Shown: positions 1 to 60,560 of the stretch, in pieces
Layout of the letters: each line of letters starts with the position of its first letter
Numbering within the stretch: the first letter of the stretch is position 1
Source of the DNA: Methylotenera sp.
Lineage (GTDB): Bacteria; Pseudomonadota; Gammaproteobacteria; Burkholderiales; Methylophilaceae
NCBI RefSeq assembly: GCF_029945705.1
Contig: NZ_JAQSDC010000001.1
Coordinates: 1 to 60,560, forward strand
Length of the DNA stretch: 60,560 bases
Reading direction: 5' to 3'
The notes under the pieces: generated by a model
What the model was told of the DNA's origin: nothing
Seen by the model: only the letters and a program-made list of their open reading frames with translations
Database searches by the model: none
Made by a program: the position numbers and the translations under genes

Positions 1-111
1 AAATAAAACAATGGGTTAAGAAACATATGGGCTAGTTATCTAGGACAGCCCCTTAATTAAATACAAGTGTAATGTGAATGAAATATTTGAAGAGGTGAAG
101 ATGAAGTGCTT

Positions 112-735
112 TTATATGCCACTTCTAAGATTTAAAGTTTCACGCGCATTTACAACACTAGATGCAACATCAATTAATTTAAGGTGTTTGCTGCGCGAGG
201 TATTTCGTAACAGCGCTAAAGCATCATCATGGTTCATATTGTGCTGATCCATCACAATGCCCACAGCCACACTGACTGCACGGTCAGCATCTAATGCGGT
301 TTGTAATTGCTGCTGCGCGTTGCGTAATGACTGAATATTATTGGCACTTGAAATTGCAGTTTCAACGGCAGGTATCAATTGAGAAATATCGACAGGCTTA
401 ACAAGATAACCCACAGCATCCGCAGCAGAAGCTTGCGCAATTATTTCCTGCTCACTGTAGGCCGTTAACAACATGAACGGTATTTGATTTAACTCCGCTA
501 GGCGCTTGGTTAACTCTAGCCCATTTCGATTTGGCATTCTCACATCTAAAATGACCATGTCTGGTCGTTCATTTTCATCCAGCCAAGTTTCCGCTTCATC
601 AACAGATTCAACGGCAACCACTTGGTAACCTGCTCGCGTAAGCCCGCTAGACAAGGTAGAAAGTACCAACCGATCATCATCTACTAGCAATATCGTACGC
701 GTGTGATAAAGACTATCAGATTTTAAAGACATCAT
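112..735 (-). CDS. ANTAR-domain response regulator
   Basis: This is a two-part regulator of the AmiR/NasT type. Residues 14-130 form a receiver domain with acidic residues D20-D21, the phospho-acceptor D64 in LDVRMP, T91 and K113. A short helical linker (about 131-148) leads to an ANTAR domain at about 150-200, an RNA-binding module that usually prevents transcription termination by stabilising a two-hairpin RNA. The start codon lies inside the 3' end of the sensor-kinase gene (20-bp overlap), so the two are probably translated together and form a cognate pair. No target RNA hairpin could be assigned in the window, so its regulon is unknown. Family call is firm; partner assignment is inference from overlap. 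Confidence 0.93.
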   Translation of the reverse strand: MMSLKSDSLYHTRTILLVDDDRLVLSTLSSGLTRAGYQVVAVESVDEAETWLDENERPDMVILDVRMPNRNGLELTKRLAELNQIPFMLLTAYSEQEIIAQASAADAVGYLVKPVDISQLIPAVETAISSANNIQSLRNAQQQLQTALDADRAVSVAVGIVMDQHNMNHDDALALLRNTSRSKHLKLIDVASSVVNARETLNLRSGI

Positions 736-3109
736 AATTCTCTAATTCCTCATTTTCTAAGACGACAATAGGTGATTCCAATTTAAATTTCACACAAACA
801 AGCTCACCACACTGCTCCCAAACCAATAATGCTCCCTTTTTGGGGAGTAGTGAAGCGACTAGTTGCAAACCTTTTCCTATCACAGCAAAGCTTAAAGCAT
901 TGAAATCCGCAGGCAATTGCCCATTATTAGAAATTGTTATCAGCACGCTACTAGTGATTGGTTCTAAACTCAATGAGATGTTAACACCTATAGTGGGGTC
1001 ACCATATTTAATTGCATTTGAAATCAATTCATTTAACACCAATGCCGTCGGTACCGCCTCAGACTCAGCAATGCGGCAAGGTTTCCAAAACTTGGGAATA
1101 TCGATCAGAATTGGTGTTCTATAGAGAGATTTATTGCTTGCTGCAATTTCCGCCACCAATTCACAAAGTCGCACTGTAGAAACTGAAGCCCTGCCTTGTA
1201 AACCATGGATGATTGAAATGGTATTGACTTGGCTAACGACCTCGTCGATCAAACCACTCAACTCAGGATAATCAATTGTAGAAACTCTTAACAGCCCAGC
1301 AACGCCTTGCAAGTTGTTTTTAATGCGATGGTGAACTTCGCTTACCAACAACTCTCTTTGGGCTATTTCATCAGCTAGTCGCTTTTGCTCTTGTAATTTG
1401 AGCTCAGTAATATCAACCACGGTGACATAAAAACCATCCACTTCACCATTAATATTAATATCTGGAATGTAACTGGTTAAAGTGTAACTGCCAGCTCCAT
1501 TAGCCTTGGTTAAAGTGCGTTCGAAAGCTTGCTTTTCACCTGCGATAGCTCCGCGGATATAGGGCTCATTCAGCGTAAATAATTGTTCGCCTAGTAAATC
1601 ACGAACGTGAGTACCAATAATCTCTTTTGGATCCTTGCCAAACCACTCAATATAGGCCTTGTTAGCAAACTTGCAACTTAAATCAGCATGCCAATAGGCC
1701 ACCAAAGCGGGCATTGCGTTGGTGATATGCGTGAGTAAATCGTTTGCTTTACTAATTTCATGATTGAGTAAATCACGGTCTATCTGATTTTGTTTTATTG
1801 CTGTGATTTCCTGAAATGCACCTACTAATCTAACGGCCTCTCCGTTTTCAATCACAGCACAGCCTTGGGTGCGAACCCAGATTTTTCTACCTTTTGCTGT
1901 TGTAAAAGGCAATTCTAAATCCCATGGAGTGCCATAAGTTGCACATTTTTCAATGGCCGAAATCATGGTTGGTCTTGCCTCTGGGGAATAAAAATCTATC
2001 AATTTTTCTAGCTCAGGAAGATTCGAGGGTTCTATTTCATGAATTCGGAAAACCTCACTCGTCCATTCGGCCTGCATGGTCTGAAGATTTAACTCCCAGC
2101 CACCAATATTTGCCATTTCATTAGTGCGTTGCAAGATGTCTGCTGTCTTAGCGAGCGACAACTCAAGTTGCTTACTCGCAGTGATGTCACGTGCAATTCC
2201 TAAATAACCAACCAATGTTTCATTATTATCATAGATGGCAGTTACTGTAAGGCTGGTTGGAATGCGTCTTCCATCTTTACTAATGAGCGTCCATTCATGT
2301 GCATTGGACTGACCATTTTTAGCGTTGATTACAAAAACTTCAAAGCCAAGTTTAATATTAACGCCTAAAGTGTTGCTGAACTCGGCGGCGCGCATTTCCA
2401 TCTCGTGAGTGTCATGCCATATTAATGGGGTCTCCCTACCGATTAACGCCTCTGCTTTATATCCAAGCATTTTTTCAGCACCCAAGCTAAAGCTGGTAAT
2501 AAGCCCATCAACATTGGTAGAAATGATGGATTCATCTGCACTTTGAATTAAAGCATCATAAAACAAAGCTTTCTTTGACAGCGCTTGATTTAGGTTTTTC
2601 AACGCCGATGATTGCAATTGAAATTCAATTTGAGAGACTGCTTGCCTTCCGAGCATTTGCAAAGATTCTCGCTGATTGGGACTTAAATGGCGTGGTTTCG
2701 AATCTATAACACATAGCATACCTAGACAAAACCCATGATGTGTGATGAGTGGAGCGCCAGCATAGAAACGAATATTTGGGTTAGCAATCACTAATGGGTG
2801 AAGTTTAAAGCGCTCATCTTCTTGTGCATTTGTGACTTCAAATAACGCTTTAGTCAAAAAGGCATCATTACAAAATAATTTATTGAGGTCTGCGTCAAAT
2901 ACTTTTAGCCCAACATGACTTTTTAAACATTGGCGGTTTTCATCGATGAGTGTCATCACTGCTATGGGCGTGCCGCATATCTGTGACGCCAGTTTCGTTA
3001 AGTCATCAAATATTTCTTGTGGGAGCGTATCTACAATTTTAACGAGATTGAGTGGGGCTAGCCCTTGAGTCTCATATTCAGGAGCTGTAGGTGTTTTCAC
3101 AATAAGCAA
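716..3109 (-). CDS. GAF/PAS sensor histidine kinase, HisKA_2 type
   Basis: This is a soluble sensor kinase of 797 residues with no evident membrane segment. A GAF domain (about 25-165) is followed by three PAS domains (about 180-312, 325-440, 455-572), then a HisKA_2 dimerisation domain with H594 in HHRIKNNLQ and a HATPase domain (about 680-780) with the N-box LVLNELISNAIKYG. PAS domains typically bind haem, flavin or small ligands; the ligand here is unknown. One oddity is that the adenine-contacting Asp of the G1 box (normally DNG) is Asn728. The gene overlaps the ANTAR regulator by 20 bp and lies 24 bp after the phospholipase D-like gene, so it may be part of a longer minus-strand transcript. 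Confidence 0.9.
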   Translation of the reverse strand: MLIVKTPTAPEYETQGLAPLNLVKIVDTLPQEIFDDLTKLASQICGTPIAVMTLIDENRQCLKSHVGLKVFDADLNKLFCNDAFLTKALFEVTNAQEDERFKLHPLVIANPNIRFYAGAPLITHHGFCLGMLCVIDSKPRHLSPNQRESLQMLGRQAVSQIEFQLQSSALKNLNQALSKKALFYDALIQSADESIISTNVDGLITSFSLGAEKMLGYKAEALIGRETPLIWHDTHEMEMRAAEFSNTLGVNIKLGFEVFVINAKNGQSNAHEWTLISKDGRRIPTSLTVTAIYDNNETLVGYLGIARDITASKQLELSLAKTADILQRTNEMANIGGWELNLQTMQAEWTSEVFRIHEIEPSNLPELEKLIDFYSPEARPTMISAIEKCATYGTPWDLELPFTTAKGRKIWVRTQGCAVIENGEAVRLVGAFQEITAIKQNQIDRDLLNHEISKANDLLTHITNAMPALVAYWHADLSCKFANKAYIEWFGKDPKEIIGTHVRDLLGEQLFTLNEPYIRGAIAGEKQAFERTLTKANGAGSYTLTSYIPDININGEVDGFYVTVVDITELKLQEQKRLADEIAQRELLVSEVHHRIKNNLQGVAGLLRVSTIDYPELSGLIDEVVSQVNTISIIHGLQGRASVSTVRLCELVAEIAASNKSLYRTPILIDIPKFWKPCRIAESEAVPTALVLNELISNAIKYGDPTIGVNISLSLEPITSSVLITISNNGQLPADFNALSFAVIGKGLQLVASLLPKKGALLVWEQCGELVCVKFKLESPIVVLENEELENYDVFKI

Positions 3110-3132
3110 TTCAAATGGGGATTTAAGTCGTA

Positions 3133-4629
3133 TTAAAGCAAAGGTTTAATCGGCGTTAATTGCAAAGCCATCACTTTTCTGCGTTTGGCCCCTGTCGCAA
3201 ATTGGTCGGGATTGTCAGTAGTGGCGCTCCAGCTGTTTTCTGGCTGCATGTCGGTTTCAATAGCGCTTTGCACACTTTGGGCTAAGGTTTCATTGTGCAC
3301 AATCACACCAACCTCGGTGTTTAGATTTTGTGAGCGCGGGTCAAAATTAAAGGTGCCAATAAAGACTGTTTTAGCGTCAACCACCATCGTTTTGGCGTGA
3401 ATCGCGAATACAGGCGGCTTGGCATCTTTAGGTAAAACACGTTGCACCAGTTTTTGTTTAACTTGTGGGTCAGGTTTATATTCATATACTTCAATACCCA
3501 TTTTGATGAGTTGATCGCGTTGATTTCTGTAACCGCTAAAGGCTTCTAAATTGTCTGTAGAAGCCATTGAGTTGGTATTGATACGGACTTTAACACCACG
3601 TTTAAGCGCGTCTTTAAACAGTTTTTTCGCTTGGCTAGACATGACTAGATAAGGCGATTGAATCACGATTTGCGTTTGCGCGTTTTCAACTAACTGCGCT
3701 AATTTTTGTGTGGTAACGCCACCGCCGCCCATGATGTATTTGTAATTGTTTTTACCTGGTGTATCGCTAATAAACTCAATGGGTGTCCAAATGATTTTCT
3801 CGGCAAGCTGAGCAAAAGCTTTGGGCATCTCAGTAATTGCCTTGTGATTTTCGGGGGTGAAGTTTTCAGCTGAGTTAGCGTAATCGTGAAGGTCGCTGTA
3901 GATTTTTTGAATTTCATCATCTTTTACGGTGACGTGCTTCTGCATGAGTCCTAAGCCATCATACAAATCTTCAACAGGCGCGCTAAGTGGGCTATGCCAA
4001 AACTTTTCGAAGCTGGCTTGCATATCTTTTGCCACATCGCCAAGTAATAAAGCATCGCGGTCACGAAAGTTATATTTTTGGTTATAGTCAAAATATTCAG
4101 CCGCCATATTGCGACCGCCCGTAATGGCAAGCTTGCCATCGACGATAAAGGTTTTATCGTGCATACGCTGATTAACCCCGCGAAAATTGACGGCGATATT
4201 CATCAAACGTTTGTAAAAAGGCGTGCCTACTGAGTGTTGTGGGTTGTAAATGTGGATTTCAACGTTTGGATGTTTAGCAAGTGCCAGTAAAGATTTATCA
4301 GGCGCATCTATTAATAAATCATCCACAATCACGCGTACTTTCACACCTCTATCAGCCGCGCGAAGTAGCGCTTCTGAGGCTAATATGCCAATGTTATCGG
4401 TACTCCAGATGAAGTATTGCACTTCAATGGTTTTCTCTGCGTGATCAGCCAGCCAAGCGCGGGCGAGTAGCGCATCTTCACCTTTATCAAGCACATAGAT
4501 GCCGCTTAGATTGGGGTGTAAGGTAATTTGATTGTCAATATAAGTCAGCTCAGGTGAAGCGATAGCGATTTGCGCAAAGCAAATAAACGAAACCGCTAGT
4601 GTTTTTAGCGCTAACTTAAAGTGAGTCAA
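3133..4629 (-). CDS. exported phospholipase D family protein
   Basis: This is a two-HKD phospholipase D superfamily enzyme. Residues 1-24 look like a signal peptide (hydrophobic stretch ending in IAIA-SPEL). The first catalytic motif is H157-x-K159-x4-D164, followed by GG; the second is H411-x-K413-x4-D418, followed by GTFNFDPRS. At 498 residues it matches cardiolipin synthase-like or periplasmic phosphodiesterase members. The usual two N-terminal transmembrane helices of ClsA are absent, so a periplasmic phosphatidyl transferase or hydrolase is more likely than a classical ClsA. The gene lies 28 bp behind the flavoprotein gene and ahead of the sensor kinase. The substrate cannot be read from sequence. 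Confidence 0.88.
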   Translation of the reverse strand: MTHFKLALKTLAVSFICFAQIAIASPELTYIDNQITLHPNLSGIYVLDKGEDALLARAWLADHAEKTIEVQYFIWSTDNIGILASEALLRAADRGVKVRVIVDDLLIDAPDKSLLALAKHPNVEIHIYNPQHSVGTPFYKRLMNIAVNFRGVNQRMHDKTFIVDGKLAITGGRNMAAEYFDYNQKYNFRDRDALLLGDVAKDMQASFEKFWHSPLSAPVEDLYDGLGLMQKHVTVKDDEIQKIYSDLHDYANSAENFTPENHKAITEMPKAFAQLAEKIIWTPIEFISDTPGKNNYKYIMGGGGVTTQKLAQLVENAQTQIVIQSPYLVMSSQAKKLFKDALKRGVKVRINTNSMASTDNLEAFSGYRNQRDQLIKMGIEVYEYKPDPQVKQKLVQRVLPKDAKPPVFAIHAKTMVVDAKTVFIGTFNFDPRSQNLNTEVGVIVHNETLAQSVQSAIETDMQPENSWSATTDNPDQFATGAKRRKVMALQLTPIKPLL

Positions 4630-4657
4630 TTGATGCTCCTTATTTTATTTCTAAGAC

Positions 4658-6265
4658 TTAACGACCTGCCATGCTTAGAGCCACAGCTTCAGCCGCTTTA
4701 ATGCCATCAACACCAGCGGAGAGAATGCCGCCAGCATAACCAGCGCCTTCGCCTGTAGGGTATAAGCCTTTAGTATTGATGCTTTGCATATTGTCGTCGT
4801 TGCGTTTAATACGAATCGGCGATGAGGTGCGTGTTTCAACACCTGTCAGTATGGCATCTGCCATATCGAAGCCTTTAATTTGTTTGGCAAATTGCGGTAT
4901 TGCTTCACGAATTGCCGTAATCACGTATTCAGGTAAAACGGTCTCTAAGTTTGTCAGATGCACGCCAGGTGTGTATGAAGGCGTGACTTCACCAAATTGA
5001 GTTGAGGGTTGATTGGCTAAAAAGTCACCGACTAATTGTCCTGGCGCTTGGTAGCTACTTCCGCCCAATAAATAAGCTTGGCTTTCCCATTTACGTTGTA
5101 ACTCCATACCCGCGAGTGGATGACCTGGATAATCGACTTCTGGTGTAATGCCCACTACGATACCCGCATTGGCATTGCGCTCGTTGCGTGAATATTGGCT
5201 CATGCCGTTGGTGACCACGCGCCCCTCTTCAGACGCGGCAGCTACTACGGTGCCGCCTGGGCACATACAGAAGCTATAAACACTGCGACCGTTACTTGCG
5301 TGGTGTACTAATTTGTAATCTGCGGCACCTAAAATTGGGTGCTGGGCGTTTGGGCCATGACGTGCCGCATCAATGAGCGATTGCGGATGCTCGATGCGAA
5401 AGCCGATAGAAAAAGGCTTAGCTTCAATATAAATACCGCGTTTATGTATCATTTCAAAAGTGTCACGCGCGCTGTGACCAACTGCTAGAATCAGATGGTT
5501 TGTAGCAATGCGCTCACCGCTAGCCAGCACCACCGCTTGCACTTGGTTGTCTGAAATTTCAATATCTTCGACCTTGCTTTGAAAGCGTATTTCACCGCCG
5601 AGGGCGATTATATTATTTCGCATATCTTCTACCATGCCGACTAATCGGAACGTACCAATGTGCGGATGGCTGACGTATAAAATTTCTTCTGGCGCACCTG
5701 CTTTAACGAATTCATGTAACACTTTGCGACCATAATGATTTGGGTCTTTAATCTGACTATATAACTTACCATCAGAGAAAGTCCCCGCGCCGCCTTCGCC
5801 GAACTGCACGTTAGACTCTGGATTAAGCTTAGACTTACGCCATAAATCCCACGTATCTTTGGTGCGTTCGCGCACGGCTTTGCCGCGTTCTAGCACGATA
5901 GGTTTAAAGCCAGATTGTGCCAAGATGAGCGCTGCAAAAAGGCCAGCAGGGCCTAGGCCAACAATCACAGGTCTTTCTGTCAGTGTTCCAGGTGCTTGTG
6001 CGACAAATTGATAAGAAGTATCTGGTGCAAGTTTTACGTGAGGGTCTTTACCTAACTTGGCTAACACTTTAGCCTCGCCGTTCACCGTGACATCAAGCGA
6101 ATAGACTAATAAAATCGCATTGGCTTTGCGTGCATCTATACCACGTTTGAAGATGGTATATTCGATTAAATCAGCCTTATTAATCGCCAGTTTTTTAACA
6201 ATGGCGGCGTTGATTTCGCTGGGTTGATGGTCAAGCGGTAATTTGATTTCAGTGATTCTAAGCAT
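4658..6265 (-). CDS. FAD-dependent dehydrogenase (COG2509-like)
   Basis: This 535-residue flavoprotein belongs to the uncharacterised FAD-dependent dehydrogenase group often labelled COG2509. The N-terminal 90 residues form the small alpha/beta domain typical of the group. The dinucleotide-binding motif GLGPAGLFAA lies near residue 103, with the acidic strand end VLERG about 25 residues later. Downstream signatures include QFGEGGAGTFSDGK and a C-terminal GEGAGYAGGILSAGVDG that closes the FAD site. The physiological substrate of this family is not known. It appears to be the first gene of the minus-strand run; the 149-bp divergent gap to nhaA should hold its promoter. Confidence 0.88.
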   Translation of the reverse strand: MLRITEIKLPLDHQPSEINAAIVKKLAINKADLIEYTIFKRGIDARKANAILLVYSLDVTVNGEAKVLAKLGKDPHVKLAPDTSYQFVAQAPGTLTERPVIVGLGPAGLFAALILAQSGFKPIVLERGKAVRERTKDTWDLWRKSKLNPESNVQFGEGGAGTFSDGKLYSQIKDPNHYGRKVLHEFVKAGAPEEILYVSHPHIGTFRLVGMVEDMRNNIIALGGEIRFQSKVEDIEISDNQVQAVVLASGERIATNHLILAVGHSARDTFEMIHKRGIYIEAKPFSIGFRIEHPQSLIDAARHGPNAQHPILGAADYKLVHHASNGRSVYSFCMCPGGTVVAAASEEGRVVTNGMSQYSRNERNANAGIVVGITPEVDYPGHPLAGMELQRKWESQAYLLGGSSYQAPGQLVGDFLANQPSTQFGEVTPSYTPGVHLTNLETVLPEYVITAIREAIPQFAKQIKGFDMADAILTGVETRTSSPIRIKRNDDNMQSINTKGLYPTGEGAGYAGGILSAGVDGIKAAEAVALSMAGR

Positions 6266-6414
6266 GTTTATTTGATTTGACCTGATTGGTATGTTTAGAT
6301 AGTGCTAATAACTTTAAATATCTGAATAGAAATATGTGTAATAGACTAGTTGTCGAATGATAACTGATGTTATAAAAGATTGCTTCCAAACATTAAAATT
6401 TTAAAGAGTGCCTG

Positions 6415-7602
6415 ATGAATAAAGCCTCAATCACACTGCCAATTAAACTGTCAAACACCTTCAATCGGTTTTTCGATTCAGAAAAATCCAGTGGCATTTT
6501 GCTGATAGTCTTTACGCTGGTTTCAATTCTGCTCGCTAACTCAGCCATTGGGCACGCGTATTTAGGTCTTTGGCAAGTCCATGTGGCAGGTTTAAGTCTA
6601 GAACATTGGATTAACGATGGCTTGATGACGATATTCTTTCTGCTGATTGGTTTAGAGCTAGAGCGCGAGATTTATGTCGGCGAGTTATCTAATTTCAAAA
6701 ATGCATTACTGCCAATTTTCGCTGCGGTGGGCGGCATGCTAGCCCCAGCGCTCATTCACTATTCACTTAACCAAGCAAGCCCGACACAAAACGGCATTGG
6801 CATTCCTATGGCAACGGATATTGCGTTTGCGCTAGGCGTGTTAGCGCTTTTAGGAAGCCGAATTCCAGCCTCGTTAAAAGTATTTGTTGTGGCTTTTGCC
6901 GTGATAGACGATTTAGGCGCAATCGTACTTATCGCGATTTTCTATACGGCTCAATTTTCTCTTAATTACTTGTTGGCGGCTTTATTGGTTTGGGCCGTGT
7001 TAATTTTGCTCAATCGACGTTTTCGAGTGATGTCTTTACTGCCTTACATGATTGGCGGCATTGTGATGTGGTTCTTGATGCTTAAATCAGGCATACATGC
7101 CACAGTGGCTGGCATTATGCTGGCCTTCGCCATTCCATTTTCTGTGAAAGATGACGATCAACAATCACCTTCGCACAAGCTAGAGCATTTTTTACACAAG
7201 CCAGTGGCGTTTATTATTTTGCCGATATTTGCTTTGGCAAACACTGGTATTACCATAGAAGCAGGTTGGATGAACGAATTGATGAGTACGAATAGCCTAG
7301 GCATCGGGCTGGGCTTGATAGTTGGTAAGCCATTAGGGGTGGGTTTATTTTGCTTCTTAGCGGTTATGGCAGGTATTTGTCGCTTGCCAAGCGACTTAAA
7401 ATGGCTGCATATAATTGGGGCAGGCATACTCGGTGGCATAGGATTTACCATGTCAATTTTTATCACCAACCTTGCTTTTCCTGCGAGTGTTGAAACCATC
7501 AATGCAGCTAAGATGGCGATTTTATTAGCTTCACTGTCAGCTGGTTTGCTAGGTTTTATTTGGTTTAAATTATTGACGAAAACCGCTGCTGTTAGCGATT
7601 AA
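6415..7602 (+). CDS. nhaA: Na+/H+ antiporter NhaA
   Basis: This inner-membrane antiporter exchanges internal sodium for external protons. The 395-residue length is close to that of E. coli NhaA. Key features are the ATDIAFALGVLALLG segment and the paired aspartates in FAVIDDLGAIVLIA, which form the ion-binding site, plus about twelve hydrophobic helices. The ATG at 6415 is preceded by AAAGAG, an acceptable ribosome binding site. It is transcribed alone, divergently from the flavoprotein gene, and converges on the CorC-like gene with only five bases between the stops. Confidence 0.96.
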   Translation: MNKASITLPIKLSNTFNRFFDSEKSSGILLIVFTLVSILLANSAIGHAYLGLWQVHVAGLSLEHWINDGLMTIFFLLIGLELEREIYVGELSNFKNALLPIFAAVGGMLAPALIHYSLNQASPTQNGIGIPMATDIAFALGVLALLGSRIPASLKVFVVAFAVIDDLGAIVLIAIFYTAQFSLNYLLAALLVWAVLILLNRRFRVMSLLPYMIGGIVMWFLMLKSGIHATVAGIMLAFAIPFSVKDDDQQSPSHKLEHFLHKPVAFIILPIFALANTGITIEAGWMNELMSTNSLGIGLGLIVGKPLGVGLFCFLAVMAGICRLPSDLKWLHIIGAGILGGIGFTMSIFITNLAFPASVETINAAKMAILLASLSAGLLGFIWFKLLTKTAAVSD

Positions 7603-7607
7603 GTGTT

Positions 7608-8930
7608 TTAGTGATGAGCAGGTTGCTCGTGTATCTGATTTTTTGGATAAACTCTAACCAATAAAATACGAGGTCCAATCATTTTTTTCACTACGACATC
7701 AAAAGCCGTGAACGCTACACGCTGACCTTCTTTAGGAATGTCCCCAAGTGCCCAAAGCACAAGTCCTGCGATGGTATCTGCATCTTCTGATTCAATATCA
7801 ATGCCCAAAGTGCGCTCTAAGGTATTAAGCGGCAAAGAGCCTTTGCCTAGCAGCGAGCCATCGTCTAATTTAGCCCATTCACTTTGTGATTGCCTGAATT
7901 CATCACGAATATCTCCAACTAATGCGGACAATAAGTTATCTAAGGTGATATAGCCAATTGGCGCTGCATCTTCATAGCCGACCACCGTGAAATGTGGTGC
8001 ACCTTTTTGCAGTTTTCTGAATAATGTCATGGCATGCGTGCTTGGCGGCACTTGTTCAATGGGCCGTGCGAGGCTTTTAATCTCGGTAAAGTCAGCATCT
8101 TTACGTAAAGCGACAAAAATGTCCTTAATGTGGATAATGCCAGTCACGATGCCATCGCCATTGACCAATGGATAACGGCTATAACGATGTTGTAAGATGC
8201 GATCCATATTTGCGTCAAACGAATCTTCTTCAAAAAGCGCTACTGCGTCGCTAAATGGATGCATTAAATCGGATACTTCTAACTCTCTAAAGTCGATCGC
8301 TTGCGCAAGCACTTTCCACTCATCATCGCTAAATTCATCACTGGCACGTGAGCTACGCAAAATTAATTTCAACTCTTCTGAAGAGTAATGTGAATCGTGA
8401 CCTGCTTTAGTTTTTAATTTTAGTGTGCTAATCACAATATTTGAGCTTTGGTTGAGTAGCCAAATAAGTGGAAACATCAGCCAATAAAAGGCATATAACG
8501 CAGGCGCTGTCCAAATGCCGACTCTTTCAGACATTCTAATCGCCAATGATTTTGGCGCCAGTTCGCCAAGCACAATGTGCAAATATGAAATGGTAAAAAA
8601 AGCAAAGATGAAGGCAATGCTGTGAATTAGCTTTTGACTAGAAACGCCAACATGCGCAAGTAAAGGTTCGATGAGTGCTGCAAAAGCAGGTTCACCTATC
8701 CAGCCTAGCCCGAGTGAAGATAATGTGATACCTAGCTGACAGGCCGATAAATAGGTGTCTAGATTGGCATGAACTTTGGCCAACATCCTGCCACGCCAGC
8801 CCAAGGTTTTTGCAATTGTGCGCACGCGCGTACTGCGAAGTTTAACTAAGCTAAATTCTGCAGCTACAAAAAAACCATTCAGTAATACTAATAGAAATGC
8901 GATAAAAATTAATAAAAAATGTGCGCTCAT
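7608..8930 (-). CDS. hemolysin/CorC family (CNNM + CBS) membrane protein
   Basis: This 440-residue protein has the architecture of the YtfL/CorB/CNNM group: an N-terminal transmembrane CNNM domain (about residues 1-195, four hydrophobic segments, first one at the extreme N-terminus), a CBS pair (about 215-340) and a C-terminal CorC_HlyC domain (about 350-430). Members are implicated in magnesium or cobalt efflux or in tolerance to polyamines; direct haemolysis is not expected. It follows hda by seven bases and is likely in the AI-2E permease–hda–corC transcript. The exact ion is unknown. Confidence 0.9.
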   Translation of the reverse strand: MSAHFLLIFIAFLLVLLNGFFVAAEFSLVKLRSTRVRTIAKTLGWRGRMLAKVHANLDTYLSACQLGITLSSLGLGWIGEPAFAALIEPLLAHVGVSSQKLIHSIAFIFAFFTISYLHIVLGELAPKSLAIRMSERVGIWTAPALYAFYWLMFPLIWLLNQSSNIVISTLKLKTKAGHDSHYSSEELKLILRSSRASDEFSDDEWKVLAQAIDFRELEVSDLMHPFSDAVALFEEDSFDANMDRILQHRYSRYPLVNGDGIVTGIIHIKDIFVALRKDADFTEIKSLARPIEQVPPSTHAMTLFRKLQKGAPHFTVVGYEDAAPIGYITLDNLLSALVGDIRDEFRQSQSEWAKLDDGSLLGKGSLPLNTLERTLGIDIESEDADTIAGLVLWALGDIPKEGQRVAFTAFDVVVKKMIGPRILLVRVYPKNQIHEQPAHH

Positions 8931-8937
8931 GTATGTC

Positions 8938-9549
8938 TTAGACTTCTAAATTCAGTTGTAGCAATTGTCGTAACATCGGAACCGTCACGGGCTTTTTAGT
9001 GGTAAGTGACCACTCATCCAAGGCGTCTAAAGTGGCCATTAATGTCGATAAATCGCGTCTGAGGTAACGTAAGCAGTAATCCACCACTTCAGTAGGCAAG
9101 CGGATACCACGTTCCGCCGCATGATTTTGTAGCGCCAATGCTTTTTCCGCATCGTTAAGTGGGTGTAGTTGATAAACCAAGCCCCAAGCCAAGCGGGTAG
9201 CTAAGTCGTCCCTAAGCCCCATTTGCGTTGGCGCATGTAAACCAGAGGTAATAAGCGTTCCGCCACTTTCTTTAAGTTGATTATAAGTGTTGAATAAGTC
9301 AATTTGCGCTTCATTATTCAGCAAGTGCACGTTGTCGACTACGCGCATACCTATAGACTCACAGGCCGATAGTAAATGGCTTTTGCCACTTCCAGCTTCA
9401 CCCCATAAGTAGATAAATGTTGACTGCGCAGTATTGGTAGCGACCGCATTTAAGCTGGCTAGTGCTTCGTCATTACGCCCAGCCATAAAATTAAGGAGCG
9501 TGGCCGGCGCCGCAGGCTTGATGTCGAGTAGCAATTGTTTCATTTGCAC
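8938..9549 (-). CDS. hda: DnaA regulatory inactivator Hda
   Basis: Hda is an AAA+ protein that binds the DNA-loaded sliding clamp and stimulates ATP hydrolysis by DnaA, preventing re-initiation. The N-terminus carries a clamp-binding hexapeptide, QLLLDI, followed by a Walker A motif GEAGSGKSH and a sensor/box VII region with TRLAWGLVYQL. At 203 residues it is a little shorter than the E. coli protein. The start could be the first or the third codon, since MQMKQ offers two methionines. It sits between a permease and a CorC-like gene; the AI-2E permease–hda order is common in Betaproteobacteria. Confidence 0.92.
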   Translation of the reverse strand: MQMKQLLLDIKPAAPATLLNFMAGRNDEALASLNAVATNTAQSTFIYLWGEAGSGKSHLLSACESIGMRVVDNVHLLNNEAQIDLFNTYNQLKESGGTLITSGLHAPTQMGLRDDLATRLAWGLVYQLHPLNDAEKALALQNHAAERGIRLPTEVVDYCLRYLRRDLSTLMATLDALDEWSLTTKKPVTVPMLRQLLQLNLEV

Positions 9550-9596
9550 AATATTGGTCGCGATGGTGGACTTAGGCTGTCGTTATTTGAGAGCGG

Positions 9597-10691
9597 TTAA
9601 TTAAGATAGGTGTCACTGTGCAGATAATTATCTTTGCTGTGACGCAGACCAACGGCGATTGCTGCGCTCACTGGTAAAGCCAGCAATATGCCAGTAAAGC
9701 CAAATAATTGGCCGCCAGCGAGCAAGGCGAAAATGACAACCACAGGGTGTAGCCCAATACGGTCACCCACTAATGTCGGCGTCAACACCATGCTTTCTAG
9801 CAGCTGACCTAGGCCAAATACAATGAACACGGGAACCAATTGACCAAAACTGGTGAATTGCAGTGCTGCAACCACTAGCGCTAACACAACGCCTAGGGCA
9901 AATCCTAAATAAGGCACAAAGCCTAATAGGCCAGCCACTAGGCCAATCGGCAAAGCCATGTCTAAGCCGGCAAACCATAAACCTATCGCATAGAAAGCGC
10001 TCATGGCGAGCATGACTGAGAGTTGTCCGCGTAAGAACTCTGCTATTACTTGATCAATCTCAGTGGCGACGGTGACGGTTTTATCATGCCATTGACGTGG
10101 AATCAGCTGACCTATGCGCGCAACAAAAACATCCCAATCACGTAGTAAATAAAATAGCACCACTGGTAAAAGTAATATATTCGCAATAATACCGACCAGC
10201 GCCATGCCATTATTGCCAGCCATCATTAATACATCACCAAGGAGGCCCCCTGCAGTTTTCCAATTTTTGCTGATAATGCTTTGAATCTGTGTGCTATCAA
10301 TTGCAAAACTAATACCAAATTTGTTTTGCAACCATGGCTCAACGTTGGTGCGGATATGGTTAATAGTGCCTGGTAAGCGCTCTGCAATTAACAGAGACTC
10401 TTGTTGCAATAGTGGTATTAGAATAAGCAGTAATAAAGTAATCACGCCAAAAATGCCCGCCATGACTATTGCCGTAGCAAGTGTGCGACCAATCTTAAAT
10501 TTACCGATGCCGAGTAGACACAGCCTATCGACTAGCGGGTCGCAAATGTAAGCCAATATTGCAGCAATTAAGAATGGTGAGAGTACAGGCAGTAGTAAAT
10601 AAATAATAAATAGAAGAATCGCAGCAATAATTAGCCAAAGATTATCGATAAATAGATTTTTTGCTGCTGTTTTTTTGGGTTCAGTCGTCAT
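9597..10691 (-). CDS. AI-2E family transporter (PerM-like)
   Basis: This 364-residue polytopic membrane protein belongs to the AI-2E/PerM exporter family. Two hydrophobic helices near residues 14-50 are followed by a third (about 70-95), a soluble loop (about 100-155), and a cluster of helices to the C-terminus. The conserved GxxGFVPYLG region and the final GQLFGFTGILLALPVSA are typical. Some members export autoinducer-2 and others exchange ions, so the substrate is not known. It is the first gene of the permease–hda–corC group and is divergent from purM with 95 bp between them. Confidence 0.9.
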   Translation of the reverse strand: MTTEPKKTAAKNLFIDNLWLIIAAILLFIIYLLLPVLSPFLIAAILAYICDPLVDRLCLLGIGKFKIGRTLATAIVMAGIFGVITLLLLILIPLLQQESLLIAERLPGTINHIRTNVEPWLQNKFGISFAIDSTQIQSIISKNWKTAGGLLGDVLMMAGNNGMALVGIIANILLLPVVLFYLLRDWDVFVARIGQLIPRQWHDKTVTVATEIDQVIAEFLRGQLSVMLAMSAFYAIGLWFAGLDMALPIGLVAGLLGFVPYLGFALGVVLALVVAALQFTSFGQLVPVFIVFGLGQLLESMVLTPTLVGDRIGLHPVVVIFALLAGGQLFGFTGILLALPVSAAIAVGLRHSKDNYLHSDTYLN

Positions 10692-10786
10692 ATAGGTTAA
10701 AATTATACTTAATATATTGAATACTCACTTAAAAGCATTCAAAAACCTTTATTTTAATTAAATATTATTACTAAGCGAGAGCCGTT

Positions 10787-11836
10787 TTGACCACTAATTC
10801 TTCAAACACACCATCAATTAGCTACCGCGACGCGGGCGTGGATATGGAAGCTGGCGACGCGCTGGTTGAGCAAATTAAGCCATTTGCGAAGCGCACTATG
10901 CGCCCAGAAGTATTGGCTGGCATTGGTGGCTTTGGATCATTGTTCGAAATGCCGAAGAAGTTTAAAAATCCTGTGCTGGTTTCAGGGACAGATGGCGTGG
11001 GTACTAAACTTAAACTAGCATTTGAGCTCAATAAGCACGATACAGTGGGTATTGATTTGGTTGCTATGAGCGTGAATGATATTCTCGTGCAAGGTGCTGA
11101 ACCACTGTTTTTCTTGGACTATTTTGCATGCGGTAAGTTAGAAGTAGGAACCGCGGCGCAAGTAATTAAAGGTATTGCCGAAGGTTGTGAGCAATCTGGC
11201 TGTGCTTTAGTAGGTGGCGAAACAGCTGAAATGCCAGGTATGTACCCAGCTGGCGAATACGATTTAGCAGGTTTTGCAGTAGGTTGTGTGGATAAAGAAA
11301 GTATTATCAACGGCACTACGATTGCTGCGGGTGATGTGGTTTTAGGTTTGGCTTCAAGCGGCGCGCATTCAAATGGCTACTCATTGATTCGTAAATTGAT
11401 TGATAAATCAGGCATCGATTTTGAATCAGATTTTCATGGTAGAAAATTCAAAGATGTCGTCATGGCACCAACGCGCATCTACGTGAAACCATTGTTAGCT
11501 TTAATCGCAGCAATGCCAGTTAAAGGCATGGCGCACATCACTGGTGGCGGCATTACTGAAAATATTCCACGTGTATTGCCTACAGGTTTAACCGCTGAGA
11601 TTAAAAAGGGTAGCTGGACGATGCCACCATTATTCACATGGCTGCAAGCGCAAGGCAATGTGGCAGATTTGGAAATGTATAAAACATTCAATTGTGGCAT
11701 TGGTATGGCAGTGATTGTGGCTAAAGAACAGGCTGCGGCAGCGCAAAAATTATTGCAAGATGCAGGTGAAACTGTATTTGAGATTGGTCATATCCGCGCG
11801 CAACAAGCAGGCGAGGCGCCAACAGTAGTAGTCTAA
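10787..11836 (+). CDS. purM: phosphoribosylformylglycinamidine cyclo-ligase PurM
   Basis: PurM closes the imidazole ring of purine precursors, making AIR from FGAM with ATP. Diagnostic stretches include [16 protein letters not shown] at the N-terminus, [24 protein letters not shown] and [13 protein letters not shown]. At 349 residues it is full length. The start is a TTG with a modest GAGAG upstream; no in-frame ATG fits the conserved N-terminus. purN, often the next gene, is absent here, replaced by two DUF3108 genes. Confidence 0.97.
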
Positions 11837-11923
11837 ATATTTTTAGCGACCTGTATCTAAAAGCTAACTTGATGCGTTAAGTGCTGGTGAGACTTTTTTG
11901 CAAAGTCATATTGAGGAGTTTTC

Positions 11924-12661
11924 GTGCTGAGTCAAATTAGAGTTTTTAGAGCTGTTAGCGTATTAAGCCTAGTGTTTGTTTTCACCACTTCGTCTGCTTT
12001 TGCCGCACAGCAGGTGAACTTGCCTAAACGTATTCAAGCCAACTATGTGGTGACCAAAGACGGTACACCTTTCGCTAACGTCCGCGAGCAGTATGTGGTG
12101 ACAGGTAATACTTATAAAGTAGAAAGTACGACTAAAGGCATAGGAATATACGCCTTGCTAGGTCTACGAAAGTTGACTAGCGCAGGTAAAGTGACACGTA
12201 AAGGTTTGGTCCCAACTCACTTTGAGTTACATCAGGGCAGCAACCCGAATAAGGCTTTGTTTGCAGATTTTGACTGGGCGACTAACACCTTGCGCATGCA
12301 AGGCAAAGGAGAGCCTCAAGCCGTCCCGCTTGCTGCTGGCACTCAAGACTTAACAAGTTTTGCCTATCAATTTATGTTTTTACCTAGACCTTTTAAAAAT
12401 GATATTACGGTGACGCTGACTACAGGTAAAAAACTCAATCAGTATCAATATAAAGTTAAACCAGAACTTGAGCAGCTAAACGTCGCTGGCAGCCAATATA
12501 AAACGGTGCATTTAGTACCTGCCGATTTAGATAAAAGCCAATCAGAAACCAAAGAGCTTTGGTTAGCAGCTGAGCAAAGTTTCATATTGGTACGCTTTTT
12601 AATGGTAGATTCTGATGGTGCAAAACTAGAACAAACACTTACTGAGTTACATGTGGATTAG
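11924..12661 (+). CDS. DUF3108 domain protein, exported
   Basis: This 245-residue protein has a signal peptide (about residues 1-27, cleavage near AFA-AQQ) followed by a DUF3108 domain. The GTG start at 11924 is supported by GAGGAG at 11913-11918. The conserved core includes GTQDLTSFAYQFMF and TTGKKLNQY. Function is unknown; a periplasmic or outer-membrane-facing beta-sheet protein is plausible. Its 3' end overlaps the next DUF3108 gene by 11 bp, which implies coupled translation. Confidence 0.88.
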   Translation: MLSQIRVFRAVSVLSLVFVFTTSSAFAAQQVNLPKRIQANYVVTKDGTPFANVREQYVVTGNTYKVESTTKGIGIYALLGLRKLTSAGKVTRKGLVPTHFELHQGSNPNKALFADFDWATNTLRMQGKGEPQAVPLAAGTQDLTSFAYQFMFLPRPFKNDITVTLTTGKKLNQYQYKVKPELEQLNVAGSQYKTVHLVPADLDKSQSETKELWLAAEQSFILVRFLMVDSDGAKLEQTLTELHVD

Positions 12662-13742
12662 GTCTTACTGGATTCAATTAAAGTCATTATGCCAAGATGT
12701 TAGCTATAGAAAGCTAGCGCTGGCATTGGGTTTTTCGTTCTTGCTGCATCTATTTTTAATCGGTAAGTTCAGCTTTAATCTGCCAAACTTAAATGAGCGG
12801 CACAATTTGATTGACGTTCGGTTAGTATTGCCAAAAGTTTTGCCTAGCCCCGTGCTAACTCCACCTGTAGTAAAAAAGCCTGCTGCGAAAGTAGCAGAGC
12901 TTATTAAGCCTATAGAGCCAAAAGAAGATAAGCCAGTTGAACCACTAGCCCCACCTGATTTGCAGCCACCGACGTCAGCAGAACCAACACCAATAGAGCA
13001 AACTGAAGTTGTGCAACCAGTTGTTGAAAATCAAGTAGAAGAAACAGATTTAATCGCTAAACCTAAGCCCTATCAATATATTGGATCCGAATTTGATGTA
13101 TATACAGATAAAGAGGATGTGGCGAATAGATCCGTAGCTGGAAGGGCTAAAGTGATTTATCAGCGCATGCCAAATGGAGAGCAGTATCAAATTAAAAGCT
13201 TGATACAAGCTAACGGATTGATTTCTCTAGTCATACCAGACTTGTTGCAAACGAGTGAGGGTTATTTTGATGAGTTTGGTTTGCAACCATCACATTATTT
13301 ATATCAGTTTGGTAATAAAAAAGATAAAACTTTTAGTGCAGATTTTAATTGGAGATCCAAAAAGCTCACTTTGCATAGCCAAAAAGGTGATCAAACCTTT
13401 GATTTACAAGATGGCACACAAGATTTATTGAGCTTTATGTATCAGTTTATGTTTATGCCACCTTTGCAAAATATGCAGCTGAATATTACAAACGGAAAAA
13501 AGCTTGGTGTGTACGATTACACTTTTGAAGGTGAAGAAACGCTTACGACTAAACTTGGCGATATTCAAACTGTTCATATCTCTAGAATGGCGTCAGAAGG
13601 CGAAAAGAAAACAGAATTGTGGTTAGCCTTAAATTATCAGCATGTACCTGTTAAAATACGTGAAACTAACGGTGAGGGTAAAATGTACGAGCTAGTGATT
13701 ACTAGTTTGGATGCCAGACTAGAGCCTTTGCCGTTACCGTAA
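12651..13742 (+). CDS. DUF3108 domain protein with N-terminal anchor
   Basis: This is a paralogue of the preceding gene, but with a different front end. There is a single membrane helix (about residues 22-40), then a Pro/Glu-rich linker (about 60-135) reminiscent of TonB-type periplasm-spanning segments, then a DUF3108 domain (about 150-355). The core motif GTQDLLSFMYQFMFMP and ITNGKKLGVYDY closely follow those of the upstream protein. An anchored protein with a stiff linker next to a soluble version suggests partners in the periplasm. Function is unknown. The stop codon directly abuts the TTAA end of the palindromic element. Confidence 0.86.
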   Translation: MWIRSYWIQLKSLCQDVSYRKLALALGFSFLLHLFLIGKFSFNLPNLNERHNLIDVRLVLPKVLPSPVLTPPVVKKPAAKVAELIKPIEPKEDKPVEPLAPPDLQPPTSAEPTPIEQTEVVQPVVENQVEETDLIAKPKPYQYIGSEFDVYTDKEDVANRSVAGRAKVIYQRMPNGEQYQIKSLIQANGLISLVIPDLLQTSEGYFDEFGLQPSHYLYQFGNKKDKTFSADFNWRSKKLTLHSQKGDQTFDLQDGTQDLLSFMYQFMFMPPLQNMQLNITNGKKLGVYDYTFEGEETLTTKLGDIQTVHISRMASEGEKKTELWLALNYQHVPVKIRETNGEGKMYELVITSLDARLEPLPLP

Positions 13743-13911
13743 TTAACCCGAATGTTTCATAAACTAACGCATATTCTCGCTAGTCTTTTGTTCCGTATGA
13801 AAATTTTGTTCAGTCGGGCGTATGAATAACTACGCCACTCTTTCACAAAATTCCCCTACAAAACAAGATCCTGCGCGACAATCACGCGAGTTTATGAAAC
13901 ATTCGGGTTAA
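13743..13911. mobile_element. 169-bp palindromic MITE-like element
   Basis: Perfect 23-bp inverted repeats lie at 13743-13765 and 13889-13911; each begins with TTAA followed by CCCGAATG. The inner part is also imperfectly self-complementary: AATTTTGT pairs with ACAAAATT, and the exact centre carries GGCGTA (13817-13822) and TACGCC (13831-13836). No reading frame is present. The outer TTAA at each end may be a duplicated target site, with 19-bp inverted repeats inside. This is the anatomy of a non-autonomous miniature element. The mobilising transposase is not in the window. Confidence 0.75.
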
Positions 13912-13958
13912 GATTTATGGCTTAATTCATAGCCAGCATATATATTAAAGAGAACCAA

Positions 13959-15572
13959 ATGACACCCAACCTAATACGGCAAGCCGCTGTAATGTTATCT
14001 AACTTGCTTGAATTCAACAGCCCTGCTGATGCTAAGCTAAGCGAATTCTTTCGCAATAATCGTGACCTCGGTACCAAAGAGCGTGCTTTTGTAGCGGAAA
14101 GTGTCTATGGCGTTTTGCGTCGCTTACGTTTTTTAAGCGCGGTGACTGCTAATGATGACAATGATCCTGATGATGCGCGTAAATTGGTGCTCGCTTGGAT
14201 GCTGCGCATACAAGGGATGAGCATACAGAAAATTGAATCGATGCTGACTGAGCAGCAAATCGAGTGGGCGCATACCATTAAAGCCAAATCCACTGAGAAT
14301 TTACCGCTGGCTGTTCAAGCCGATGTGCGTGATTGGTTGTGGGAGAAGCTAGTTGCACAGTATGGTGAAAAGGAAGCGCTCACTATTGCCCGTAGTATGC
14401 ATGATGCTGCTACCCTAGATTTACGTGTGAACACTATTAAAGGTACACGTGATGAGGTTATGGCGAAATTTATTGCGGAAAATACTTCGGGTGAAAGTAA
14501 TGTGACTAAAACACCTTATTCGCCGATTGGTTTGCGTATGCCATTACGGTTGAATATTAGCCGCCATGTATTGTTTACTGAAGGCCAAATTGAAGTGCAA
14601 GATGAAGGTAGCCAAATTTTAGCGCATTTAGTCGCACCTAAACGAGGCATGATGGTGGCAGACTTTTGCGCAGGTGCAGGCGGTAAAACTTTAGCCATGG
14701 GGGCTTTAATGCGCAACACTGGTCGTTTGTATGCCTTTGATATTTCAGAAAAGCGTTTACACAGCTTAGGTCAACGACTAAAACGCTCAGGCTTGAGTAA
14801 TCTCAATGCGCAAAGTATTAGCGGTGAAACCGACCCTAAACTTAAGCGCTTGAATGGTAAGTTTGATCGTGTACTGGTTGATGCACCATGCACTGGATTA
14901 GGTACTTTGCGCCGCAACCCAGATCTTAAATGGCGTCAAACGCCGCAAGACTTGGCTGAGCTGACAGTGAAGCAAGGGAACATTTTAGCGCGAGCATCTA
15001 AGCTGACTAAAGCAGGTGGCCGCTTGATTTACTCAACATGCAGTTTGTTGCGTGATGAGAATGAGCAAATCGCAGAAAACTTTTTGGCAGCACATCCAGA
15101 TTTTAAATTACTCAACGCCGCTGAAATTTTAAGGCAACAACAAATTAATTTAGATACTGGCGACTATTTAAAATTACTGCCGCATTTACATAATACCGAT
15201 GGCTTTTTTGCTGCCGTGTTTGAAAAAACCGATGGCACAAGTAAGCCCGCGAAAGTAGCAGCACCTGTAGTTGCTGCAGAGGAAACTGTGCCAGAATTCG
15301 CTGCGACAGAGCCAAAAGCAAAAAAGGCAGCAGCAAAACCTAAAGCGGTCGCTAAACCGAAAGCCAAGAAAGAGGCTGCGGTTGAGAAGATTGCAGTTGA
15401 GGAGGCTGATGCTAAAGAAGCAGTAGTAAATGAAGTCGAGATTAAAGAAAAAGTAGCTAAACCAAAAGTAGTTAAGGTAAAGGCTGTAAAAGAGAGCTTA
15501 ATCAAAGCAAAAACTGTGAAAGAGAAGGTTGTTAAAGAAAAAGTTGTTAAGCCTAAAGCTGTTAAAGAGTAA
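13959..15572 (+). CDS. RsmB/NOL1-NOP2-sun family RNA m5C methyltransferase
   Basis: This enzyme is predicted to methylate cytosine C5 in rRNA using S-adenosylmethionine. An N-terminal NusB-like helical domain (residues 1-90) is followed by a methyltransferase fold (about 180-415) with the SAM motif DFCAGAGGKTLAMG, motif IV VDAPCTGLGTLRRNPD and motif VI YSTCSLLRDENE, giving the two catalytic cysteines. The last roughly 110 residues (from about 428) are an unusual Lys/Ala/Val/Glu tail with repeats such as KEKVVKEKVVKPKAVKE. RsmB (16S m5C967) is the closest known function, but the family has several members, so the exact target is not certain. It is 5 bp upstream of a symporter gene. Confidence 0.88.
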   Translation: MTPNLIRQAAVMLSNLLEFNSPADAKLSEFFRNNRDLGTKERAFVAESVYGVLRRLRFLSAVTANDDNDPDDARKLVLAWMLRIQGMSIQKIESMLTEQQIEWAHTIKAKSTENLPLAVQADVRDWLWEKLVAQYGEKEALTIARSMHDAATLDLRVNTIKGTRDEVMAKFIAENTSGESNVTKTPYSPIGLRMPLRLNISRHVLFTEGQIEVQDEGSQILAHLVAPKRGMMVADFCAGAGGKTLAMGALMRNTGRLYAFDISEKRLHSLGQRLKRSGLSNLNAQSISGETDPKLKRLNGKFDRVLVDAPCTGLGTLRRNPDLKWRQTPQDLAELTVKQGNILARASKLTKAGGRLIYSTCSLLRDENEQIAENFLAAHPDFKLLNAAEILRQQQINLDTGDYLKLLPHLHNTDGFFAAVFEKTDGTSKPAKVAAPVVAAEETVPEFAATEPKAKKAAAKPKAVAKPKAKKEAAVEKIAVEEADAKEAVVNEVEIKEKVAKPKVVKVKAVKESLIKAKTVKEKVVKEKVVKPKAVKE

Positions 15573-15577
15573 GCATC

Positions 15578-16819
15578 ATGAAGCTCCCTAGCCTTAACGT
15601 CCAAATATTATTAGGTGCATTGTTTGGCGTTGGGCTTGGTTTGTATTTTCATTCGCTGGGTACTAATAATCACATAGTTCAGACAGGCCTTTATGCCTCA
15701 GGGCTAGTCGGCACGCTGTTTATTGACTTGCTCAAAATGATTTTGATTCCTCTGGTGTTTTGCTCGATTAGCGTAGGTATTGCTAATTTGCGGCAACATC
15801 AGCAAATGCACCATGTTTGGGTGACTACTTTACTATTTTTTATCAGTAGTATGGTCATCGCGATTACTCTTGCGCTCGTCGCGAGTAATTACTTTAAGCC
15901 AGGGGCAGGCTTACATTTGGCAATGTTTCAAGATGCCATGCAAAATTTTGAAGCTAAGCAATTACCTTTGCCAGAATTTTTTGCCCGATTTCTTCATGGC
16001 TTGTTTCTCAATCCTTTTACAGCTCTGTCACAAGGGAATGTGCTGGCGGTGGTCACATTCGCACTGATTTTAGGCATTACCTTAGTGATGGGCGGCGAGC
16101 GTTTCAAAAACATACTTCTCCTATTGCAAGAAGGCTTAGATGTGACTATGCACATTGTGAGTTGGGTGATGCGATTAGCGCCACTGGGTATTATGGCGCT
16201 TTTGGTTAAGTTAATTGCCGTACAAGACGCAGCAATGCTGAGTACATTAGCTAAGTTTGTAGCCGTAATTGTTGGATCACTGTTAGTCCACGGCGTCATT
16301 TTATTGCCGTTGATTTTGTATTTATTTACAGGCAGATCGCCTATATGGTTTTGGCGCGGCGCACGTGAGTCTCTCATTACCGCATTTGCTACCAGCTCAA
16401 GTTCAGCCACGCTGCCAGTCACCTTGCGATGCGTCACTCAACACTTGCACGTTAAGCCTGAAATTGCAGGCTTTGTGATACCACTAGGGGCTACCATCAA
16501 TATGGATGGCACGGCATTGTACGAAGCTGCAGCTGCAATATTCATTGCTAATTTGGTTGGCATAGAGCTAAGCCTAGCACAGCAACTCATTGTATTATTT
16601 ACCGCAATGATAGCCGCCATGGGCGCACCAGGCATCCCTAGTGCGGGCATGGTGACTATGGTGATGGTGCTGCAGTCAGTAGGCTTGCCTGCCGAAGCTA
16701 TTGCTATTCTGCTGCCTGTTGATAGGCTGCTTGATACCTTGCGCACCGCTGTGAACGTAGAGGGCGACATGGTTGGTAGCTTGGTTGTGCAGAAATTAGT
16801 GATGCAAAAGTCAACTTAA
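15578..16819 (+). CDS. dicarboxylate/amino acid:cation symporter (DAACS)
   Basis: This 413-residue inner-membrane protein belongs to the GltP/DctA family. It has eight helices with two re-entrant hairpins. The serine-rich hairpin ATSSSSATLPVT, the substrate/cation segment GATINMDGTALYE and the late GAPGIPSAGMVTMVMVL and PVDRLLDTLRTAVNVEGD motifs are visible. The family moves glutamate, aspartate or C4-dicarboxylates with sodium or protons; which one is not readable here. It follows the methyltransferase by 5 bp. Confidence 0.92.
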   Translation: MKLPSLNVQILLGALFGVGLGLYFHSLGTNNHIVQTGLYASGLVGTLFIDLLKMILIPLVFCSISVGIANLRQHQQMHHVWVTTLLFFISSMVIAITLALVASNYFKPGAGLHLAMFQDAMQNFEAKQLPLPEFFARFLHGLFLNPFTALSQGNVLAVVTFALILGITLVMGGERFKNILLLLQEGLDVTMHIVSWVMRLAPLGIMALLVKLIAVQDAAMLSTLAKFVAVIVGSLLVHGVILLPLILYLFTGRSPIWFWRGARESLITAFATSSSSATLPVTLRCVTQHLHVKPEIAGFVIPLGATINMDGTALYEAAAAIFIANLVGIELSLAQQLIVLFTAMIAAMGAPGIPSAGMVTMVMVLQSVGLPAEAIAILLPVDRLLDTLRTAVNVEGDMVGSLVVQKLVMQKST

Positions 16820-16844
16820 GTAGATAATTTTACTTATCTCGCCA

Positions 16845-18050
16845 TTAGCTTTTTATAGGGTCAGGGTGCGTCTTTGCATAAGATTGACGTGTTGATGGAC
16901 TAAGAATAATTTCCTCATAGAATTTAATCATTCGTTGCGCTTGCAATGTTGCGGTCCATTTATCTAATGCATAGCTTTTCGCACGTTTACCTAGTTCAAA
17001 TCGATGCTCTGGGTTAAGCAGTAACTGGTCTACTCTATCTGCAAATTTAGCGGTGTCATCTGGCGCAATCAACGCGCCTTTTCCTTCAATTAAAATAGAA
17101 GCTGTACCAAGTTCAGCAATCGCGACTACTGGCGTGGCTTGCGCCATGGCTTCTAGTAGCACCAAGCCTTGAGTTTCACTTTTAGAAGCGAACACAAAAA
17201 TATCTGCGGATTCATAGCAAGCGTTAAGTTCTTTGTTGCGGTCTAAATAACCGATAAATTGAACGTTTTTTTCTATGCCTAATGTTTTGGCAAGTTTATG
17301 TAAACTCGCCTCGGCTGGGCCTTCACCAGTGACTACCAATAAAACATCGGGTCGTTTCTCTATGAGTAGTTTAGTCATCTCTAATAAGAAATCGATATTT
17401 TTTTCAAATGCAACACGGCCAACATACAACAACATAGGTCTATCGATAGCAATACCATATTTCAATCGAAAAGCTTGGCCATCTGCATCGGTAAAACTAC
17501 TCTCCTGTAAACCTGTTGGAATTACTTCAGATAGCACGTTAACGCCATATTTACGTAATACATCTAACATGGGGTTTGATGGCGCGACAATTGCATCTAC
17601 TGCATTACATTGGCGTTTGGAAATCATTCTGGCAATACCACGTGCAATGGATTTCGGCATCCACGGTAAGTAGTGATGCAAATAATCTTCAAAGAAGGTG
17701 TGGTAAGTTTCGATACATGGAATATTCAGTTGAGCTGCAAGCTTAAGCCCTAAGTAATGCGCCACAAAGGGTGTATGCACGTGGATAATGTCATACTTTT
17801 CTTTTTCTAGCTCTGGCAGTAATTGTAGTGCCTCGCCGTATTTCATGAGTTTATCTTCTGGGTCAAAATAGATGCTACGTGCTGGAATACGCTTAATCCA
17901 AGCTTCATCTTCTGTGGCCACATCATAATCTGGTGCGATTAAATGTACTTCATGACCTAAGTTCTGCATTTGCAAAACAAATGTTCTTATAGAAGTGGAT
18001 ACGCCATTAATCCTTGGAAAATAGACATCTGAGATAAATAATATTTTCAT
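16845..18050 (-). CDS. GT4 glycosyltransferase, probably acting on diacylglycerol
   Basis: This 401-residue GT-B glycosyltransferase of family 4 has the N-terminal ISDVYFPRINGVSTS acceptor-side loop, a YVGRVAFEKN donor-side motif (about 209-218) and the EX7E signature E292-x7-E300. The N-terminal pattern resembles lipid glycosyltransferases (diacylglycerol and phosphatidylinositol mannosyl/glucosyltransferases), which supports a membrane lipid acceptor. It is divergent from the zinc phospholipase C and carries its own Pho-box-like pair at 18122-18139. The sugar and the lipid acceptor are inferred, not shown. Confidence 0.85.
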   Translation of the reverse strand: MKILFISDVYFPRINGVSTSIRTFVLQMQNLGHEVHLIAPDYDVATEDEAWIKRIPARSIYFDPEDKLMKYGEALQLLPELEKEKYDIIHVHTPFVAHYLGLKLAAQLNIPCIETYHTFFEDYLHHYLPWMPKSIARGIARMISKRQCNAVDAIVAPSNPMLDVLRKYGVNVLSEVIPTGLQESSFTDADGQAFRLKYGIAIDRPMLLYVGRVAFEKNIDFLLEMTKLLIEKRPDVLLVVTGEGPAEASLHKLAKTLGIEKNVQFIGYLDRNKELNACYESADIFVFASKSETQGLVLLEAMAQATPVVAIAELGTASILIEGKGALIAPDDTAKFADRVDQLLLNPEHRFELGKRAKSYALDKWTATLQAQRMIKFYEEIILSPSTRQSYAKTHPDPIKS

Positions 18051-18121
18051 AGTTTAGAGTTCATTCAATTAAATCAAGTGGTTAGTTAGCCCGTTGCTAA
18101 ACTGAACGATAGCGAGTCAAT

Positions 18122-18139
18122 ATGACGATTTAATGAATT
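18122..18139 (-). promoter_or_regulatory. Pho-box-like repeat pair upstream of the glycosyltransferase
   Basis: On the minus strand two units, AATTCAT (18139-18133) and TCGTCAT (18128-18122), are spaced at exactly 11 bp and lie about 72-89 bp before the glycosyltransferase start. The PhoB consensus is CTGTCAT repeated every 11 bp with AT-rich 4-bp spacers. The match is partial (4 and 5 of 7), so this alone would be weak; it gains weight from the boxes at the two neighbouring genes. Confidence 0.35.
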
Positions 18140-18168
18140 TATTTTAACGTCTTACTAAATCTTTGGAA

Positions 18169-18197
18169 TTTTCACTAAATAGTCATATAACTGTCAC
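18169..18197 (+). promoter_or_regulatory. Pho box upstream of zinc phospholipase C
   Basis: Three units TTTTCAC, TAGTCAT and CTGTCAC are spaced at exactly 11 bp (starts at 18169, 18180, 18191) with AT-rich spacers TAAA and ATAA, oriented towards the phospholipase gene 35 bp downstream. The last two units with their spacer match the PhoB consensus CTGTCAT-N4-CTGTCAY at 11 of 14 repeat positions, and CATATAACTGTCAC is the classic form. PhoB control is inference; no phoB is in the window. Confidence 0.62.
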
Positions 18198-18231
18198 TAA
18201 TTCTTAATCAGCGCATGGCAAATTACACGCT

Positions 18232-19092
18232 ATGCGAATACCAAAATTCATTCAATATTATTGTTGGTGGCTGCCATGTTGCCTATATTCAGTGGATGCG
18301 AATGCTTGGGGGCTGGTGACGCATCTCTATTTTGCGCAGTCACTTCTTTGGGCAATGCCATTGTTAGACCCACGCTTACAACGCGCAATTAGAAACTTTC
18401 CTGAGCTTGTGATGGCTGGCGCTTGCTTGCCTGATTTGGCGATTGTGAGTCCACACTATCGCAAGACTCATCTTTGGGAGAATGGGCATCAACTGATGCA
18501 ATCCGCGCGTACAGAAGAAGAAACGGCGATTGCCATTGGCTATATCAGCCACTTATATATTGATGTGATCGCACATAATCATTTTGTTCCAGCGCATGAG
18601 GCGATGTGGCATAAAAATGAGGTATTCACGCACATTGCTTCTGAATGGGCGATGGATGGTCATTTGGCGCCATTGTTAGATACATCAGTAACACAGCTAC
18701 TAAGTAGACACCAAGCCGTGATTGCTGCATTTATTTCTATTCAATTTGAGTGTCCTGTAGATGTCACCACTAAGGCTTTAAAACGTCTGGCATTCTGGGA
18801 TGGTGTGTTACGCGCAGTCAAATTGCCAACGCTGATTTATAAAGCTGTTCAAGTGGTTGATAAGCGTGTGTTTAAGCACTTTGTTTACTATGTGGCTAAA
18901 ACGCAAGTGGCTGTGGCGGATATTGGTGAGGTGCTCAATGGCAAGAATCCATTACTAGAGCCCGAACTGAAAAATCTTAGTGTGGATCAGCTAGATGTTT
19001 GGCGTGAGCAATGTTTAAAGCACTTGTATATTGTGCACTCAACACCGATTCAATATTATCAAAAGACTTTGGTGGAAGATGCTTTTCACTAA
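18232..19092 (+). CDS. exported zinc-dependent phospholipase C
   Basis: This 286-residue protein belongs to the zinc-dependent phospholipase C family. Residues 1-25 are a signal peptide ending ANA, so the mature N-terminus is W26, matching the zinc-binding Trp1 of the Bacillus cereus enzyme. The remaining zinc ligands fit by spacing: H31, D68, probably H80, H107-x3-D111-x5-H117 and H134-x3-E138. It is predicted to release diacylglycerol and a phospho-headgroup from phospholipids. It has a Pho box directly upstream and sits between a glycosyltransferase and a PAP2 phosphatase, which suggests membrane remodelling rather than virulence. Substrate is inferred from family. Confidence 0.82.
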   Translation: MRIPKFIQYYCWWLPCCLYSVDANAWGLVTHLYFAQSLLWAMPLLDPRLQRAIRNFPELVMAGACLPDLAIVSPHYRKTHLWENGHQLMQSARTEEETAIAIGYISHLYIDVIAHNHFVPAHEAMWHKNEVFTHIASEWAMDGHLAPLLDTSVTQLLSRHQAVIAAFISIQFECPVDVTTKALKRLAFWDGVLRAVKLPTLIYKAVQVVDKRVFKHFVYYVAKTQVAVADIGEVLNGKNPLLEPELKNLSVDQLDVWREQCLKHLYIVHSTPIQYYQKTLVEDAFH

Positions 19093-19180
19093 AATACTAG
19101 CTTACTAGAGTAGTGCGTCACCTAAGTATCAAATGGCTAGTCCATTAAATGGCTAGACTAGCAGACGACTAAACTAGCAA
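19093..19180. repeat. cluster of CTAG sites with a short direct repeat
   Basis: Between the convergent phospholipase and PAP2 genes, AAATGGCTAG occurs twice (19131-19140 and 19147-19156) and the tetranucleotide CTAG occurs seven times in about 90 bp. It may be a degenerate terminator region or slipped repeats; no function is evident. Confidence 0.4.
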
Positions 19181-19708
19181 AAATGACAATCTAGCAATCG
19201 TCGCACCAATCACTGCGCCAGCAATCACGTCGCTAGGGTAATGCAAACCTAATACTACGCGGGATAAGCCCACCAGCACTGCAAACGGCACAACAATGAT
19301 GGCGATTTGTGGGTAGTAGCCAATTGCCACTAAGCTAAACACAACTGCGTGCAAAGTATGACCTGATGGAAAGCTGAATTTATCAAGCGGCGTGCCAGTC
19401 AGCCAAATGTCCTGATGCACTTCGTATGGACGAGGTCTTAAGGTTTTACCTTTTAACCATTTGTAGAGTAATGTGCCGCTTAAGCCTGCCAATGTCATAT
19501 GTATCACTGGCGTTAAACCTTCAGCGCCATGCAATATCAAAATGCCGACCATTAAGGCGTACCAGAATATGCCATCGCCTAGTCTGCTGGCTATTCTAAA
19601 AAAATCACGTATCAACCTGTATTGGCTAGTGTGGTTGACCGCAATACATAGAAAACTATCGAGTTGGTGCATACGACTGATATAAAAACGCATCTTGAGT
19701 GACATCAT
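19169..19708 (-). CDS. PAP2 family lipid phosphatase
   Basis: This 179-residue membrane phosphatase has all three PAP2 signatures: K86-x6-R93-P94, PSGH at 114-117, and S149-R150-x5-H156-x3-D160, with several membrane helices. Family members dephosphorylate phosphatidic acid, phosphatidylglycerophosphate or undecaprenyl pyrophosphate. Its position facing the phospholipase C and the presence of Pho-like repeats upstream suggest that it makes diacylglycerol from phosphatidic acid, but an undecaprenyl-PP role cannot be excluded. Confidence 0.88.
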   Translation of the reverse strand: MMSLKMRFYISRMHQLDSFLCIAVNHTSQYRLIRDFFRIASRLGDGIFWYALMVGILILHGAEGLTPVIHMTLAGLSGTLLYKWLKGKTLRPRPYEVHQDIWLTGTPLDKFSFPSGHTLHAVVFSLVAIGYYPQIAIIVVPFAVLVGLSRVVLGLHYPSDVIAGAVIGATIARLSFLLV

Positions 19709-19766
19709 AACCCCCTGTTTCTATTATTTTTTCCTTTTAGTATGAAGGTTAGAATGTCATTGAAAT

Positions 19767-19806
19767 GTGAAGGATTGATGAATGCAATATGAAAGTTTGT
19801 TGAATG
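19767..19806 (-). promoter_or_regulatory. Pho-box-like repeats upstream of PAP2 gene
   Basis: Reading the minus strand towards the PAP2 gene, four 7-bp units occur at an exact 11-bp period: CATTCAA, CTTTCAT, CATTCAT and CCTTCAC (plus-strand starts 19800, 19789, 19778, 19767). The TTCA core and AT-rich spacers CAAA, ATTG and CAAT resemble a degenerate Pho box array. Strength is moderate; the best unit matches the consensus at 6 of 7 positions. Confidence 0.45.
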
Positions 19807-19889
19807 TGAACTGGAAATTAGGTTGCGGTTAAATTTAGATTAGCCCCTGAACTACAACATTAATGTTTGTTAACTAGCGTAGTTCTAGC

Positions 19890-20939
19890 TTAGTTGCAGT
19901 GACTATGGTCTTTTAAAAATGGAACAATCCGCGCTTTGGTATCAGGGTGTGATGAAATCATTTCTGGTATTGAGCCACCACCGCCATGACTTTTTTCTAA
20001 TCTTAATAACAATGTAGCGAACGATTTGGTTGGAATACATGCTGCTTTGAGTGACTGCAACGAGTAGTTGTCCGCCTCAGTTTCTAGCTCACGAGAGTAA
20101 CTCATATTCATCATTAACGCAGGTAAGCCAGACGCTACGCTGCTTACGTCGCCTGTAATGGCGATGATAATCAACCCCGAAACTGTGCCTTGCATGGTTT
20201 GGCGTAAGGCATGACGGCCTCTTACATGGCCTAATTCATGCGCTAATACCGCAACAATCACATCATTATTTTTAGCTAAGTTAATCAACTCATCCGTGAT
20301 GACCATATAGCCGCCAGGCAAGGCGAAAGCATTAGCGCCAATGACAGGGCTTTTTCTGAAATTTAATTGGTAGGCAGGGCAATTATTGGCTTTGGCGCAC
20401 ATGGCCGCGAGTGCATCCATGATGTCTTTTTGTTTTGTCACTGGTATTTTTGAGGCTTCAAAATAGCCAAGTTTTTCACTATCTAGCGAAGCTAGTGTTT
20501 GTTTACCTAAGTCTTTCTCCATGCTGACAGGGGTTGCTAATGCTGCATATTTAGCAATGACAGGCACGCCATATTTAAGTAAGACTGCGCTTGCCAATGC
20601 AATGCCAACAAAGGCAACAAGAATTACTAGTTTATGTGTTTCGGCGTAATGTACCCCTTGCCAAAACCTATTTGCTGGTTTTGCAGGTAAACAGCGCTCT
20701 AAGTCTTTAAAGTCTGTTTCTAAATGGCTATCGTCAGGTAAATCTATCAGTCGTTTGCCACTGCCAAGTCTGGCCTGTACGTGACAATCGTTAATTAATA
20801 CTTTAATTGGCTGATGACTGATAGTTTCATCAGCATTGGTGACCGATACCGTGAAAGTAAAGTGGTCGTCTACAATATCCACCAGCACCCGCTTGGCGCG
20901 GGGGCTGATGCCATCGTAATATTCTGCTGCAAATTGCAC
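19890..20939 (-). CDS. M48 family metalloprotease
   Basis: This 349-residue zinc protease has an N-terminal soluble domain (about 1-95), one transmembrane helix (about 103-128) and a C-terminal M48 peptidase domain with the zinc motif H234-E235-LG-H238 and the downstream glutamate in RELETEADNYSL. The family degrades misfolded membrane or envelope proteins (HtpX, BepA and relatives). It starts 8 bp after the YjgN-like gene, and an M48 protease next to a DUF898 membrane protein is a common pairing, so the two probably work together. The substrate is unknown. Confidence 0.9.
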   Translation of the reverse strand: MQFAAEYYDGISPRAKRVLVDIVDDHFTFTVSVTNADETISHQPIKVLINDCHVQARLGSGKRLIDLPDDSHLETDFKDLERCLPAKPANRFWQGVHYAETHKLVILVAFVGIALASAVLLKYGVPVIAKYAALATPVSMEKDLGKQTLASLDSEKLGYFEASKIPVTKQKDIMDALAAMCAKANNCPAYQLNFRKSPVIGANAFALPGGYMVITDELINLAKNNDVIVAVLAHELGHVRGRHALRQTMQGTVSGLIIIAITGDVSSVASGLPALMMNMSYSRELETEADNYSLQSLKAACIPTKSFATLLLRLEKSHGGGGSIPEMISSHPDTKARIVPFLKDHSHCN

Positions 20940-20947
20940 GTAACTGA

Positions 20948-22261
20948 TTAACCGAATGAAATATCAACGTCGAACATATCGGCAATTTCTTCACCTAGTG
21001 CGCGTGATGCATCTTTTTTCTCACCTACAAATTTATCCCAATCGGCTTCACCTGTGAGTGCTAAATGATTCGCAGTGTATCTCGCCATGCGCACTTGTAC
21101 CCAAGGTGTTGCAAGACCCAATGTGCAGACTAAAGCAATGGTATTGGTGATGTAGAGTAAGACTAAATCACGCATACGTTGGTTGCTCAAGAAGCCGATA
21201 TGCTCAAGTGAGGTGTTGTTAAAAACGAGATTATGAATACGTGACTTCATATAAGCTGCGAATGAAAAAATGACTGCTAGATAGAGCAATATGCCAATGA
21301 AACCGGCTAGTATTGCTGCTGCAATACCCCATTTACCAATTAGGCCAGTAAATACACCTGCTAGTGGATCTTTTTTAGGCGTTGTCATGCCTATTTCAGG
21401 ATTACTCGCCTCAGCGCCTTTAATTAACTTGTTATACTCGGCACGCTCTTCAGGTGTTAAGCTTTTGAGATAATCTTCTTCAGACATTGCGGGATCAACT
21501 GTTGCAGGTTCAGTCGTGGTCACGTCAGCTACCTTAATGAAGCCACCTACATCCATATCATTTGCGGCGTGAGAGCGTTGTTGCGTTTGGTACACGCTAA
21601 CGTGGCTCGCTTTCATTTTGGCATTATTGATTAGTTCCTGACCTTTCAATATACCGCCTAAGAGCAAGCCGATAAAAGGAATCAGAAAGATAATAAGGTA
21701 AATCTTGTAGAAACTTCTCACTAAAGCTTCCATTTTAAAATTGCTCACTCCAAATTTATGGCCAGTTATCACAAATTTATGGGTACGTTGTGCTACAAAT
21801 GGAATGGCTAAACCTAATGTGACGATGATTAACAATGTATAGCCGATAAACACTTTGATAGCCTGACCGTATGTTCCATTAAAATCAAAACGCAAGCCAC
21901 GGTAGCTAGAGTTACGGGCGTTAAACATCATGCCACGAACAATAATCCAAGGTAGTGCAAGAAATAATATAAATGCCATCAAAAGGCCAAATGCTGGGTT
22001 CATACCAGAAACCACGCTGTAAATGACAAATAAAACAAAGGCGATGATGCGGCCTTTTAGAATGTTGATAGGGTTCGCGTGATAATCAAAACCAACGCCA
22101 TCCACCAGCGTATTGTTGTAAAAATATTTTTTACGACGCACTTTTGCCCAAGCTGAATAAATACCTAAAGTGACAATGGAAAGCAGTAAATTCACAATCC
22201 AAATACCAAAATACTCCCCCGCTTTTCCCGTAAAGACGACGGGTGTTTGATTCTCTGACAT
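20948..22261 (-). CDS. YjgN/DUF898 family membrane protein
   Basis: This 437-residue polytopic protein begins with the DUF898 pattern GKAGEYFGIWIVNLLLSI and carries a second related block near its C-terminus (NNTSLEHIGF, LGLATPWVQVRMARY). Between the halves is a soluble segment (about 218-300). Residues 197-217 match the N-terminal part of the prepilin at 53086 in 18 of 21 positions, which is unexpected for this family. It is cotranscribed with the M48 protease. Function is unknown; transport or membrane-integrity roles have been suggested for relatives. Confidence 0.85.
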   Translation of the reverse strand: MSENQTPVVFTGKAGEYFGIWIVNLLLSIVTLGIYSAWAKVRRKKYFYNNTLVDGVGFDYHANPINILKGRIIAFVLFVIYSVVSGMNPAFGLLMAFILFLALPWIIVRGMMFNARNSSYRGLRFDFNGTYGQAIKVFIGYTLLIIVTLGLAIPFVAQRTHKFVITGHKFGVSNFKMEALVRSFYKIYLIIFLIPFIGLLLGGILKGQELINNAKMKASHVSVYQTQQRSHAANDMDVGGFIKVADVTTTEPATVDPAMSEEDYLKSLTPEERAEYNKLIKGAEASNPEIGMTTPKKDPLAGVFTGLIGKWGIAAAILAGFIGILLYLAVIFSFAAYMKSRIHNLVFNNTSLEHIGFLSNQRMRDLVLLYITNTIALVCTLGLATPWVQVRMARYTANHLALTGEADWDKFVGEKKDASRALGEEIADMFDVDISFG

Positions 22262-22428
22262 ATTTTCCCCTTAATATTATTTATTTTTTTCAAGTAAGGC
22301 ATATCTGAAGCATACCTGCAGTCAAGCAGATGTGAGATATTAGCATCAGTATGTGCTTTGTCCAACACAAGCCAAAATAGTACCAATTGGCTAATTTTTT
22401 CATCATTTCGACAGAAGATAATTGAACT

Positions 22429-22974
22429 ATGCAACATTTTAGAAAAGCGGTTTTAACCGATGTTGAGGCCATCGTGAAACTAGTCAATATGGCTTATCGT
22501 GGCGAGACTAGCCGCGCAGGTTGGACCACTGAAGCAGATATTCTTGATGGTTTACGCACTTCAGTAAATGAAGTTAAACGCCTAACTGCATCTGAAAACA
22601 GCATTATTTTGTTGTGCTTAAATGATGGTGAGTTGCTTGGGTCAATCTGCCTTGAACAAGAGGCAAAGCAAGAAAAAATGCCTGCCATTGTGCATATTGG
22701 CATGTTTGTTGTGAAGCCAACTCTGCAGGCAAAGGGGCTAGGTAAGAACTTGCTTGCCGAGGCGGAAAAGCTAGCACAAGAAACGTGGGCAGCCGATAAA
22801 TTTCAAATGCATGTCATTACTTTGAGACACGAGTTAATTGCATTTTATGAACGGCGGGGCTATTTGAGGACTGGTATTTTGAGTGAGTTTCCAGTCAACC
22901 CTGCCGTTTGGCAGCCAAAACTATCAGACCTTCAATTGGAAACACTAGAAAAATCAGTGCTTATGATCCAGTAG
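22429..22974 (+). CDS. GNAT family N-acetyltransferase
   Basis: This 181-residue protein has the GNAT fold: an N-terminal strand HFRKAVLTDVEAIVKLVN, the acetyl-CoA pyrophosphate loop KPTLQAKGLGKNLLAEAE and the late FYERRGYLRTG motif. The substrate is not predictable. It stands alone, divergent from the YjgN gene and convergent with the RND permease gene (7 bp between stops). Confidence 0.88.
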   Translation: MQHFRKAVLTDVEAIVKLVNMAYRGETSRAGWTTEADILDGLRTSVNEVKRLTASENSIILLCLNDGELLGSICLEQEAKQEKMPAIVHIGMFVVKPTLQAKGLGKNLLAEAEKLAQETWAADKFQMHVITLRHELIAFYERRGYLRTGILSEFPVNPAVWQPKLSDLQLETLEKSVLMIQ

Positions 22975-22981
22975 TTTGGCC

Positions 22982-25900
22982 TTAGAGTTTCAGTTTTTTA
23001 AGCCCACCCATTACCAACGAATATGCTGCTGGCACTACAACCAAAGTTAACAAGGTTGAAGAGATCATTCCGCCAATAATTGCGACTGATAGCGGCTTGT
23101 TGGTTTCAGAACCTGCGCCTAAGCCTAACGCTGCGGGTAACAGCGCTAGAATAATGGTGAGTGAAGTCATTACCACTGGGCGCAGACGAATAGGGCAAGC
23201 TTCTTTAAGGGCATCGTCAATACTGGCACCTTTCTCTACGAGTTGATTGGTGAGATCGACCAGCAAAATAGAGTTTTTAGCCACTAAACCTATCAGCAAT
23301 ACCAAGCCGATCATTGAGTAAATGTTTAAAGTGTTACCCGTCATGAGTAGCGCAATTAAACCGCCGATGATGGCGAGCGGCTGTGCCAGCATGATAAATA
23401 GTGGCTGTATGAATGAGTTGAACTGGCTGGCGAGTACCATATAGAGTAAAAGAAAACCAAGAGCGAATACAAACTTGATGTTTTTCATGGTTTTGCCAAA
23501 CTCTTCTGCCTGTCCTGTAAGTTTGAGAGTGTAATCAGGTGGCACAATTTTTGCGGCAGTAGCTTTTACTATGTCAACTGCCTCACCTAAAGGAACAGCA
23601 GGGTTAGCGTAAAAATTAACGGCATATTGCAAGTCGTAACGACCAATTACAGCTGCGCCTAACTCTTTGTTGAAGCTTGCCACTGCATCGATTCTGACTA
23701 ATTCACCAGTGCTGCTGCGTAGGTATATTTTGTTTAAATCAGCGACATTTTCTAAGTCGGAGTCATTGGTCTTGAGGCGGATGTCATAACGCTGACCATC
23801 GCCATTCAATTCATTATATTTGGCTATGTTAATACCACCAGCATAGAGAGAAACCGCCGTAGCGATGTCATTGGCACTAATGCCAAGTGCCGACGCTCTC
23901 GTACGATCAATCTGCATATTGAGCTGTGGCAAATCTAACTGTACATCTACATCGACCTTGCCAATGTCGCTATTGGCGCCTAACTCCCGTTGTAATGATT
24001 GCGAAATACGGCCGATTTCTTGTAAATTCACGCCAGTAAGATTGAATTGCAGTTTTTCGGAGCGTTGACCACGCGTGATAGAGCTAGGCGAGGGAATAGC
24101 ACGTACGCCAGGAAGTTGATCTAGTTCTTTCTTTAACTCTTTAATGAGTGTTTGTTGGCTTTTAGCGCGTTCTTCTTTGGGTTTTAAACGTACATTTACG
24201 TTACCTTGATTTACTTGCCCACGTGAGCCCGCACCTATTGTGGCAAAGTAGCTTTCGACTTCACTTTTATGAGTCGCGAGCGTTGCTTCTACTAATTTTA
24301 AGCGTGAGTCGGTGTAATCTAAGCTTGAACCTAGTGGTGTTTTAATATTGATACTGAAACTGCCTTCATCAGTTTCTGGTACAAAATCTTTTTCTACATA
24401 TTTAAGAGAGAAAAATCCGCTTACAGCGACAAAAATCAGCGTGATTAATAACACTAAGCCACGATGGTTGAGTGATGAATAAAGTAACTTTTTATAGACC
24501 GCATCTAGGCGACCTAATACGCGACCAGCAGCTCTGTAAATCGCATTTTCATTGTGAGTGACGCTTAGGTAGCGCGAACACAACATAGGCGTGAGCGTGA
24601 GGGAAACCAGCAGCGATACCAATACACCGAACGTAACGACCACAGCAAAAGATTTAAAGAACATGCCGATAATGCCATCCATAAAAATCACAGGTGCGAA
24701 TATGCAGACGAGTGAGGCGGAGGAGGCGAGCACGGCAAATACCACTTCATTACTGCCTAGAATAGTGGTTTTGGTGCGAAATGCCGCAACGGCTAGCGGG
24801 TTTTTTAAATCGGCTGCGCTAATGCCATCGCCTACTTCGCCTTCCATATGGCGCAATATACTCTCTCTCACCACAATGGCATCGTCGACCACCACACCAA
24901 TCAGTAAGAGTAATGCAAGCAAGGTCATGCTGTTAAAGGTGTAGCCCGCAAAATACATCACAGCAATTGCGCCTAAAAGTGATACGGGGATTTCTAAACA
25001 AATCATTAAAGTAGAGCTAAACGAGCGCATGAAAATTAAAACAATAAGCGCGGCAAACAATGTGCCTTCAACCAAGTGCTCTTTTAGCGAAGCGACTAAT
25101 TGATTGATGAAGATACCATCATTAGTAGAAATCTCCAGCGCCATGCCCGCTGGTAAGTTGGGACGAACATCAGTTTCCAATCTACGTTCAACTTCTTTAA
25201 TAATCTCAACAGTATTGGCATTGGCAATTTTAATCATACCAATTCCAACCGTTGGCTTGCCATTGTAGCGAGCTATCTGGCGGCTATCTGAAATGCCATC
25301 CTCCACCGTTGCAACATCTTTTAAGCGTATAGGGACACCCGCTTTATCGACAATGACCATATTGGCTAGGTCGGTAATTTTGTGAAACTCAAGATCTAGT
25401 TTTAGTAATTGTTCCGCTTGAGAGCTAACTAAAAATCCGCCTGGAAGCTGTACATGCTCACGATTAAATGCGGTGATTAAATCATTGGCGGTGAGCTTGT
25501 AAGCTGCCATGCGTTCAGGTTGAATGTAAACGCGGATCACGCGATCTCTGCGCCCACCTAGTGTGACTTCACCCACGCCATCGATGGTTTCAAATTTCTT
25601 TTTTAGTACATTACTCGCATACAGATTGAGTTGCTGGATGGTGCGATCACCACTTAATGCCAGCCAAATAACAGGCGATGCGTTGGAATCTACTTTCTGA
25701 ACTACAGGTGGGTCAGTGTCCGTCGGTAAGCGGCGTACAACTTGATTCACTTTGGACTGCACCTCGTTATAAGCCACGTCAATATTTTTACTTAGCGCAA
25801 AGGTGATGCTGATGCTTGACACGCCTGGTGACGAGGCCGACTGAATATGTTCAATACCTGGCGTAGTATTAATCGCAGATTCAATGATGCTGGTAATGCT

Positions 25901-26083
25901 AGTATCAACCACGTCAGGGTTAGCGCCACGTAAAGTAGTATTGACCGTGATAACTGGAAAGTCAATCGATGGCACGCGATCTACACCGATGCGCTGGTAG
26001 GCGATGATGCCAAATAAAATAATCACACCAGATACCATCCAAGCTAGAACGTGGCGTTTAATGGATAGTTCAGGCAATGTCAT
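22982..26083 (-). CDS. RND efflux permease (HAE1-like)
   Basis: This 1033-residue inner-membrane pump has the RND layout of twelve helices and two large periplasmic loops. The proton-relay aspartates are visible in LLIGVVVDDAIVVRES, and the opening LSIKRHVLAWMVSGVIILFG and late GLVAKNSILLVDLTNQL motifs are typical of multidrug HAE1 permeases. It pairs with the adaptor gene 25 bp upstream. No outer-membrane TolC-type gene lies nearby, so a shared channel is likely. Substrate range is unknown. Confidence 0.95.
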   Translation of the reverse strand: MTLPELSIKRHVLAWMVSGVIILFGIIAYQRIGVDRVPSIDFPVITVNTTLRGANPDVVDTSITSIIESAINTTPGIEHIQSASSPGVSSISITFALSKNIDVAYNEVQSKVNQVVRRLPTDTDPPVVQKVDSNASPVIWLALSGDRTIQQLNLYASNVLKKKFETIDGVGEVTLGGRRDRVIRVYIQPERMAAYKLTANDLITAFNREHVQLPGGFLVSSQAEQLLKLDLEFHKITDLANMVIVDKAGVPIRLKDVATVEDGISDSRQIARYNGKPTVGIGMIKIANANTVEIIKEVERRLETDVRPNLPAGMALEISTNDGIFINQLVASLKEHLVEGTLFAALIVLIFMRSFSSTLMICLEIPVSLLGAIAVMYFAGYTFNSMTLLALLLLIGVVVDDAIVVRESILRHMEGEVGDGISAADLKNPLAVAAFRTKTTILGSNEVVFAVLASSASLVCIFAPVIFMDGIIGMFFKSFAVVVTFGVLVSLLVSLTLTPMLCSRYLSVTHNENAIYRAAGRVLGRLDAVYKKLLYSSLNHRGLVLLITLIFVAVSGFFSLKYVEKDFVPETDEGSFSINIKTPLGSSLDYTDSRLKLVEATLATHKSEVESYFATIGAGSRGQVNQGNVNVRLKPKEERAKSQQTLIKELKKELDQLPGVRAIPSPSSITRGQRSEKLQFNLTGVNLQEIGRISQSLQRELGANSDIGKVDVDVQLDLPQLNMQIDRTRASALGISANDIATAVSLYAGGINIAKYNELNGDGQRYDIRLKTNDSDLENVADLNKIYLRSSTGELVRIDAVASFNKELGAAVIGRYDLQYAVNFYANPAVPLGEAVDIVKATAAKIVPPDYTLKLTGQAEEFGKTMKNIKFVFALGFLLLYMVLASQFNSFIQPLFIMLAQPLAIIGGLIALLMTGNTLNIYSMIGLVLLIGLVAKNSILLVDLTNQLVEKGASIDDALKEACPIRLRPVVMTSLTIILALLPAALGLGAGSETNKPLSVAIIGGMISSTLLTLVVVPAAYSLVMGGLKKLKL

Positions 26084-26108
26084 GTGCTGTTTACTTTGGC
26101 TTTAAGGG

Positions 26109-27251
26109 TTACTGTGCGATTTTTTTGCTATGTGTATTGGCTGCTTTGTCGGTATTTGCACCTGCTGAGGTATCTGCAATTTTAATGGCAGTATCGTCAG
26201 TTAAAAACCCAGCACCATCCACCACGATGGTGTCATTTTCATTGACACCACTGAGCAGCTCAACCATGCCATTTTGATGAGCGCCTGTTTTCACTACGGC
26301 CTGATAGGCTTTGTTATTGCGCACTACATAAACAACTTCACCAGCAGGTCGCAACACCACGCTCTGCTCTGGCACCATCATTGCGGCAGCTTGCTCACCT
26401 AGAATAACGGTTCCCGTCACACTGGCGCCAGGTTGCCAATCTTGTGAACCTATTATGTCTGCAATCACATCCACGGTACGACTGCCTTCAACAATCATGG
26501 GTTTTAAATCGTGAATTGTACTTTTAACAATAGTGTCACTGGTTGGGGAGGTGAGGTGTACTTCTAAACCAGGTTTGAGTTTTGCTGCGATGTATTCAGG
26601 AAAAGGCAGGTGCGCACGCAGATGCTGCTTAGAAACAATCATAATGATGGGGTCACCCACTTTCAAAAATTCACCGTCATCCACCAATTTTTTTTCAACA
26701 TTGCCGCTGGCTGGTGCATAGATTTTGGTTTTACTACTGCTGTGATTAATACTGCCGACACGAGCTTTAGCGCCGACTAATTGCTCTTTCAACACGTTCT
26801 GCTGGGCCACGTCATTATCAACCGCATTTTGTGAGATAAATTTCTTATTCACCAACGCTTGGTTACGCTCAACGGTTTTGACTTGGTTTGCCAGCAATGC
26901 TTCAATGCGCGCCACCTCAGCTTGTGCCTCGTTACGTTGCATACCGAAATCTGATGCATCTAACGTAGCAACAAGCTGACCTTGTTTGACCGCCTCGCCT
27001 GTGTTCACATGAATTCTAACGACACGGGCGGCGACCTCAGCTGAAAGTGTTGGGTTAGTTAATCCTTCCAACGTACCAATGGCTTCTTCACTTGTTTCAA
27101 CGGCTTGGTTTTTCACTTGTGTGACCGTCACCAGCGTTGGTTTTGCGCTTTTTTTATCGGCTTGAGATTTGTCAGCAGCATCTTTAGCACCACAAGCCAT
27201 CATTAAGCTAGAAATTAATACAATCAAGAAAAATCGGAGGTTTTTTTGCAT
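26109..27251 (-). CDS. RND efflux periplasmic adaptor lipoprotein
   Basis: This 380-residue membrane-fusion protein links the RND permease to an outer-membrane channel. A signal peptide ends in SLMMAC-GAKD, a weak lipobox with Cys20. Lipoyl half-motifs flank a coiled-coil hairpin (about 95-175), followed by beta-barrel and membrane-proximal domains. The C-terminus is a short Asn/Lys/Ala tail. It is the first gene of the pump operon and lies 35 bp downstream of ampD, which runs the same way. Confidence 0.93.
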   Translation of the reverse strand: MQKNLRFFLIVLISSLMMACGAKDAADKSQADKKSAKPTLVTVTQVKNQAVETSEEAIGTLEGLTNPTLSAEVAARVVRIHVNTGEAVKQGQLVATLDASDFGMQRNEAQAEVARIEALLANQVKTVERNQALVNKKFISQNAVDNDVAQQNVLKEQLVGAKARVGSINHSSSKTKIYAPASGNVEKKLVDDGEFLKVGDPIIMIVSKQHLRAHLPFPEYIAAKLKPGLEVHLTSPTSDTIVKSTIHDLKPMIVEGSRTVDVIADIIGSQDWQPGASVTGTVILGEQAAAMMVPEQSVVLRPAGEVVYVVRNNKAYQAVVKTGAHQNGMVELLSGVNENDTIVVDGAGFLTDDTAIKIADTSAGANTDKAANTHSKKIAQ

Positions 27252-27286
27252 ATTTTTAGAGGTTAATCGTTTCTTAATTTTAGATT

Positions 27287-27859
27287 TTAATTTTTATGTA
27301 TTTTATCTATTTGAGACCAGTCAAAATATGGCCCAGGATCCGTTTTGCGAATAGGTGCAATATCAGAATGCCCCACTATATCCTGAATTGGGTAAGTGCT
27401 AGTCAGGCTTGCAATCAATTCTTTAAGCTTATGGTACTGCGTTGGTTCAAATGCTTCAAAGTCTGAGCCTTCGAGCTCTATTCCGACCGAGAAATCGTTG
27501 CAACGTTCCCGACCATTCCAATTTGATGCACCTGCGTGCCATGCGCGGTGTAGGCAAGACACAAACTGTATGAGCGCGCCATCACGTCGAATGAGAAAAT
27601 GAGATGAAACTTTGCGCGTATGGATTTCAGCATAATAAGGATGCTCGTCAGGGTTAAGTTGATTGGTGAATAGCTCAATAATGCCGCTACCACCATACTG
27701 GCTGGGCGGCAGGCTAATGTTGTGAATGACAACTAAGCTGATTTCATTTTCAGGTCTATTTTCAGGCACGCTTGCAGGTCGAGTGTCAAAGTTAGGCGAT
27801 GCGATATATTGCGCGTTAGTCGCCATGCCAGCTTCATTGATTGCATAAGATTTCATCAT
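27287..27859 (-). CDS. ampD: 1,6-anhydro-N-acetylmuramyl-L-alanine amidase AmpD
   Basis: AmpD is a cytoplasmic zinc amidase that splits the stem peptide from anhydromuropeptides in cell-wall recycling. The 190-residue protein has the VIHNISLPPSQYGG opening, the Zn-binding histidine in VVIHN, SSHFLIRRDGALIQFV, and the C-terminal GHSDIAPIRKTDPGPYFDW that supplies the remaining ligands. It has no signal peptide, which fits AmpD rather than AmiD. In many bacteria its loss induces AmpC; no beta-lactamase gene is present here. Confidence 0.95.
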   Translation of the reverse strand: MMKSYAINEAGMATNAQYIASPNFDTRPASVPENRPENEISLVVIHNISLPPSQYGGSGIIELFTNQLNPDEHPYYAEIHTRKVSSHFLIRRDGALIQFVSCLHRAWHAGASNWNGRERCNDFSVGIELEGSDFEAFEPTQYHKLKELIASLTSTYPIQDIVGHSDIAPIRKTDPGPYFDWSQIDKIHKN

Positions 27860-27962
27860 GGTTAATTTTATGCGAAATTTAGTTAGAAATTCTAGTATTC
27901 CGATAAAATGACGGCATAAACAATTATTTACTTCAATTTTGCAATAATTTGGGAAGAATCAG

Positions 27963-28964
27963 ATGGTATTTTTAGAGTTATTCGCGATGTTGATCGTGAT
28001 TTTAATCGCGGCAGAAGTGTTTACCAACGCACTAGAGCACTTGGGCGAAAAGCTTGGTATTTCTGAAGGCGTCACTGGTTCAATCTTTGCTGCGGTTGGT
28101 ACGGCCTTGCCCGAAACCATGGTGCCATTACTTGCTTTGTTAGCGGGTACACAAAATGTTGCGACCAACGAAGAAATTGGCGTTGGCTCAATTTTAGGCG
28201 CACCCTTGATGTTAGCTACCTTATCCATTTCGCTTATGGCGATTTCGGTTTGGAAGCGTCGCGGCACGCAAGGTCACTTAAGACCAGAGCGCACAGGCCT
28301 CACACGTGACCTGAACTTTTTTATTGCCGCATTTACTTTTGCAGCAGTTGCCATGTATGTGCCTCACACATTAACAACCGTACGTTATGGCTTGGGTGCT
28401 TGCATGGTATTGATTTATGTTATTTATGTGATGATGACGATTAATGCTTCAAAAGCCTTGGTGGAAGGCGGTCACGCTACAGAAGCGGGCGGCGAAATGT
28501 TCTTATGTAAAACTGGTTTGCCAAATAATATGGTGGTGATTGTGATTCAACTGGTGTTGGGTTTAGGCTTGTTGATTGCAGGCGCTAAAGGCTTTATTCA
28601 TGGTGTTGAGGCCGCTTCTCACATTCTAGGCATTTCGGCGTTGCTATTATCTTTACTGATTATTCCTATTGCTACTGAATTGCCTGAAAAAGTGAACAGT
28701 ATTTTATGGATACGCAAAGGCAAAGACACTTTGGCATTCGGCAATATTACTGGTGCCATGGTGTTTCAAGGTACGTTGTTACCAGCGATTGGTATTATGT
28801 TAACGCCTTGGGAGCCGCGTAAAGAGGTAGTGTTAGGTATTGCCATGACCTTGCTGGCGTCAATCTGGCTACGTTATTTAGTTGCAAAAGGCGGCATCCG
28901 AGTTTGGCATTTGCTGGTGAATGGCGCGATGTATGTGACTTATTTGGTGTTAGTGTTAAGTTAA
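27963..28964 (+). CDS. Na+/Ca2+ exchanger-like membrane protein (CaCA)
   Basis: This 333-residue membrane protein carries the two inverted alpha-repeats of the calcium/cation antiporter family: GSIFAAVGTALPETMVPLLA near residue 40 and LIIPIATELPEKVNSI near 237, each with the acidic ion-binding residue. About ten helices are predicted. Exchange of calcium or another cation for sodium or protons is the family role; ion preference is not known. It is divergent from ampD and convergent with pilR. Confidence 0.87.
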   Translation: MVFLELFAMLIVILIAAEVFTNALEHLGEKLGISEGVTGSIFAAVGTALPETMVPLLALLAGTQNVATNEEIGVGSILGAPLMLATLSISLMAISVWKRRGTQGHLRPERTGLTRDLNFFIAAFTFAAVAMYVPHTLTTVRYGLGACMVLIYVIYVMMTINASKALVEGGHATEAGGEMFLCKTGLPNNMVVIVIQLVLGLGLLIAGAKGFIHGVEAASHILGISALLLSLLIIPIATELPEKVNSILWIRKGKDTLAFGNITGAMVFQGTLLPAIGIMLTPWEPRKEVVLGIAMTLLASIWLRYLVAKGGIRVWHLLVNGAMYVTYLVLVLS

Positions 28965-28994
28965 TATTATTAGCATAAACTGCTTATTAAATAC

Positions 28995-29025
28995 GAAGCT
29001 TAGTTAGACTATTTAACTAAGCTTC
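28995..29025. terminator. hairpin between convergent genes
   Basis: A perfect 12-bp stem, GAAGCTTAGTTA paired with TAACTAAGCTTC around a 7-base loop, lies between the exchanger gene and pilR. There is no strong U-tract on either side, so it is a weak or bidirectional terminator at best. Confidence 0.45.
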
Positions 29026-29046
29026 ATATAGCTAGGCCTCATGCAA

Positions 29047-30456
29047 TTAGGTTTCATCGTTTTCAAAGTCTGGATCTAAATCACTTTCTTTGGCTAAACC
29101 AAGCTTAGCTAATCTGTAGCGTAAGGTGCGAAAGCTAACGCCGAGCAACTTAGCTGCGGCTGTCTTGTTATTATTGGTTTTCTCTAAGGCCTTAACAATC
29201 GCTTTCTTCTCAACATCTTCAAGGTAGTCAGATAAGTTGAGGTCTAATGGTTTCTCCGCATTAAACGTTGAACTTTTCTGCGTGCTCAATCCAGAAGCCG
29301 TAGCGCTATAGTTATTTTCATAACTCAAATCTTCAATCGTAATCATTTGGCCATCACTCATGGCCAAAGCGCGTTCCAGCATATTCTCTAATTCCCGTAC
29401 ATTGCCAGGAAACTGCATTCTTGAGAGGTATGCCAGCGCATCACTATCTAGTGCTGGCATGCTAATTTTTAGGTAGGCGCATAACTTTGCGAGTAGTAAA
29501 TTCGCGAGCAAGGGAATGTCACTTGGGCGGTCACGCAAAGAAGGCATTTTAAGTTGAATGACGTTTAGACGATAATACAAATCCTGCCTGAACAAGCCTG
29601 CATCCATCATTTGGGCCAGATTTTTGTGGGTGGCGCTAATGATGCGCACATCCACGGCTTCTTCACTAGTGCCGCCGACCATACGTACTTTTTTCTCTTG
29701 AATCGCGCGCAAAAGTTTGACTTGCATTGCAAGCGGTAAATCAGCCACCTCATCTAAAAATAAGGTTCCGCCATTCGCTGCTTGAAACATGCCTTCTTTA
29801 TCTTGGTTTGCGCCAGTAAAGGAACCTTTTTTATAGCCAAAGAACTCACTTTCCATCAAATTTTCTGGAATCGCTCCGCAGTTCACTGCGATAAAAGCGC
29901 CGTCGACCCTAGAGCTGTTTTTGTGGATGAGTTTGGCGGCAAGTTCTTTCCCGCTACCAGACTCGCCGCTGATGTAAACAGGTGCTTGGCTACGTGCAAG
30001 CTTAGTAATCATCGCGCGCACTTGCACCATAGGTTCAGAATCACCTATCATTTCAAGCGCATCACCTTTGCTCGTATCAGCTTGCGAGGTAAGTTTGAGT
30101 GCAAATTCTATGACTGGGCGTAATTGCTTGAGAGAGATAGGTTTGCTCAAGTAATCAAAAGCACCAGCTTTAAGTGCAGATACCGCATTTTCGGCGCTGG
30201 CATGGGCTGTGATAACCGCCACAGGTAAGCCAGGATGAAACTCACTAATATAGTTGACTAAATCCAGCCCAGTTCCGCCGGGCATTTGCATGTCGGTTAA
30301 GCACAGTGCGTATTGGCGCTGTGTGAGTAAAGATTTGGCTTCTTGTATATTGCTCGCGCTATAAGTATCAATATCCATGCGCTCTAGCGTCATTGTGAGT
30401 AATTCACGAATATCAGTTTCATCATCGACGATTAAGCAGGTAAGTTTTTGAGTCAT
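29047..30456 (-). CDS. pilR: sigma-54-dependent response regulator PilR-like
   Basis: This 469-residue NtrC-family activator has a receiver domain (acidic D11-D12, phospho-acceptor D55), an AAA+ domain with Walker A GESGSGKELAA and the sigma-54 contact loop GSFTGA (a known variant of GAFTGA), and a Fis-type helix-turn-helix ending in KTAAAKLLGVSFRTLRYRLAKLGL. Pairing with pilS 6 bp upstream makes PilR the best name. In known systems PilR turns on pilin transcription with RpoN. A sigma-54-type promoter precedes the lone prepilin at 53086 in this same window. Confidence 0.9.
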   Translation of the reverse strand: MTQKLTCLIVDDETDIRELLTMTLERMDIDTYSASNIQEAKSLLTQRQYALCLTDMQMPGGTGLDLVNYISEFHPGLPVAVITAHASAENAVSALKAGAFDYLSKPISLKQLRPVIEFALKLTSQADTSKGDALEMIGDSEPMVQVRAMITKLARSQAPVYISGESGSGKELAAKLIHKNSSRVDGAFIAVNCGAIPENLMESEFFGYKKGSFTGANQDKEGMFQAANGGTLFLDEVADLPLAMQVKLLRAIQEKKVRMVGGTSEEAVDVRIISATHKNLAQMMDAGLFRQDLYYRLNVIQLKMPSLRDRPSDIPLLANLLLAKLCAYLKISMPALDSDALAYLSRMQFPGNVRELENMLERALAMSDGQMITIEDLSYENNYSATASGLSTQKSSTFNAEKPLDLNLSDYLEDVEKKAIVKALEKTNNNKTAAAKLLGVSFRTLRYRLAKLGLAKESDLDPDFENDET

Positions 30457-30462
30457 GCGCTA

Positions 30463-32121
30463 TTATGCCTTTTTTAGTTGCAAAATAAAGACACTGCCGT
30501 TAGCGAGTGCTTGGTATTTTAGTTTTGCGCCATTGGCTTCAGCTAGCTCACGCGAAATATAAAGCCCTAAGCCGTTTCCTGTATTTTTAGTAGTGAAAAA
30601 CGGCTCGAATAATCTGGATTGATCCTGGTCGGCTACACCATCACCGTCATCGATAATTTGAATGCTTAAATCTGATCTGTTGAATTCAGAACAAATGATT
30701 TTTAAGCTACCTGCTTGTTTTTGGCTATGTTCCCAGCCATTTTTGCATAAATTCCATAAAATCTGTGTTAGATGACGCTTGTCAAAAGACACGGATTTTT
30801 GTGACAGATTATCCAGCTGAAAATGTGTGTTAGGAACTTTCTCCACTGCGCAAAATTGCGCATAAAAACTGTTGAGAAAGTCGCTTACTTCAAAGATTTC
30901 TTGCTGTGTGCGATCACGTCTATTCAACTCAAGTACATCTTTGATAATTTGGTCGATACGCCCAATATTATCTGCCACAATTTCTAGTAGTCGCTCCGTC
31001 GATTTAGAGTTACTTTCATCTTCTTGAAGCAATTGATTGGCATGACTAATTGCGCTTAATGGGTTGCGAATTTCATGTGCAATATTGGCGGTTAACCTGC
31101 CTAGCGCCGCTAATTTAGCTTGTTGTGCGGCCGTTTGAAGCTGGCTCAAATCTTGAACGAAGATGACCGCGCCAGCGCTTCTGTCTGATAAAGGCGAATC
31201 CTGCTGCTGATTGATAGGCATAAATCTAAGTTTTAATTCACGATTACCAATAGAAATATTCGAATTATTTTTCTCATCTGCGCCATTAACCCAAGCGTTA
31301 AAAATTGCTGCAATCTCAGGCGCTTGCTTGGTTAAGGTGAAGTTGGTTTCGCTATTTTTAGCCAAGGAAAGCAGTGTTGTGGCTTGCAAATTACTATGGC
31401 GAATATTTAAGTTTTCATCTACCACAATAATGCCATCTTGCATCTCTTGCGTAATAAGACCATTTACTTGTGACAGATTTTCAATATCAATACCGCGTGC
31501 AGAAGCTAGTGCTTCACTATGCTGTATGCGTTTCGCCAAACTATAGGCCAGCCAAGCCGTTGCAAAACAACTTAAACTTAGCATCACTGGTTGTGTGTAG
31601 GTAGTCGCAGATAAGTTTTCTAAGAGAGTTCGATAGCTTTGTTCAAGCAATAAGCCAATCGTAGCGATGGCTGCATAGAATAAAGCTAATCGACCATTGC
31701 TGACCAAACTCGCGATGACAATAATGATGACGAGTAATAGCCCTAAACCACTAGTGATACCACCAGCAGCAAACATGAACAAAATAATAAAAACAATATC
31801 AGCCGTGATTTGAAGTGGAAGCGATAGTCGATAGACATCAGACTTTAGTGGGCTTATGAACAAAATAAAGATGCTAAAGATGAAATAAGCAATCGACAGC
31901 TTGAAGGTGAGTATGGCGTAGCTGCCCTGCCATATGGAGTCCTTACCCAAGTAAAGGTAGGAAACGATAAAAACTATACTTAAAACAAAGCGAAATACAT
32001 TGAGTATATTGATTGCATGGCGCTGTAGCGATAGATCAATAGAGTCTGCAAGACTTTGTTTGACCTTAGTATTTAGCGTTTCTATATTTAATTCGTTAGG
32101 TTTCAATTTTGATAGCAACAC
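30463..32121 (-). CDS. pilS: PilS-like sensor histidine kinase
   Basis: This 552-residue inner-membrane kinase has about six N-terminal helices (residues 40-195), a PAS-like domain (about 215-330), then a dimerisation domain with the phospho-acceptor in AHEIRNPLSAISHANQLL and an ATPase domain with WNLCKNGWEHS, DDGDGVADQDQSRLFEPFF and GNGLGLYIS. In pseudomonads PilS senses pilin in the membrane. It is directly followed by pilR. An 81-residue PP0621-type gene lies 9 bp before it and is probably cotranscribed. Confidence 0.9.
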   Translation of the reverse strand: MLLSKLKPNELNIETLNTKVKQSLADSIDLSLQRHAINILNVFRFVLSIVFIVSYLYLGKDSIWQGSYAILTFKLSIAYFIFSIFILFISPLKSDVYRLSLPLQITADIVFIILFMFAAGGITSGLGLLLVIIIVIASLVSNGRLALFYAAIATIGLLLEQSYRTLLENLSATTYTQPVMLSLSCFATAWLAYSLAKRIQHSEALASARGIDIENLSQVNGLITQEMQDGIIVVDENLNIRHSNLQATTLLSLAKNSETNFTLTKQAPEIAAIFNAWVNGADEKNNSNISIGNRELKLRFMPINQQQDSPLSDRSAGAVIFVQDLSQLQTAAQQAKLAALGRLTANIAHEIRNPLSAISHANQLLQEDESNSKSTERLLEIVADNIGRIDQIIKDVLELNRRDRTQQEIFEVSDFLNSFYAQFCAVEKVPNTHFQLDNLSQKSVSFDKRHLTQILWNLCKNGWEHSQKQAGSLKIICSEFNRSDLSIQIIDDGDGVADQDQSRLFEPFFTTKNTGNGLGLYISRELAEANGAKLKYQALANGSVFILQLKKA

Positions 32122-32130
32122 TGTTGGGCG

Positions 32131-32376
32131 TTATTTAGGAATGTGTGCTTTGCTACAGTAAAAATCACTATTGACCATAAAAGCCTCAGATCTCGGTAAA
32201 TGCACTGCACATGAAGCGCATTGCACCATATTTTCTATTTCCGGCTCTTTTGCGGGCGAGTCTTTCTTCATATTTTTATCATCATTTTTTGCGCCAGCGC
32301 TGCTGCGTTTATACGCAACGATCAGTAAATAAATGATAATCCCAAAAAAAATCAGTCGCCACATAAGATTTTGCAC
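32131..32376 (-). CDS. PP0621 family small membrane protein
   Basis: This 81-residue protein has one N-terminal helix (about 6-22), a charged linker and a C-terminal four-ligand cluster, C52-x2-C55-x2-H58 with C73 further on, that suggests a small metal site. It matches the small PP0621-type proteins often placed just before pilS in Betaproteobacteria. Function is unknown. The strict neighbourhood suggests a link to PilS signalling or pilus biogenesis. Confidence 0.8.
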   Translation of the reverse strand: MQNLMWRLIFFGIIIYLLIVAYKRSSAGAKNDDKNMKKDSPAKEPEIENMVQCASCAVHLPRSEAFMVNSDFYCSKAHIPK

Positions 32377-32495
32377 CTGTTAAATAATTGATATGATTGT
32401 AACCAAAGCTTGGCCTAGTTCAAAATGTAAACCTGATATACTTTCGATAATGACTGTGTTAACAATTTATAATAAATCATTCAACCACAAGCGCA

Positions 32496-33098
32496 ATGGC
32501 AACTGCTAGAGAACTTTCAGATTTTCTTGAGTCGGTTGAGCGCCGCGCTTTTAAGCAAACGGCGTATGCTGTGCGCGATGATCATGCCGCGCTAGACATT
32601 GTGCAAGACGCGATGATGAAGCTTGCGGAAAAGTATGGTGATAAACCTGCAGCAGAATTGCCGATGTTGTTTCAGCGTATTTTGCAAAATACTATGCGAG
32701 ACTTTTGGCGCAGGCAAAAGGTTAGAAATTTATGGACGACTTTATTATCTTCCTTTGGTGGCGGTGAAGATGGCGAAGAGCGCGACCCATTAGAAACGAT
32801 AGATGTAGAAGATGATAGTGATGAGCCTGCTGCGCAGCTCGAGCGTAGCCAGACCATTAAGTTAATAGAAGCGGCTTTAGAAAAACTCCCAGCACGTCAA
32901 CGAGAAGCCTTTGTGCTGCGTTATTGGGAGGAGATGGATGTTGCTGAAACGGCAAAAGTCATGGGTTGCTCAGACGGAAGCGTTAAAACGCACTGTTCTC
33001 GGGCCGTTCACTCATTGGCGATAGAATTGAAGAAACAAGGTCTAGAAAAATTAGGCCTATCAAGTTTAATGTTAACCAACGAAGGCTCAAAAGGCTAG
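32496..33098 (+). CDS. ECF-type RNA polymerase sigma factor
   Basis: This 200-residue sigma-70-family factor has region 2 (about 12-75, with the AALDIVQDAMMKLAEKY helix and FQRILQNTMRDFWRRQKVRN) and region 4 (about 125-180, with LPARQREAFVLRYWEEMDVAETAK and CSDGSVKTHCSRA). An acidic loop (EDGEERD...) joins them. It starts an operon with DUF3619 and DUF3106 genes. The DUF3619 protein has a single membrane helix and may act as an anti-sigma factor. Target promoters are unknown. Confidence 0.92.
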   Translation: MATARELSDFLESVERRAFKQTAYAVRDDHAALDIVQDAMMKLAEKYGDKPAAELPMLFQRILQNTMRDFWRRQKVRNLWTTLLSSFGGGEDGEERDPLETIDVEDDSDEPAAQLERSQTIKLIEAALEKLPARQREAFVLRYWEEMDVAETAKVMGCSDGSVKTHCSRAVHSLAIELKKQGLEKLGLSSLMLTNEGSKG

Positions 33099-33108
33099 GA
33101 GGTGAGCT

Positions 33109-33537
33109 ATGGATACTCAAAAAGAGATGCAAAACAGTAAAATAAATAACGACCTGATTGGGGATGAGCAGGTCGCTAAACTAGCAGTCAATTTGCTGAA
33201 TGATAGCGCGCAACATTTGAATGCCGTTACTTTGCAACGTTTGTCAGAAGCGCGTGGTTTCGCAGTCAATAAATTAGAGATCAGCCAAGGTGTCAATCAA
33301 AGTGGCAACGTCTTACAATGGGTAGGGCATGGTTTCGGCAGCTATTTTGAGCAGCATCGTTTGATGTCAGCCGCCATTATTGTTGGTGCTATGTTACTTA
33401 CATTTTTTGCCGCACAAAAATTTAATGCAGATAATAATTTAGAAAATAGTGATGCATTCCTGTTGGCGTCTGAATTACCGCCAGAAGCATTTGCAGATAA
33501 GGGGTTTGATACATGGTTAGTTTCCAAGCGAGATTAA
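33109..33537 (+). CDS. DUF3619 family protein, possible anti-sigma factor
   Basis: This 142-residue protein has a cytoplasmic N-terminal part (about 1-70, including LNDSAQHLNAVTLQRLSEAR), one membrane helix (about 85-103) and a short C-terminal tail. The gene has an excellent ribosome binding site (AGGAGGTGAG) and follows the sigma gene by 10 bp. Single-helix topology and adjacency fit a membrane anti-sigma factor, but no zinc or anti-sigma motif is seen, so this is inference. Confidence 0.82.
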   Translation: MDTQKEMQNSKINNDLIGDEQVAKLAVNLLNDSAQHLNAVTLQRLSEARGFAVNKLEISQGVNQSGNVLQWVGHGFGSYFEQHRLMSAAIIVGAMLLTFFAAQKFNADNNLENSDAFLLASELPPEAFADKGFDTWLVSKRD

Positions 33538-33974
33538 AACTCGTCGCAGTATTTTCAGCTGTGCTCTTAGTCAGTGGATTGATGTTTAACCATGCTGCCT
33601 TAGCGGAGAATACTAATGTTACTTGGGCGCAATTGAATGATGGGCAGCGACAAATATTAAATCCTTTAGCTTCTGAATGGGATACTCTACGGCCTTGGCA
33701 GCGTGAGAAAATGCTGGATATAGCGCGTGATTACCCAAAAATGAGTCCGAGCAAGCAAGATTTAGTACAAAAGCGGCTTACCAATTGGAGCCGCATGACA
33801 CCATATGAACGCGAAAATGCAAGAAAAAACCATCAGCAGTTTCAGTCTCTATCTGCGGATAAAAAAAATGAATTGCGACAAAAATGGCTGGAGTATCAAA
33901 AATTGCCAGAGTCAGAAAGAGCTAGGTTGCGCGCTGACTCACCAGATACGTATAAGGATGCAGATTTAAATTAA
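33513..33974 (+). CDS. DUF3106 domain protein, exported
   Basis: This 153-residue protein has a signal peptide (about 1-31, cleavage near ALA-ENT) and a helical DUF3106 domain rich in WxxL and Pro/Arg turns, with segments LNDGQRQILNPLASEW and WSRMTPYERENARKNHQQF repeated in style. It overlaps the DUF3619 gene by 25 bp. Periplasmic DUF3106 proteins of unknown role accompany ECF sigma factors in many Betaproteobacteria; an envelope-stress sensor is a reasonable guess. Confidence 0.85.
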   Translation: MVSFQARLKLVAVFSAVLLVSGLMFNHAALAENTNVTWAQLNDGQRQILNPLASEWDTLRPWQREKMLDIARDYPKMSPSKQDLVQKRLTNWSRMTPYERENARKNHQQFQSLSADKKNELRQKWLEYQKLPESERARLRADSPDTYKDADLN

Positions 33975-34013
33975 TTGATAAGTTAACTGAATTAGCGATA
34001 CAAATGATTCCCT

Positions 34014-34481
34014 ATGCAAATTGAGCAAGTAACACAAACAACAGCCCCAAGTTTCTTTAAACTTGGGGCTTGTCTTATTTACGAGGCGTTAGTCGTGATT
34101 GCACTATCATTAGCGGCCACAGCCGTTTTTGTTATATTGCTAGGTGAAGCGACAACTGGCATTAAGCGATACTTACTACAGCTGTTTTTATGGCTGGCTA
34201 CGGGCGTATATTTTGTTTGGTGCTGGCAGAGAAAAGGACAAACGCTTGCTATGCAAACATGGCAGTTGAAGCTGCTTAATCAAGATGCACAGCTGTTGCC
34301 ATTAAAAGCGGCGATTGTCAGATATGCGCTAGCCAGTCTTAGCTTGATGCTATTCGGCTTAGGCTTTCTGTGGATTATTGTAGACCGTGACAGGCTATTT
34401 TTGCATGATAGGCTACTCAAAAATAAAATTATCTACGCTCCACGTAAAACAGCATCGCCAAACCTGCCATCAAAAACATAA
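34014..34481 (+). CDS. RDD family membrane protein
   Basis: This 155-residue protein has the RDD layout of about four helices and the C-terminal IVDRDRLFLHDRLLKNKII motif that carries the conserved Arg-Asp pairs. Its role is unknown (ion transport has been suggested for some). A perfect hairpin sits within its first 20 codons. Its last 53 bp overlap the convergent lptG. Confidence 0.85.
   Translation: MQIEQVTQTTAPSFFKLGACLIYEALVVIALSLAATAVFVILLGEATTGIKRYLLQLFLWLATGVYFVWCWQRKGQTLAMQTWQLKLLNQDAQLLPLKAAIVRYALASLSLMLFGLGFLWIIVDRDRLFLHDRLLKNKIIYAPRKTASPNLPSKT
34044..34069 (+). terminator. terminator-like hairpin inside the RDD gene start
   Basis: GCCCCAAGTTT pairs perfectly with AAACTTGGGGC around a CTTT loop, followed by TTGTCTTATTT. 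It lies in codons 11-19 of the RDD gene. It could end the sigma-DUF3106 transcript partway or regulate RDD translation. A coding coincidence is possible, since the encoded APSFFKLGACL is typical for the family. Confidence 0.45.
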
Positions 34482-35499
34482 TGGTAGGCATGATGGCGCT
34501 AAATAATGGCGGCCAGTCGTTGAGCAATCCCAAATGTGAAAATACGCGGTTGAGTATTTGATACATGACTCCTAGCATAATTCCCACAAAAATCTTGGTA
34601 CTAGCACCAGCAGCCCGCTGTTGTACAAAGCCAAACGGCAGCGCTAACACCACCATGACCATGCAAGCTAAGGGGTAAATCATTTTGGCCCAAAGGGCGA
34701 CTTCGTAACGTGTCGTTTTTTGTTTGTTGATGCTTAAGTGATTGATGTAAGTGTATAAATTCCAAGCAGACATTTTTTCTGGCATGATGAGCAATACATT
34801 AAGCAGCTCTGGGCGAATCAAAGAGTGCCATGTAGCCTCTACAGATTGGCTTACTTTCACAGAGTCTTGGCTGAAGCTAGTGTCTGAAACATCCTTGAGC
34901 TTCCAAGACTCATGTTTAAACTCACCCGATTTAGCATTACGCGTAGCAATCAGTTTTGCATTTTTATCAAAGTCGAAGATGTGGACGTTCAGCAATGTTG
35001 CGTCTGGCAACACCTCTTCAACGTTGATAAAGCTATTACCATCTTTTACCCAAAGACCAGACCTGAATTCTTGAGCAACAACAGAGTCGGTGGCTTTGAT
35101 ACGCATGCGCTGTGCCGTTTTTTCACTATATGGCGTGACAAGTTCACCTATTAAAAAAGTAATGATGGTAAATATAGCGCCAATTTTTAAGAGTAAAACA
35201 GCAATATCAAAAATAGATAACCCGCTCACTCTTAACACTACTAACTCAGAGTAGCGCGCCAGCTGCCCTAAGCTGTACATGCAGCCCACCAATACTGCTA
35301 CTGGCATAACATCGTAAACGTGACCGGGTGCGCTGAGTAGTACGAATAGTAAGATTTTACCAAGGCCATAGCTGCCTTTGCCTAAAGCATCTAGCTCTTG
35401 AATCAAATCGAAGAAAGAGAACATCGCGATAAGTGCCAGCATGACCATAAGCACATTACTAACAATTTCTTTGAGTAGATATTTATTTAGAATTTTCAT
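34429..35499 (-). CDS. lptG: LPS export permease LptG
   Basis: LptG is one half of the inner-membrane permease that, with LptF and LptB, extracts lipopolysaccharide for transport to the outer membrane. The 356-residue protein shows the YjgP/YjgQ family layout: N-terminal helices from MKILNKYLLKEIVSNVLMVM, a periplasmic beta-jellyroll domain (about 130-255) and C-terminal helices. It follows lptF by 30 bp. The 3' end overlaps the convergent RDD gene by 53 bp. Confidence 0.93.
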   Translation of the reverse strand: MKILNKYLLKEIVSNVLMVMLALIAMFSFFDLIQELDALGKGSYGLGKILLFVLLSAPGHVYDVMPVAVLVGCMYSLGQLARYSELVVLRVSGLSIFDIAVLLLKIGAIFTIITFLIGELVTPYSEKTAQRMRIKATDSVVAQEFRSGLWVKDGNSFINVEEVLPDATLLNVHIFDFDKNAKLIATRNAKSGEFKHESWKLKDVSDTSFSQDSVKVSQSVEATWHSLIRPELLNVLLIMPEKMSAWNLYTYINHLSINKQKTTRYEVALWAKMIYPLACMVMVVLALPFGFVQQRAAGASTKIFVGIMLGVMYQILNRVFSHLGLLNDWPPLFSAIMPTIMFLMAGLAMLFYVERR

Positions 35500-35529
35500 A
35501 TGAAATTTAGATCGCTATTTGAGGATCTA

Positions 35530-36645
35530 TCATTTAGCCTTCATAGGCAGCTTTAACCATGAAGGTCGAGGAATGCTAGGTAAAATTGGCAACTGTAAGG
35601 CGCGTCTATAAAACATATAAAAAACCAATGCGCCAAAGACTAAATGTATAGGCCAAAGTCCTATGATTCCACTTACTTTACCTTGTGCAGTCCAAGCTTG
35701 AATGATGTTGAGCAGATTGTTGTAGATAATATAAATCACGATTGCGAGTGCAAAATTTGCTGAGCGTCCTGCACGAGGGTCTAATGCACTTAAAGGAATG
35801 GCGAGCAGTGCGAGTATCAGCGCAGAAACGGGCATAGCAAGGCGCCACTGTAATTCAGCAATATTATTATTACTTTTATTCATGATTAAATCACGACTGG
35901 AAATTGATTGTGTAGAAGGTGGCTCACGTTTTGCTTCGCCAGCTTCAACACGAATGGCGTACTTTTCAAATTCTGTTGTTGAGTATTCCGCAGTGCCGCG
36001 AGCGCCTTCATAGCGATGCCCGTGTTCCATTAGCAAAAAATTGTCGCCATTTTTTTCAGCAAATCTGCTCCCTTGTGCTGCAACAATGATGCCTAATTTT
36101 TGATGTTGTATGGATTGAACAAAAATGTTTTTAACAATATTACCTAATTCATCAAAGCTCTCAATAAAAAATACACGATCTGCATGTGCAGACTCTTTAA
36201 ACACGCCAGGACTAATGGCAGCTAAGTCATCGCGGCTTTCAAGCTGCAAACGGAAATCTTCTACTTTGTTGGTTGCCCAAGGGGTTACAAATAAGCTTAA
36301 AACGGCAATAATGATGACGATAGGCAGGGTAAATGTCAGTACAGGACGTATCCAGCTAGTAATGCTAAGCCCAGCACTAAACCAAATGACCATTTCGGAG
36401 TCTCTATACCATCGAGATAGCGTCAGCAGTATCGCTAAAAACAGACTTAGAGATAGCAATAAAGGCATAAACCGAATGATGTTGAAACCTAGTATGGTGG
36501 TGATAGCATCGTTAGGCAATACGCCTTTTGCTGCTAGTTGAACTAGATATCCTGCGCGTTGCGCGATGACAATCCCTATTAGAATAAGAAAAGTACCACT
36601 GGCAGTAGCTATAAGTTCTTGTAAGAGTGAACGCCTAAAAAGCAT
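35530..36645 (-). CDS. lptF: LPS export permease LptF
   Basis: LptF partners LptG in the LPS extraction complex. The 371-residue protein opens with FRRSLLQELIATASGTFLILIG, followed by two helix groups around a periplasmic beta domain (about 130-265) that includes ISPGVFKESAHADRVFFIES, and closes with PLSALDPRAGRSANFALA. The lptF–lptG pair reads away from pepA, with an 89-bp divergent gap that must hold both promoters. Confidence 0.93.
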   Translation of the reverse strand: MLFRRSLLQELIATASGTFLILIGIVIAQRAGYLVQLAAKGVLPNDAITTILGFNIIRFMPLLLSLSLFLAILLTLSRWYRDSEMVIWFSAGLSITSWIRPVLTFTLPIVIIIAVLSLFVTPWATNKVEDFRLQLESRDDLAAISPGVFKESAHADRVFFIESFDELGNIVKNIFVQSIQHQKLGIIVAAQGSRFAEKNGDNFLLMEHGHRYEGARGTAEYSTTEFEKYAIRVEAGEAKREPPSTQSISSRDLIMNKSNNNIAELQWRLAMPVSALILALLAIPLSALDPRAGRSANFALAIVIYIIYNNLLNIIQAWTAQGKVSGIIGLWPIHLVFGALVFYMFYRRALQLPILPSIPRPSWLKLPMKAK

Positions 36646-36734
36646 ATGATTTATGGTTAACTATATATTTACAACTATGAATTGCGTGTAAAACACGCGA
36701 TAATTTAACTTAATAATATAAAAAGGTAGAAGCG

Positions 36735-38246
36735 ATGAAATCCAGCACCATGGAATTTAGCATAAAAAATGACAATCCGCTAAAGCTGCAGAGCGATTGC
36801 GTCATTATAGGCGTTTATGAAGATAAAAAACTGTCAGATGCTGCTCAATCTGTTGATACAGCGTCGGCAGGCTACCTTTCAAGTATTCTAAAACGTGGTG
36901 ATTTTGAAGGTAAAACTGACACCACTCTAATGCTGCATAACGTGCCTGGTACAGAGAGTGAGCGCGTTTTGTTGGTCGGTTTAGGCAAAGAGTCTGACTT
37001 TGCTGAAAAGCAATATTGCAAAGCGGCACGTGCTTCCATGAAAGCTTTGGCTAATAGCGGCGCGAGCAAAGCGATTACTTTCTTAGCCGAGCTGTCTGTA
37101 AAACAATTAACTACTAGGCAAAAAACTGCACTTTTGGTTGAAGTGAGTCTTGACGCCACTTATAAGTTTGATGCGATTAAAAAGAAAAAAGACGAGTCAA
37201 AAAAAGGCTTGGTGACGCTAAACATTCATGTCGCCGCTGATGATGTGAAAGAGGCAAAAGCTGGTCTAGCGAATGGCTTGGCGTTGGCTTCTGGCGTGAG
37301 TTTTGCGAAAGACTTAGGCAACTTGCCGCCAAATGTTTGCACCCCGAGCTACTTGGCAGAACAAGCGCAGTCGTTGGGTAAGAAGCATGATTTCAAAGTT
37401 AAAGTGCTAGAGCGCGATGAACTTAAAAAATTAGGCATGGGTTCATTTTTAGCCGTGTCGCAAGGCAGTGAAGAGCCACCTAAGTTTATTATCATGCAGC
37501 ACTTAAAGGGCAAAAAAGATCAAAAGCCTGTCGTGCTAGTGGGCAAAGGTATTACTTTTGATACTGGCGGTATTTCATTGAAACCAGGCTCTGAAATGGA
37601 TGAGATGAAGTATGATATGTGCGGCGCAGCAAGCGTGCTGGGTACATTCAAAACCATTGCAGAAATGGATTTACCATTGAATGTAATTGGCGTTATTCCT
37701 ACTTGTGAAAATATGCCAGATGGCCGTGCAACAAGGCCTGGTGATGTATTAACCAGTATGTCTGGTCTAACCATTGAGGTGTTGAATACCGATGCTGAAG
37801 GCCGTTTGATTTTATGCGATGCATTGACCTATGTTGAACGTTTTGAACCAAGTGCAGTGATTGATGTTGCAACATTGACAGGTGCTTGCGTCATTGCTCT
37901 AGGTCACCATGCAAGTGGTTTGTTCAGTAACAATGATGACTTGGCAAGCGAGCTATTGCAAGCGGGTGAAACCGCGCTGGATCGTGCATGGCACATGCCG
38001 ATGTGGGATGATTATCAACCTTTGCTTGATAGTAATTTTGCCGACATGGCTAATATTGGCGGTCGTGCGGCAGGTAGTATTACCGCAGCTTGTTTCTTAT
38101 CACGATTTGCTAAGAAGTATGATTGGGCGCACTTGGATATTGCGGGCACTGCTTGGAAGTCTGGTAAAGAAAAGGGCGGTACAGGTCGTCCTGTACCGCT
38201 GTTAACTGCATTTTTAGTGAATAGAGCAAACAGCTCTAAAAAATAG
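36735..38246 (+). CDS. pepA: leucyl aminopeptidase PepA
   Basis: PepA is a hexameric M17 metallo-aminopeptidase that releases N-terminal residues. The 503-residue protein has the C-terminal catalytic domain with VGKGITFDTGGISLKPG, MKYDMCGAASVLG and the family signature NTDAEGRLILCDALTY, which supply metal ligands and catalytic residues. The start is supported by AGGTAGAAG upstream. It is divergent from lptF and 8 bp before holC, a common pairing. Confidence 0.96.
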   Translation: MKSSTMEFSIKNDNPLKLQSDCVIIGVYEDKKLSDAAQSVDTASAGYLSSILKRGDFEGKTDTTLMLHNVPGTESERVLLVGLGKESDFAEKQYCKAARASMKALANSGASKAITFLAELSVKQLTTRQKTALLVEVSLDATYKFDAIKKKKDESKKGLVTLNIHVAADDVKEAKAGLANGLALASGVSFAKDLGNLPPNVCTPSYLAEQAQSLGKKHDFKVKVLERDELKKLGMGSFLAVSQGSEEPPKFIIMQHLKGKKDQKPVVLVGKGITFDTGGISLKPGSEMDEMKYDMCGAASVLGTFKTIAEMDLPLNVIGVIPTCENMPDGRATRPGDVLTSMSGLTIEVLNTDAEGRLILCDALTYVERFEPSAVIDVATLTGACVIALGHHASGLFSNNDDLASELLQAGETALDRAWHMPMWDDYQPLLDSNFADMANIGGRAAGSITAACFLSRFAKKYDWAHLDIAGTAWKSGKEKGGTGRPVPLLTAFLVNRANSSKK

Positions 38247-38254
38247 CATCAACC

Positions 38255-38677
38255 ATGACTCGTGTTGAATTCTATTTTAATGTTTCTAGTAAGTTTGCAA
38301 AAACTGTAGAGCTCTGTGAAAAGGCGCTTGCGAAAGGTCGTCAACTGACAATTTATACGCAAAACGACGCCATGAGTAGTGAGATGCAGAATTTACTATG
38401 GACACATTCATCCAGCAGTTTTTTGGCAAACAGCCATGTGAGTGAAGCACATAGTCAATTTTCGCCTATTGTGATTGATGCTCAGGGTGAAAACTTATTA
38501 CAAGATGATGTGTTAATTAATCTGCAAACGGCACAACCACTTTTTTTTAGTCGATTTAGATATTTGGTCGAGTTAGTCGGTAGCGATGAGGCCGATAAAG
38601 CTGCGGCAAGAGCGCGTTTTAGATTTTATAAAGATCGTGGCTATGATGTAAAATCAACGGATGCGGCAGCTGTTTAA
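38255..38677 (+). CDS. holC: DNA polymerase III chi subunit HolC
   Basis: HolC links the clamp loader to single-strand binding protein. The 140-residue protein opens with TRVEFYFNVSSKFAKTVELCEKALAKGR, contains the LLWTHSSSSFLANSHV stretch, and ends with RFRFYKDRGYDVKSTDAAAV. Length is close to the E. coli protein. It follows pepA. The next gene in many relatives is valS; here a coiled-coil gene follows instead. Confidence 0.92.
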   Translation: MTRVEFYFNVSSKFAKTVELCEKALAKGRQLTIYTQNDAMSSEMQNLLWTHSSSSFLANSHVSEAHSQFSPIVIDAQGENLLQDDVLINLQTAQPLFFSRFRYLVELVGSDEADKAAARARFRFYKDRGYDVKSTDAAAV

Positions 38678-38734
38678 GCTGTGGTTTCGTTAATCGTTGA
38701 TGAGTGCTCAATCTAATTTTCATTAGGCTTAATT

Positions 38735-40309
38735 ATGCAAGAAGAAGATATTCCCTTATTAACAGAAGTGCACGTCAAATCTGCACAATCTATTAAATCG
38801 ATCAATATCACCGCTGATTTGATTGCAGAGCTAACTGCTCAAATTAGACCGCAATTAAAGCTGCAGCTTGAGGAGGAGATTGAACAATCTATCATGCATA
38901 AGTTTAAAAAACGTATGCATGATGATTTTTTGAATGAGTCAGCAGAGATACAAAAAACGAGTCAGAATTTTCTTGCTGATGCGCTCAAAGAGCAGTATGA
39001 ACTGCAATCGCAGCAATTAGACAATAAATCTAATGCGATTCAAGAGTTGGCAAGTGCTAGACTAATACAGCATATCAACGAAGAGCTTAATACCTCGCAG
39101 CAAGCTAGTCATGCCAGTTTGATGGAAACAATTCATACGGCCATTGTTCAAGCGCAGCAAATTTCGGTTGAACAAATTAAAGATACTGTAGCGCAGGAAG
39201 TTAGCCAAGCCGTCGCAAGTGCACAGCAGGCTGTAATGGACAATAGTGCGGTATATGTGCATAAAGTCAGAGCTGATTTAGCCACAGAAATTCCTAAAAT
39301 GATGCATACCAATGCCGACATTATCAAAGCAGACTTAGCCAGTATCTTAAGTGAAATGCAGGCTAGAAGCCTGGATGAAGTTCAAACTAAACTTAACCAA
39401 GCTATGCCATTGATGGAGCAAGCGGTTACTAAGCAATTTGAAATAAATTTAGCGCATTTAGAAAGCAATGCACTTGAAAGCGCGACTCAGGTGTTGCAAG
39501 CAAGTGCTAACCTAGCAAAATCTGATTTGGAAAGCGCATTGGTTGAGATGCATGCAGATGGTATTGCTGAAGTGCAGAGTAAGCTTGCTGCATCATTGCC
39601 AGCTATGGAGCAGGTGCTGACGAGTCAGGTACAAGAAACTTTAAAAAGTATAGAGGTCGCAACGACTGAACATGCGACTCAGGCAGCAACTAGCGTGAAA
39701 TCTGATTTACATAGTGCTTTAGTGCAAATGCAGGCGCAGGGTATTGCTGAAGTGCAAGCTAAACTCATCGGTGCCTTGCCTATGTTGCAAGACTCACTAA
39801 CGGAAAAATTGCAGATTACTTTATCTGGGTTAGAAACCAAAACGGTAGAAGATGCCAGCCATGCATTACAAGATAAAATAACTCGTCTGCACGAAGATAT
39901 TTTAACTGAGCATCAGAATAATCTGGCGCACGAGTTGTCTACGATTTACCAAGGCTTGACCGCACAGTCGCATACTGAGTTAACGGTTTATTTGGATGCG
40001 TTGCAACTGAGGTCTAAGCAGCAACTAGATAAAGAAGTCAGCGAAGCGTTCCCATTGCTATATCAAGGTTTAACAAGTGATTTAACTGCAAGTTTAAAAC
40101 AAGATTTGGTCGAGATGGCAGATGCAAGCAAGCAAGATTTCAAACAAACATTGAATGCAGAACTGCCTGAAGTCGAGCAAGCGTTAGCCAATAAAGTTCA
40201 GGAAATACTGAGCGTTGAAGTGCCAAGAATAGAGCAGCAAGTCAGTGCAAATATTAAGGCTGAAATAGAAAAGTTATTAGATTCGGTGCGTCTTATTTTC
40301 AGTAAATAG
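38735..40309 (+). CDS. long coiled-coil protein with internal repeats
   Basis: This 524-residue protein is almost entirely helical and Gln/Glu/Ala/Leu rich, with no signal peptide or membrane segment. The first dozen residues, EEDIPLLTEV, resemble the start of DUF2486-type proteins found after holC in Betaproteobacteria. Three copies of a 60-64-residue unit start at residues 199, 263 and 323, each with the core SDL-x2-AL-x2-M followed by EVQ-KL. An extended cytoplasmic filament or scaffold is likely. The closest annotation is DUF2486-like but the function is unknown. Confidence 0.75.
   Translation: MQEEDIPLLTEVHVKSAQSIKSINITADLIAELTAQIRPQLKLQLEEEIEQSIMHKFKKRMHDDFLNESAEIQKTSQNFLADALKEQYELQSQQLDNKSNAIQELASARLIQHINEELNTSQQASHASLMETIHTAIVQAQQISVEQIKDTVAQEVSQAVASAQQAVMDNSAVYVHKVRADLATEIPKMMHTNADIIKADLASILSEMQARSLDEVQTKLNQAMPLMEQAVTKQFEINLAHLESNALESATQVLQASANLAKSDLESALVEMHADGIAEVQSKLAASLPAMEQVLTSQVQETLKSIEVATTEHATQAATSVKSDLHSALVQMQAQGIAEVQAKLIGALPMLQDSLTEKLQITLSGLETKTVEDASHALQDKITRLHEDILTEHQNNLAHELSTIYQGLTAQSHTELTVYLDALQLRSKQQLDKEVSEAFPLLYQGLTSDLTASLKQDLVEMADASKQDFKQTLNAELPEVEQALANKVQEILSVEVPRIEQQVSANIKAEIEKLLDSVRLIFSK
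39329..39835 (+). repeat. three internal repeats in the coiled-coil gene
   Basis: Units begin at 39329, 39521 and 39701 (residues 199, 263 and 323; spacings 64 and 60 residues). Units 2 and 3 are the most alike, with SDLESALVEM / SDLHSALVQM and GIAEVQSKL / GIAEVQAKL. Unit 1 has ADLASILSEM and LDEVQTKL. Confidence 0.7.
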
Positions 40310-40339
40310 ACTTTTGGTGACTGGCATTAACTAAAAGAA

Positions 40340-40726
40340 CTAGGCAACGCCGTCAAGTAAAGCTTGATATGCCTCAGCCGATAAAAGTGTTTTGCTCACG
40401 TCATCGTAAGTTGGCCTATATTTAAATATCCATGCTTGATATGGTTTCTCATTGATTAACTCTGGTGAGTTAATCAACTCTTGATTGATTTCAATGACTT
40501 CTCCATCAACCAACGCATGTAAATCGGAACCAGTTTTGACTGACTCAACCAGACCGCAAGGCTTTCCAGCCGCAAGCTTAGTGCCAATTGCAGGGGCTTC
40601 TATAAACACAATATCACCTAGTAAATCCTGTGCGTAGTCTGTTATGCCAGCCTCCCATGCGCCATCAGCCGATGCTTTAGTCCATAAATGTTCGTTGCTG
40701 TATAGAATAGTCTTTGGGATTTGCAT
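40340..40726 (-). CDS. gcvH: glycine cleavage system H protein
   Basis: GcvH carries the lipoyl arm of the glycine cleavage complex. The 128-residue protein has the conserved YSNEHLWTK opening, GITDYAQDLLGDIVFIEAP and the lipoylation site ESVK64TGSDL, then EVIEINQEL. GcvT and GcvP are not adjacent. It could also serve as the lipoyl carrier in protein lipoylation, as reported for H-proteins elsewhere. It converges with the coiled-coil gene. Confidence 0.93.
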   Translation of the reverse strand: MQIPKTILYSNEHLWTKASADGAWEAGITDYAQDLLGDIVFIEAPAIGTKLAAGKPCGLVESVKTGSDLHALVDGEVIEINQELINSPELINEKPYQAWIFKYRPTYDDVSKTLLSAEAYQALLDGVA

Positions 40727-40859
40727 TTTGGGTGCTCTGAGTATAATTGCTAAATGATGAATAAGCCTGTGATTATATTGCTAATAATCGATTTGTGAAA
40801 ATGAAATTCATGCATAATGAACAGTTAAATAAGCGTATTATTAAAGATGAAAATTTTTA

Positions 40860-40888
40860 ATGACAAAGCTAAAGTTTTTATATAGAAT
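40860..40888 (+). promoter_or_regulatory. sigma-70-type promoter upstream of pbpG
   Basis: ATGACA (40860-40865) and TAGAAT (40883-40888), each 5 of 6 to the consensus, are separated by 17 bp and lie about 40 bp before the ATG at 40929. This is a plausible housekeeping promoter for the endopeptidase. Confidence 0.5.
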
Positions 40889-40928
40889 TATCTCGTAACT
40901 CTATGACGTAAAAGAAACTAATTTATTT

Positions 40929-41960
40929 ATGCGCAAACTTATACTACTTTATACCGCCTTAGCGCTAAGCCTGTCGCCCATGCTTTCGTATGCGGCTGCC
41001 AAAAAATCGCATAAACATGTGGTATCGCACATTAAAGTCTCTAATACCAAATATCAAAAAAACAAGGCTGCTAATTATGACCTTGCAAAATATAAGCTGA
41101 ATAGAAATGTTGCTGGTGTTAAAAAATCAAGAGTACATGTTCAAAAAGTGAACATGGTGGTGCCACGTGCCTATGATGGAAGCGGACCATTAGAGCTAGC
41201 TTCATCTAAAGCACTAGTGATTAACCAGCTTACTGGTGAAGTTATTTATGCAAAGAATACCAGTCAATCTACACCGATTGCCTCTGTTACTAAGTTGATG
41301 ACGGCAATGGTAATGTTAGATGCACATTTGCCAATGGATGATTTATTGTTTATCGGTGATGAAGATGTAGACTATCTAAAACGTACACATTCTAGATTAA
41401 ATGTAGGCACACAGCTAACCCGTGGCGAGCTTTTGCAACTTGCGCTGATGTCCTCAGAGAATCGTGCCGCTTCTGCATTATCACGTAATTACCCAGGTGG
41501 TATTGGTGCATTTATGGTAGCGATGAACCGTAAAGCTGAAGTGTTGGGCATGAAATCTACACGCTTTTATGATGCGACAGGTTTAGATAGTAATAATGTT
41601 TCCACTGCAGAAGATTTAGTGAAAATGGTGAATGCAGCCTACCACTACCCTGAAATTCGCCAAGTGACTACTACTGCCTCACAAGAAATAACATTGTATG
41701 GTCGTGAAAATCCAATCAATTTTGTGAATACCAACTCCTTAGTGCGTGGTAGTGACTGGGTGATTGGTTTGTCTAAAACTGGTTTTATCAATGAAGCGGG
41801 GCGTTGTTTAGTGATGCAAGCGGAAATCTCTGGTCAGCCTATGATTATTGTATTGTTGGATTCAGCAGGTAAACAGTCACGTATTGGCGATGCGAATAGA
41901 ATACGTAAATGGATAGAATATAATGATAATGGATCATTGGGCGAGAATGTTAGCGGCTAA
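40929..41960 (+). CDS. pbpG: D-alanyl-D-alanine endopeptidase PbpG-like
   Basis: This 343-residue penicillin-binding protein belongs to peptidase family S11. A signal peptide (about 1-24) is followed by a basic Lys-rich linker (about 25-80) and a catalytic domain with S119-VT-K122, S176-E-N178 and K283-TG, the three active-site motifs. In E. coli the PBP7 group cleaves D-Ala-meso-DAP cross-links. The basic linker may bind the cell wall or DNA-like polyanions. A perfect terminator follows. Confidence 0.9.
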   Translation: MRKLILLYTALALSLSPMLSYAAAKKSHKHVVSHIKVSNTKYQKNKAANYDLAKYKLNRNVAGVKKSRVHVQKVNMVVPRAYDGSGPLELASSKALVINQLTGEVIYAKNTSQSTPIASVTKLMTAMVMLDAHLPMDDLLFIGDEDVDYLKRTHSRLNVGTQLTRGELLQLALMSSENRAASALSRNYPGGIGAFMVAMNRKAEVLGMKSTRFYDATGLDSNNVSTAEDLVKMVNAAYHYPEIRQVTTTASQEITLYGRENPINFVNTNSLVRGSDWVIGLSKTGFINEAGRCLVMQAEISGQPMIIVLLDSAGKQSRIGDANRIRKWIEYNDNGSLGENVSG

Positions 41961-41974
41961 ATATAACATTTGAT

Positions 41975-42018
41975 ACGACAATAAAAAAGCGGCTGAAAAG
42001 CCGCTTTTTTATTGTCGT
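41975..42018. terminator. bidirectional rho-independent terminator
   Basis: A perfect 20-bp stem (ACGACAATAAAAAAGCGGCT and its complement) with a GAAA loop lies between pbpG and topA. The A-run on the left arm and T-run on the right arm make it work in both directions, serving both convergent genes. Confidence 0.93.
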
Positions 42019-42053
42019 GAGTTAATTAACGTTTAGATTGTTGAGTTCATATA

Positions 42054-44648
42054 TTATTGAACACTAACTTTCTTTGGAGCCGTCTTTTTGGCAGCAGGCT
42101 TCTTGGTGGCAGTCTTAGTTGTCGCTGGTTTTTTAGCCGCAGCAGGTTTCTTTACTGGTGGTTTCTTCGCAGCTGGCTTTTTCGTAGCCGTTTTTTTAGC
42201 TGGCGCTTCTTTTTGCGCTTTAGCCATCAATAATTCCAAAGCTTCATCCAAAGTAAGTGATTCAGGCTCTACGCTTTTTGGCAACGTTGCACGAATCTTG
42301 CCATGTTGCACATAAGGCCCATAACGGCCCGCAAACACTTCAATTTGGCCATCTTCTGTCGGATGGTTGCCTAACGTGGCTAACGGCGCTGGGCCAGTGT
42401 GAGCTGCCGCTAACAATGCAACTGCGCCAACTAAATCAATAGTGAATACACTGTCTGTTTTCGGAATCGATTTAAATTTAGCGTCATGATTCACATATGG
42501 GCCGAAACGACCAATGTTCGCCACAATTTTTTTATTGGTGACTGGATGCAAGCCTAGGTCGCGTGGTAAAGATAGCACCATTTTAGCGGTTTCTAAATTC
42601 ATATCAGCAAGTGAAATCTCTTTGGGTACGCTGACACGTTTTGGTTTCTTTTTGTCACCCTCAATGGCTAAACCAAGCTGTAAATAGGGGCCGTATGGAC
42701 CATTCATCAGCATAATTTCTTTGCCTGATTCGTCATCGTTACCAATAATGATTGGGTCACTACCCACTTGTGCTGCGCCATTTAAGCTGCGTTTGTAGTC
42801 ACATTTAGGTTCGTCGTTATAACCTGTGCAGCCAATAAATGTGCCAAAACGGCTGAGTTGTTTTTGCAATGGCTTGCCACATTTAGGACAAGCTTCATCA
42901 ATCAACTCATTACCTGGGCGCTCTACATCGGCTTTGCTCAGCAATTGCTGGTTGAAGCCTTGCCAAAACTCTGCCATGAGCGGTAACCACTCACGCTCTC
43001 CCTCAGCAACGCTATCAAGCGCGTCTTCGAGGTTGGAGGTAAAGCCGTAATCTACATATTTGGTGAAATGCTCGGTGAGAAACTTATTCACCACACGTCC
43101 AACATCGGTCGGCGTAAAGCGCTTCTTGTCTAACAATACATATTCGCGATCTTGCAGTGTACTAATGATGCTGGCGTAAGTAGAAGGGCGGCCAATGCCG
43201 TATTCTTCCAAGATCTTGACTAAGCTAGCCTCACCATAACGTGGTGGCGGTTCAGTAAAGTGTTGGTCACCGTAGATTTTTTCAACCGTCAGCACTTCAC
43301 CAGTTTCAAGATGCGGTAGTTTGCTTTCGCCTTCTTCTTCCTCATCATCTGTGCCTTCCATATAAACCGCGATAAAGCCCGGAAACACCAGGGTTTGACC
43401 AGAGGCACGGAATAAGTTGGCGTCAGAGCCTAAACTTAAATCTACGCTAACTGCATCAAATTTAGCAGGTGCCATTTGACAAGCCAAGGCGCGCTTCCAA
43501 ATCATTTCATACAGTTTAAATTGCTCGTCAGTTAAATATTGGCGAACGCTAGCAGGCGTACGGCTGATGTCGGTTGGGCGAATCGCCTCATGGGCTTCTT
43601 GCGCACTTTTTGATTTGGTTTTGTATTGGATGGCAGCTTTAGGTAAATATTCTGCATCAAAATTCTTTTTCACGTAGTCACGTATTTGCGTAACTGCCTC
43701 AGCCGCAATGCTAAATGAGTCGGTACGCATATAAGTAATCAAACCCACTGTGCCGCTACCAACATCCATACCTTCATAGAGTTGCTGCGCAACGCGCATG
43801 GCACGTGAAGTGGTAAAGCCTAATTTACGTACGGCTTCCTGTTGCAGAGTAGAGGTTGTGAAGGGTGCTGCAGGGCTGCGACTACGTTGTTTTTTCTCAA
43901 CACGTGAAACAGTTGTTTTACCTGCGCTGGCGAGTAATAATTTGCCAACAATATCAGACTGTTGATCATGGTTAATGACCGTGAATTGCTCAACTTTTTG
44001 ATTGTTAAGTTGTATAAGTTTTGCCGTAAAACCATGGCTATGTTTTAAAGCGTCTAAATGAATAGACCAGTATTCTTGAGATTTAAACGCTTCAATTTCA
44101 AGTTCACGCTCAACAATTAAGCGTAGCGCAGGGCTTTGTACACGTCCTGCAGATAATCCACGACGGATTTTTTTCCACAATAAAGGAGATAAATTAAAGC
44201 CGACTAAGTAATCTAAAGCACGGCGTGCTTGTTGGGCATTGACCATAGGCATAGAAATGTCACGTGGCTCGGCAATTGCATGTTCAACAGCACTTTTGGT
44301 AATTTCATGAAACACCACGCGTTTCATAATTTTGTTTTTAAGTAAGTTCTTCGACTTTAAAATCTCGGCAATATGCCAAGAAATCGCTTCACCTTCACGG
44401 TCTGGATCGGTTGCGAGATAGATGCTATCAGCACTTTTTACAGCCTTGGCAATCGCGTCTACATGTTTGCTATTGCGTTCGATGATGTCGTACTTCATGG
44501 CGAAATCATTGGCAGTATCAACCGCACCATTTTTCGGAATCAAGTCGCGCACGTGTCCGTAAGAGGCGAGCACTTCAAAGTCGCTTCCAAGATATTTCTT
44601 GAGCGTTTTTGCTTTAGAAGGAGATTCAACAATTAACAGTTTGGACAT
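42054..44648 (-). CDS. topA: DNA topoisomerase I TopA
   Basis: TopA relaxes negative supercoils through a transient tyrosine–DNA bond. The 864-residue protein has the TOPRIM motif DPDREGEA (81-88), RRALDYLVGFNLSP, the active-site Y306 in GLITYMRTDS, and a C-terminal zinc ribbon (CPKCGKPL...GCTGYNDEPKC). The final 50-55 residues are a Lys/Ala/Pro repeat tail (TKKPAAKK, AAKKPATTK). That tail is common in Betaproteobacteria and may bind DNA. The usual neighbours dprA and smg are absent here. Confidence 0.97.
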   Translation of the reverse strand: MSKLLIVESPSKAKTLKKYLGSDFEVLASYGHVRDLIPKNGAVDTANDFAMKYDIIERNSKHVDAIAKAVKSADSIYLATDPDREGEAISWHIAEILKSKNLLKNKIMKRVVFHEITKSAVEHAIAEPRDISMPMVNAQQARRALDYLVGFNLSPLLWKKIRRGLSAGRVQSPALRLIVERELEIEAFKSQEYWSIHLDALKHSHGFTAKLIQLNNQKVEQFTVINHDQQSDIVGKLLLASAGKTTVSRVEKKQRSRSPAAPFTTSTLQQEAVRKLGFTTSRAMRVAQQLYEGMDVGSGTVGLITYMRTDSFSIAAEAVTQIRDYVKKNFDAEYLPKAAIQYKTKSKSAQEAHEAIRPTDISRTPASVRQYLTDEQFKLYEMIWKRALACQMAPAKFDAVSVDLSLGSDANLFRASGQTLVFPGFIAVYMEGTDDEEEEGESKLPHLETGEVLTVEKIYGDQHFTEPPPRYGEASLVKILEEYGIGRPSTYASIISTLQDREYVLLDKKRFTPTDVGRVVNKFLTEHFTKYVDYGFTSNLEDALDSVAEGEREWLPLMAEFWQGFNQQLLSKADVERPGNELIDEACPKCGKPLQKQLSRFGTFIGCTGYNDEPKCDYKRSLNGAAQVGSDPIIIGNDDESGKEIMLMNGPYGPYLQLGLAIEGDKKKPKRVSVPKEISLADMNLETAKMVLSLPRDLGLHPVTNKKIVANIGRFGPYVNHDAKFKSIPKTDSVFTIDLVGAVALLAAAHTGPAPLATLGNHPTEDGQIEVFAGRYGPYVQHGKIRATLPKSVEPESLTLDEALELLMAKAQKEAPAKKTATKKPAAKKPPVKKPAAAKKPATTKTATKKPAAKKTAPKKVSVQ

Positions 44649-44788
44649 GCATGCCTAGAAGAATGAGTGATTAAATGGGCTAAATTATAGAATTGCTAAG
44701 CTAACAACTCGGATAATAGCAAGGTAAATGGCTATAAGACAACAACTTACCGCACATACTACGCAAATTTATCGAATAATTTGTAACA

Positions 44789-45694
44789 TTATGTGTTTCG
44801 AATAAATTCGATTCGTGTGCCGTCAGTGCTATTTAAGCTTAATGCTTCACTTTCTTTAGCAATGTCACCAAAAAGCGGATCCTCATCTTCGGGCTTGGCT
44901 TGGCTCAAGCCTTTAAAATCATATAAATTAAAATCTGCCAGATGTGAAGGCTCAACATTACCAATCGCGCGGAAAATATTGTTGATACGACCTGGTTGTT
45001 CGCGCTCCCAAACTTGCAACATATCTTTTACTTTTTGGCGTTGTAGATTTTCTTGGCTACCGCATAAGTCACACGGAATGATTGGGAACTCCATTTGGCG
45101 CGCGTAGCTGGCAATATCTTTTTCACTGCAATACGCCAATGGGCGAATCACGATATTTTGTTTGTCATTGGTTGAAAGTTTTGGTGGCATGGCTTTTAAT
45201 TTCGCGCCAAAGAACATATTTAAAAACAGGGTTTCTACAATGTCATCACGGTGATGCCCAAGTGCAATTTTATTGGCGCCCAGTTTTTTTGCCGTGGTGT
45301 AAATAATGCCGCGGCGTAAGCGTGAACATAAACTACAAGTGGTTGCGCCTTCAGGAATCTTCTCTTTTACAATCGAATAAGTATCCGCTTCTACAATACG
45401 GTAATCAATGCCAAGCTTTTCAAAGTAGGCAGGCAGAATATCAGCAGGGAAGCCCGGCTGTTTTTGATCCAAATTCATGGCAATGAGTTTGAAGTTAATC
45501 GGCGCACGTTCTTGCAAAGCTAGCAGAATCATTAACATGGCGTGAGAGTCTTTGCCGCCGCTCATGCACACCAACACGGTATCGCCTTCTTCTATCATGT
45601 TGTAATCGCCAATCGCTTTGCCAGTGGCGCTAATCAGGCTATTGCGTAGCTTGATAAAGTTATTGGAATGGTTTGCTGGTAAGTGGTTAATCAT
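44789..45694 (-). CDS. ttcA: tRNA 2-thiocytidine biosynthesis protein TtcA
   Basis: TtcA adds sulphur to C32 of certain tRNAs with a [4Fe-4S] cluster. The 301-residue protein has the PP-loop SGGKDSH (residues 46-52) and two CxxC pairs, in TTCSLCSR and PCDLCGS, that hold the cluster. The start used is the ATG at 45694; 15 bp upstream lies the Doc-type toxin gene, so ttcA may be read from the toxin-antitoxin promoter. Confidence 0.95.
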
Positions 45695-45709
45695 ATGGAT
45701 ATTTTAGCT

Positions 45710-46111
45710 TTAAATTTTGTGTGAATGACTGCGTAGCCAGCTTGCAAAGTCACTCTCAGTGATCTCGCCTGCAGCTACTTTAAGCATTGTTAGCACTTTG
45801 TCAGTATCGGTAGCCTTTAATGAAAAACCATTAAAATGTAAAAACAGCAAAGTTGCCACAAAAGCCGTACGTTTATTGCCGTCAATAAATGGATGGTTTC
45901 GTGCAATGCCATAGCCATAAGATGCGGCTAGCTCAGCAAAGTCAGGTGTGCTATAAGCCGCAAGATGCTCTGGTCGAGCCAATGCGGAAATTAACAAACC
46001 CTCATCGCGCACACCACTCAAACCACCGTGCTCGGCTAACTGCTCATCGTGTACTGCTAAAATAATGGCTTGTGGCAACCAAACCCAGTATTGGTTTTGC
46101 TGGCGGGTCAC
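45710..46111 (-). CDS. Doc-type death-on-curing toxin (Fic fold)
   Basis: This 133-residue protein is a Doc toxin of the Fic superfamily. The active-site loop is H73-PFIDGNKRT, with Lys in place of the second Gly of classical Fic proteins. That is the Doc version, which phosphorylates elongation factor Tu rather than adding AMP. It overlaps the AbrB-type antitoxin gene by 4 bp. It is intact, so the module could be active. Confidence 0.92.
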   Translation of the reverse strand: MTRQQNQYWVWLPQAIILAVHDEQLAEHGGLSGVRDEGLLISALARPEHLAAYSTPDFAELAASYGYGIARNHPFIDGNKRTAFVATLLFLHFNGFSLKATDTDKVLTMLKVAAGEITESDFASWLRSHSHKI

Positions 46112-46332
46112 TTAGCCAGCTCACGTAATACTGCGCGGTTTTCTTTCATCAGCTTACGCGCAGCTTCCATCTGCTTTTCAAACGTTGCATCATGCGGCGT
46201 AATGTTAAAGCCATCAGGCGTTTCAGTCACAAAAATCTCATCGCCTTTGCTTACTTTAAGCTTAGCTAAAATCTCCTTAGGCAAAATAACGCCAAGTGAG
46301 TTACCAATTTGAGTGAGTTTTAAAGTGGTCAT
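46108..46332 (-). CDS. AbrB/MazE/SpoVT family antitoxin
   Basis: This 74-residue protein has the swapped-hairpin DNA-binding N-terminus (LTQIGNSLGVILPKEILAKL) of AbrB/MazE antitoxins and a basic C-terminal tail that would block the toxin. It is the first gene of the toxin-antitoxin pair, with an inverted-repeat operator just upstream at 46353-46370. Confidence 0.92.
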   Translation of the reverse strand: MTTLKLTQIGNSLGVILPKEILAKLKVSKGDEIFVTETPDGFNITPHDATFEKQMEAARKLMKENRAVLRELAK

Positions 46333-46352
46333 GATGCTTAATCCATGTTCTG

Positions 46353-46394
46353 TTATAACGGTTGTTATAATACGCTTAAATGAAAGAGTTGCAA
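46353..46394 (-). promoter_or_regulatory. toxin-antitoxin promoter with palindromic operator
   Basis: On the minus strand TTGCAA (46394-46389) and TATTAT (46372-46367) are 16 bp apart. The -10 overlaps the palindrome TTATAAC-N4-GTTATAA (46353-46370). This is the expected layout for self-repression by the antitoxin. Confidence 0.6.
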
Positions 46395-46544
46395 ATTGTG
46401 ATTTGCTTAATATGCAGGCTTAACTATTTATCAGGATGATGGTGCTACAGCTATTTAGTGGTTACTCCGTCATTGCTACTGGCGTTGTTTTTAAGTTTTG
46501 TTCGATTTTAACAAAGCTAAAAAGAATGCCGAAAACAGCTAACT

Positions 46545-47297
46545 TTATAAATTCAAGCTCCTGCCGCCATCTACAGCCAACACATGACCTGTAATAAAAG
46601 GTGCATCTGTGACTAAAAATTTCACCGCTTTCGCTACGTCTTCAGCCTCGCCTACACGTTTAAGTAGTGTTTGGTTGATGACCCGCTGACGATAAACCTC
46701 ATCAAATTGAGGATTGTTTTCTGGCCATTGTACAGGCCCTGGCGCAACTGCATTTACACGTACTTCAGGGCTTAATTCATGCGCTAAAGACTTGGTAAGC
46801 GTGACTAAACCAGCTTTTGCAACACTGTAAACAATGTAGCCTTTTTTCGGGCGCTCTACGTGCATATCGGTAATGTTCACAATGCAGCCGTGGTTTTTGC
46901 GTAATTCTGGCGCGGCTGCTTGCGATAAAAACAGCGGGGCTTTTAGATTGCTCCCTACTAAGTCTTGCCATTTAGCTTCATCAATCTCGCCGATTTCAGT
47001 TGGGTAATAAGTGGATGCATTATTGATAAGCACATCTAAGCGCCCAAAGTGGCTAATGGTTTCGCTAATTAAATTAGGTAAGCTTGCGATATTTAATAAG
47101 TCGCCTTGAATAATCGCTACGGAATTTGGGCGTTGTAAGCTTAATTCAGCTTGCAAGGCGCGAGCTTCTTTGATCGAGCTTTTATAATGAATCATCAAGT
47201 TGAAGCCATCCGCATGCAAGCTGCGACAGATGGCCGCGCCTACGCGCTTTGCCCCGCCAGTAATGAGTACCACTTTATTTATGTTGTTTGACGCCAC
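46545..47297 (-). CDS. pteridine reductase-like short-chain dehydrogenase
   Basis: This 250-residue short-chain dehydrogenase has the cofactor motif TGGAKRVGAAI (residues 13-23; the basic residue fits NADPH), NNAST, and the catalytic Tyr/Lys in YIVYSVAKAGL. The Gly-Gly-Ala-Lys-Arg-Val pattern is that of bacterial pteridine reductases, which reduce dihydrobiopterin or folate. It is divergent from the MidA-like methyltransferase gene with 43 bp between them, a pairing also seen in other Betaproteobacteria. FabG-type activity cannot be excluded. Confidence 0.82.
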   Translation of the reverse strand: MASNNINKVVLITGGAKRVGAAICRSLHADGFNLMIHYKSSIKEARALQAELSLQRPNSVAIIQGDLLNIASLPNLISETISHFGRLDVLINNASTYYPTEIGEIDEAKWQDLVGSNLKAPLFLSQAAAPELRKNHGCIVNITDMHVERPKKGYIVYSVAKAGLVTLTKSLAHELSPEVRVNAVAPGPVQWPENNPQFDEVYRQRVINQTLLKRVGEAEDVAKAVKFLVTDAPFITGHVLAVDGGRSLNL

Positions 47298-47340
47298 GCA
47301 TTAATCCAATCTTGATTGTTAGCTATTATAATCTAAGTCT

Positions 47341-48507
47341 ATGAATACATTACCCACACCTTCAGTTGAAGCCCAAAAACATAGTCAACAACTTATCACG
47401 CTGATTCAAGAGACCATCAATGCACAAAAAGGTTGGATAAGTTTTGCAGAGTTTATGCAATTGGCGCTTTATGCACCCAGCTTAGGCTATTACAGCGCAG
47501 GCAGCCAAAAGTTTGGCGACAGCAAAAACGGAGGAGGAGATTTTGTTACTGCACCAGAAATTTCGCCGCTGTTTGCGCAAACGCTTGCTAATCAAATCTT
47601 ACAAGTGTTGAATTTAACGCATGGCAATATATTGGAGCTAGGTGCAGGCACAGGCAAATTAGCCGCAGATGTTTTGCTAACATTGGCAGAGAGGAGCGCC
47701 GCGCCAGCGAAGTATTTCATCCTAGAAGTAAGTGACCACTTACGCCAAGTGCAGCTGGAAACCTTGCAAAAGAGATTACCTGAAAATTTAGTTCAGCGCG
47801 TGAAATGGCTAAGGGAGTTACCTTCAAGTTTTAATGGCGTGATTGTCGGTAACGAAGTGCTAGATGCGATTTCAGTACATATTGTGCATGTGAAAGATGA
47901 TGATATTTATGAGCGCGGCATAGCCATTGAGTCTGAGGAGTTCGCTTGGCAAGATAAACTTTTGAGTGAGTCAAGTTTGTTAGATGTTGTCAGCAAGCTC
48001 AATTTGCCAGAGGGCTATGTGACTGAAGTTTGCCCAGCTGCCAGCGGATTGATGGCTAGCCTTGCTGATTGTTTGCAACAAGGCATTATTTTGATGATTG
48101 ACTATGGATTTTCTGCCCGCGAGTATTATCATCCGCAGCGCAATCAAGGCACGCTTATGTGCCATTATCAGCACTATGCGCATAGTGAGCCTTTATTCAA
48201 TGTAGGTTTACAAGACATTACGGCGCATGTTGATTTCACTAGCATTGCTCATGCAGGCGTGAATCATGGTTTGGCGGTGAGTGGTTTTTGTAGCCAAGCG
48301 CAGTTTTTAATGAACTGCGGTATATTAGAGCTAATGTCACAAGTGTCGCCGCATGACATGGCTCGCTATGCGCCACTTGCAACTGCCGCGCAGAAGTTAT
48401 TATCTCCCGCAGAAATGGGTGACTTATTTAAGGTGATTGCCTTGAGTAAAAATATTGATGAGCCTTTGATCGGTTTTGTTTCAGGGGATAAATCTCATAC
48501 ACTTTAA
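47341..48507 (+). CDS. MidA/NDUFAF7 family SAM-dependent methyltransferase
   Basis: This 388-residue protein has the signature of the MidA/NDUFAF7 group: GDFVTAPEISPLFAQTLA near the N-terminus, the SAM motif ILELGAGTGKLAADVL and GNEVLDAISVH. In mitochondria the homologue methylates an arginine of a complex I subunit. The bacterial substrate is not known. It is 3 bp before trmB. Confidence 0.88.
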   Translation: MNTLPTPSVEAQKHSQQLITLIQETINAQKGWISFAEFMQLALYAPSLGYYSAGSQKFGDSKNGGGDFVTAPEISPLFAQTLANQILQVLNLTHGNILELGAGTGKLAADVLLTLAERSAAPAKYFILEVSDHLRQVQLETLQKRLPENLVQRVKWLRELPSSFNGVIVGNEVLDAISVHIVHVKDDDIYERGIAIESEEFAWQDKLLSESSLLDVVSKLNLPEGYVTEVCPAASGLMASLADCLQQGIILMIDYGFSAREYYHPQRNQGTLMCHYQHYAHSEPLFNVGLQDITAHVDFTSIAHAGVNHGLAVSGFCSQAQFLMNCGILELMSQVSPHDMARYAPLATAAQKLLSPAEMGDLFKVIALSKNIDEPLIGFVSGDKSHTL

Positions 48508-48510
48508 TGA

Positions 48511-49275
48511 ATGAGCATTGATATAATGCGCACTATGACAAAATTAAACCAACCCGAAGAATCTCCAGTTCTAGATACTGCTTTAGATGCAGATAAAGAA
48601 GCCTTAAAAGGTCGTCGCATTCGCAGCTTTGTGTTGCGCCAAGGTCGCGTGACCAAAGGGCAGGCGCACGCTTTAGAGGTCGGCCGACCAAGATTTGGTA
48701 TTGATTACGCGCCAGAAATCATCGACTTAAGCGCGAAATTTAACCGCGCAGATAGTAAAAAAATATTGGAAATCGGCTTTGGTATGGGCGAAACTACGGC
48801 AAAGATCGCCCAAACTTTACCAGAATGTGATTTTCTAGCTGCTGAAGTCCATACACCAGGCGTTGGCGCTCTGCTTAAGTTAATTGAAGAGTCAGCGCTT
48901 ACTAACATACGAATTATTCAGCATGATGTGGTCGATGTGCTGCAAAATATGTTAAGTGATGCCAGCTTAGATGGCGTGCATATTTTCTTCCCAGATCCTT
49001 GGCATAAAGCGCGCCATCATAAACGTCGTTTGATTCAGGCTGGTTTTGTAAAGTTACTGTGCAGCAAGCTTAAAGTTGGTGGTTATTTACATGTGGCAAC
49101 CGATTGGCAAGAGTATGCTGAATGGGTGCTAGAGGTATTAAATGCAGAGACGCAATTAAAAAAGACCGCAGAAGCTTATGCTGAAAAGCCTAGTTATAGA
49201 CCGCTCACCAAGTTTGAAAATCGTGGAATAAAGCTAGGGCATGGCGTTTGGGATATGGTGTTTAAGCGCAAGTAA
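48511..49275 (+). CDS. trmB: tRNA (guanine-N7)-methyltransferase TrmB
   Basis: TrmB methylates G46 of tRNAs. The 254-residue protein has [14 protein letters not shown] (SAM site), the [17 protein letters not shown] signature and [12 protein letters not shown]. The reading frame starts at 48511, but in-frame ATGs at 48526 and 48535 are also possible; the first 40 residues are not conserved in the family. A TATAAT at 48522-48527 overlaps the frame start and could be a promoter for a shorter form. Confidence 0.94.
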
Positions 49276-49308
49276 CGCATCGCTAGTTAGAAAGCTTAGC
49301 GCTTAACA

Positions 49309-49376
49309 CCTGTAGGAGCGACGCCCTCGTCGCGAAGCCATCATGCTAATCGCGACGAGGACGTCGCTCCTACAGG
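49309..49376. repeat. REP-like palindrome after trmB
   Basis: Near-perfect arms of about 27 bp (CCTGTAGGAGCGACG... and its complement ending ...CGCTCCTACAGG) surround a 14-base loop. The arm contains TGTAGGAGCGACG and CTCGTCGCGA, a pattern widespread as REP elements in Gammaproteobacteria and some Betaproteobacteria. It could also terminate trmB and engB. Confidence 0.72.
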
Positions 49377-49380
49377 AAAC

Positions 49381-50049
49381 TTACTCTGCGTCTTTATCAT
49401 CTACAAGATTAAACGACTTACGCACTAAATCCTCTGGCGTTTCTGCAAACAGCCACTTACCAATGACTGTTTCAGCCTCTTCCACACCTTGCTTTTTCAG
49501 GCTTGAGAATAACTGAATGGTACATTCGCTATGGTAGTGATTACCCCAAGTTTCAATAAGCTCTTTGCGTACTTTATTGAGTGTAAGTGAGGCTTCGCCA
49601 CGCGATAATTTATCAGATTTAGTTAATAAAACATGCACAGGCTTACCACTCGGGCAAAACCAATTCAACATTTGGCGGTCCAAAGGCGTAAGTGGGTGAC
49701 GGCTATCCATCACTAGTACTAAGCCGCCTAAACTTGAACGTTCGCCTAAATAGCGAGCTAACACGTTTTGCCAGTGCGCACGCATGGCTTCTGGCACTTT
49801 AGCGTAACCATAACCCGGCAAATCGACTAAATGCCTATCATTGCCTAATGTGAAGAAGTTGATAAGTTGCGTGCGACCAGGTTGCTTACTGACAAAGGCT
49901 AGGCGATTGTGATTGGCAAGCGTATTAAGAGCGCTGGACTTACCAGCATTTGAACGGCCAGCAAAAGCCACTTCAATGCCGCTGGCAGGGGGTAGATCGC
50001 GTAAATGGTGTGCTGAAATAAAAAAAGCAGCATTTTGAAACAAGGGCAT
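49381..50049 (-). CDS. engB: ribosome biogenesis GTPase EngB (YsxC/YihA)
   Basis: EngB is a GTPase needed for 50S ribosome assembly. The 222-residue protein has G1 [14 protein letters not shown]3 [10 protein letters not shown]4 LTKSDK and G5 FSSLKK, with switch I TPGRT. It reads away from cytochrome c4, with 270 bp between the starts. Confidence 0.95.
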
Positions 50050-50322
50050 GAAAATCCAATTCTTTTGGGTGTAACTTAAGCGTCATCTTCGTCAATACAG
50101 CACTGCTTATATCCCGCTATTTAGAATTTAGTGAGGATAGGCTTAATGTTATATTTAGCAACGCGATAAACAATAGTGAAAAATGCTATCACGAATAGGC
50201 GATTTTCGCTAAAATAGCGCGTTAATTGATTGAATAATTTAGATTAGTCGCAGAATTCCAATGGAAATCTGAGCGGCATGCAGTAAGTCTTGCGTAAGTA
50301 TTTTTGATAATTGGGAGCGGTA

Positions 50323-50988
50323 ATGCAATTTCGTCATGTTTTAAGCTTAAATTCAGTAAGAGTTAATTTAACTGGTTTAATGGTTAGTGCTTTATTTAGT
50401 TTATCTGCACATGCGGCAGCTACCGCAGAAAAGCCAGCAGAATCTGCGCCAGCGACCACAAAAACTGCTGAACAGATTGTTGGCGCTGTGTGTTCTGCTT
50501 GTCATGGTACTGATGGTAACAGCGTGATTACTGCCAATCCTAAATTGGCGGGTCAGCATCCAGAGTACTTAGTTAAGCAATTGACTGAATTTAAATCAGG
50601 TAAGCGTGCGAATGCAGTGATGTCAGGTATGGCATCGGCATTGAGTGATGAAGATATGAAAAATCTTGCAGCTTATTTTTCAAATCAAAAAATTAAATTA
50701 GGTGCAGCTAAAACTAATGGCGCTGGTTCATTGGGTGAAAAAATCTATCGTGGTGGTATCGCGGCCACTGGCGTGCCAGCTTGTGCAGCGTGTCATGGCG
50801 CAACTGGTTCAGGCTTGCCTAAACAATTTCCGCGTTTAGGTGGGCAGCATACAGATTACGTATTAACGCAGCTAAGAACTTTTAGAACAGGCGAACGTGC
50901 AAATGCACCGATGATGATGACTATTGCCACAAAAATGACAGATGCGGAAATGGCTGCAGTAGCTGATTATATTCAAGGTTTACGTTAA
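50323..50988 (+). CDS. dihaem cytochrome c4
   Basis: This periplasmic electron carrier feeds terminal oxidases. The start is the ATG at 50323, not the upstream TTG, because GGAG lies at 50314-50317. The 221-residue protein has a signal peptide (about 1-32, cleavage near AHA-AAT) and two CXXCH haem sites, CSACH and CAACH, in two similar halves (KLAGQHPEYLVKQL and RLGGQHTDYVLTQL). It is followed by a strong terminator and converges on the orphan kinase gene. Confidence 0.93.
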   Translation: MQFRHVLSLNSVRVNLTGLMVSALFSLSAHAAATAEKPAESAPATTKTAEQIVGAVCSACHGTDGNSVITANPKLAGQHPEYLVKQLTEFKSGKRANAVMSGMASALSDEDMKNLAAYFSNQKIKLGAAKTNGAGSLGEKIYRGGIAATGVPACAACHGATGSGLPKQFPRLGGQHTDYVLTQLRTFRTGERANAPMMMTIATKMTDAEMAAVADYIQGLR

Positions 50989-51022
50989 TTAAAAGCATTC
51001 TCCCCCACAGGGGTTGACATAG

Positions 51023-51053
51023 AAAAGGCTTCATCAGAGTGATGAAGCCTTTT
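51023..51053. terminator. bidirectional terminator after cytochrome c4
   Basis: AAAAGGCTTCATCA pairs perfectly with TGATGAAGCCTTTT around a GAG loop, followed by a T-run. It lies between convergent cytochrome c4 and the histidine kinase gene and can serve both. Confidence 0.92.
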
Positions 51054-51072
51054 TTGTTTCAATCTCAGAAAA

Positions 51073-52818
51073 TCAAGAGGTGAAAGTTTTATCTTCCCCC
51101 ACCATCTCTAATCTAAAACGTACTTCACCATCCTGATTGTCCACAAGGCTTAATTCGTAACCCGCATTTTTCGCCTGTTGCGCTGCGTGAAACAGCCCCA
51201 CACCTAAGCCATTCTTTGAGCTTATGTGTGATTTGAATAAACGCTCAACGACATTTTTAGGCACTGCAGTACCTGAATCTGACACTTCTAAACAAAAATG
51301 GTTACTTGGCATTAAGCTTACTTTAATGATGGTATTAGCTTCTAGTTTCGCTTTCTCCAAAGCATTATGCAGTAAGTTATCCACCACGCTATCTAACACA
51401 TCAGGGTCAATGTCGGTTTTTGGCATGTTGATCGGCGCTTCAAACGATATTTGCAAACCCTCGTTAATTTGTTTAAAGCCATTCCACCAATTAGCTACTT
51501 TTTCTTGGCTCTTTTTCTCTGTACTTGGCAGTTCAAGCTTAGTCAAAGTGCTTGCCAAACGCAGGCTTAATCGCGGTATTTGCTTTTTGACTAATTCGAT
51601 TAGTCTCGCGTCATCGCTACCGTCGTCGCTACTCTGCTGAGCGGCGGCAGATAACGTACCCATAGATTGCAGTATATTTTTAATGTCATGCGTCAAGCGA
51701 GAACCAGTTTCATACAGCGACTGCATATAAGTATTTTGCACAATCATTTCTTCACGACGCTTCGCCTCATAAAACTCACCCAAAATTTGAGTAAGTAATT
51801 GCACATGAAGATACATAGCCGGACTAAGTTGCCAGCGCGAATAAAGCGTTAAATGTAGTTGATGAAAATTGAACGTAGATATAAACGCTGTAGGCTCGCC
51901 TATTTGATCTTTCGAGCCTTCGACTTCCCACATCAAACCACTAGCCCAGTTAAGTTCAACCAGCTCACGCATGGCAGCTTTTAAAAACTTTTCGGCAGTA
52001 GATTCATATTCAGCATATTTTGCGATTTGTCTTATCCAATGCTCAAATGGAAGGCCAATACTGAGTAGATAACGGGACATCAGCAGTTCTAGACCGGAAA
52101 AAGATGAGCTTGGATTCCATAGCCAGCTTAAAACAACCAATGTGGCGGCTAAGCCCATGACTACTACAATTAATAATTTAATGTAGTGAATTTTCCAAAT
52201 AACACCAATCGCAAAGCTGCCGAGTATGACGATAGAGGAGAGTAAAAAAATCAATAAGGTGTAGAAAAAATCAATATTGGCGGATTGTGCTTTGGATTTA
52301 TGTTTAGCCGTTAAGAATAAAATCGCCACTGGTAGTAATGGCAGAAAATAGGTAAGCATGAAAGCTGCGGCAGCTAAATCATCATTAGACTTAAGTAGTT
52401 TAGGCACTACCCACAACAGTAAAATTGCGAGTAAGTAGCTGGATGCCAATATATTAGGCAACCTATCGCGTGAGGTTTCTTCTGAAAAAATGCGTCCACC
52501 AATTAATGCAAATAAACTGGCTATCCAAAAAGCAATCACCCACCAGTTGATAAAAAACATACCCACTGCAGCACCTACTACAATAAGAAAAGCTGCTTGC
52601 CATGATAAAGTTTTGGTTTGCCGCATCACCGGCTGCCACATCAAAAAGCAGCCGTAATGACATAAAAATAGCGCTCTATGCAGGTCTATGGAGTCACCCC
52701 AAATTAATAAGGCATGTAACGATAAAATCATTAATGCCATTAACCGGTCAGAGTCGTTAAATAGATGTTGTACTAATTTGAGGCCTGGTTTGAGTGGTAT
52801 TTGCATATAATGGCTCAA
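51073..52818 (-). CDS. orphan membrane histidine kinase (PrsK-like)
   Basis: This 581-residue kinase has about eight N-terminal membrane helices (residues 25-230), a GAF-like region (about 260-350), a dimerisation helix with H-box LTHDIKNILQSMG, and an ATPase domain with NLLHNALEKAKLE, DSGTAVPKNVVERLF and SKNGLGVGLFHAAQQAK. The HDIKN box and architecture resemble PrsK-type exosortase-associated kinases. No response regulator gene is adjacent. The partner is unknown. Confidence 0.82.
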   Translation of the reverse strand: MSHYMQIPLKPGLKLVQHLFNDSDRLMALMILSLHALLIWGDSIDLHRALFLCHYGCFLMWQPVMRQTKTLSWQAAFLIVVGAAVGMFFINWWVIAFWIASLFALIGGRIFSEETSRDRLPNILASSYLLAILLLWVVPKLLKSNDDLAAAAFMLTYFLPLLPVAILFLTAKHKSKAQSANIDFFYTLLIFLLSSIVILGSFAIGVIWKIHYIKLLIVVVMGLAATLVVLSWLWNPSSSFSGLELLMSRYLLSIGLPFEHWIRQIAKYAEYESTAEKFLKAAMRELVELNWASGLMWEVEGSKDQIGEPTAFISTFNFHQLHLTLYSRWQLSPAMYLHVQLLTQILGEFYEAKRREEMIVQNTYMQSLYETGSRLTHDIKNILQSMGTLSAAAQQSSDDGSDDARLIELVKKQIPRLSLRLASTLTKLELPSTEKKSQEKVANWWNGFKQINEGLQISFEAPINMPKTDIDPDVLDSVVDNLLHNALEKAKLEANTIIKVSLMPSNHFCLEVSDSGTAVPKNVVERLFKSHISSKNGLGVGLFHAAQQAKNAGYELSLVDNQDGEVRFRLEMVGEDKTFTS

Positions 52819-52995
52819 TGATTGATCGAAATTATCCAGCTTGCTATTATTGTATGCTGATTTTTAATAATTTAATCAACCAAAAAAGCGTTAAAAATTG
52901 AACGGACATGTTAGGTTTTCGACGCTCAATAGATGATTTTTAAACAAATATAGCCGAAATTAGCTAAAACGCTAGTAAAGTAGGCTAAATCCAGT

Positions 52996-53012
52996 TGGTA
53001 TGTTATTTGCAT
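52996..53012 (+). promoter_or_regulatory. sigma-54 promoter upstream of the prepilin gene
   Basis: TGGTATGTTATTTGCAT has GG (52997-52998) and GC (53009-53010) separated by exactly 10 bp and matches the TGGYRYRN4TTGCW pattern at all specified positions. It lies 73 bp before the prepilin ATG. PilR, the likely activator, is encoded in this window. Confidence 0.75.
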
Positions 53013-53085
53013 GTATCTTACTAACTGATAAGCATTTTATTTTAATTAAAATGACTTACATAACTTTAATAGTTCGGGGAACTAA

Positions 53086-53736
53086 ATGAAAAAACAAACA
53101 GGTTTCACTTTAATTGAGCTGGCGATCGTACTTGTGATCATCGGCCTACTGCTAGGCGGTGTATTAAAGGGGCAGGAATTGATTAATAGCGCTAAAGCTA
53201 AGAATATTGCAAGTGATCTTAAAAACGTACAAATTTTTATTTATGGGTATCAGGATAAATTTCGTGCAATCCCAGGCGATGATGCTAACGTTGCAACCCA
53301 TATTAATAATGGTACGCCTGCAACAACTCCTGCTGGGTCTCTTAATAACGCTCAAATAAATGGTGCTTGGAATTCTATAACAGCAAGTGATGAGTCATTT
53401 TTATTCTGGCAACATGTGCGCTTGGCTGGATTTGCAACTGGCCCTACTGCGGTAGCTGATGCAGCGTATTTGCCACGAAATGCTGAAAGTGGACGTATAG
53501 GCGTACAAAGTTTAAATGGATTCACAACAATTGTTGACCCCAGCCCTATGACTGGATTGTATGTCGTATGTAGCGAAAATATTACAGGAAGATTGGTTAA
53601 GCAGATTGATGCAAATTTAGATGATGGTAACACTGCAACGGGATCTTTGAGGGCCGTTATACCTCCAGCAACAGTGTCTGTAGCTACTGCTGCAATAGTT
53701 GATGGTACCGCTTATACCATCTGTATGGCGTTTTAG
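53086..53736 (+). CDS. type IV prepilin-like protein
   Basis: This 216-residue protein has a six-residue leader (MKKQTG) followed by FTLIELAIVLVIIG, the prepilin peptidase site with Glu at position 5 of the mature chain. The segment QDKFRAIPGDDANV is typical of a class of lone pilin-like proteins in Betaproteobacteria. No pilus assembly genes are adjacent. A sigma-54 promoter is upstream and a perfect terminator downstream, so the gene is a single unit. It shares a 21-residue segment with the YjgN-like protein at 21 kb. Confidence 0.9.
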   Translation: MKKQTGFTLIELAIVLVIIGLLLGGVLKGQELINSAKAKNIASDLKNVQIFIYGYQDKFRAIPGDDANVATHINNGTPATTPAGSLNNAQINGAWNSITASDESFLFWQHVRLAGFATGPTAVADAAYLPRNAESGRIGVQSLNGFTTIVDPSPMTGLYVVCSENITGRLVKQIDANLDDGNTATGSLRAVIPPATVSVATAAIVDGTAYTICMAF

Positions 53737-53753
53737 TCTAACTTGCCGATTCT

Positions 53754-53779
53754 AAAAAGCCCACCTAGGTGGGCTTTTT
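53754..53779. terminator. palindromic terminator after prepilin
   Basis: AAAAAGCCCACCT is followed directly by its complement AGGTGGGCTTTTT, a perfect 26-bp palindrome with T-run. It lies 17 bp after the prepilin stop codon. Confidence 0.92.
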
Positions 53780-53903
53780 ACTGCCCCAAATTAGCCTCAT
53801 GTAAATGACAAGGCAATTTAACTGCTTACTTACACGCCAAATTGTTTTAGAATGGTGGCTTCGAAAAAAATCCAACAAAAATAGACATACCATTTAGCTG
53901 CAC

Positions 53904-54704
53904 ATGACCAATAATATCGTAGAAATTGATAATCTTTCCTTTGGGTACAAAGGGCGATTGCTGCATAAAGGCATCAATATGGTGTTTCCACGCGGTAAAG
54001 TGGTGGCGATTATGGGCGGCAGCGGTAGCGGTAAAACAACTTTGTTGCGTCTTATTGGCGGTCAAATTAAGCCCTCAAAAGGTGAAGTGCGTGTTCATGG
54101 CGATGTTGTACATAAGCAAGACCGTGATGGTATATTTAAATTGCGCCGTAAGATGGGTATGTTATTTCAGCAGGGTGCGTTGTTTACCGACTTATCTGTC
54201 TATGAAAACGTCGCGTTCCCTATGCGTGAATTAACGGATTTGCCAGATTCTATGATTCACGACTTAGTGTTGATGAAGCTAAATGCAGTGGGCTTGCGAG
54301 GTGCACATACACTCATGCCTGCAGAGCTTTCGGGCGGAATGGCAAGGCGTGTGGCTTTGGCGCGTGCCATTGCCTTAGACCCTGCGATCATGATGTACGA
54401 TGAACCGTTTGCAGGCTTAGATCCGATTTCTATGGGCGTTATCTGTAGTTTGATTCGTAGCTTAAACGATGCCTTAGGTGCCACTTCTATTATCGTGTCG
54501 CATGATGTTAAAGAAACATTTTTAATTGCGGATTACGTGTATTTTGTGGCCAATGGCGTGGTTACCGCTGAAGGCACCCCAGATGATTTGATGAAATCAA
54601 CGTTGCCGTACGTACATCAGTTTGTGCATGGTGATAAAGATGGTCCTGTACCATTTCATTACCCAGCCGGTAACTATCAATCTGAGTTGATGAAACAAAG
54701 TTAG
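53904..54704 (+). CDS. mlaF: Mla phospholipid transport ATPase MlaF
   Basis: MlaF is the ATPase of the MlaFEDB complex that moves phospholipids between the membranes. The 266-residue ABC protein has Walker A GGSGSGKTT, signature LSGGMARRVALARAIALDP, Walker B IMMYDEPFAGLDP and H-loop VSHD. It starts the operon mlaFEDCB. Confidence 0.96.
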   Translation: MTNNIVEIDNLSFGYKGRLLHKGINMVFPRGKVVAIMGGSGSGKTTLLRLIGGQIKPSKGEVRVHGDVVHKQDRDGIFKLRRKMGMLFQQGALFTDLSVYENVAFPMRELTDLPDSMIHDLVLMKLNAVGLRGAHTLMPAELSGGMARRVALARAIALDPAIMMYDEPFAGLDPISMGVICSLIRSLNDALGATSIIVSHDVKETFLIADYVYFVANGVVTAEGTPDDLMKSTLPYVHQFVHGDKDGPVPFHYPAGNYQSELMKQS

Positions 54705-54755
54705 TCTTAAGTAAATTAATCCTTGGTAAATTCCTGCTAGCAAAACTTAAATTAA

Positions 54756-55562
54756 ATGATCAAATCAAAGCCTCTCATTAGTATTATTAAAACCTTGCAA
54801 GGTATAGGTCATCGCATGGTTGAGCGCATTTGGCGTTTAGGGGCTGGTGCTAGATTATTCTTTCTAACGATTGTTTATTCAGCTGAAAGTTTTAAACGAT
54901 TTCACCTAACCATGCGTGAGATTTACTCAACAGGTGTCATGTCGCTGTTGATTATTATTGTGTCGGCATTTTTCGTGGGCATGGTGCTGGCTTTGCAAGG
55001 CTACAATACTTTGCAGAAGTACGGATCATCTGAAGCCATTGGGGTTTTGGTCTCTCTAGCGTTGGTGCGCGAACTTGGGCCTGTAGTCACAGCTTTGCTG
55101 TTTGCAGGGCGCGCCGGTACAGCAATTACAGCTGAAATTGGTTTAATGAAGACTACTGAGCAGCTATCAGCGATGGAAATGATGGCAGTTAATCCAATCG
55201 CACGAGTGGTTGCACCTAGATTTTGGGCTGGTGTGATTTCTATGCCTATTTTGGCGGCCTTGTTTTCTATGGTTGGTATATTGGGCGGCTATATCGTAGC
55301 GGTGCCACTCATCGGCGTGGATGAAGGCGCGTTCTGGTCACAAATGCAAGCCAATGTGGATTTCCAATCGGATATTGTGAACGGAGTGATTAAGAGTCTG
55401 GTGTTTGGCGTAGCTTGCACTATGATTGCTTTGTTTGAAGGTTTTGATGCTCCACCAACGGCGGAAGGTGTGAGCAGGGCGACAACCCGTACCGTGGTGA
55501 TTTCATCATTAACCGTATTGGGTTTGGATTTTGTTTTAACCTCTTTTATGCTGGTGATATAG
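54756..55562 (+). CDS. mlaE: Mla permease MlaE
   Basis: MlaE is the membrane subunit of the Mla complex. The 268-residue protein has the family signatures ALQGYNTLQKYGSSEAIG, REGP-like RELGPVVTALLFAGRAG and TAITAEIGLMKTTEQ, with five helices. The start may be a later in-frame ATG at 54816, since the first 20 residues are not typical. Confidence 0.95.
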   Translation: MIKSKPLISIIKTLQGIGHRMVERIWRLGAGARLFFLTIVYSAESFKRFHLTMREIYSTGVMSLLIIIVSAFFVGMVLALQGYNTLQKYGSSEAIGVLVSLALVRELGPVVTALLFAGRAGTAITAEIGLMKTTEQLSAMEMMAVNPIARVVAPRFWAGVISMPILAALFSMVGILGGYIVAVPLIGVDEGAFWSQMQANVDFQSDIVNGVIKSLVFGVACTMIALFEGFDAPPTAEGVSRATTRTVVISSLTVLGLDFVLTSFMLVI

Positions 55563-55598
55563 CGCTTAAAGAGTAGCTAAAAATTGAGGGGATGATAA

Positions 55599-56147
55599 GT
55601 GGATAGAACTAAAATTGATTTATGGGTAGGGATTTTTGTGGCGCTGGGTGTTGCTGCCTTGTTAGGTCTTGCTATGAAAGTTGGCAATTTAACCTCTGGG
55701 AAAATTGGTGAAACTTATAGTGTGACAGCAGCTTTTGAAAATGTAGGAAGCTTAAAACCGCATGCGCCCGTTAAAAGTGCGGGCGTTGCAGTGGGGCGAG
55801 TAGATAGTATTGTATTTGACAGCAAAACTTACGAAGCCGTTGTCACAATTAAAATCGATAAACGATACAGTTTTCCTAAAGATACCTTCGCCAATATTTA
55901 TACGGCAGGTTTGTTGGGTGAGCAGTATATTGGTTTAGAGGCTGGTGGCGACGAAGATGTGCTAAAAAATAATGATAAAATTGCCAAAACACAAGATGCG
56001 GTCGTGCTAGAAAAAATGATTAGCCAATTCTTGTTTAGTAAAGCTTCAGAAACCGATAAGGATGCGAAACAGTCAGCTCCTGCAAGTGAGCCAGAAGTTA
56101 AGCCAGCAGCGGCTAAGTCAACCGAATTAGGTGATGCGCCGTTCTAA
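55599..56147 (+). CDS. mlaD: Mla substrate-binding MCE protein MlaD
   Basis: MlaD is the periplasmic MCE ring subunit, anchored by one helix (about 8-25). The 182-residue protein has the MCE domain (about 40-115; SLKPHAPVKSAGVAVGRV, AGLLGEQYIGLEAGG) and an Ala/Pro/Lys tail. The GTG start is supported by GAGGGG upstream. Confidence 0.94.
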   Translation: MDRTKIDLWVGIFVALGVAALLGLAMKVGNLTSGKIGETYSVTAAFENVGSLKPHAPVKSAGVAVGRVDSIVFDSKTYEAVVTIKIDKRYSFPKDTFANIYTAGLLGEQYIGLEAGGDEDVLKNNDKIAKTQDAVVLEKMISQFLFSKASETDKDAKQSAPASEPEVKPAAAKSTELGDAPF

Positions 56148-56224
56148 TGAGCTGCGCTGAGATATTCTATTAAAGCGCATCAGGTTATAATTTAAATTAA
56201 ATATCGAATCAAAAAAGGATTCAA

Positions 56225-56842
56225 ATGAAATCAGTTTCAAAGCTTTTAGTAGGGTTCAGTTTTCTTGCCAGTTTATATTCTGGCTTAGCTAGTGCGGATG
56301 TTGCGCCAGATGCGCTCGTGAAGCAAACCGCAGATGATGTATTGGCTATCATTAAAAATGATAAAGAGATTCAAGCTGGTAATCAGCAAAAATTATACGC
56401 AGTGGCTGAAGAAAAGATTTTGCCTAACTTTGATTTTGATCGAGTATGTCGCATGGTGCTTGGTAAAAATTGGAAAGCTGCAACGCCTGAGCAACAAGCG
56501 AGTTTTCAGAAAGAGTTTCGTAGCTTATTGTTACGTACTTACTCTGTAGCGCTGGGTAAATACAAAGACCAAGTAATTGAATATAAAGCAATGCGCACTG
56601 AGCCAGATGCAAAAAACGTGACTGTGAAAACTCAGATTATGCAATCAGGCGGGCAACCAATCGCTGTGGATTATAGTCTCGTAAAAAGTGGGTCAACATG
56701 GAAGGTCTACGATATTGTGATTGAGAATGTGAGTTTGGTGACTAATTATCGTAGTCAATTCAGCAGTGAAATTCGCCAAAATGGGCTTGATAGCTTGAAT
56801 ACTAAGTTGGCTGATAAAAATAAAAATGCTGGTCTTAAGTAA
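56225..56842 (+). CDS. mlaC: periplasmic phospholipid carrier MlaC
   Basis: MlaC shuttles phospholipids through the periplasm. The 205-residue protein has a signal peptide (about 1-24, ending ASA) and the family core ILPNFDFDRVCRMVLGKNWKAATPEQQ and FRSLLLRTYSVAL. mlaA, the outer-membrane partner, is not in the operon. Confidence 0.95.
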   Translation: MKSVSKLLVGFSFLASLYSGLASADVAPDALVKQTADDVLAIIKNDKEIQAGNQQKLYAVAEEKILPNFDFDRVCRMVLGKNWKAATPEQQASFQKEFRSLLLRTYSVALGKYKDQVIEYKAMRTEPDAKNVTVKTQIMQSGGQPIAVDYSLVKSGSTWKVYDIVIENVSLVTNYRSQFSSEIRQNGLDSLNTKLADKNKNAGLK

Positions 56843-56857
56843 GCTTAAAGTCTAAAT

Positions 56858-57178
56858 ATGGCTGAATTGGTAGAACCTAATGTTGCCGCACGCATTACAG
56901 AGCTTGCTGATAAATGGCATGTGTCAGGTGATGTGTTGGTGGATAACGCAAATCTGATACTAAAACTTAGCGCTACATTTAAAATGAACGGTGAAATTGA
57001 AGTCGATTTTTCTGGAGTGGATAATGTAGATACGTCAGCTTTGAGCTTAATGTTAGAGTGGCAACGTCGTGCTATAACGGAAAATTGCAAAATTAAATTT
57101 ACCAACTTACCTGAAAATTTATCTAGTTTGGCAGACTTATACGGCATACAAGATTTTATTCCATTAAGTTTTCATTAA
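56858..57178 (+). CDS. mlaB: STAS-domain protein MlaB
   Basis: MlaB binds MlaF and stabilises the complex. The 106-residue STAS protein has the FSGVDNVDTSALSLMLEWQRR core and a hydrophobic last strand. It is 15 bp after mlaC and ends the Mla genes proper. Confidence 0.9.
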   Translation: MAELVEPNVAARITELADKWHVSGDVLVDNANLILKLSATFKMNGEIEVDFSGVDNVDTSALSLMLEWQRRAITENCKIKFTNLPENLSSLADLYGIQDFIPLSFH

Positions 57179-57254
57179 GACTACGCTTATTCAACACCAC
57201 GTTAAATGCTTACTTGTTGTAATTTTTAAAAGTATCACCATATAGTAGTTAATC

Positions 57255-57284
57255 ATTACGGCTTGTTCATGAACAAGCCGTAAT
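57255..57284. repeat. perfect 30-bp palindrome
   Basis: ATTACGGCTTGTTCA is directly followed by its complement, TGAACAAGCCGTAAT. It lies between mlaB and the ABC exporter genes. No T-run follows, so an operator or a processing hairpin is more likely than a terminator. Confidence 0.55.
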
Positions 57285-57307
57285 TCATTTAAGTGATGGC
57301 TATAAAA

Positions 57308-57333
57308 TTGAATTCAAAAAAATTTGAATTCAA
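57308..57333. repeat. second inverted repeat before ABC exporter
   Basis: TTGAATTCAAA and TTTGAATTCAA flank AAAA, a perfect 11-bp stem ending 39 bp before the ATG at 57373. It could be a regulator site over the ABC exporter promoter. Confidence 0.5.
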
Positions 57334-57372
57334 AGTTAACCTAATTTATTAAGTTGTGATCCAAGTCAAAAA

Positions 57373-58290
57373 ATGAAACCTGCAATTCAAATTAATGGCA
57401 TACATAAGAGCTTTGGCAGCTTGCAAGCCTTAAAGGGCGTTGATTTAACGATAGCTCAAGGTGAGTTCTTTGCCTTACTTGGCCCAAATGGCGCAGGCAA
57501 ATCAACCTTAATCAGTATTCTTGCGGGTTTAATCAAACCAAGCGCAGGTAATATTTCTGTCATGGGTTTTGATGTGGTAAATCAATATCAGCAAGCCCGT
57601 CAATTACTAGGTGTTGTGCCGCAAGAGCTGGTGTTTGATCCATTCTTTAATGTGCGAGAAATGTTGCGATTTCAAGCAGGTTATTTTGGGCGCGGATCTG
57701 AAAATGATGCATGGGTAGATGAGATTCTTGAAGGTTTAGGTCTAGCAGATAAAGCGCATGTGAATATGCGTAAGCTTTCTGGCGGAATGAAGCGTCGTGC
57801 GTTGATTGCTCAGGCTTTGGCGCACAAACCACCTGTGATTGTGTTGGATGAGCCGACAGCAGGCGTAGACGTTGAACTTCGCCAAATGATGTGGGGATTT
57901 ATCAAAAAACTGAACTATGAAGGTCATACCATTGTTCTCACCACGCACTATTTAGAAGAAGCTGAGACTTTGTGCAGTCGTGTGGGCATGATGAAGCAAG
58001 GTGAAATTGTTGCTTTAGATAGCACCGCTAATTTGCTGAATAAATTTGCCGGCAAGCAGCTGCGCTTGACGCTAGGCGATGTTGCTTTGCCTGCTAATAT
58101 ACAGTCATTGCTACGAAACCAAGAAGGTGGAATTTATACTTTTGCACTGAACGACATGGCGCAAATTGAGTTAGTGCTGTCTTCTTTGCGCTCTGCTGAT
58201 ATTGAAGTGATAGATATGCAGCTTAATGAGGCAGATTTAGAAGATGTTTTCATGTCGCTAGTTGGTCAATCAACTGTCAGTAAGTCATGA
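57373..58290 (+). CDS. ABC exporter ATP-binding protein (YadG-like)
   Basis: This 305-residue ATPase has Walker A GPNGAGKST, signature KLSGGMKRRALIAQALAHKP, Walker B VIVLDEPTAGVD and the LTTHYLEEAE H-loop, of the ABC-2 exporter type. It overlaps its permease gene by 4 bp. Substrate unknown; the neighbouring Mla and murA genes suggest an envelope role, which is inference. Confidence 0.92.
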   Translation: MKPAIQINGIHKSFGSLQALKGVDLTIAQGEFFALLGPNGAGKSTLISILAGLIKPSAGNISVMGFDVVNQYQQARQLLGVVPQELVFDPFFNVREMLRFQAGYFGRGSENDAWVDEILEGLGLADKAHVNMRKLSGGMKRRALIAQALAHKPPVIVLDEPTAGVDVELRQMMWGFIKKLNYEGHTIVLTTHYLEEAETLCSRVGMMKQGEIVALDSTANLLNKFAGKQLRLTLGDVALPANIQSLLRNQEGGIYTFALNDMAQIELVLSSLRSADIEVIDMQLNEADLEDVFMSLVGQSTVSKS

Positions 58291-59069
58291 TGAACAATTC
58301 ATACTTTAGCGCATTTAGAGGCCCTTGGACGCTACTTAAAAAAGAGTTACTTCGTTTTTGGCGAGTCGCGTTTCAAACAGTAGCCGCGCCAGTGATTACC
58401 GCTTTGTTGTACCTGCTTATTTTTTCTCATGCGCTAGAAAGTCATGTGCATGTTTATGATGGCGTACCGTATACATCATTCTTGGTGCCTGGTTTGATTA
58501 TGATGTCCGTACTGCAAAATGCCTTTGCTAATAGTTCATCTAGCCTGATTCAATCAAAAGTGATGGGTAACCTTGTTTTTGTATTGTTAACGCCGCTGAC
58601 GCATTTACAATTTTTTATCGCATTCTTGTTTGCGGCAATTATTCGTGGCTTGGTCGTTGGATTAGGTATTTATTTTTTCGCCATGTGGTTTGTGGATATT
58701 CACGTGACCAATTTTTGGATGGTATTTGCTTTCGCACTGCTGGGAAGTGCCTTACTTGGTACGTTTGGTATTATTGCTGGTATATGGGCCGATCGATTTG
58801 ATCAAATGGCGGCATTCCAGAACTTCATCATCATGCCTTTATCGTTTCTCTCAGGCGTATTCTATTCCATCCATTCTTTACCGCCTTTTTGGCAAAAGCT
58901 GTCACAACTGAACCCATTCTTCTACATGATAGACGGGTTTAGGTACGGTTTCTTTGGCAAAGGTGATGTGTCGCCTTTGATTAGTCTGTCTATAGTTGGC
59001 GCTTCTTTCTTAGTGTTAGCAATGATTACGTTAAAAATGTTAAAATCAGGCTATAAACTAAGAGCTTAA
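58287..59069 (+). CDS. ABC-2 type exporter permease (YadH-like)
   Basis: This 260-residue membrane protein has six helices and the ABC-2 motifs FLVPGLIMMSVLQNAFANSS and FLSGVFYSIHSLPPFWQKLSQLNP. With the ATPase it forms a half-type exporter. The gene order mla–yadGH–bolA–murA is common in Betaproteobacteria. Confidence 0.92.
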   Translation: MMNNSYFSAFRGPWTLLKKELLRFWRVAFQTVAAPVITALLYLLIFSHALESHVHVYDGVPYTSFLVPGLIMMSVLQNAFANSSSSLIQSKVMGNLVFVLLTPLTHLQFFIAFLFAAIIRGLVVGLGIYFFAMWFVDIHVTNFWMVFAFALLGSALLGTFGIIAGIWADRFDQMAAFQNFIIMPLSFLSGVFYSIHSLPPFWQKLSQLNPFFYMIDGFRYGFFGKGDVSPLISLSIVGASFLVLAMITLKMLKSGYKLRA

Positions 59070-59101
59070 ATTAACAGCTTAAGAATCAAGGAATCATTAA
59101 A

Positions 59102-59347
59102 TTGCTAAGTGCACAACAGTTAGAGGCTTACATCACGCAAAATTTGGCCTGCGAATATATTAAAGTGCTGGGTGATGATGGCACGCATTTCGAGTCAGTA
59201 ATCGTAAGCAATGCCTTTGTTGGCAAAAGTATGGTGCAACAGCATCAGCTAGTTTACAGCGCGCTAGGCGATAGAATGCGCTCGGAAATTCATGCGCTTT
59301 CAATGAAAACGTACACCCCAGAACAATGGCTAAAACAGTCTGCTTAA
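59102..59347 (+). CDS. BolA family protein (IbaG-like)
   Basis: This 81-residue BolA/IbaG protein starts at a TTG preceded by AAGGA. It has the [19 protein letters not shown] core, the [19 protein letters not shown] helix and the [14 protein letters not shown] end. BolA proteins bind [2Fe-2S] clusters with monothiol glutaredoxins, and such a gene is next door. Confidence 0.93.
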
Positions 59348-59419
59348 ATAGACTCAAGCCAGCTTGCGAATGATATGCAGGCAACTAAAGATAAATTAAA
59401 TAATGTAATGGAGAAGCAA

Positions 59420-59731
59420 ATGGACGCACAAGCAAGAATTAAAGAAACAGTGAGCACCAACCCAGTAGTGCTTTATATGAAAGGCAACCCTAAGTTTCCA
59501 CAATGTGGTTTTTCAAACTTAGCGACGCAAATTTTAGATGCATGCCAAGCGAAATATATTTCAGTGGATGTGTTGCAAGACCAAGAAGTGCGCGAAGGCA
59601 TCAAACAATTTGCTAATTGGCCTACTATTCCACAGCTTTACATTAAAGGCGAGTTTGTTGGCGGTTCAGACATCATGCGTGCTATGTATGAAAGTGGTGA
59701 GCTTCAAACGATGTTAGATGCGACTAAGTAA
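59420..59731 (+). CDS. grxD: monothiol glutaredoxin Grx4
   Basis: Grx4 carries [2Fe-2S] clusters with glutathione. The best start is the ATG at 59420 (103 residues, usual length), since GGAGAAG lies at 59410-59416; the open frame extends to 59375. It has the CGFS active site (FPQCGFSNLATQI), TIPQLYIKGEFVGGSDI and the C-terminal ELQTMLDA. It follows the bolA gene and its stop codon directly precedes the murA start. Confidence 0.95.
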   Translation: MDAQARIKETVSTNPVVLYMKGNPKFPQCGFSNLATQILDACQAKYISVDVLQDQEVREGIKQFANWPTIPQLYIKGEFVGGSDIMRAMYESGELQTMLDATK

Positions 59732-60560
59732 TTGGAAAAGTTAATCATACAAGGCGGTAGCCGCCTCAATGGTGAAGTCACCATCTCTGGCGCGAAAAAT
59801 GCCGCTTTGCCAATTTTATGTGCATCATTATTAGCTGAAACGCCTTTGCATTTAAGTAGTATTGCGGCGTTAAAAGACATTGATACCACTATTAAATTGC
59901 TCGGTATGATGGGCGTTAAAATCACACGCAATACTAGTGAAGTGACTTTAGATGCCAGTGACGTGACTTCTTTTGAAGCCACTTACGAAATGGTGAAAAC
60001 CATGCGCGCCTCTATTTTGGTCTTAGGCCCATTATTGGCGCGTTTTGGTACTGCACGAGTTTCATTGCCAGGCGGTTGTGCCATTGGGTCGCGTCCAGTA
60101 GATTTGCACATCAAAGGCTTGCAAGCCATGGGTGCTGCAATACATATCACACATGGTTATATTCAAGCGAGTACTTTGCATTTGCCTAATCGTCGTTTAC
60201 AAGGCGCACGCTACTATATGGATATGGTGACTGTGACCGGTACGGAAAACCTGATGATGGCAGCTGCATTAGCTGAAGGCACAACCGTGCTGGAAAATGC
60301 CGCTAAAGAACCAGAAGTGGTCGACCTGGCGGAAATGCTCATTAAAATGGGCGCAAAAATCACTGGCGCTGGCACCGATGTAATTACGATTGTCGGCGTA
60401 GAAAAACTGAATGGCACCACGCATAACGTAGTATGTGACCGTATTGAGGCGGGCACATATATGGTGGCTGCAGCGATGACAGGTGGTGAGGTTAAATTAC
60501 TGAACGCTCGTGCCGATCTGCTAGATGCCGTCATTGAAAAATTACGAGATGCGGGTGCAA
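59732..60560 (+). CDS. murA: UDP-GlcNAc enolpyruvyl transferase MurA (3' end outside window)
   Basis: MurA performs the first committed step of peptidoglycan synthesis. The frame begins with a TTG directly after the grxD stop codon and reads [16 protein letters not shown], then [19 protein letters not shown] and the catalytic-loop Cys in [12 protein letters not shown]. It is open at the right edge, with 276 of about 420 residues present. There is no clear ribosome binding site, so translation is probably coupled to grxD. Confidence 0.95.

Follow-up and report, generated by a model that had tools for sequence, protein, structure and literature searches.

Three lipid genes of a Methylotenera genome, coding for a glycosyltransferase of family GT4, a zinc-dependent phospholipase C (PLC), and a PAP2-family lipid phosphatase, probably form a PhoB-controlled module for membrane-lipid remodelling in which an exported zinc PLC would replace the cytoplasmic PlcP. 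The genes lie close together in the window, i.e., the whole stretch of 60,560 nucleotides that was analysed (Table 1). Remodelling of lipids by PlcP and Agt under phosphate starvation is known from Sinorhizobium, Phaeobacter, SAR11, Pseudomonas aeruginosa, and Methylosinus, and the role of PlcP in it, as published, is the supply of diacylglycerol (PMC4796936).

Table 1. Genes and promoter elements of the candidate module
Feature	Position	Strand	Basis or remark
GT4 glycosyltransferase (subtype GTa), proposed diacylglycerol glycosyltransferase	16845..18050	-	PF13439/PF00534
Zinc-dependent phospholipase C (PLC), predicted periplasmic/exported	18232..19092	+	PF00882; mature part 18307-19089
Predicted signal peptide of PLC, 25 aa, ...DANA|W	18232..18306	+	N-terminal sequence features
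PAP2-family lipid phosphatase	19169..19708	-	PF01569
Pho-box-like TCAT-N7-TCAT, GT4 promoter, TCATTAAATCGTCAT, only two exact units	18122..18136	-	Sequence
Pho-box-like triple TCAY repeat, PLC promoter, TCACTAAATAGTCATATAACTGTCAC	18172..18197	+	Pattern match
Pho-box-like triple TCAY repeat, PAP2 promoter, TCATATTGCATTCATCAATCCTTCAC	19767..19792	-	Pattern match

Pho-box-like repeats upstream of the three genes

The three genes are at the places and on the strands given in the original prediction. The TCAT or TCAC units that it described at 11-bp spacing are present before all three, the GT4 promoter having just a pair of exact units. These repeats, which we take to resemble the Pho box of Escherichia coli, were judged by pattern counts, spacing controls, and footprints in relatives. 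The pattern TCAYN7TCAYN7TCAY has eight exact matches in the 2.93-Mb genome, against two for the reversed pattern. Five of the eight are upstream of PLC, PAP2, ppk, olsB, and phoB (TIGR02154, 347 bits for a cut-off of 296); the others are inside rpoB, inside gyrA, and where two prepilin-like genes meet.

The repeats are conserved within the genus. In the promoter regions drawn from 30 Methylotenera loci (own locus included), a TCAY pair at 11 bp is found upstream of GT4 in 27 of 27 regions and of PAP2 in 20 of 20; upstream of PLC it is found in 23 of 27 and missing in the other four. The PLC promoters hold 43 such pairs in 27 regions (shuffle mean 0.91), those of GT4 27 in 27 regions (0.46), and those of PAP2 40 in 20 regions (1.03), while each set has 0–2 pairs with a spacing of 10 or 12 bp. 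A chance origin of the repeats was rejected on the genome counts and on the shuffle and spacing controls, and the comparison with genome background that had been proposed as a check thus favours the prediction. Judging from their promoter sequences, GT4, PLC, and PAP2 are apparently under the control of PhoB at phosphate shortage.

Complementary distribution of PLC and PlcP

PlcP-like proteins exceed the cut-offs of both PF12850 and PF00149. In the genome under study, PF12850 has no match, PF00149 has only ApaH and LpxH above its cut-off and no PlcP, and a direct search with a PlcP query has no match at 1e-20. A metallophosphoesterase near olsBA was considered as a candidate PlcP and rejected, as it is ApaH; the other one is LpxH. 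The identity of the query (L169) rests on its motifs, which we take to match those of PlcP, on its length, and on the position of its homologues, which in 16 of 30 loci precede an Agt-like GT4.

Among 399 Burkholderiales genomes, 57 have PLC, 196 have a PlcP-like protein, and 146 have neither. None has both, whereas 28 would be expected (hypergeometric, phylogeny ignored). When only the 138 genomes with a second GT4 subtype (GTb) are considered, 51 have PLC, 76 have PlcP, 11 have neither, and again none has both. Six genera contain both species with PLC and species with PlcP. The exclusivity is not absolute, as one Methylotenera genome (G027) has PLC plus a PlcP-like gene, the latter within a phage-like block. 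Six of the 37 Methylotenera genomes lack PLC, and these also lack PlcP. The idea that the zinc PLC takes the place of PlcP is hence supported both by the absence of PlcP from the genome itself and by the lack of overlap among the 399 genomes. A published proposal is to use the transcription of plcP to detect phosphorus limitation of proteobacterial methanotrophs (PMC9239053). If the zinc PLC, present in 57 of the 399 genomes sampled, does the job of PlcP in other bacteria, surveys based on plcP overlook whole groups, including most of the Methylotenera examined.

PLC and PlcP each adjoin the same GT4 and PAP2 partners in the loci of relatives. Another check named beforehand was whether relatives also have the three genes together, and repeated GT4/PLC/PAP2 neighbourhoods were indeed found. 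The original prediction also placed PAP2 in the role of PlcP, and this part does not hold: PAP2 adjoins PlcP, and it adjoins GT4s in loci that lack PLC. Hence, PAP2 is a shared partner and not a replacement of PlcP. For example, in the Methylophilaceae genus g28, PlcP is found beside GT4 (58–59%) and PAP2 (59–60%), an arrangement suggesting that PLC and PlcP may have displaced each other in place around these two genes. The g28 reading frames of PlcP are intact, the stop marks on four matches being natural ends. Among the Methylophilaceae loci inspected outside Methylotenera, five have a diacylglycerol kinase gene (dgkA) between GT4 and PLC, and in a sixth this gene adjoins PLC.

Some PLC genes stand apart from these partners. 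In three of the 30 Methylotenera loci, an intact PLC is found without GT4 or PAP2 inside 1.5 kb; decay of PLC in three loci without GT4 was considered and rejected, the stop marks being the genes' own ends. Outside Methylophilaceae, there is no glycosyltransferase inside 1.5 kb of PLC in seven of 25 loci. Three of 15 wider regions (L206, L210, and L213) show no partner. GTb is present somewhere in the genome in 49 of the 50 PLC genomes outside Methylophilaceae. PLC genes without neighbouring GT4 and PAP2 would suit an exoenzyme that scavenges phosphate from surrounding phospholipids and takes no part in remodelling the membrane of the cell itself; GT4 and PAP2 would then simply be further members of the Pho regulon. 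The predicted export points the same way, and Pho boxes suit any phosphate-scavenging enzyme. However, scavenging would not explain why PlcP, which serves membrane remodelling, is absent from all 57 sampled genomes with PLC, and a scavenger would have no need for proximity to GT4, PAP2, and dgkA. We therefore regard this explanation as unlikely.

Sequence and predicted structure of the proteins

The candidate module resembles the PlcP–Agt system in having Pho-box-like promoters and a phospholipase C and a GT4 encoded close together, as well as in the PAP2 and glycosyltransferase partners common to PLC loci and PlcP loci. It differs in the phospholipase, here a predicted exported PF00882 zinc enzyme, whereas PlcP is a metallophosphoesterase of another family. 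It also differs in the GT4, which has 27–28% pairwise identity to the PlcP-adjacent Agt-like glycosyltransferases and 23–24% to GTb, and whose acceptor is for this reason uncertain. In NCBIfam, the GT4 matches alpha-monoglucosyldiacylglycerol synthase best, along its entire length but with 141.5 bits, under the cut-off of 400. Its E-x7-E motif is ETQGLVLLE at residue 292.

The PAP2 protein matches PF01569 with 79.9 bits and has an intact three-part catalytic motif: K-x6-RP (KGKTLRPRP), PSGH, and SR-x5-H-x3-D (SRVVLGLHYPSD). Its best match in PDB is LpxE (6ebu, E = 2.6e-11). This match is what one would expect if the module spared phosphate on lipid A or LPS, with an LpxE-like PAP2 removing phosphate, the GT4 substituting a sugar, and PLC having a separate task. 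Such a role is very improbable, since the best NCBIfam match of the GT4, even if below the cut-off, is a diacylglycerol glucosyltransferase, and since PAP2 and GT4s adjoin PlcP, the diacylglycerol supplier of the published account (PMC4796936).

The PLC protein scores 71 bits against PF00882 (gathering score 26.8). All positions of the putative zinc-ligand set (W1, H, D, H, H, D, H, H, E) are present, and positions 1, 6, 43, 55, 82, 86, 90 (or 92), 109, and 113 are invariant in 70 of 70 sequences; their roles are presumed from the PLC of Bacillus cereus. A basic and hydrophobic N-terminal stretch precedes A-W-G in 93 homologues (script searching A[WF]G; 96 loci, minus three fragments). The protein thus looks to be cleaved into a mature form that starts at Trp1 and to be exported to the periplasm.

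With the alignment broadened to 70 mature sequences, the AlphaFold2 model has a pLDDT of 92.3; an earlier one from 26 close homologues (pLDDT 65.6) was too poor and was set aside. The predicted fold is that of the PLC/P1-nuclease superfamily and is nearest to B. cereus PLC, with PLCs outranking nucleases by only about 1–2 Z units. Foldseek with this model gave no match under E = 0.9, the first row being a nuclease. Hence, the designation "B. cereus-type" is borne out by the likeness to the phosphatidylcholine-hydrolysing enzyme in predicted fold, zinc-ligand positions, and mature N-terminal Trp1, but not by sequence, as phmmer and a profile search found no useful relative in PDB. The Methylotenera gene also differs from that of B. 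cereus PLC in sitting among lipid-synthesis genes. It is very improbable that the protein is instead a secreted enzyme of this superfamily that frees phosphate from nucleic acids as a nuclease or phosphodiesterase, given the (slight) lead of PLCs in the structural ranking, the assignment to PF00882, the lipid genes around it, and the last ligand, which is Glu113 as in PLCs, P1 nuclease having Asp there.

Proposed pathway and possible parallel synthesis of ornithine lipids

In the favoured remodelling pathway, PhoB would bind the three boxes once phosphate is exhausted. The zinc PLC would remove the head groups of phospholipids at the periplasmic face, leaving diacylglycerol, to which the GT4 would add a sugar, giving a phosphate-free glycolipid. 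PAP2 might produce further diacylglycerol from phosphatidate or act on another lipid phosphate, and this is the weakest step. On balance, we favour the view that glycolipid synthesis has here a second and topologically opposite entry, in which a Sec-exported zinc PLC yields diacylglycerol in the periplasm, and that PLC and PlcP have repeatedly been exchanged for one another, even between congeneric species, while the partners (GT4, PAP2, and often dgkA) stayed the same. A predicted periplasmic PLC raises the question of the route by which diacylglycerol reaches the GT4, and of the reason for which PLC and PlcP avoid each other.

Ornithine lipids would be produced in parallel by olsBA, which has the same box. 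The module is like the OlsBA pathway under phosphate limitation in its upstream 11-bp boxes, and unlike it in the phosphate-free lipid concerned and in the separate location of the loci. The gene olsB is present in 47 genomes, and a box pair at 11 bp precedes it in all 30 loci examined (own included), these upstream regions holding 42 pairs at 11 bp, against six at 10 bp and one at 12 bp as spacing controls.

The phospholipase C locus in Methylotenera

The genome that contains the window (2.93 Mb in 60 contigs) carries genes for a GT4 glycosyltransferase, a zinc phospholipase C (PLC) and a PAP2 lipid phosphatase in one block, flanked by SDF-family transporter and M48 peptidase genes. The divergent GT4 and PLC genes have a 181-bp intergenic region in common. 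Among 61 genomes searched for PLC, 33 matched, 31 of them among the 37 Methylotenera genomes (this one included); in the other six Methylotenera, neither PLC nor PlcP, the unrelated phospholipase of known phosphate-sparing lipid remodelling, was found. The three genes had been predicted to co-occur in relatives, and they do: GT4 is next to PLC in 27 of the 30 Methylotenera loci examined, and PAP2 is also present in 23, a count affected by contigs that end too early to show it. In L031, L033 and L037, an intact PLC has neither GT4 nor PAP2 within 1.5 kb. The two dgkA (diacylglycerol kinase) copies of the window's genome lie away from the module, and no dgkA was found within 1.5 kb of PLC in the 30 loci.

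Positions of the module genes (in the window) and of two further genes discussed
Feature	Position	Strand	Remark
GT4 glycosyltransferase	16845-18050	-	
PF00882 zinc phospholipase C	18232-19092	+	
PAP2 phosphatase	19169-19708	-	
olsB-like gene (L007, L043)	G000:C54:31048-31845		triple TCAY box upstream
PlcP-like gene of Methylotenera genome G027	L219:1480-2247; L220:9518-10285		among consecutive small genes on one strand

Pho-box-like repeats

The original prediction placed TCAT/TCAC units spaced 11 bp before all three genes. Such units are present, three at exact spacing in the PLC and PAP2 promoters and two in that of GT4. Among Methylotenera, a TCAY pair at 11 bp occurs in 27/27 GT4, 23/27 PLC and 20/20 PAP2 promoter regions (the last being 23 matches minus one without a start and two without upstream sequence). 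These regions hold 27, 43 and 40 pairs, respectively, versus means of 0.46, 0.91 and 1.03 in 200 shuffles (maxima 5, 4 and 4). Pairs at 10 or 12 bp number 0 to 2 in the same regions, and the coding sequences of the same loci contain 5 pairs in 25,227 bases (PLC), 1 in 30,150 (GT4) and 0 in 11,796 (PAP2).

The triple also exceeds the background of its own genome, as anticipated, with 8 exact matches genome-wide against 2 for the same pattern read backwards. Besides the PLC and PAP2 promoters, it lies upstream of phoB (TIGR02154, 347 bits, above cut-off), of polyphosphate kinase, and of an OlsB-like acyltransferase gene followed by an OlsA-like gene; within rpoB and gyrA; and where two minus-strand genes, prepilin-like by eye, meet, the one scanned having no NCBIfam match. 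The gene after phoB resembles a histidine kinase by eye. The OlsB-like protein scores 180.6 bits, below the cut-off of 320, and the OlsA-like one 119.1 bits on a partial stretch, below 300. The genes for the phosphate regulator, for polyphosphate synthesis and for a second phosphate-free lipid pathway thus share one element with the GT4/PLC/PAP2 module. The olsB gene is found in 47/52 Methylotenera genomes, with a TCAY pair upstream in all 30 loci examined (the present one included), and ornithine lipids are probably phosphate-regulated in this genus.

Complementary distribution of PLC and PlcP

PlcP is a calcineurin-like metallophosphoesterase. No PlcP is encoded in the window's genome: PF12850 matches nothing there, and the PF00149 matches are two proteins above cut-off, which NCBIfam identifies as ApaH and LpxH, and a third at 17 bits, below cut-off. 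PlcP-like proteins beside GTb, a second GT4 subtype 24% identical to the window's (GTa), exceed both cut-offs in other lineages.

Two peptide patterns, scanned against named genomes, identified 66 PLC loci. Among those with a title at family or genus level, most belong to Methylophilaceae (Methylotenera, Methylovorus, Methylobacillus, Pseudomethylobacillus, Ca. Methylopumilus, Novimethylophilus). Many others are titled simply "uncultured proteobacterium" or "Betaproteobacteria bacterium", and one "Sulfuritalea sp." Within up to 6 kb on each side of PLC there are GT4 (62 loci), PAP2 (53) and dgkA (26), and the 300 bp upstream of PLC contain a TCAY pair in 60/66. In five of six inspected Methylophilaceae loci of other genera (L083, L086, L088, L092, L102), a small dgkA gene lies between GT4 and PLC (PF01219, E 3e-35 for the L083 kinase), and in the sixth, L104, it adjoins PLC; none was seen in a seventh, more distant locus (L105).

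Across evenly sampled Burkholderiales, PLC is present in 57/399 genomes and 26/159 genera. Outside Methylophilaceae, GT4 is within 1.5 kb of PLC in 18/25 loci (GTa in 2, GTb in 17, one locus having both), PAP2 in 17/25, and a TCAY pair is upstream in 19/25. GTa and GTb swap or co-occur beside the same PLC and PAP2 (L104, L126/L216), perhaps representing two steps or two sugars.

With the PlcP-like protein of L169 as query (E 1e-20 or better), matches occur in 196 of the same 399 genomes. None of the 57 PLC genomes has one, versus 28.0 expected (log10 p -18.7, a hypergeometric count that ignores phylogeny); 146 have neither. Because six genera (g52, g69, g79, g81, g90, g101) contain some species with PLC and others with PlcP, the exclusion is not merely old family structure. 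PLC is present in 7 of 13 sampled Methylophilaceae and PlcP in the other 6, whose genomes are small (1.3-1.4 Mb). GTb (E 1e-75) is in 51/57 PLC genomes, 76/196 PlcP genomes and 11/146 with neither, so that 127 of 138 GTb genomes have exactly one of the two phospholipases.

The partners are also common to both. In genus g28 (Methylophilaceae; L204, L205), PlcP is adjoined by GT4 (58-59%) and PAP2 (59-60%) and occupies the position of zinc PLC in other Methylophilaceae, which suggests displacement in place; PAP2 and PlcP are each preceded by TCAY pairs. PlcP lies between GTa and GTb in L207 (g81) and adjoins both subtypes in L211 (g69); in L214 (g90), PLC is accompanied by GTa as well as by GTb and PAP2. 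No partner was seen in 3 of 15 wider regions (L206 and L210 with PLC, L213 with PlcP). Among 30 PlcP loci, an Agt-like GT4 (32-35% to GTb) is directly downstream in 16, GTa and PAP2 adjoin PlcP in 4, and the 400 bp upstream include a TCAY pair in 20, a count without shuffle control. In a class-wide GTb search (274 genomes), the best 30 loci, viewed with 1.5-kb flanks, have PAP2 adjoining GTb in 24, a PlcP-like gene in 4 (L150, L152, L161, L169; in L150 and L169 in the order GTb-PlcP-PAP2 on one strand) and PLC in none. The GTb-PAP2 pair is widespread in the class, and L144-L173 mostly lack PlcP and PLC within 1.5 kb.

The published phosphate-sparing route employs PlcP and the GT4 Agt (PMC4796936, PMC8528852, PMC9239053, PMC8231724). 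It seems likely that here a zinc PLC, predicted to be exported, replaces PlcP. The boxes, the absence of PlcP, its exclusivity with PLC and the common partners are read directly from the genomes; the regulation and every catalytic step we infer. PhoB would control the module, PLC would act at the periplasmic face, and diacylglycerol would pass to GT4 on the cytoplasmic side, with PAP2 and, elsewhere, DgkA adjusting the phosphatidate/diacylglycerol balance and ornithine lipids made in parallel. Titles and abstract openings, which covered few subscription papers, yielded no description of lipid remodelling in phosphate-starved bacteria that involves a PF00882 phospholipase.

A PlcP-like gene in G027 and in phages

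G027, a Methylotenera with PLC, has a PlcP-like gene too, the sole case among 52 Methylotenera genomes. Five of its neighbours were scanned, giving two strong matches and one weak match to phage families of unknown function. In Lake Washington sediment, Methylotenera-assigned transcripts reportedly made up 3% of PlcP homologues (PMC9239053), in mild tension with PlcP in 1/52 genomes; the phage-like copy seen in G027, or other genera that bear the name Methylotenera, could account for them. By tblastn, 5 of 50,697 phage records have PlcP-like genes, including Pelagibacter phage Mosig EXVC030M (41.9%) and Synechococcus phage S-SRM01 (34.6%, two records), and phages may carry lipid-remodelling genes. 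The phage genes are annotated as UDP-2,3-diacylglucosamine hydrolase or diphosphatase.
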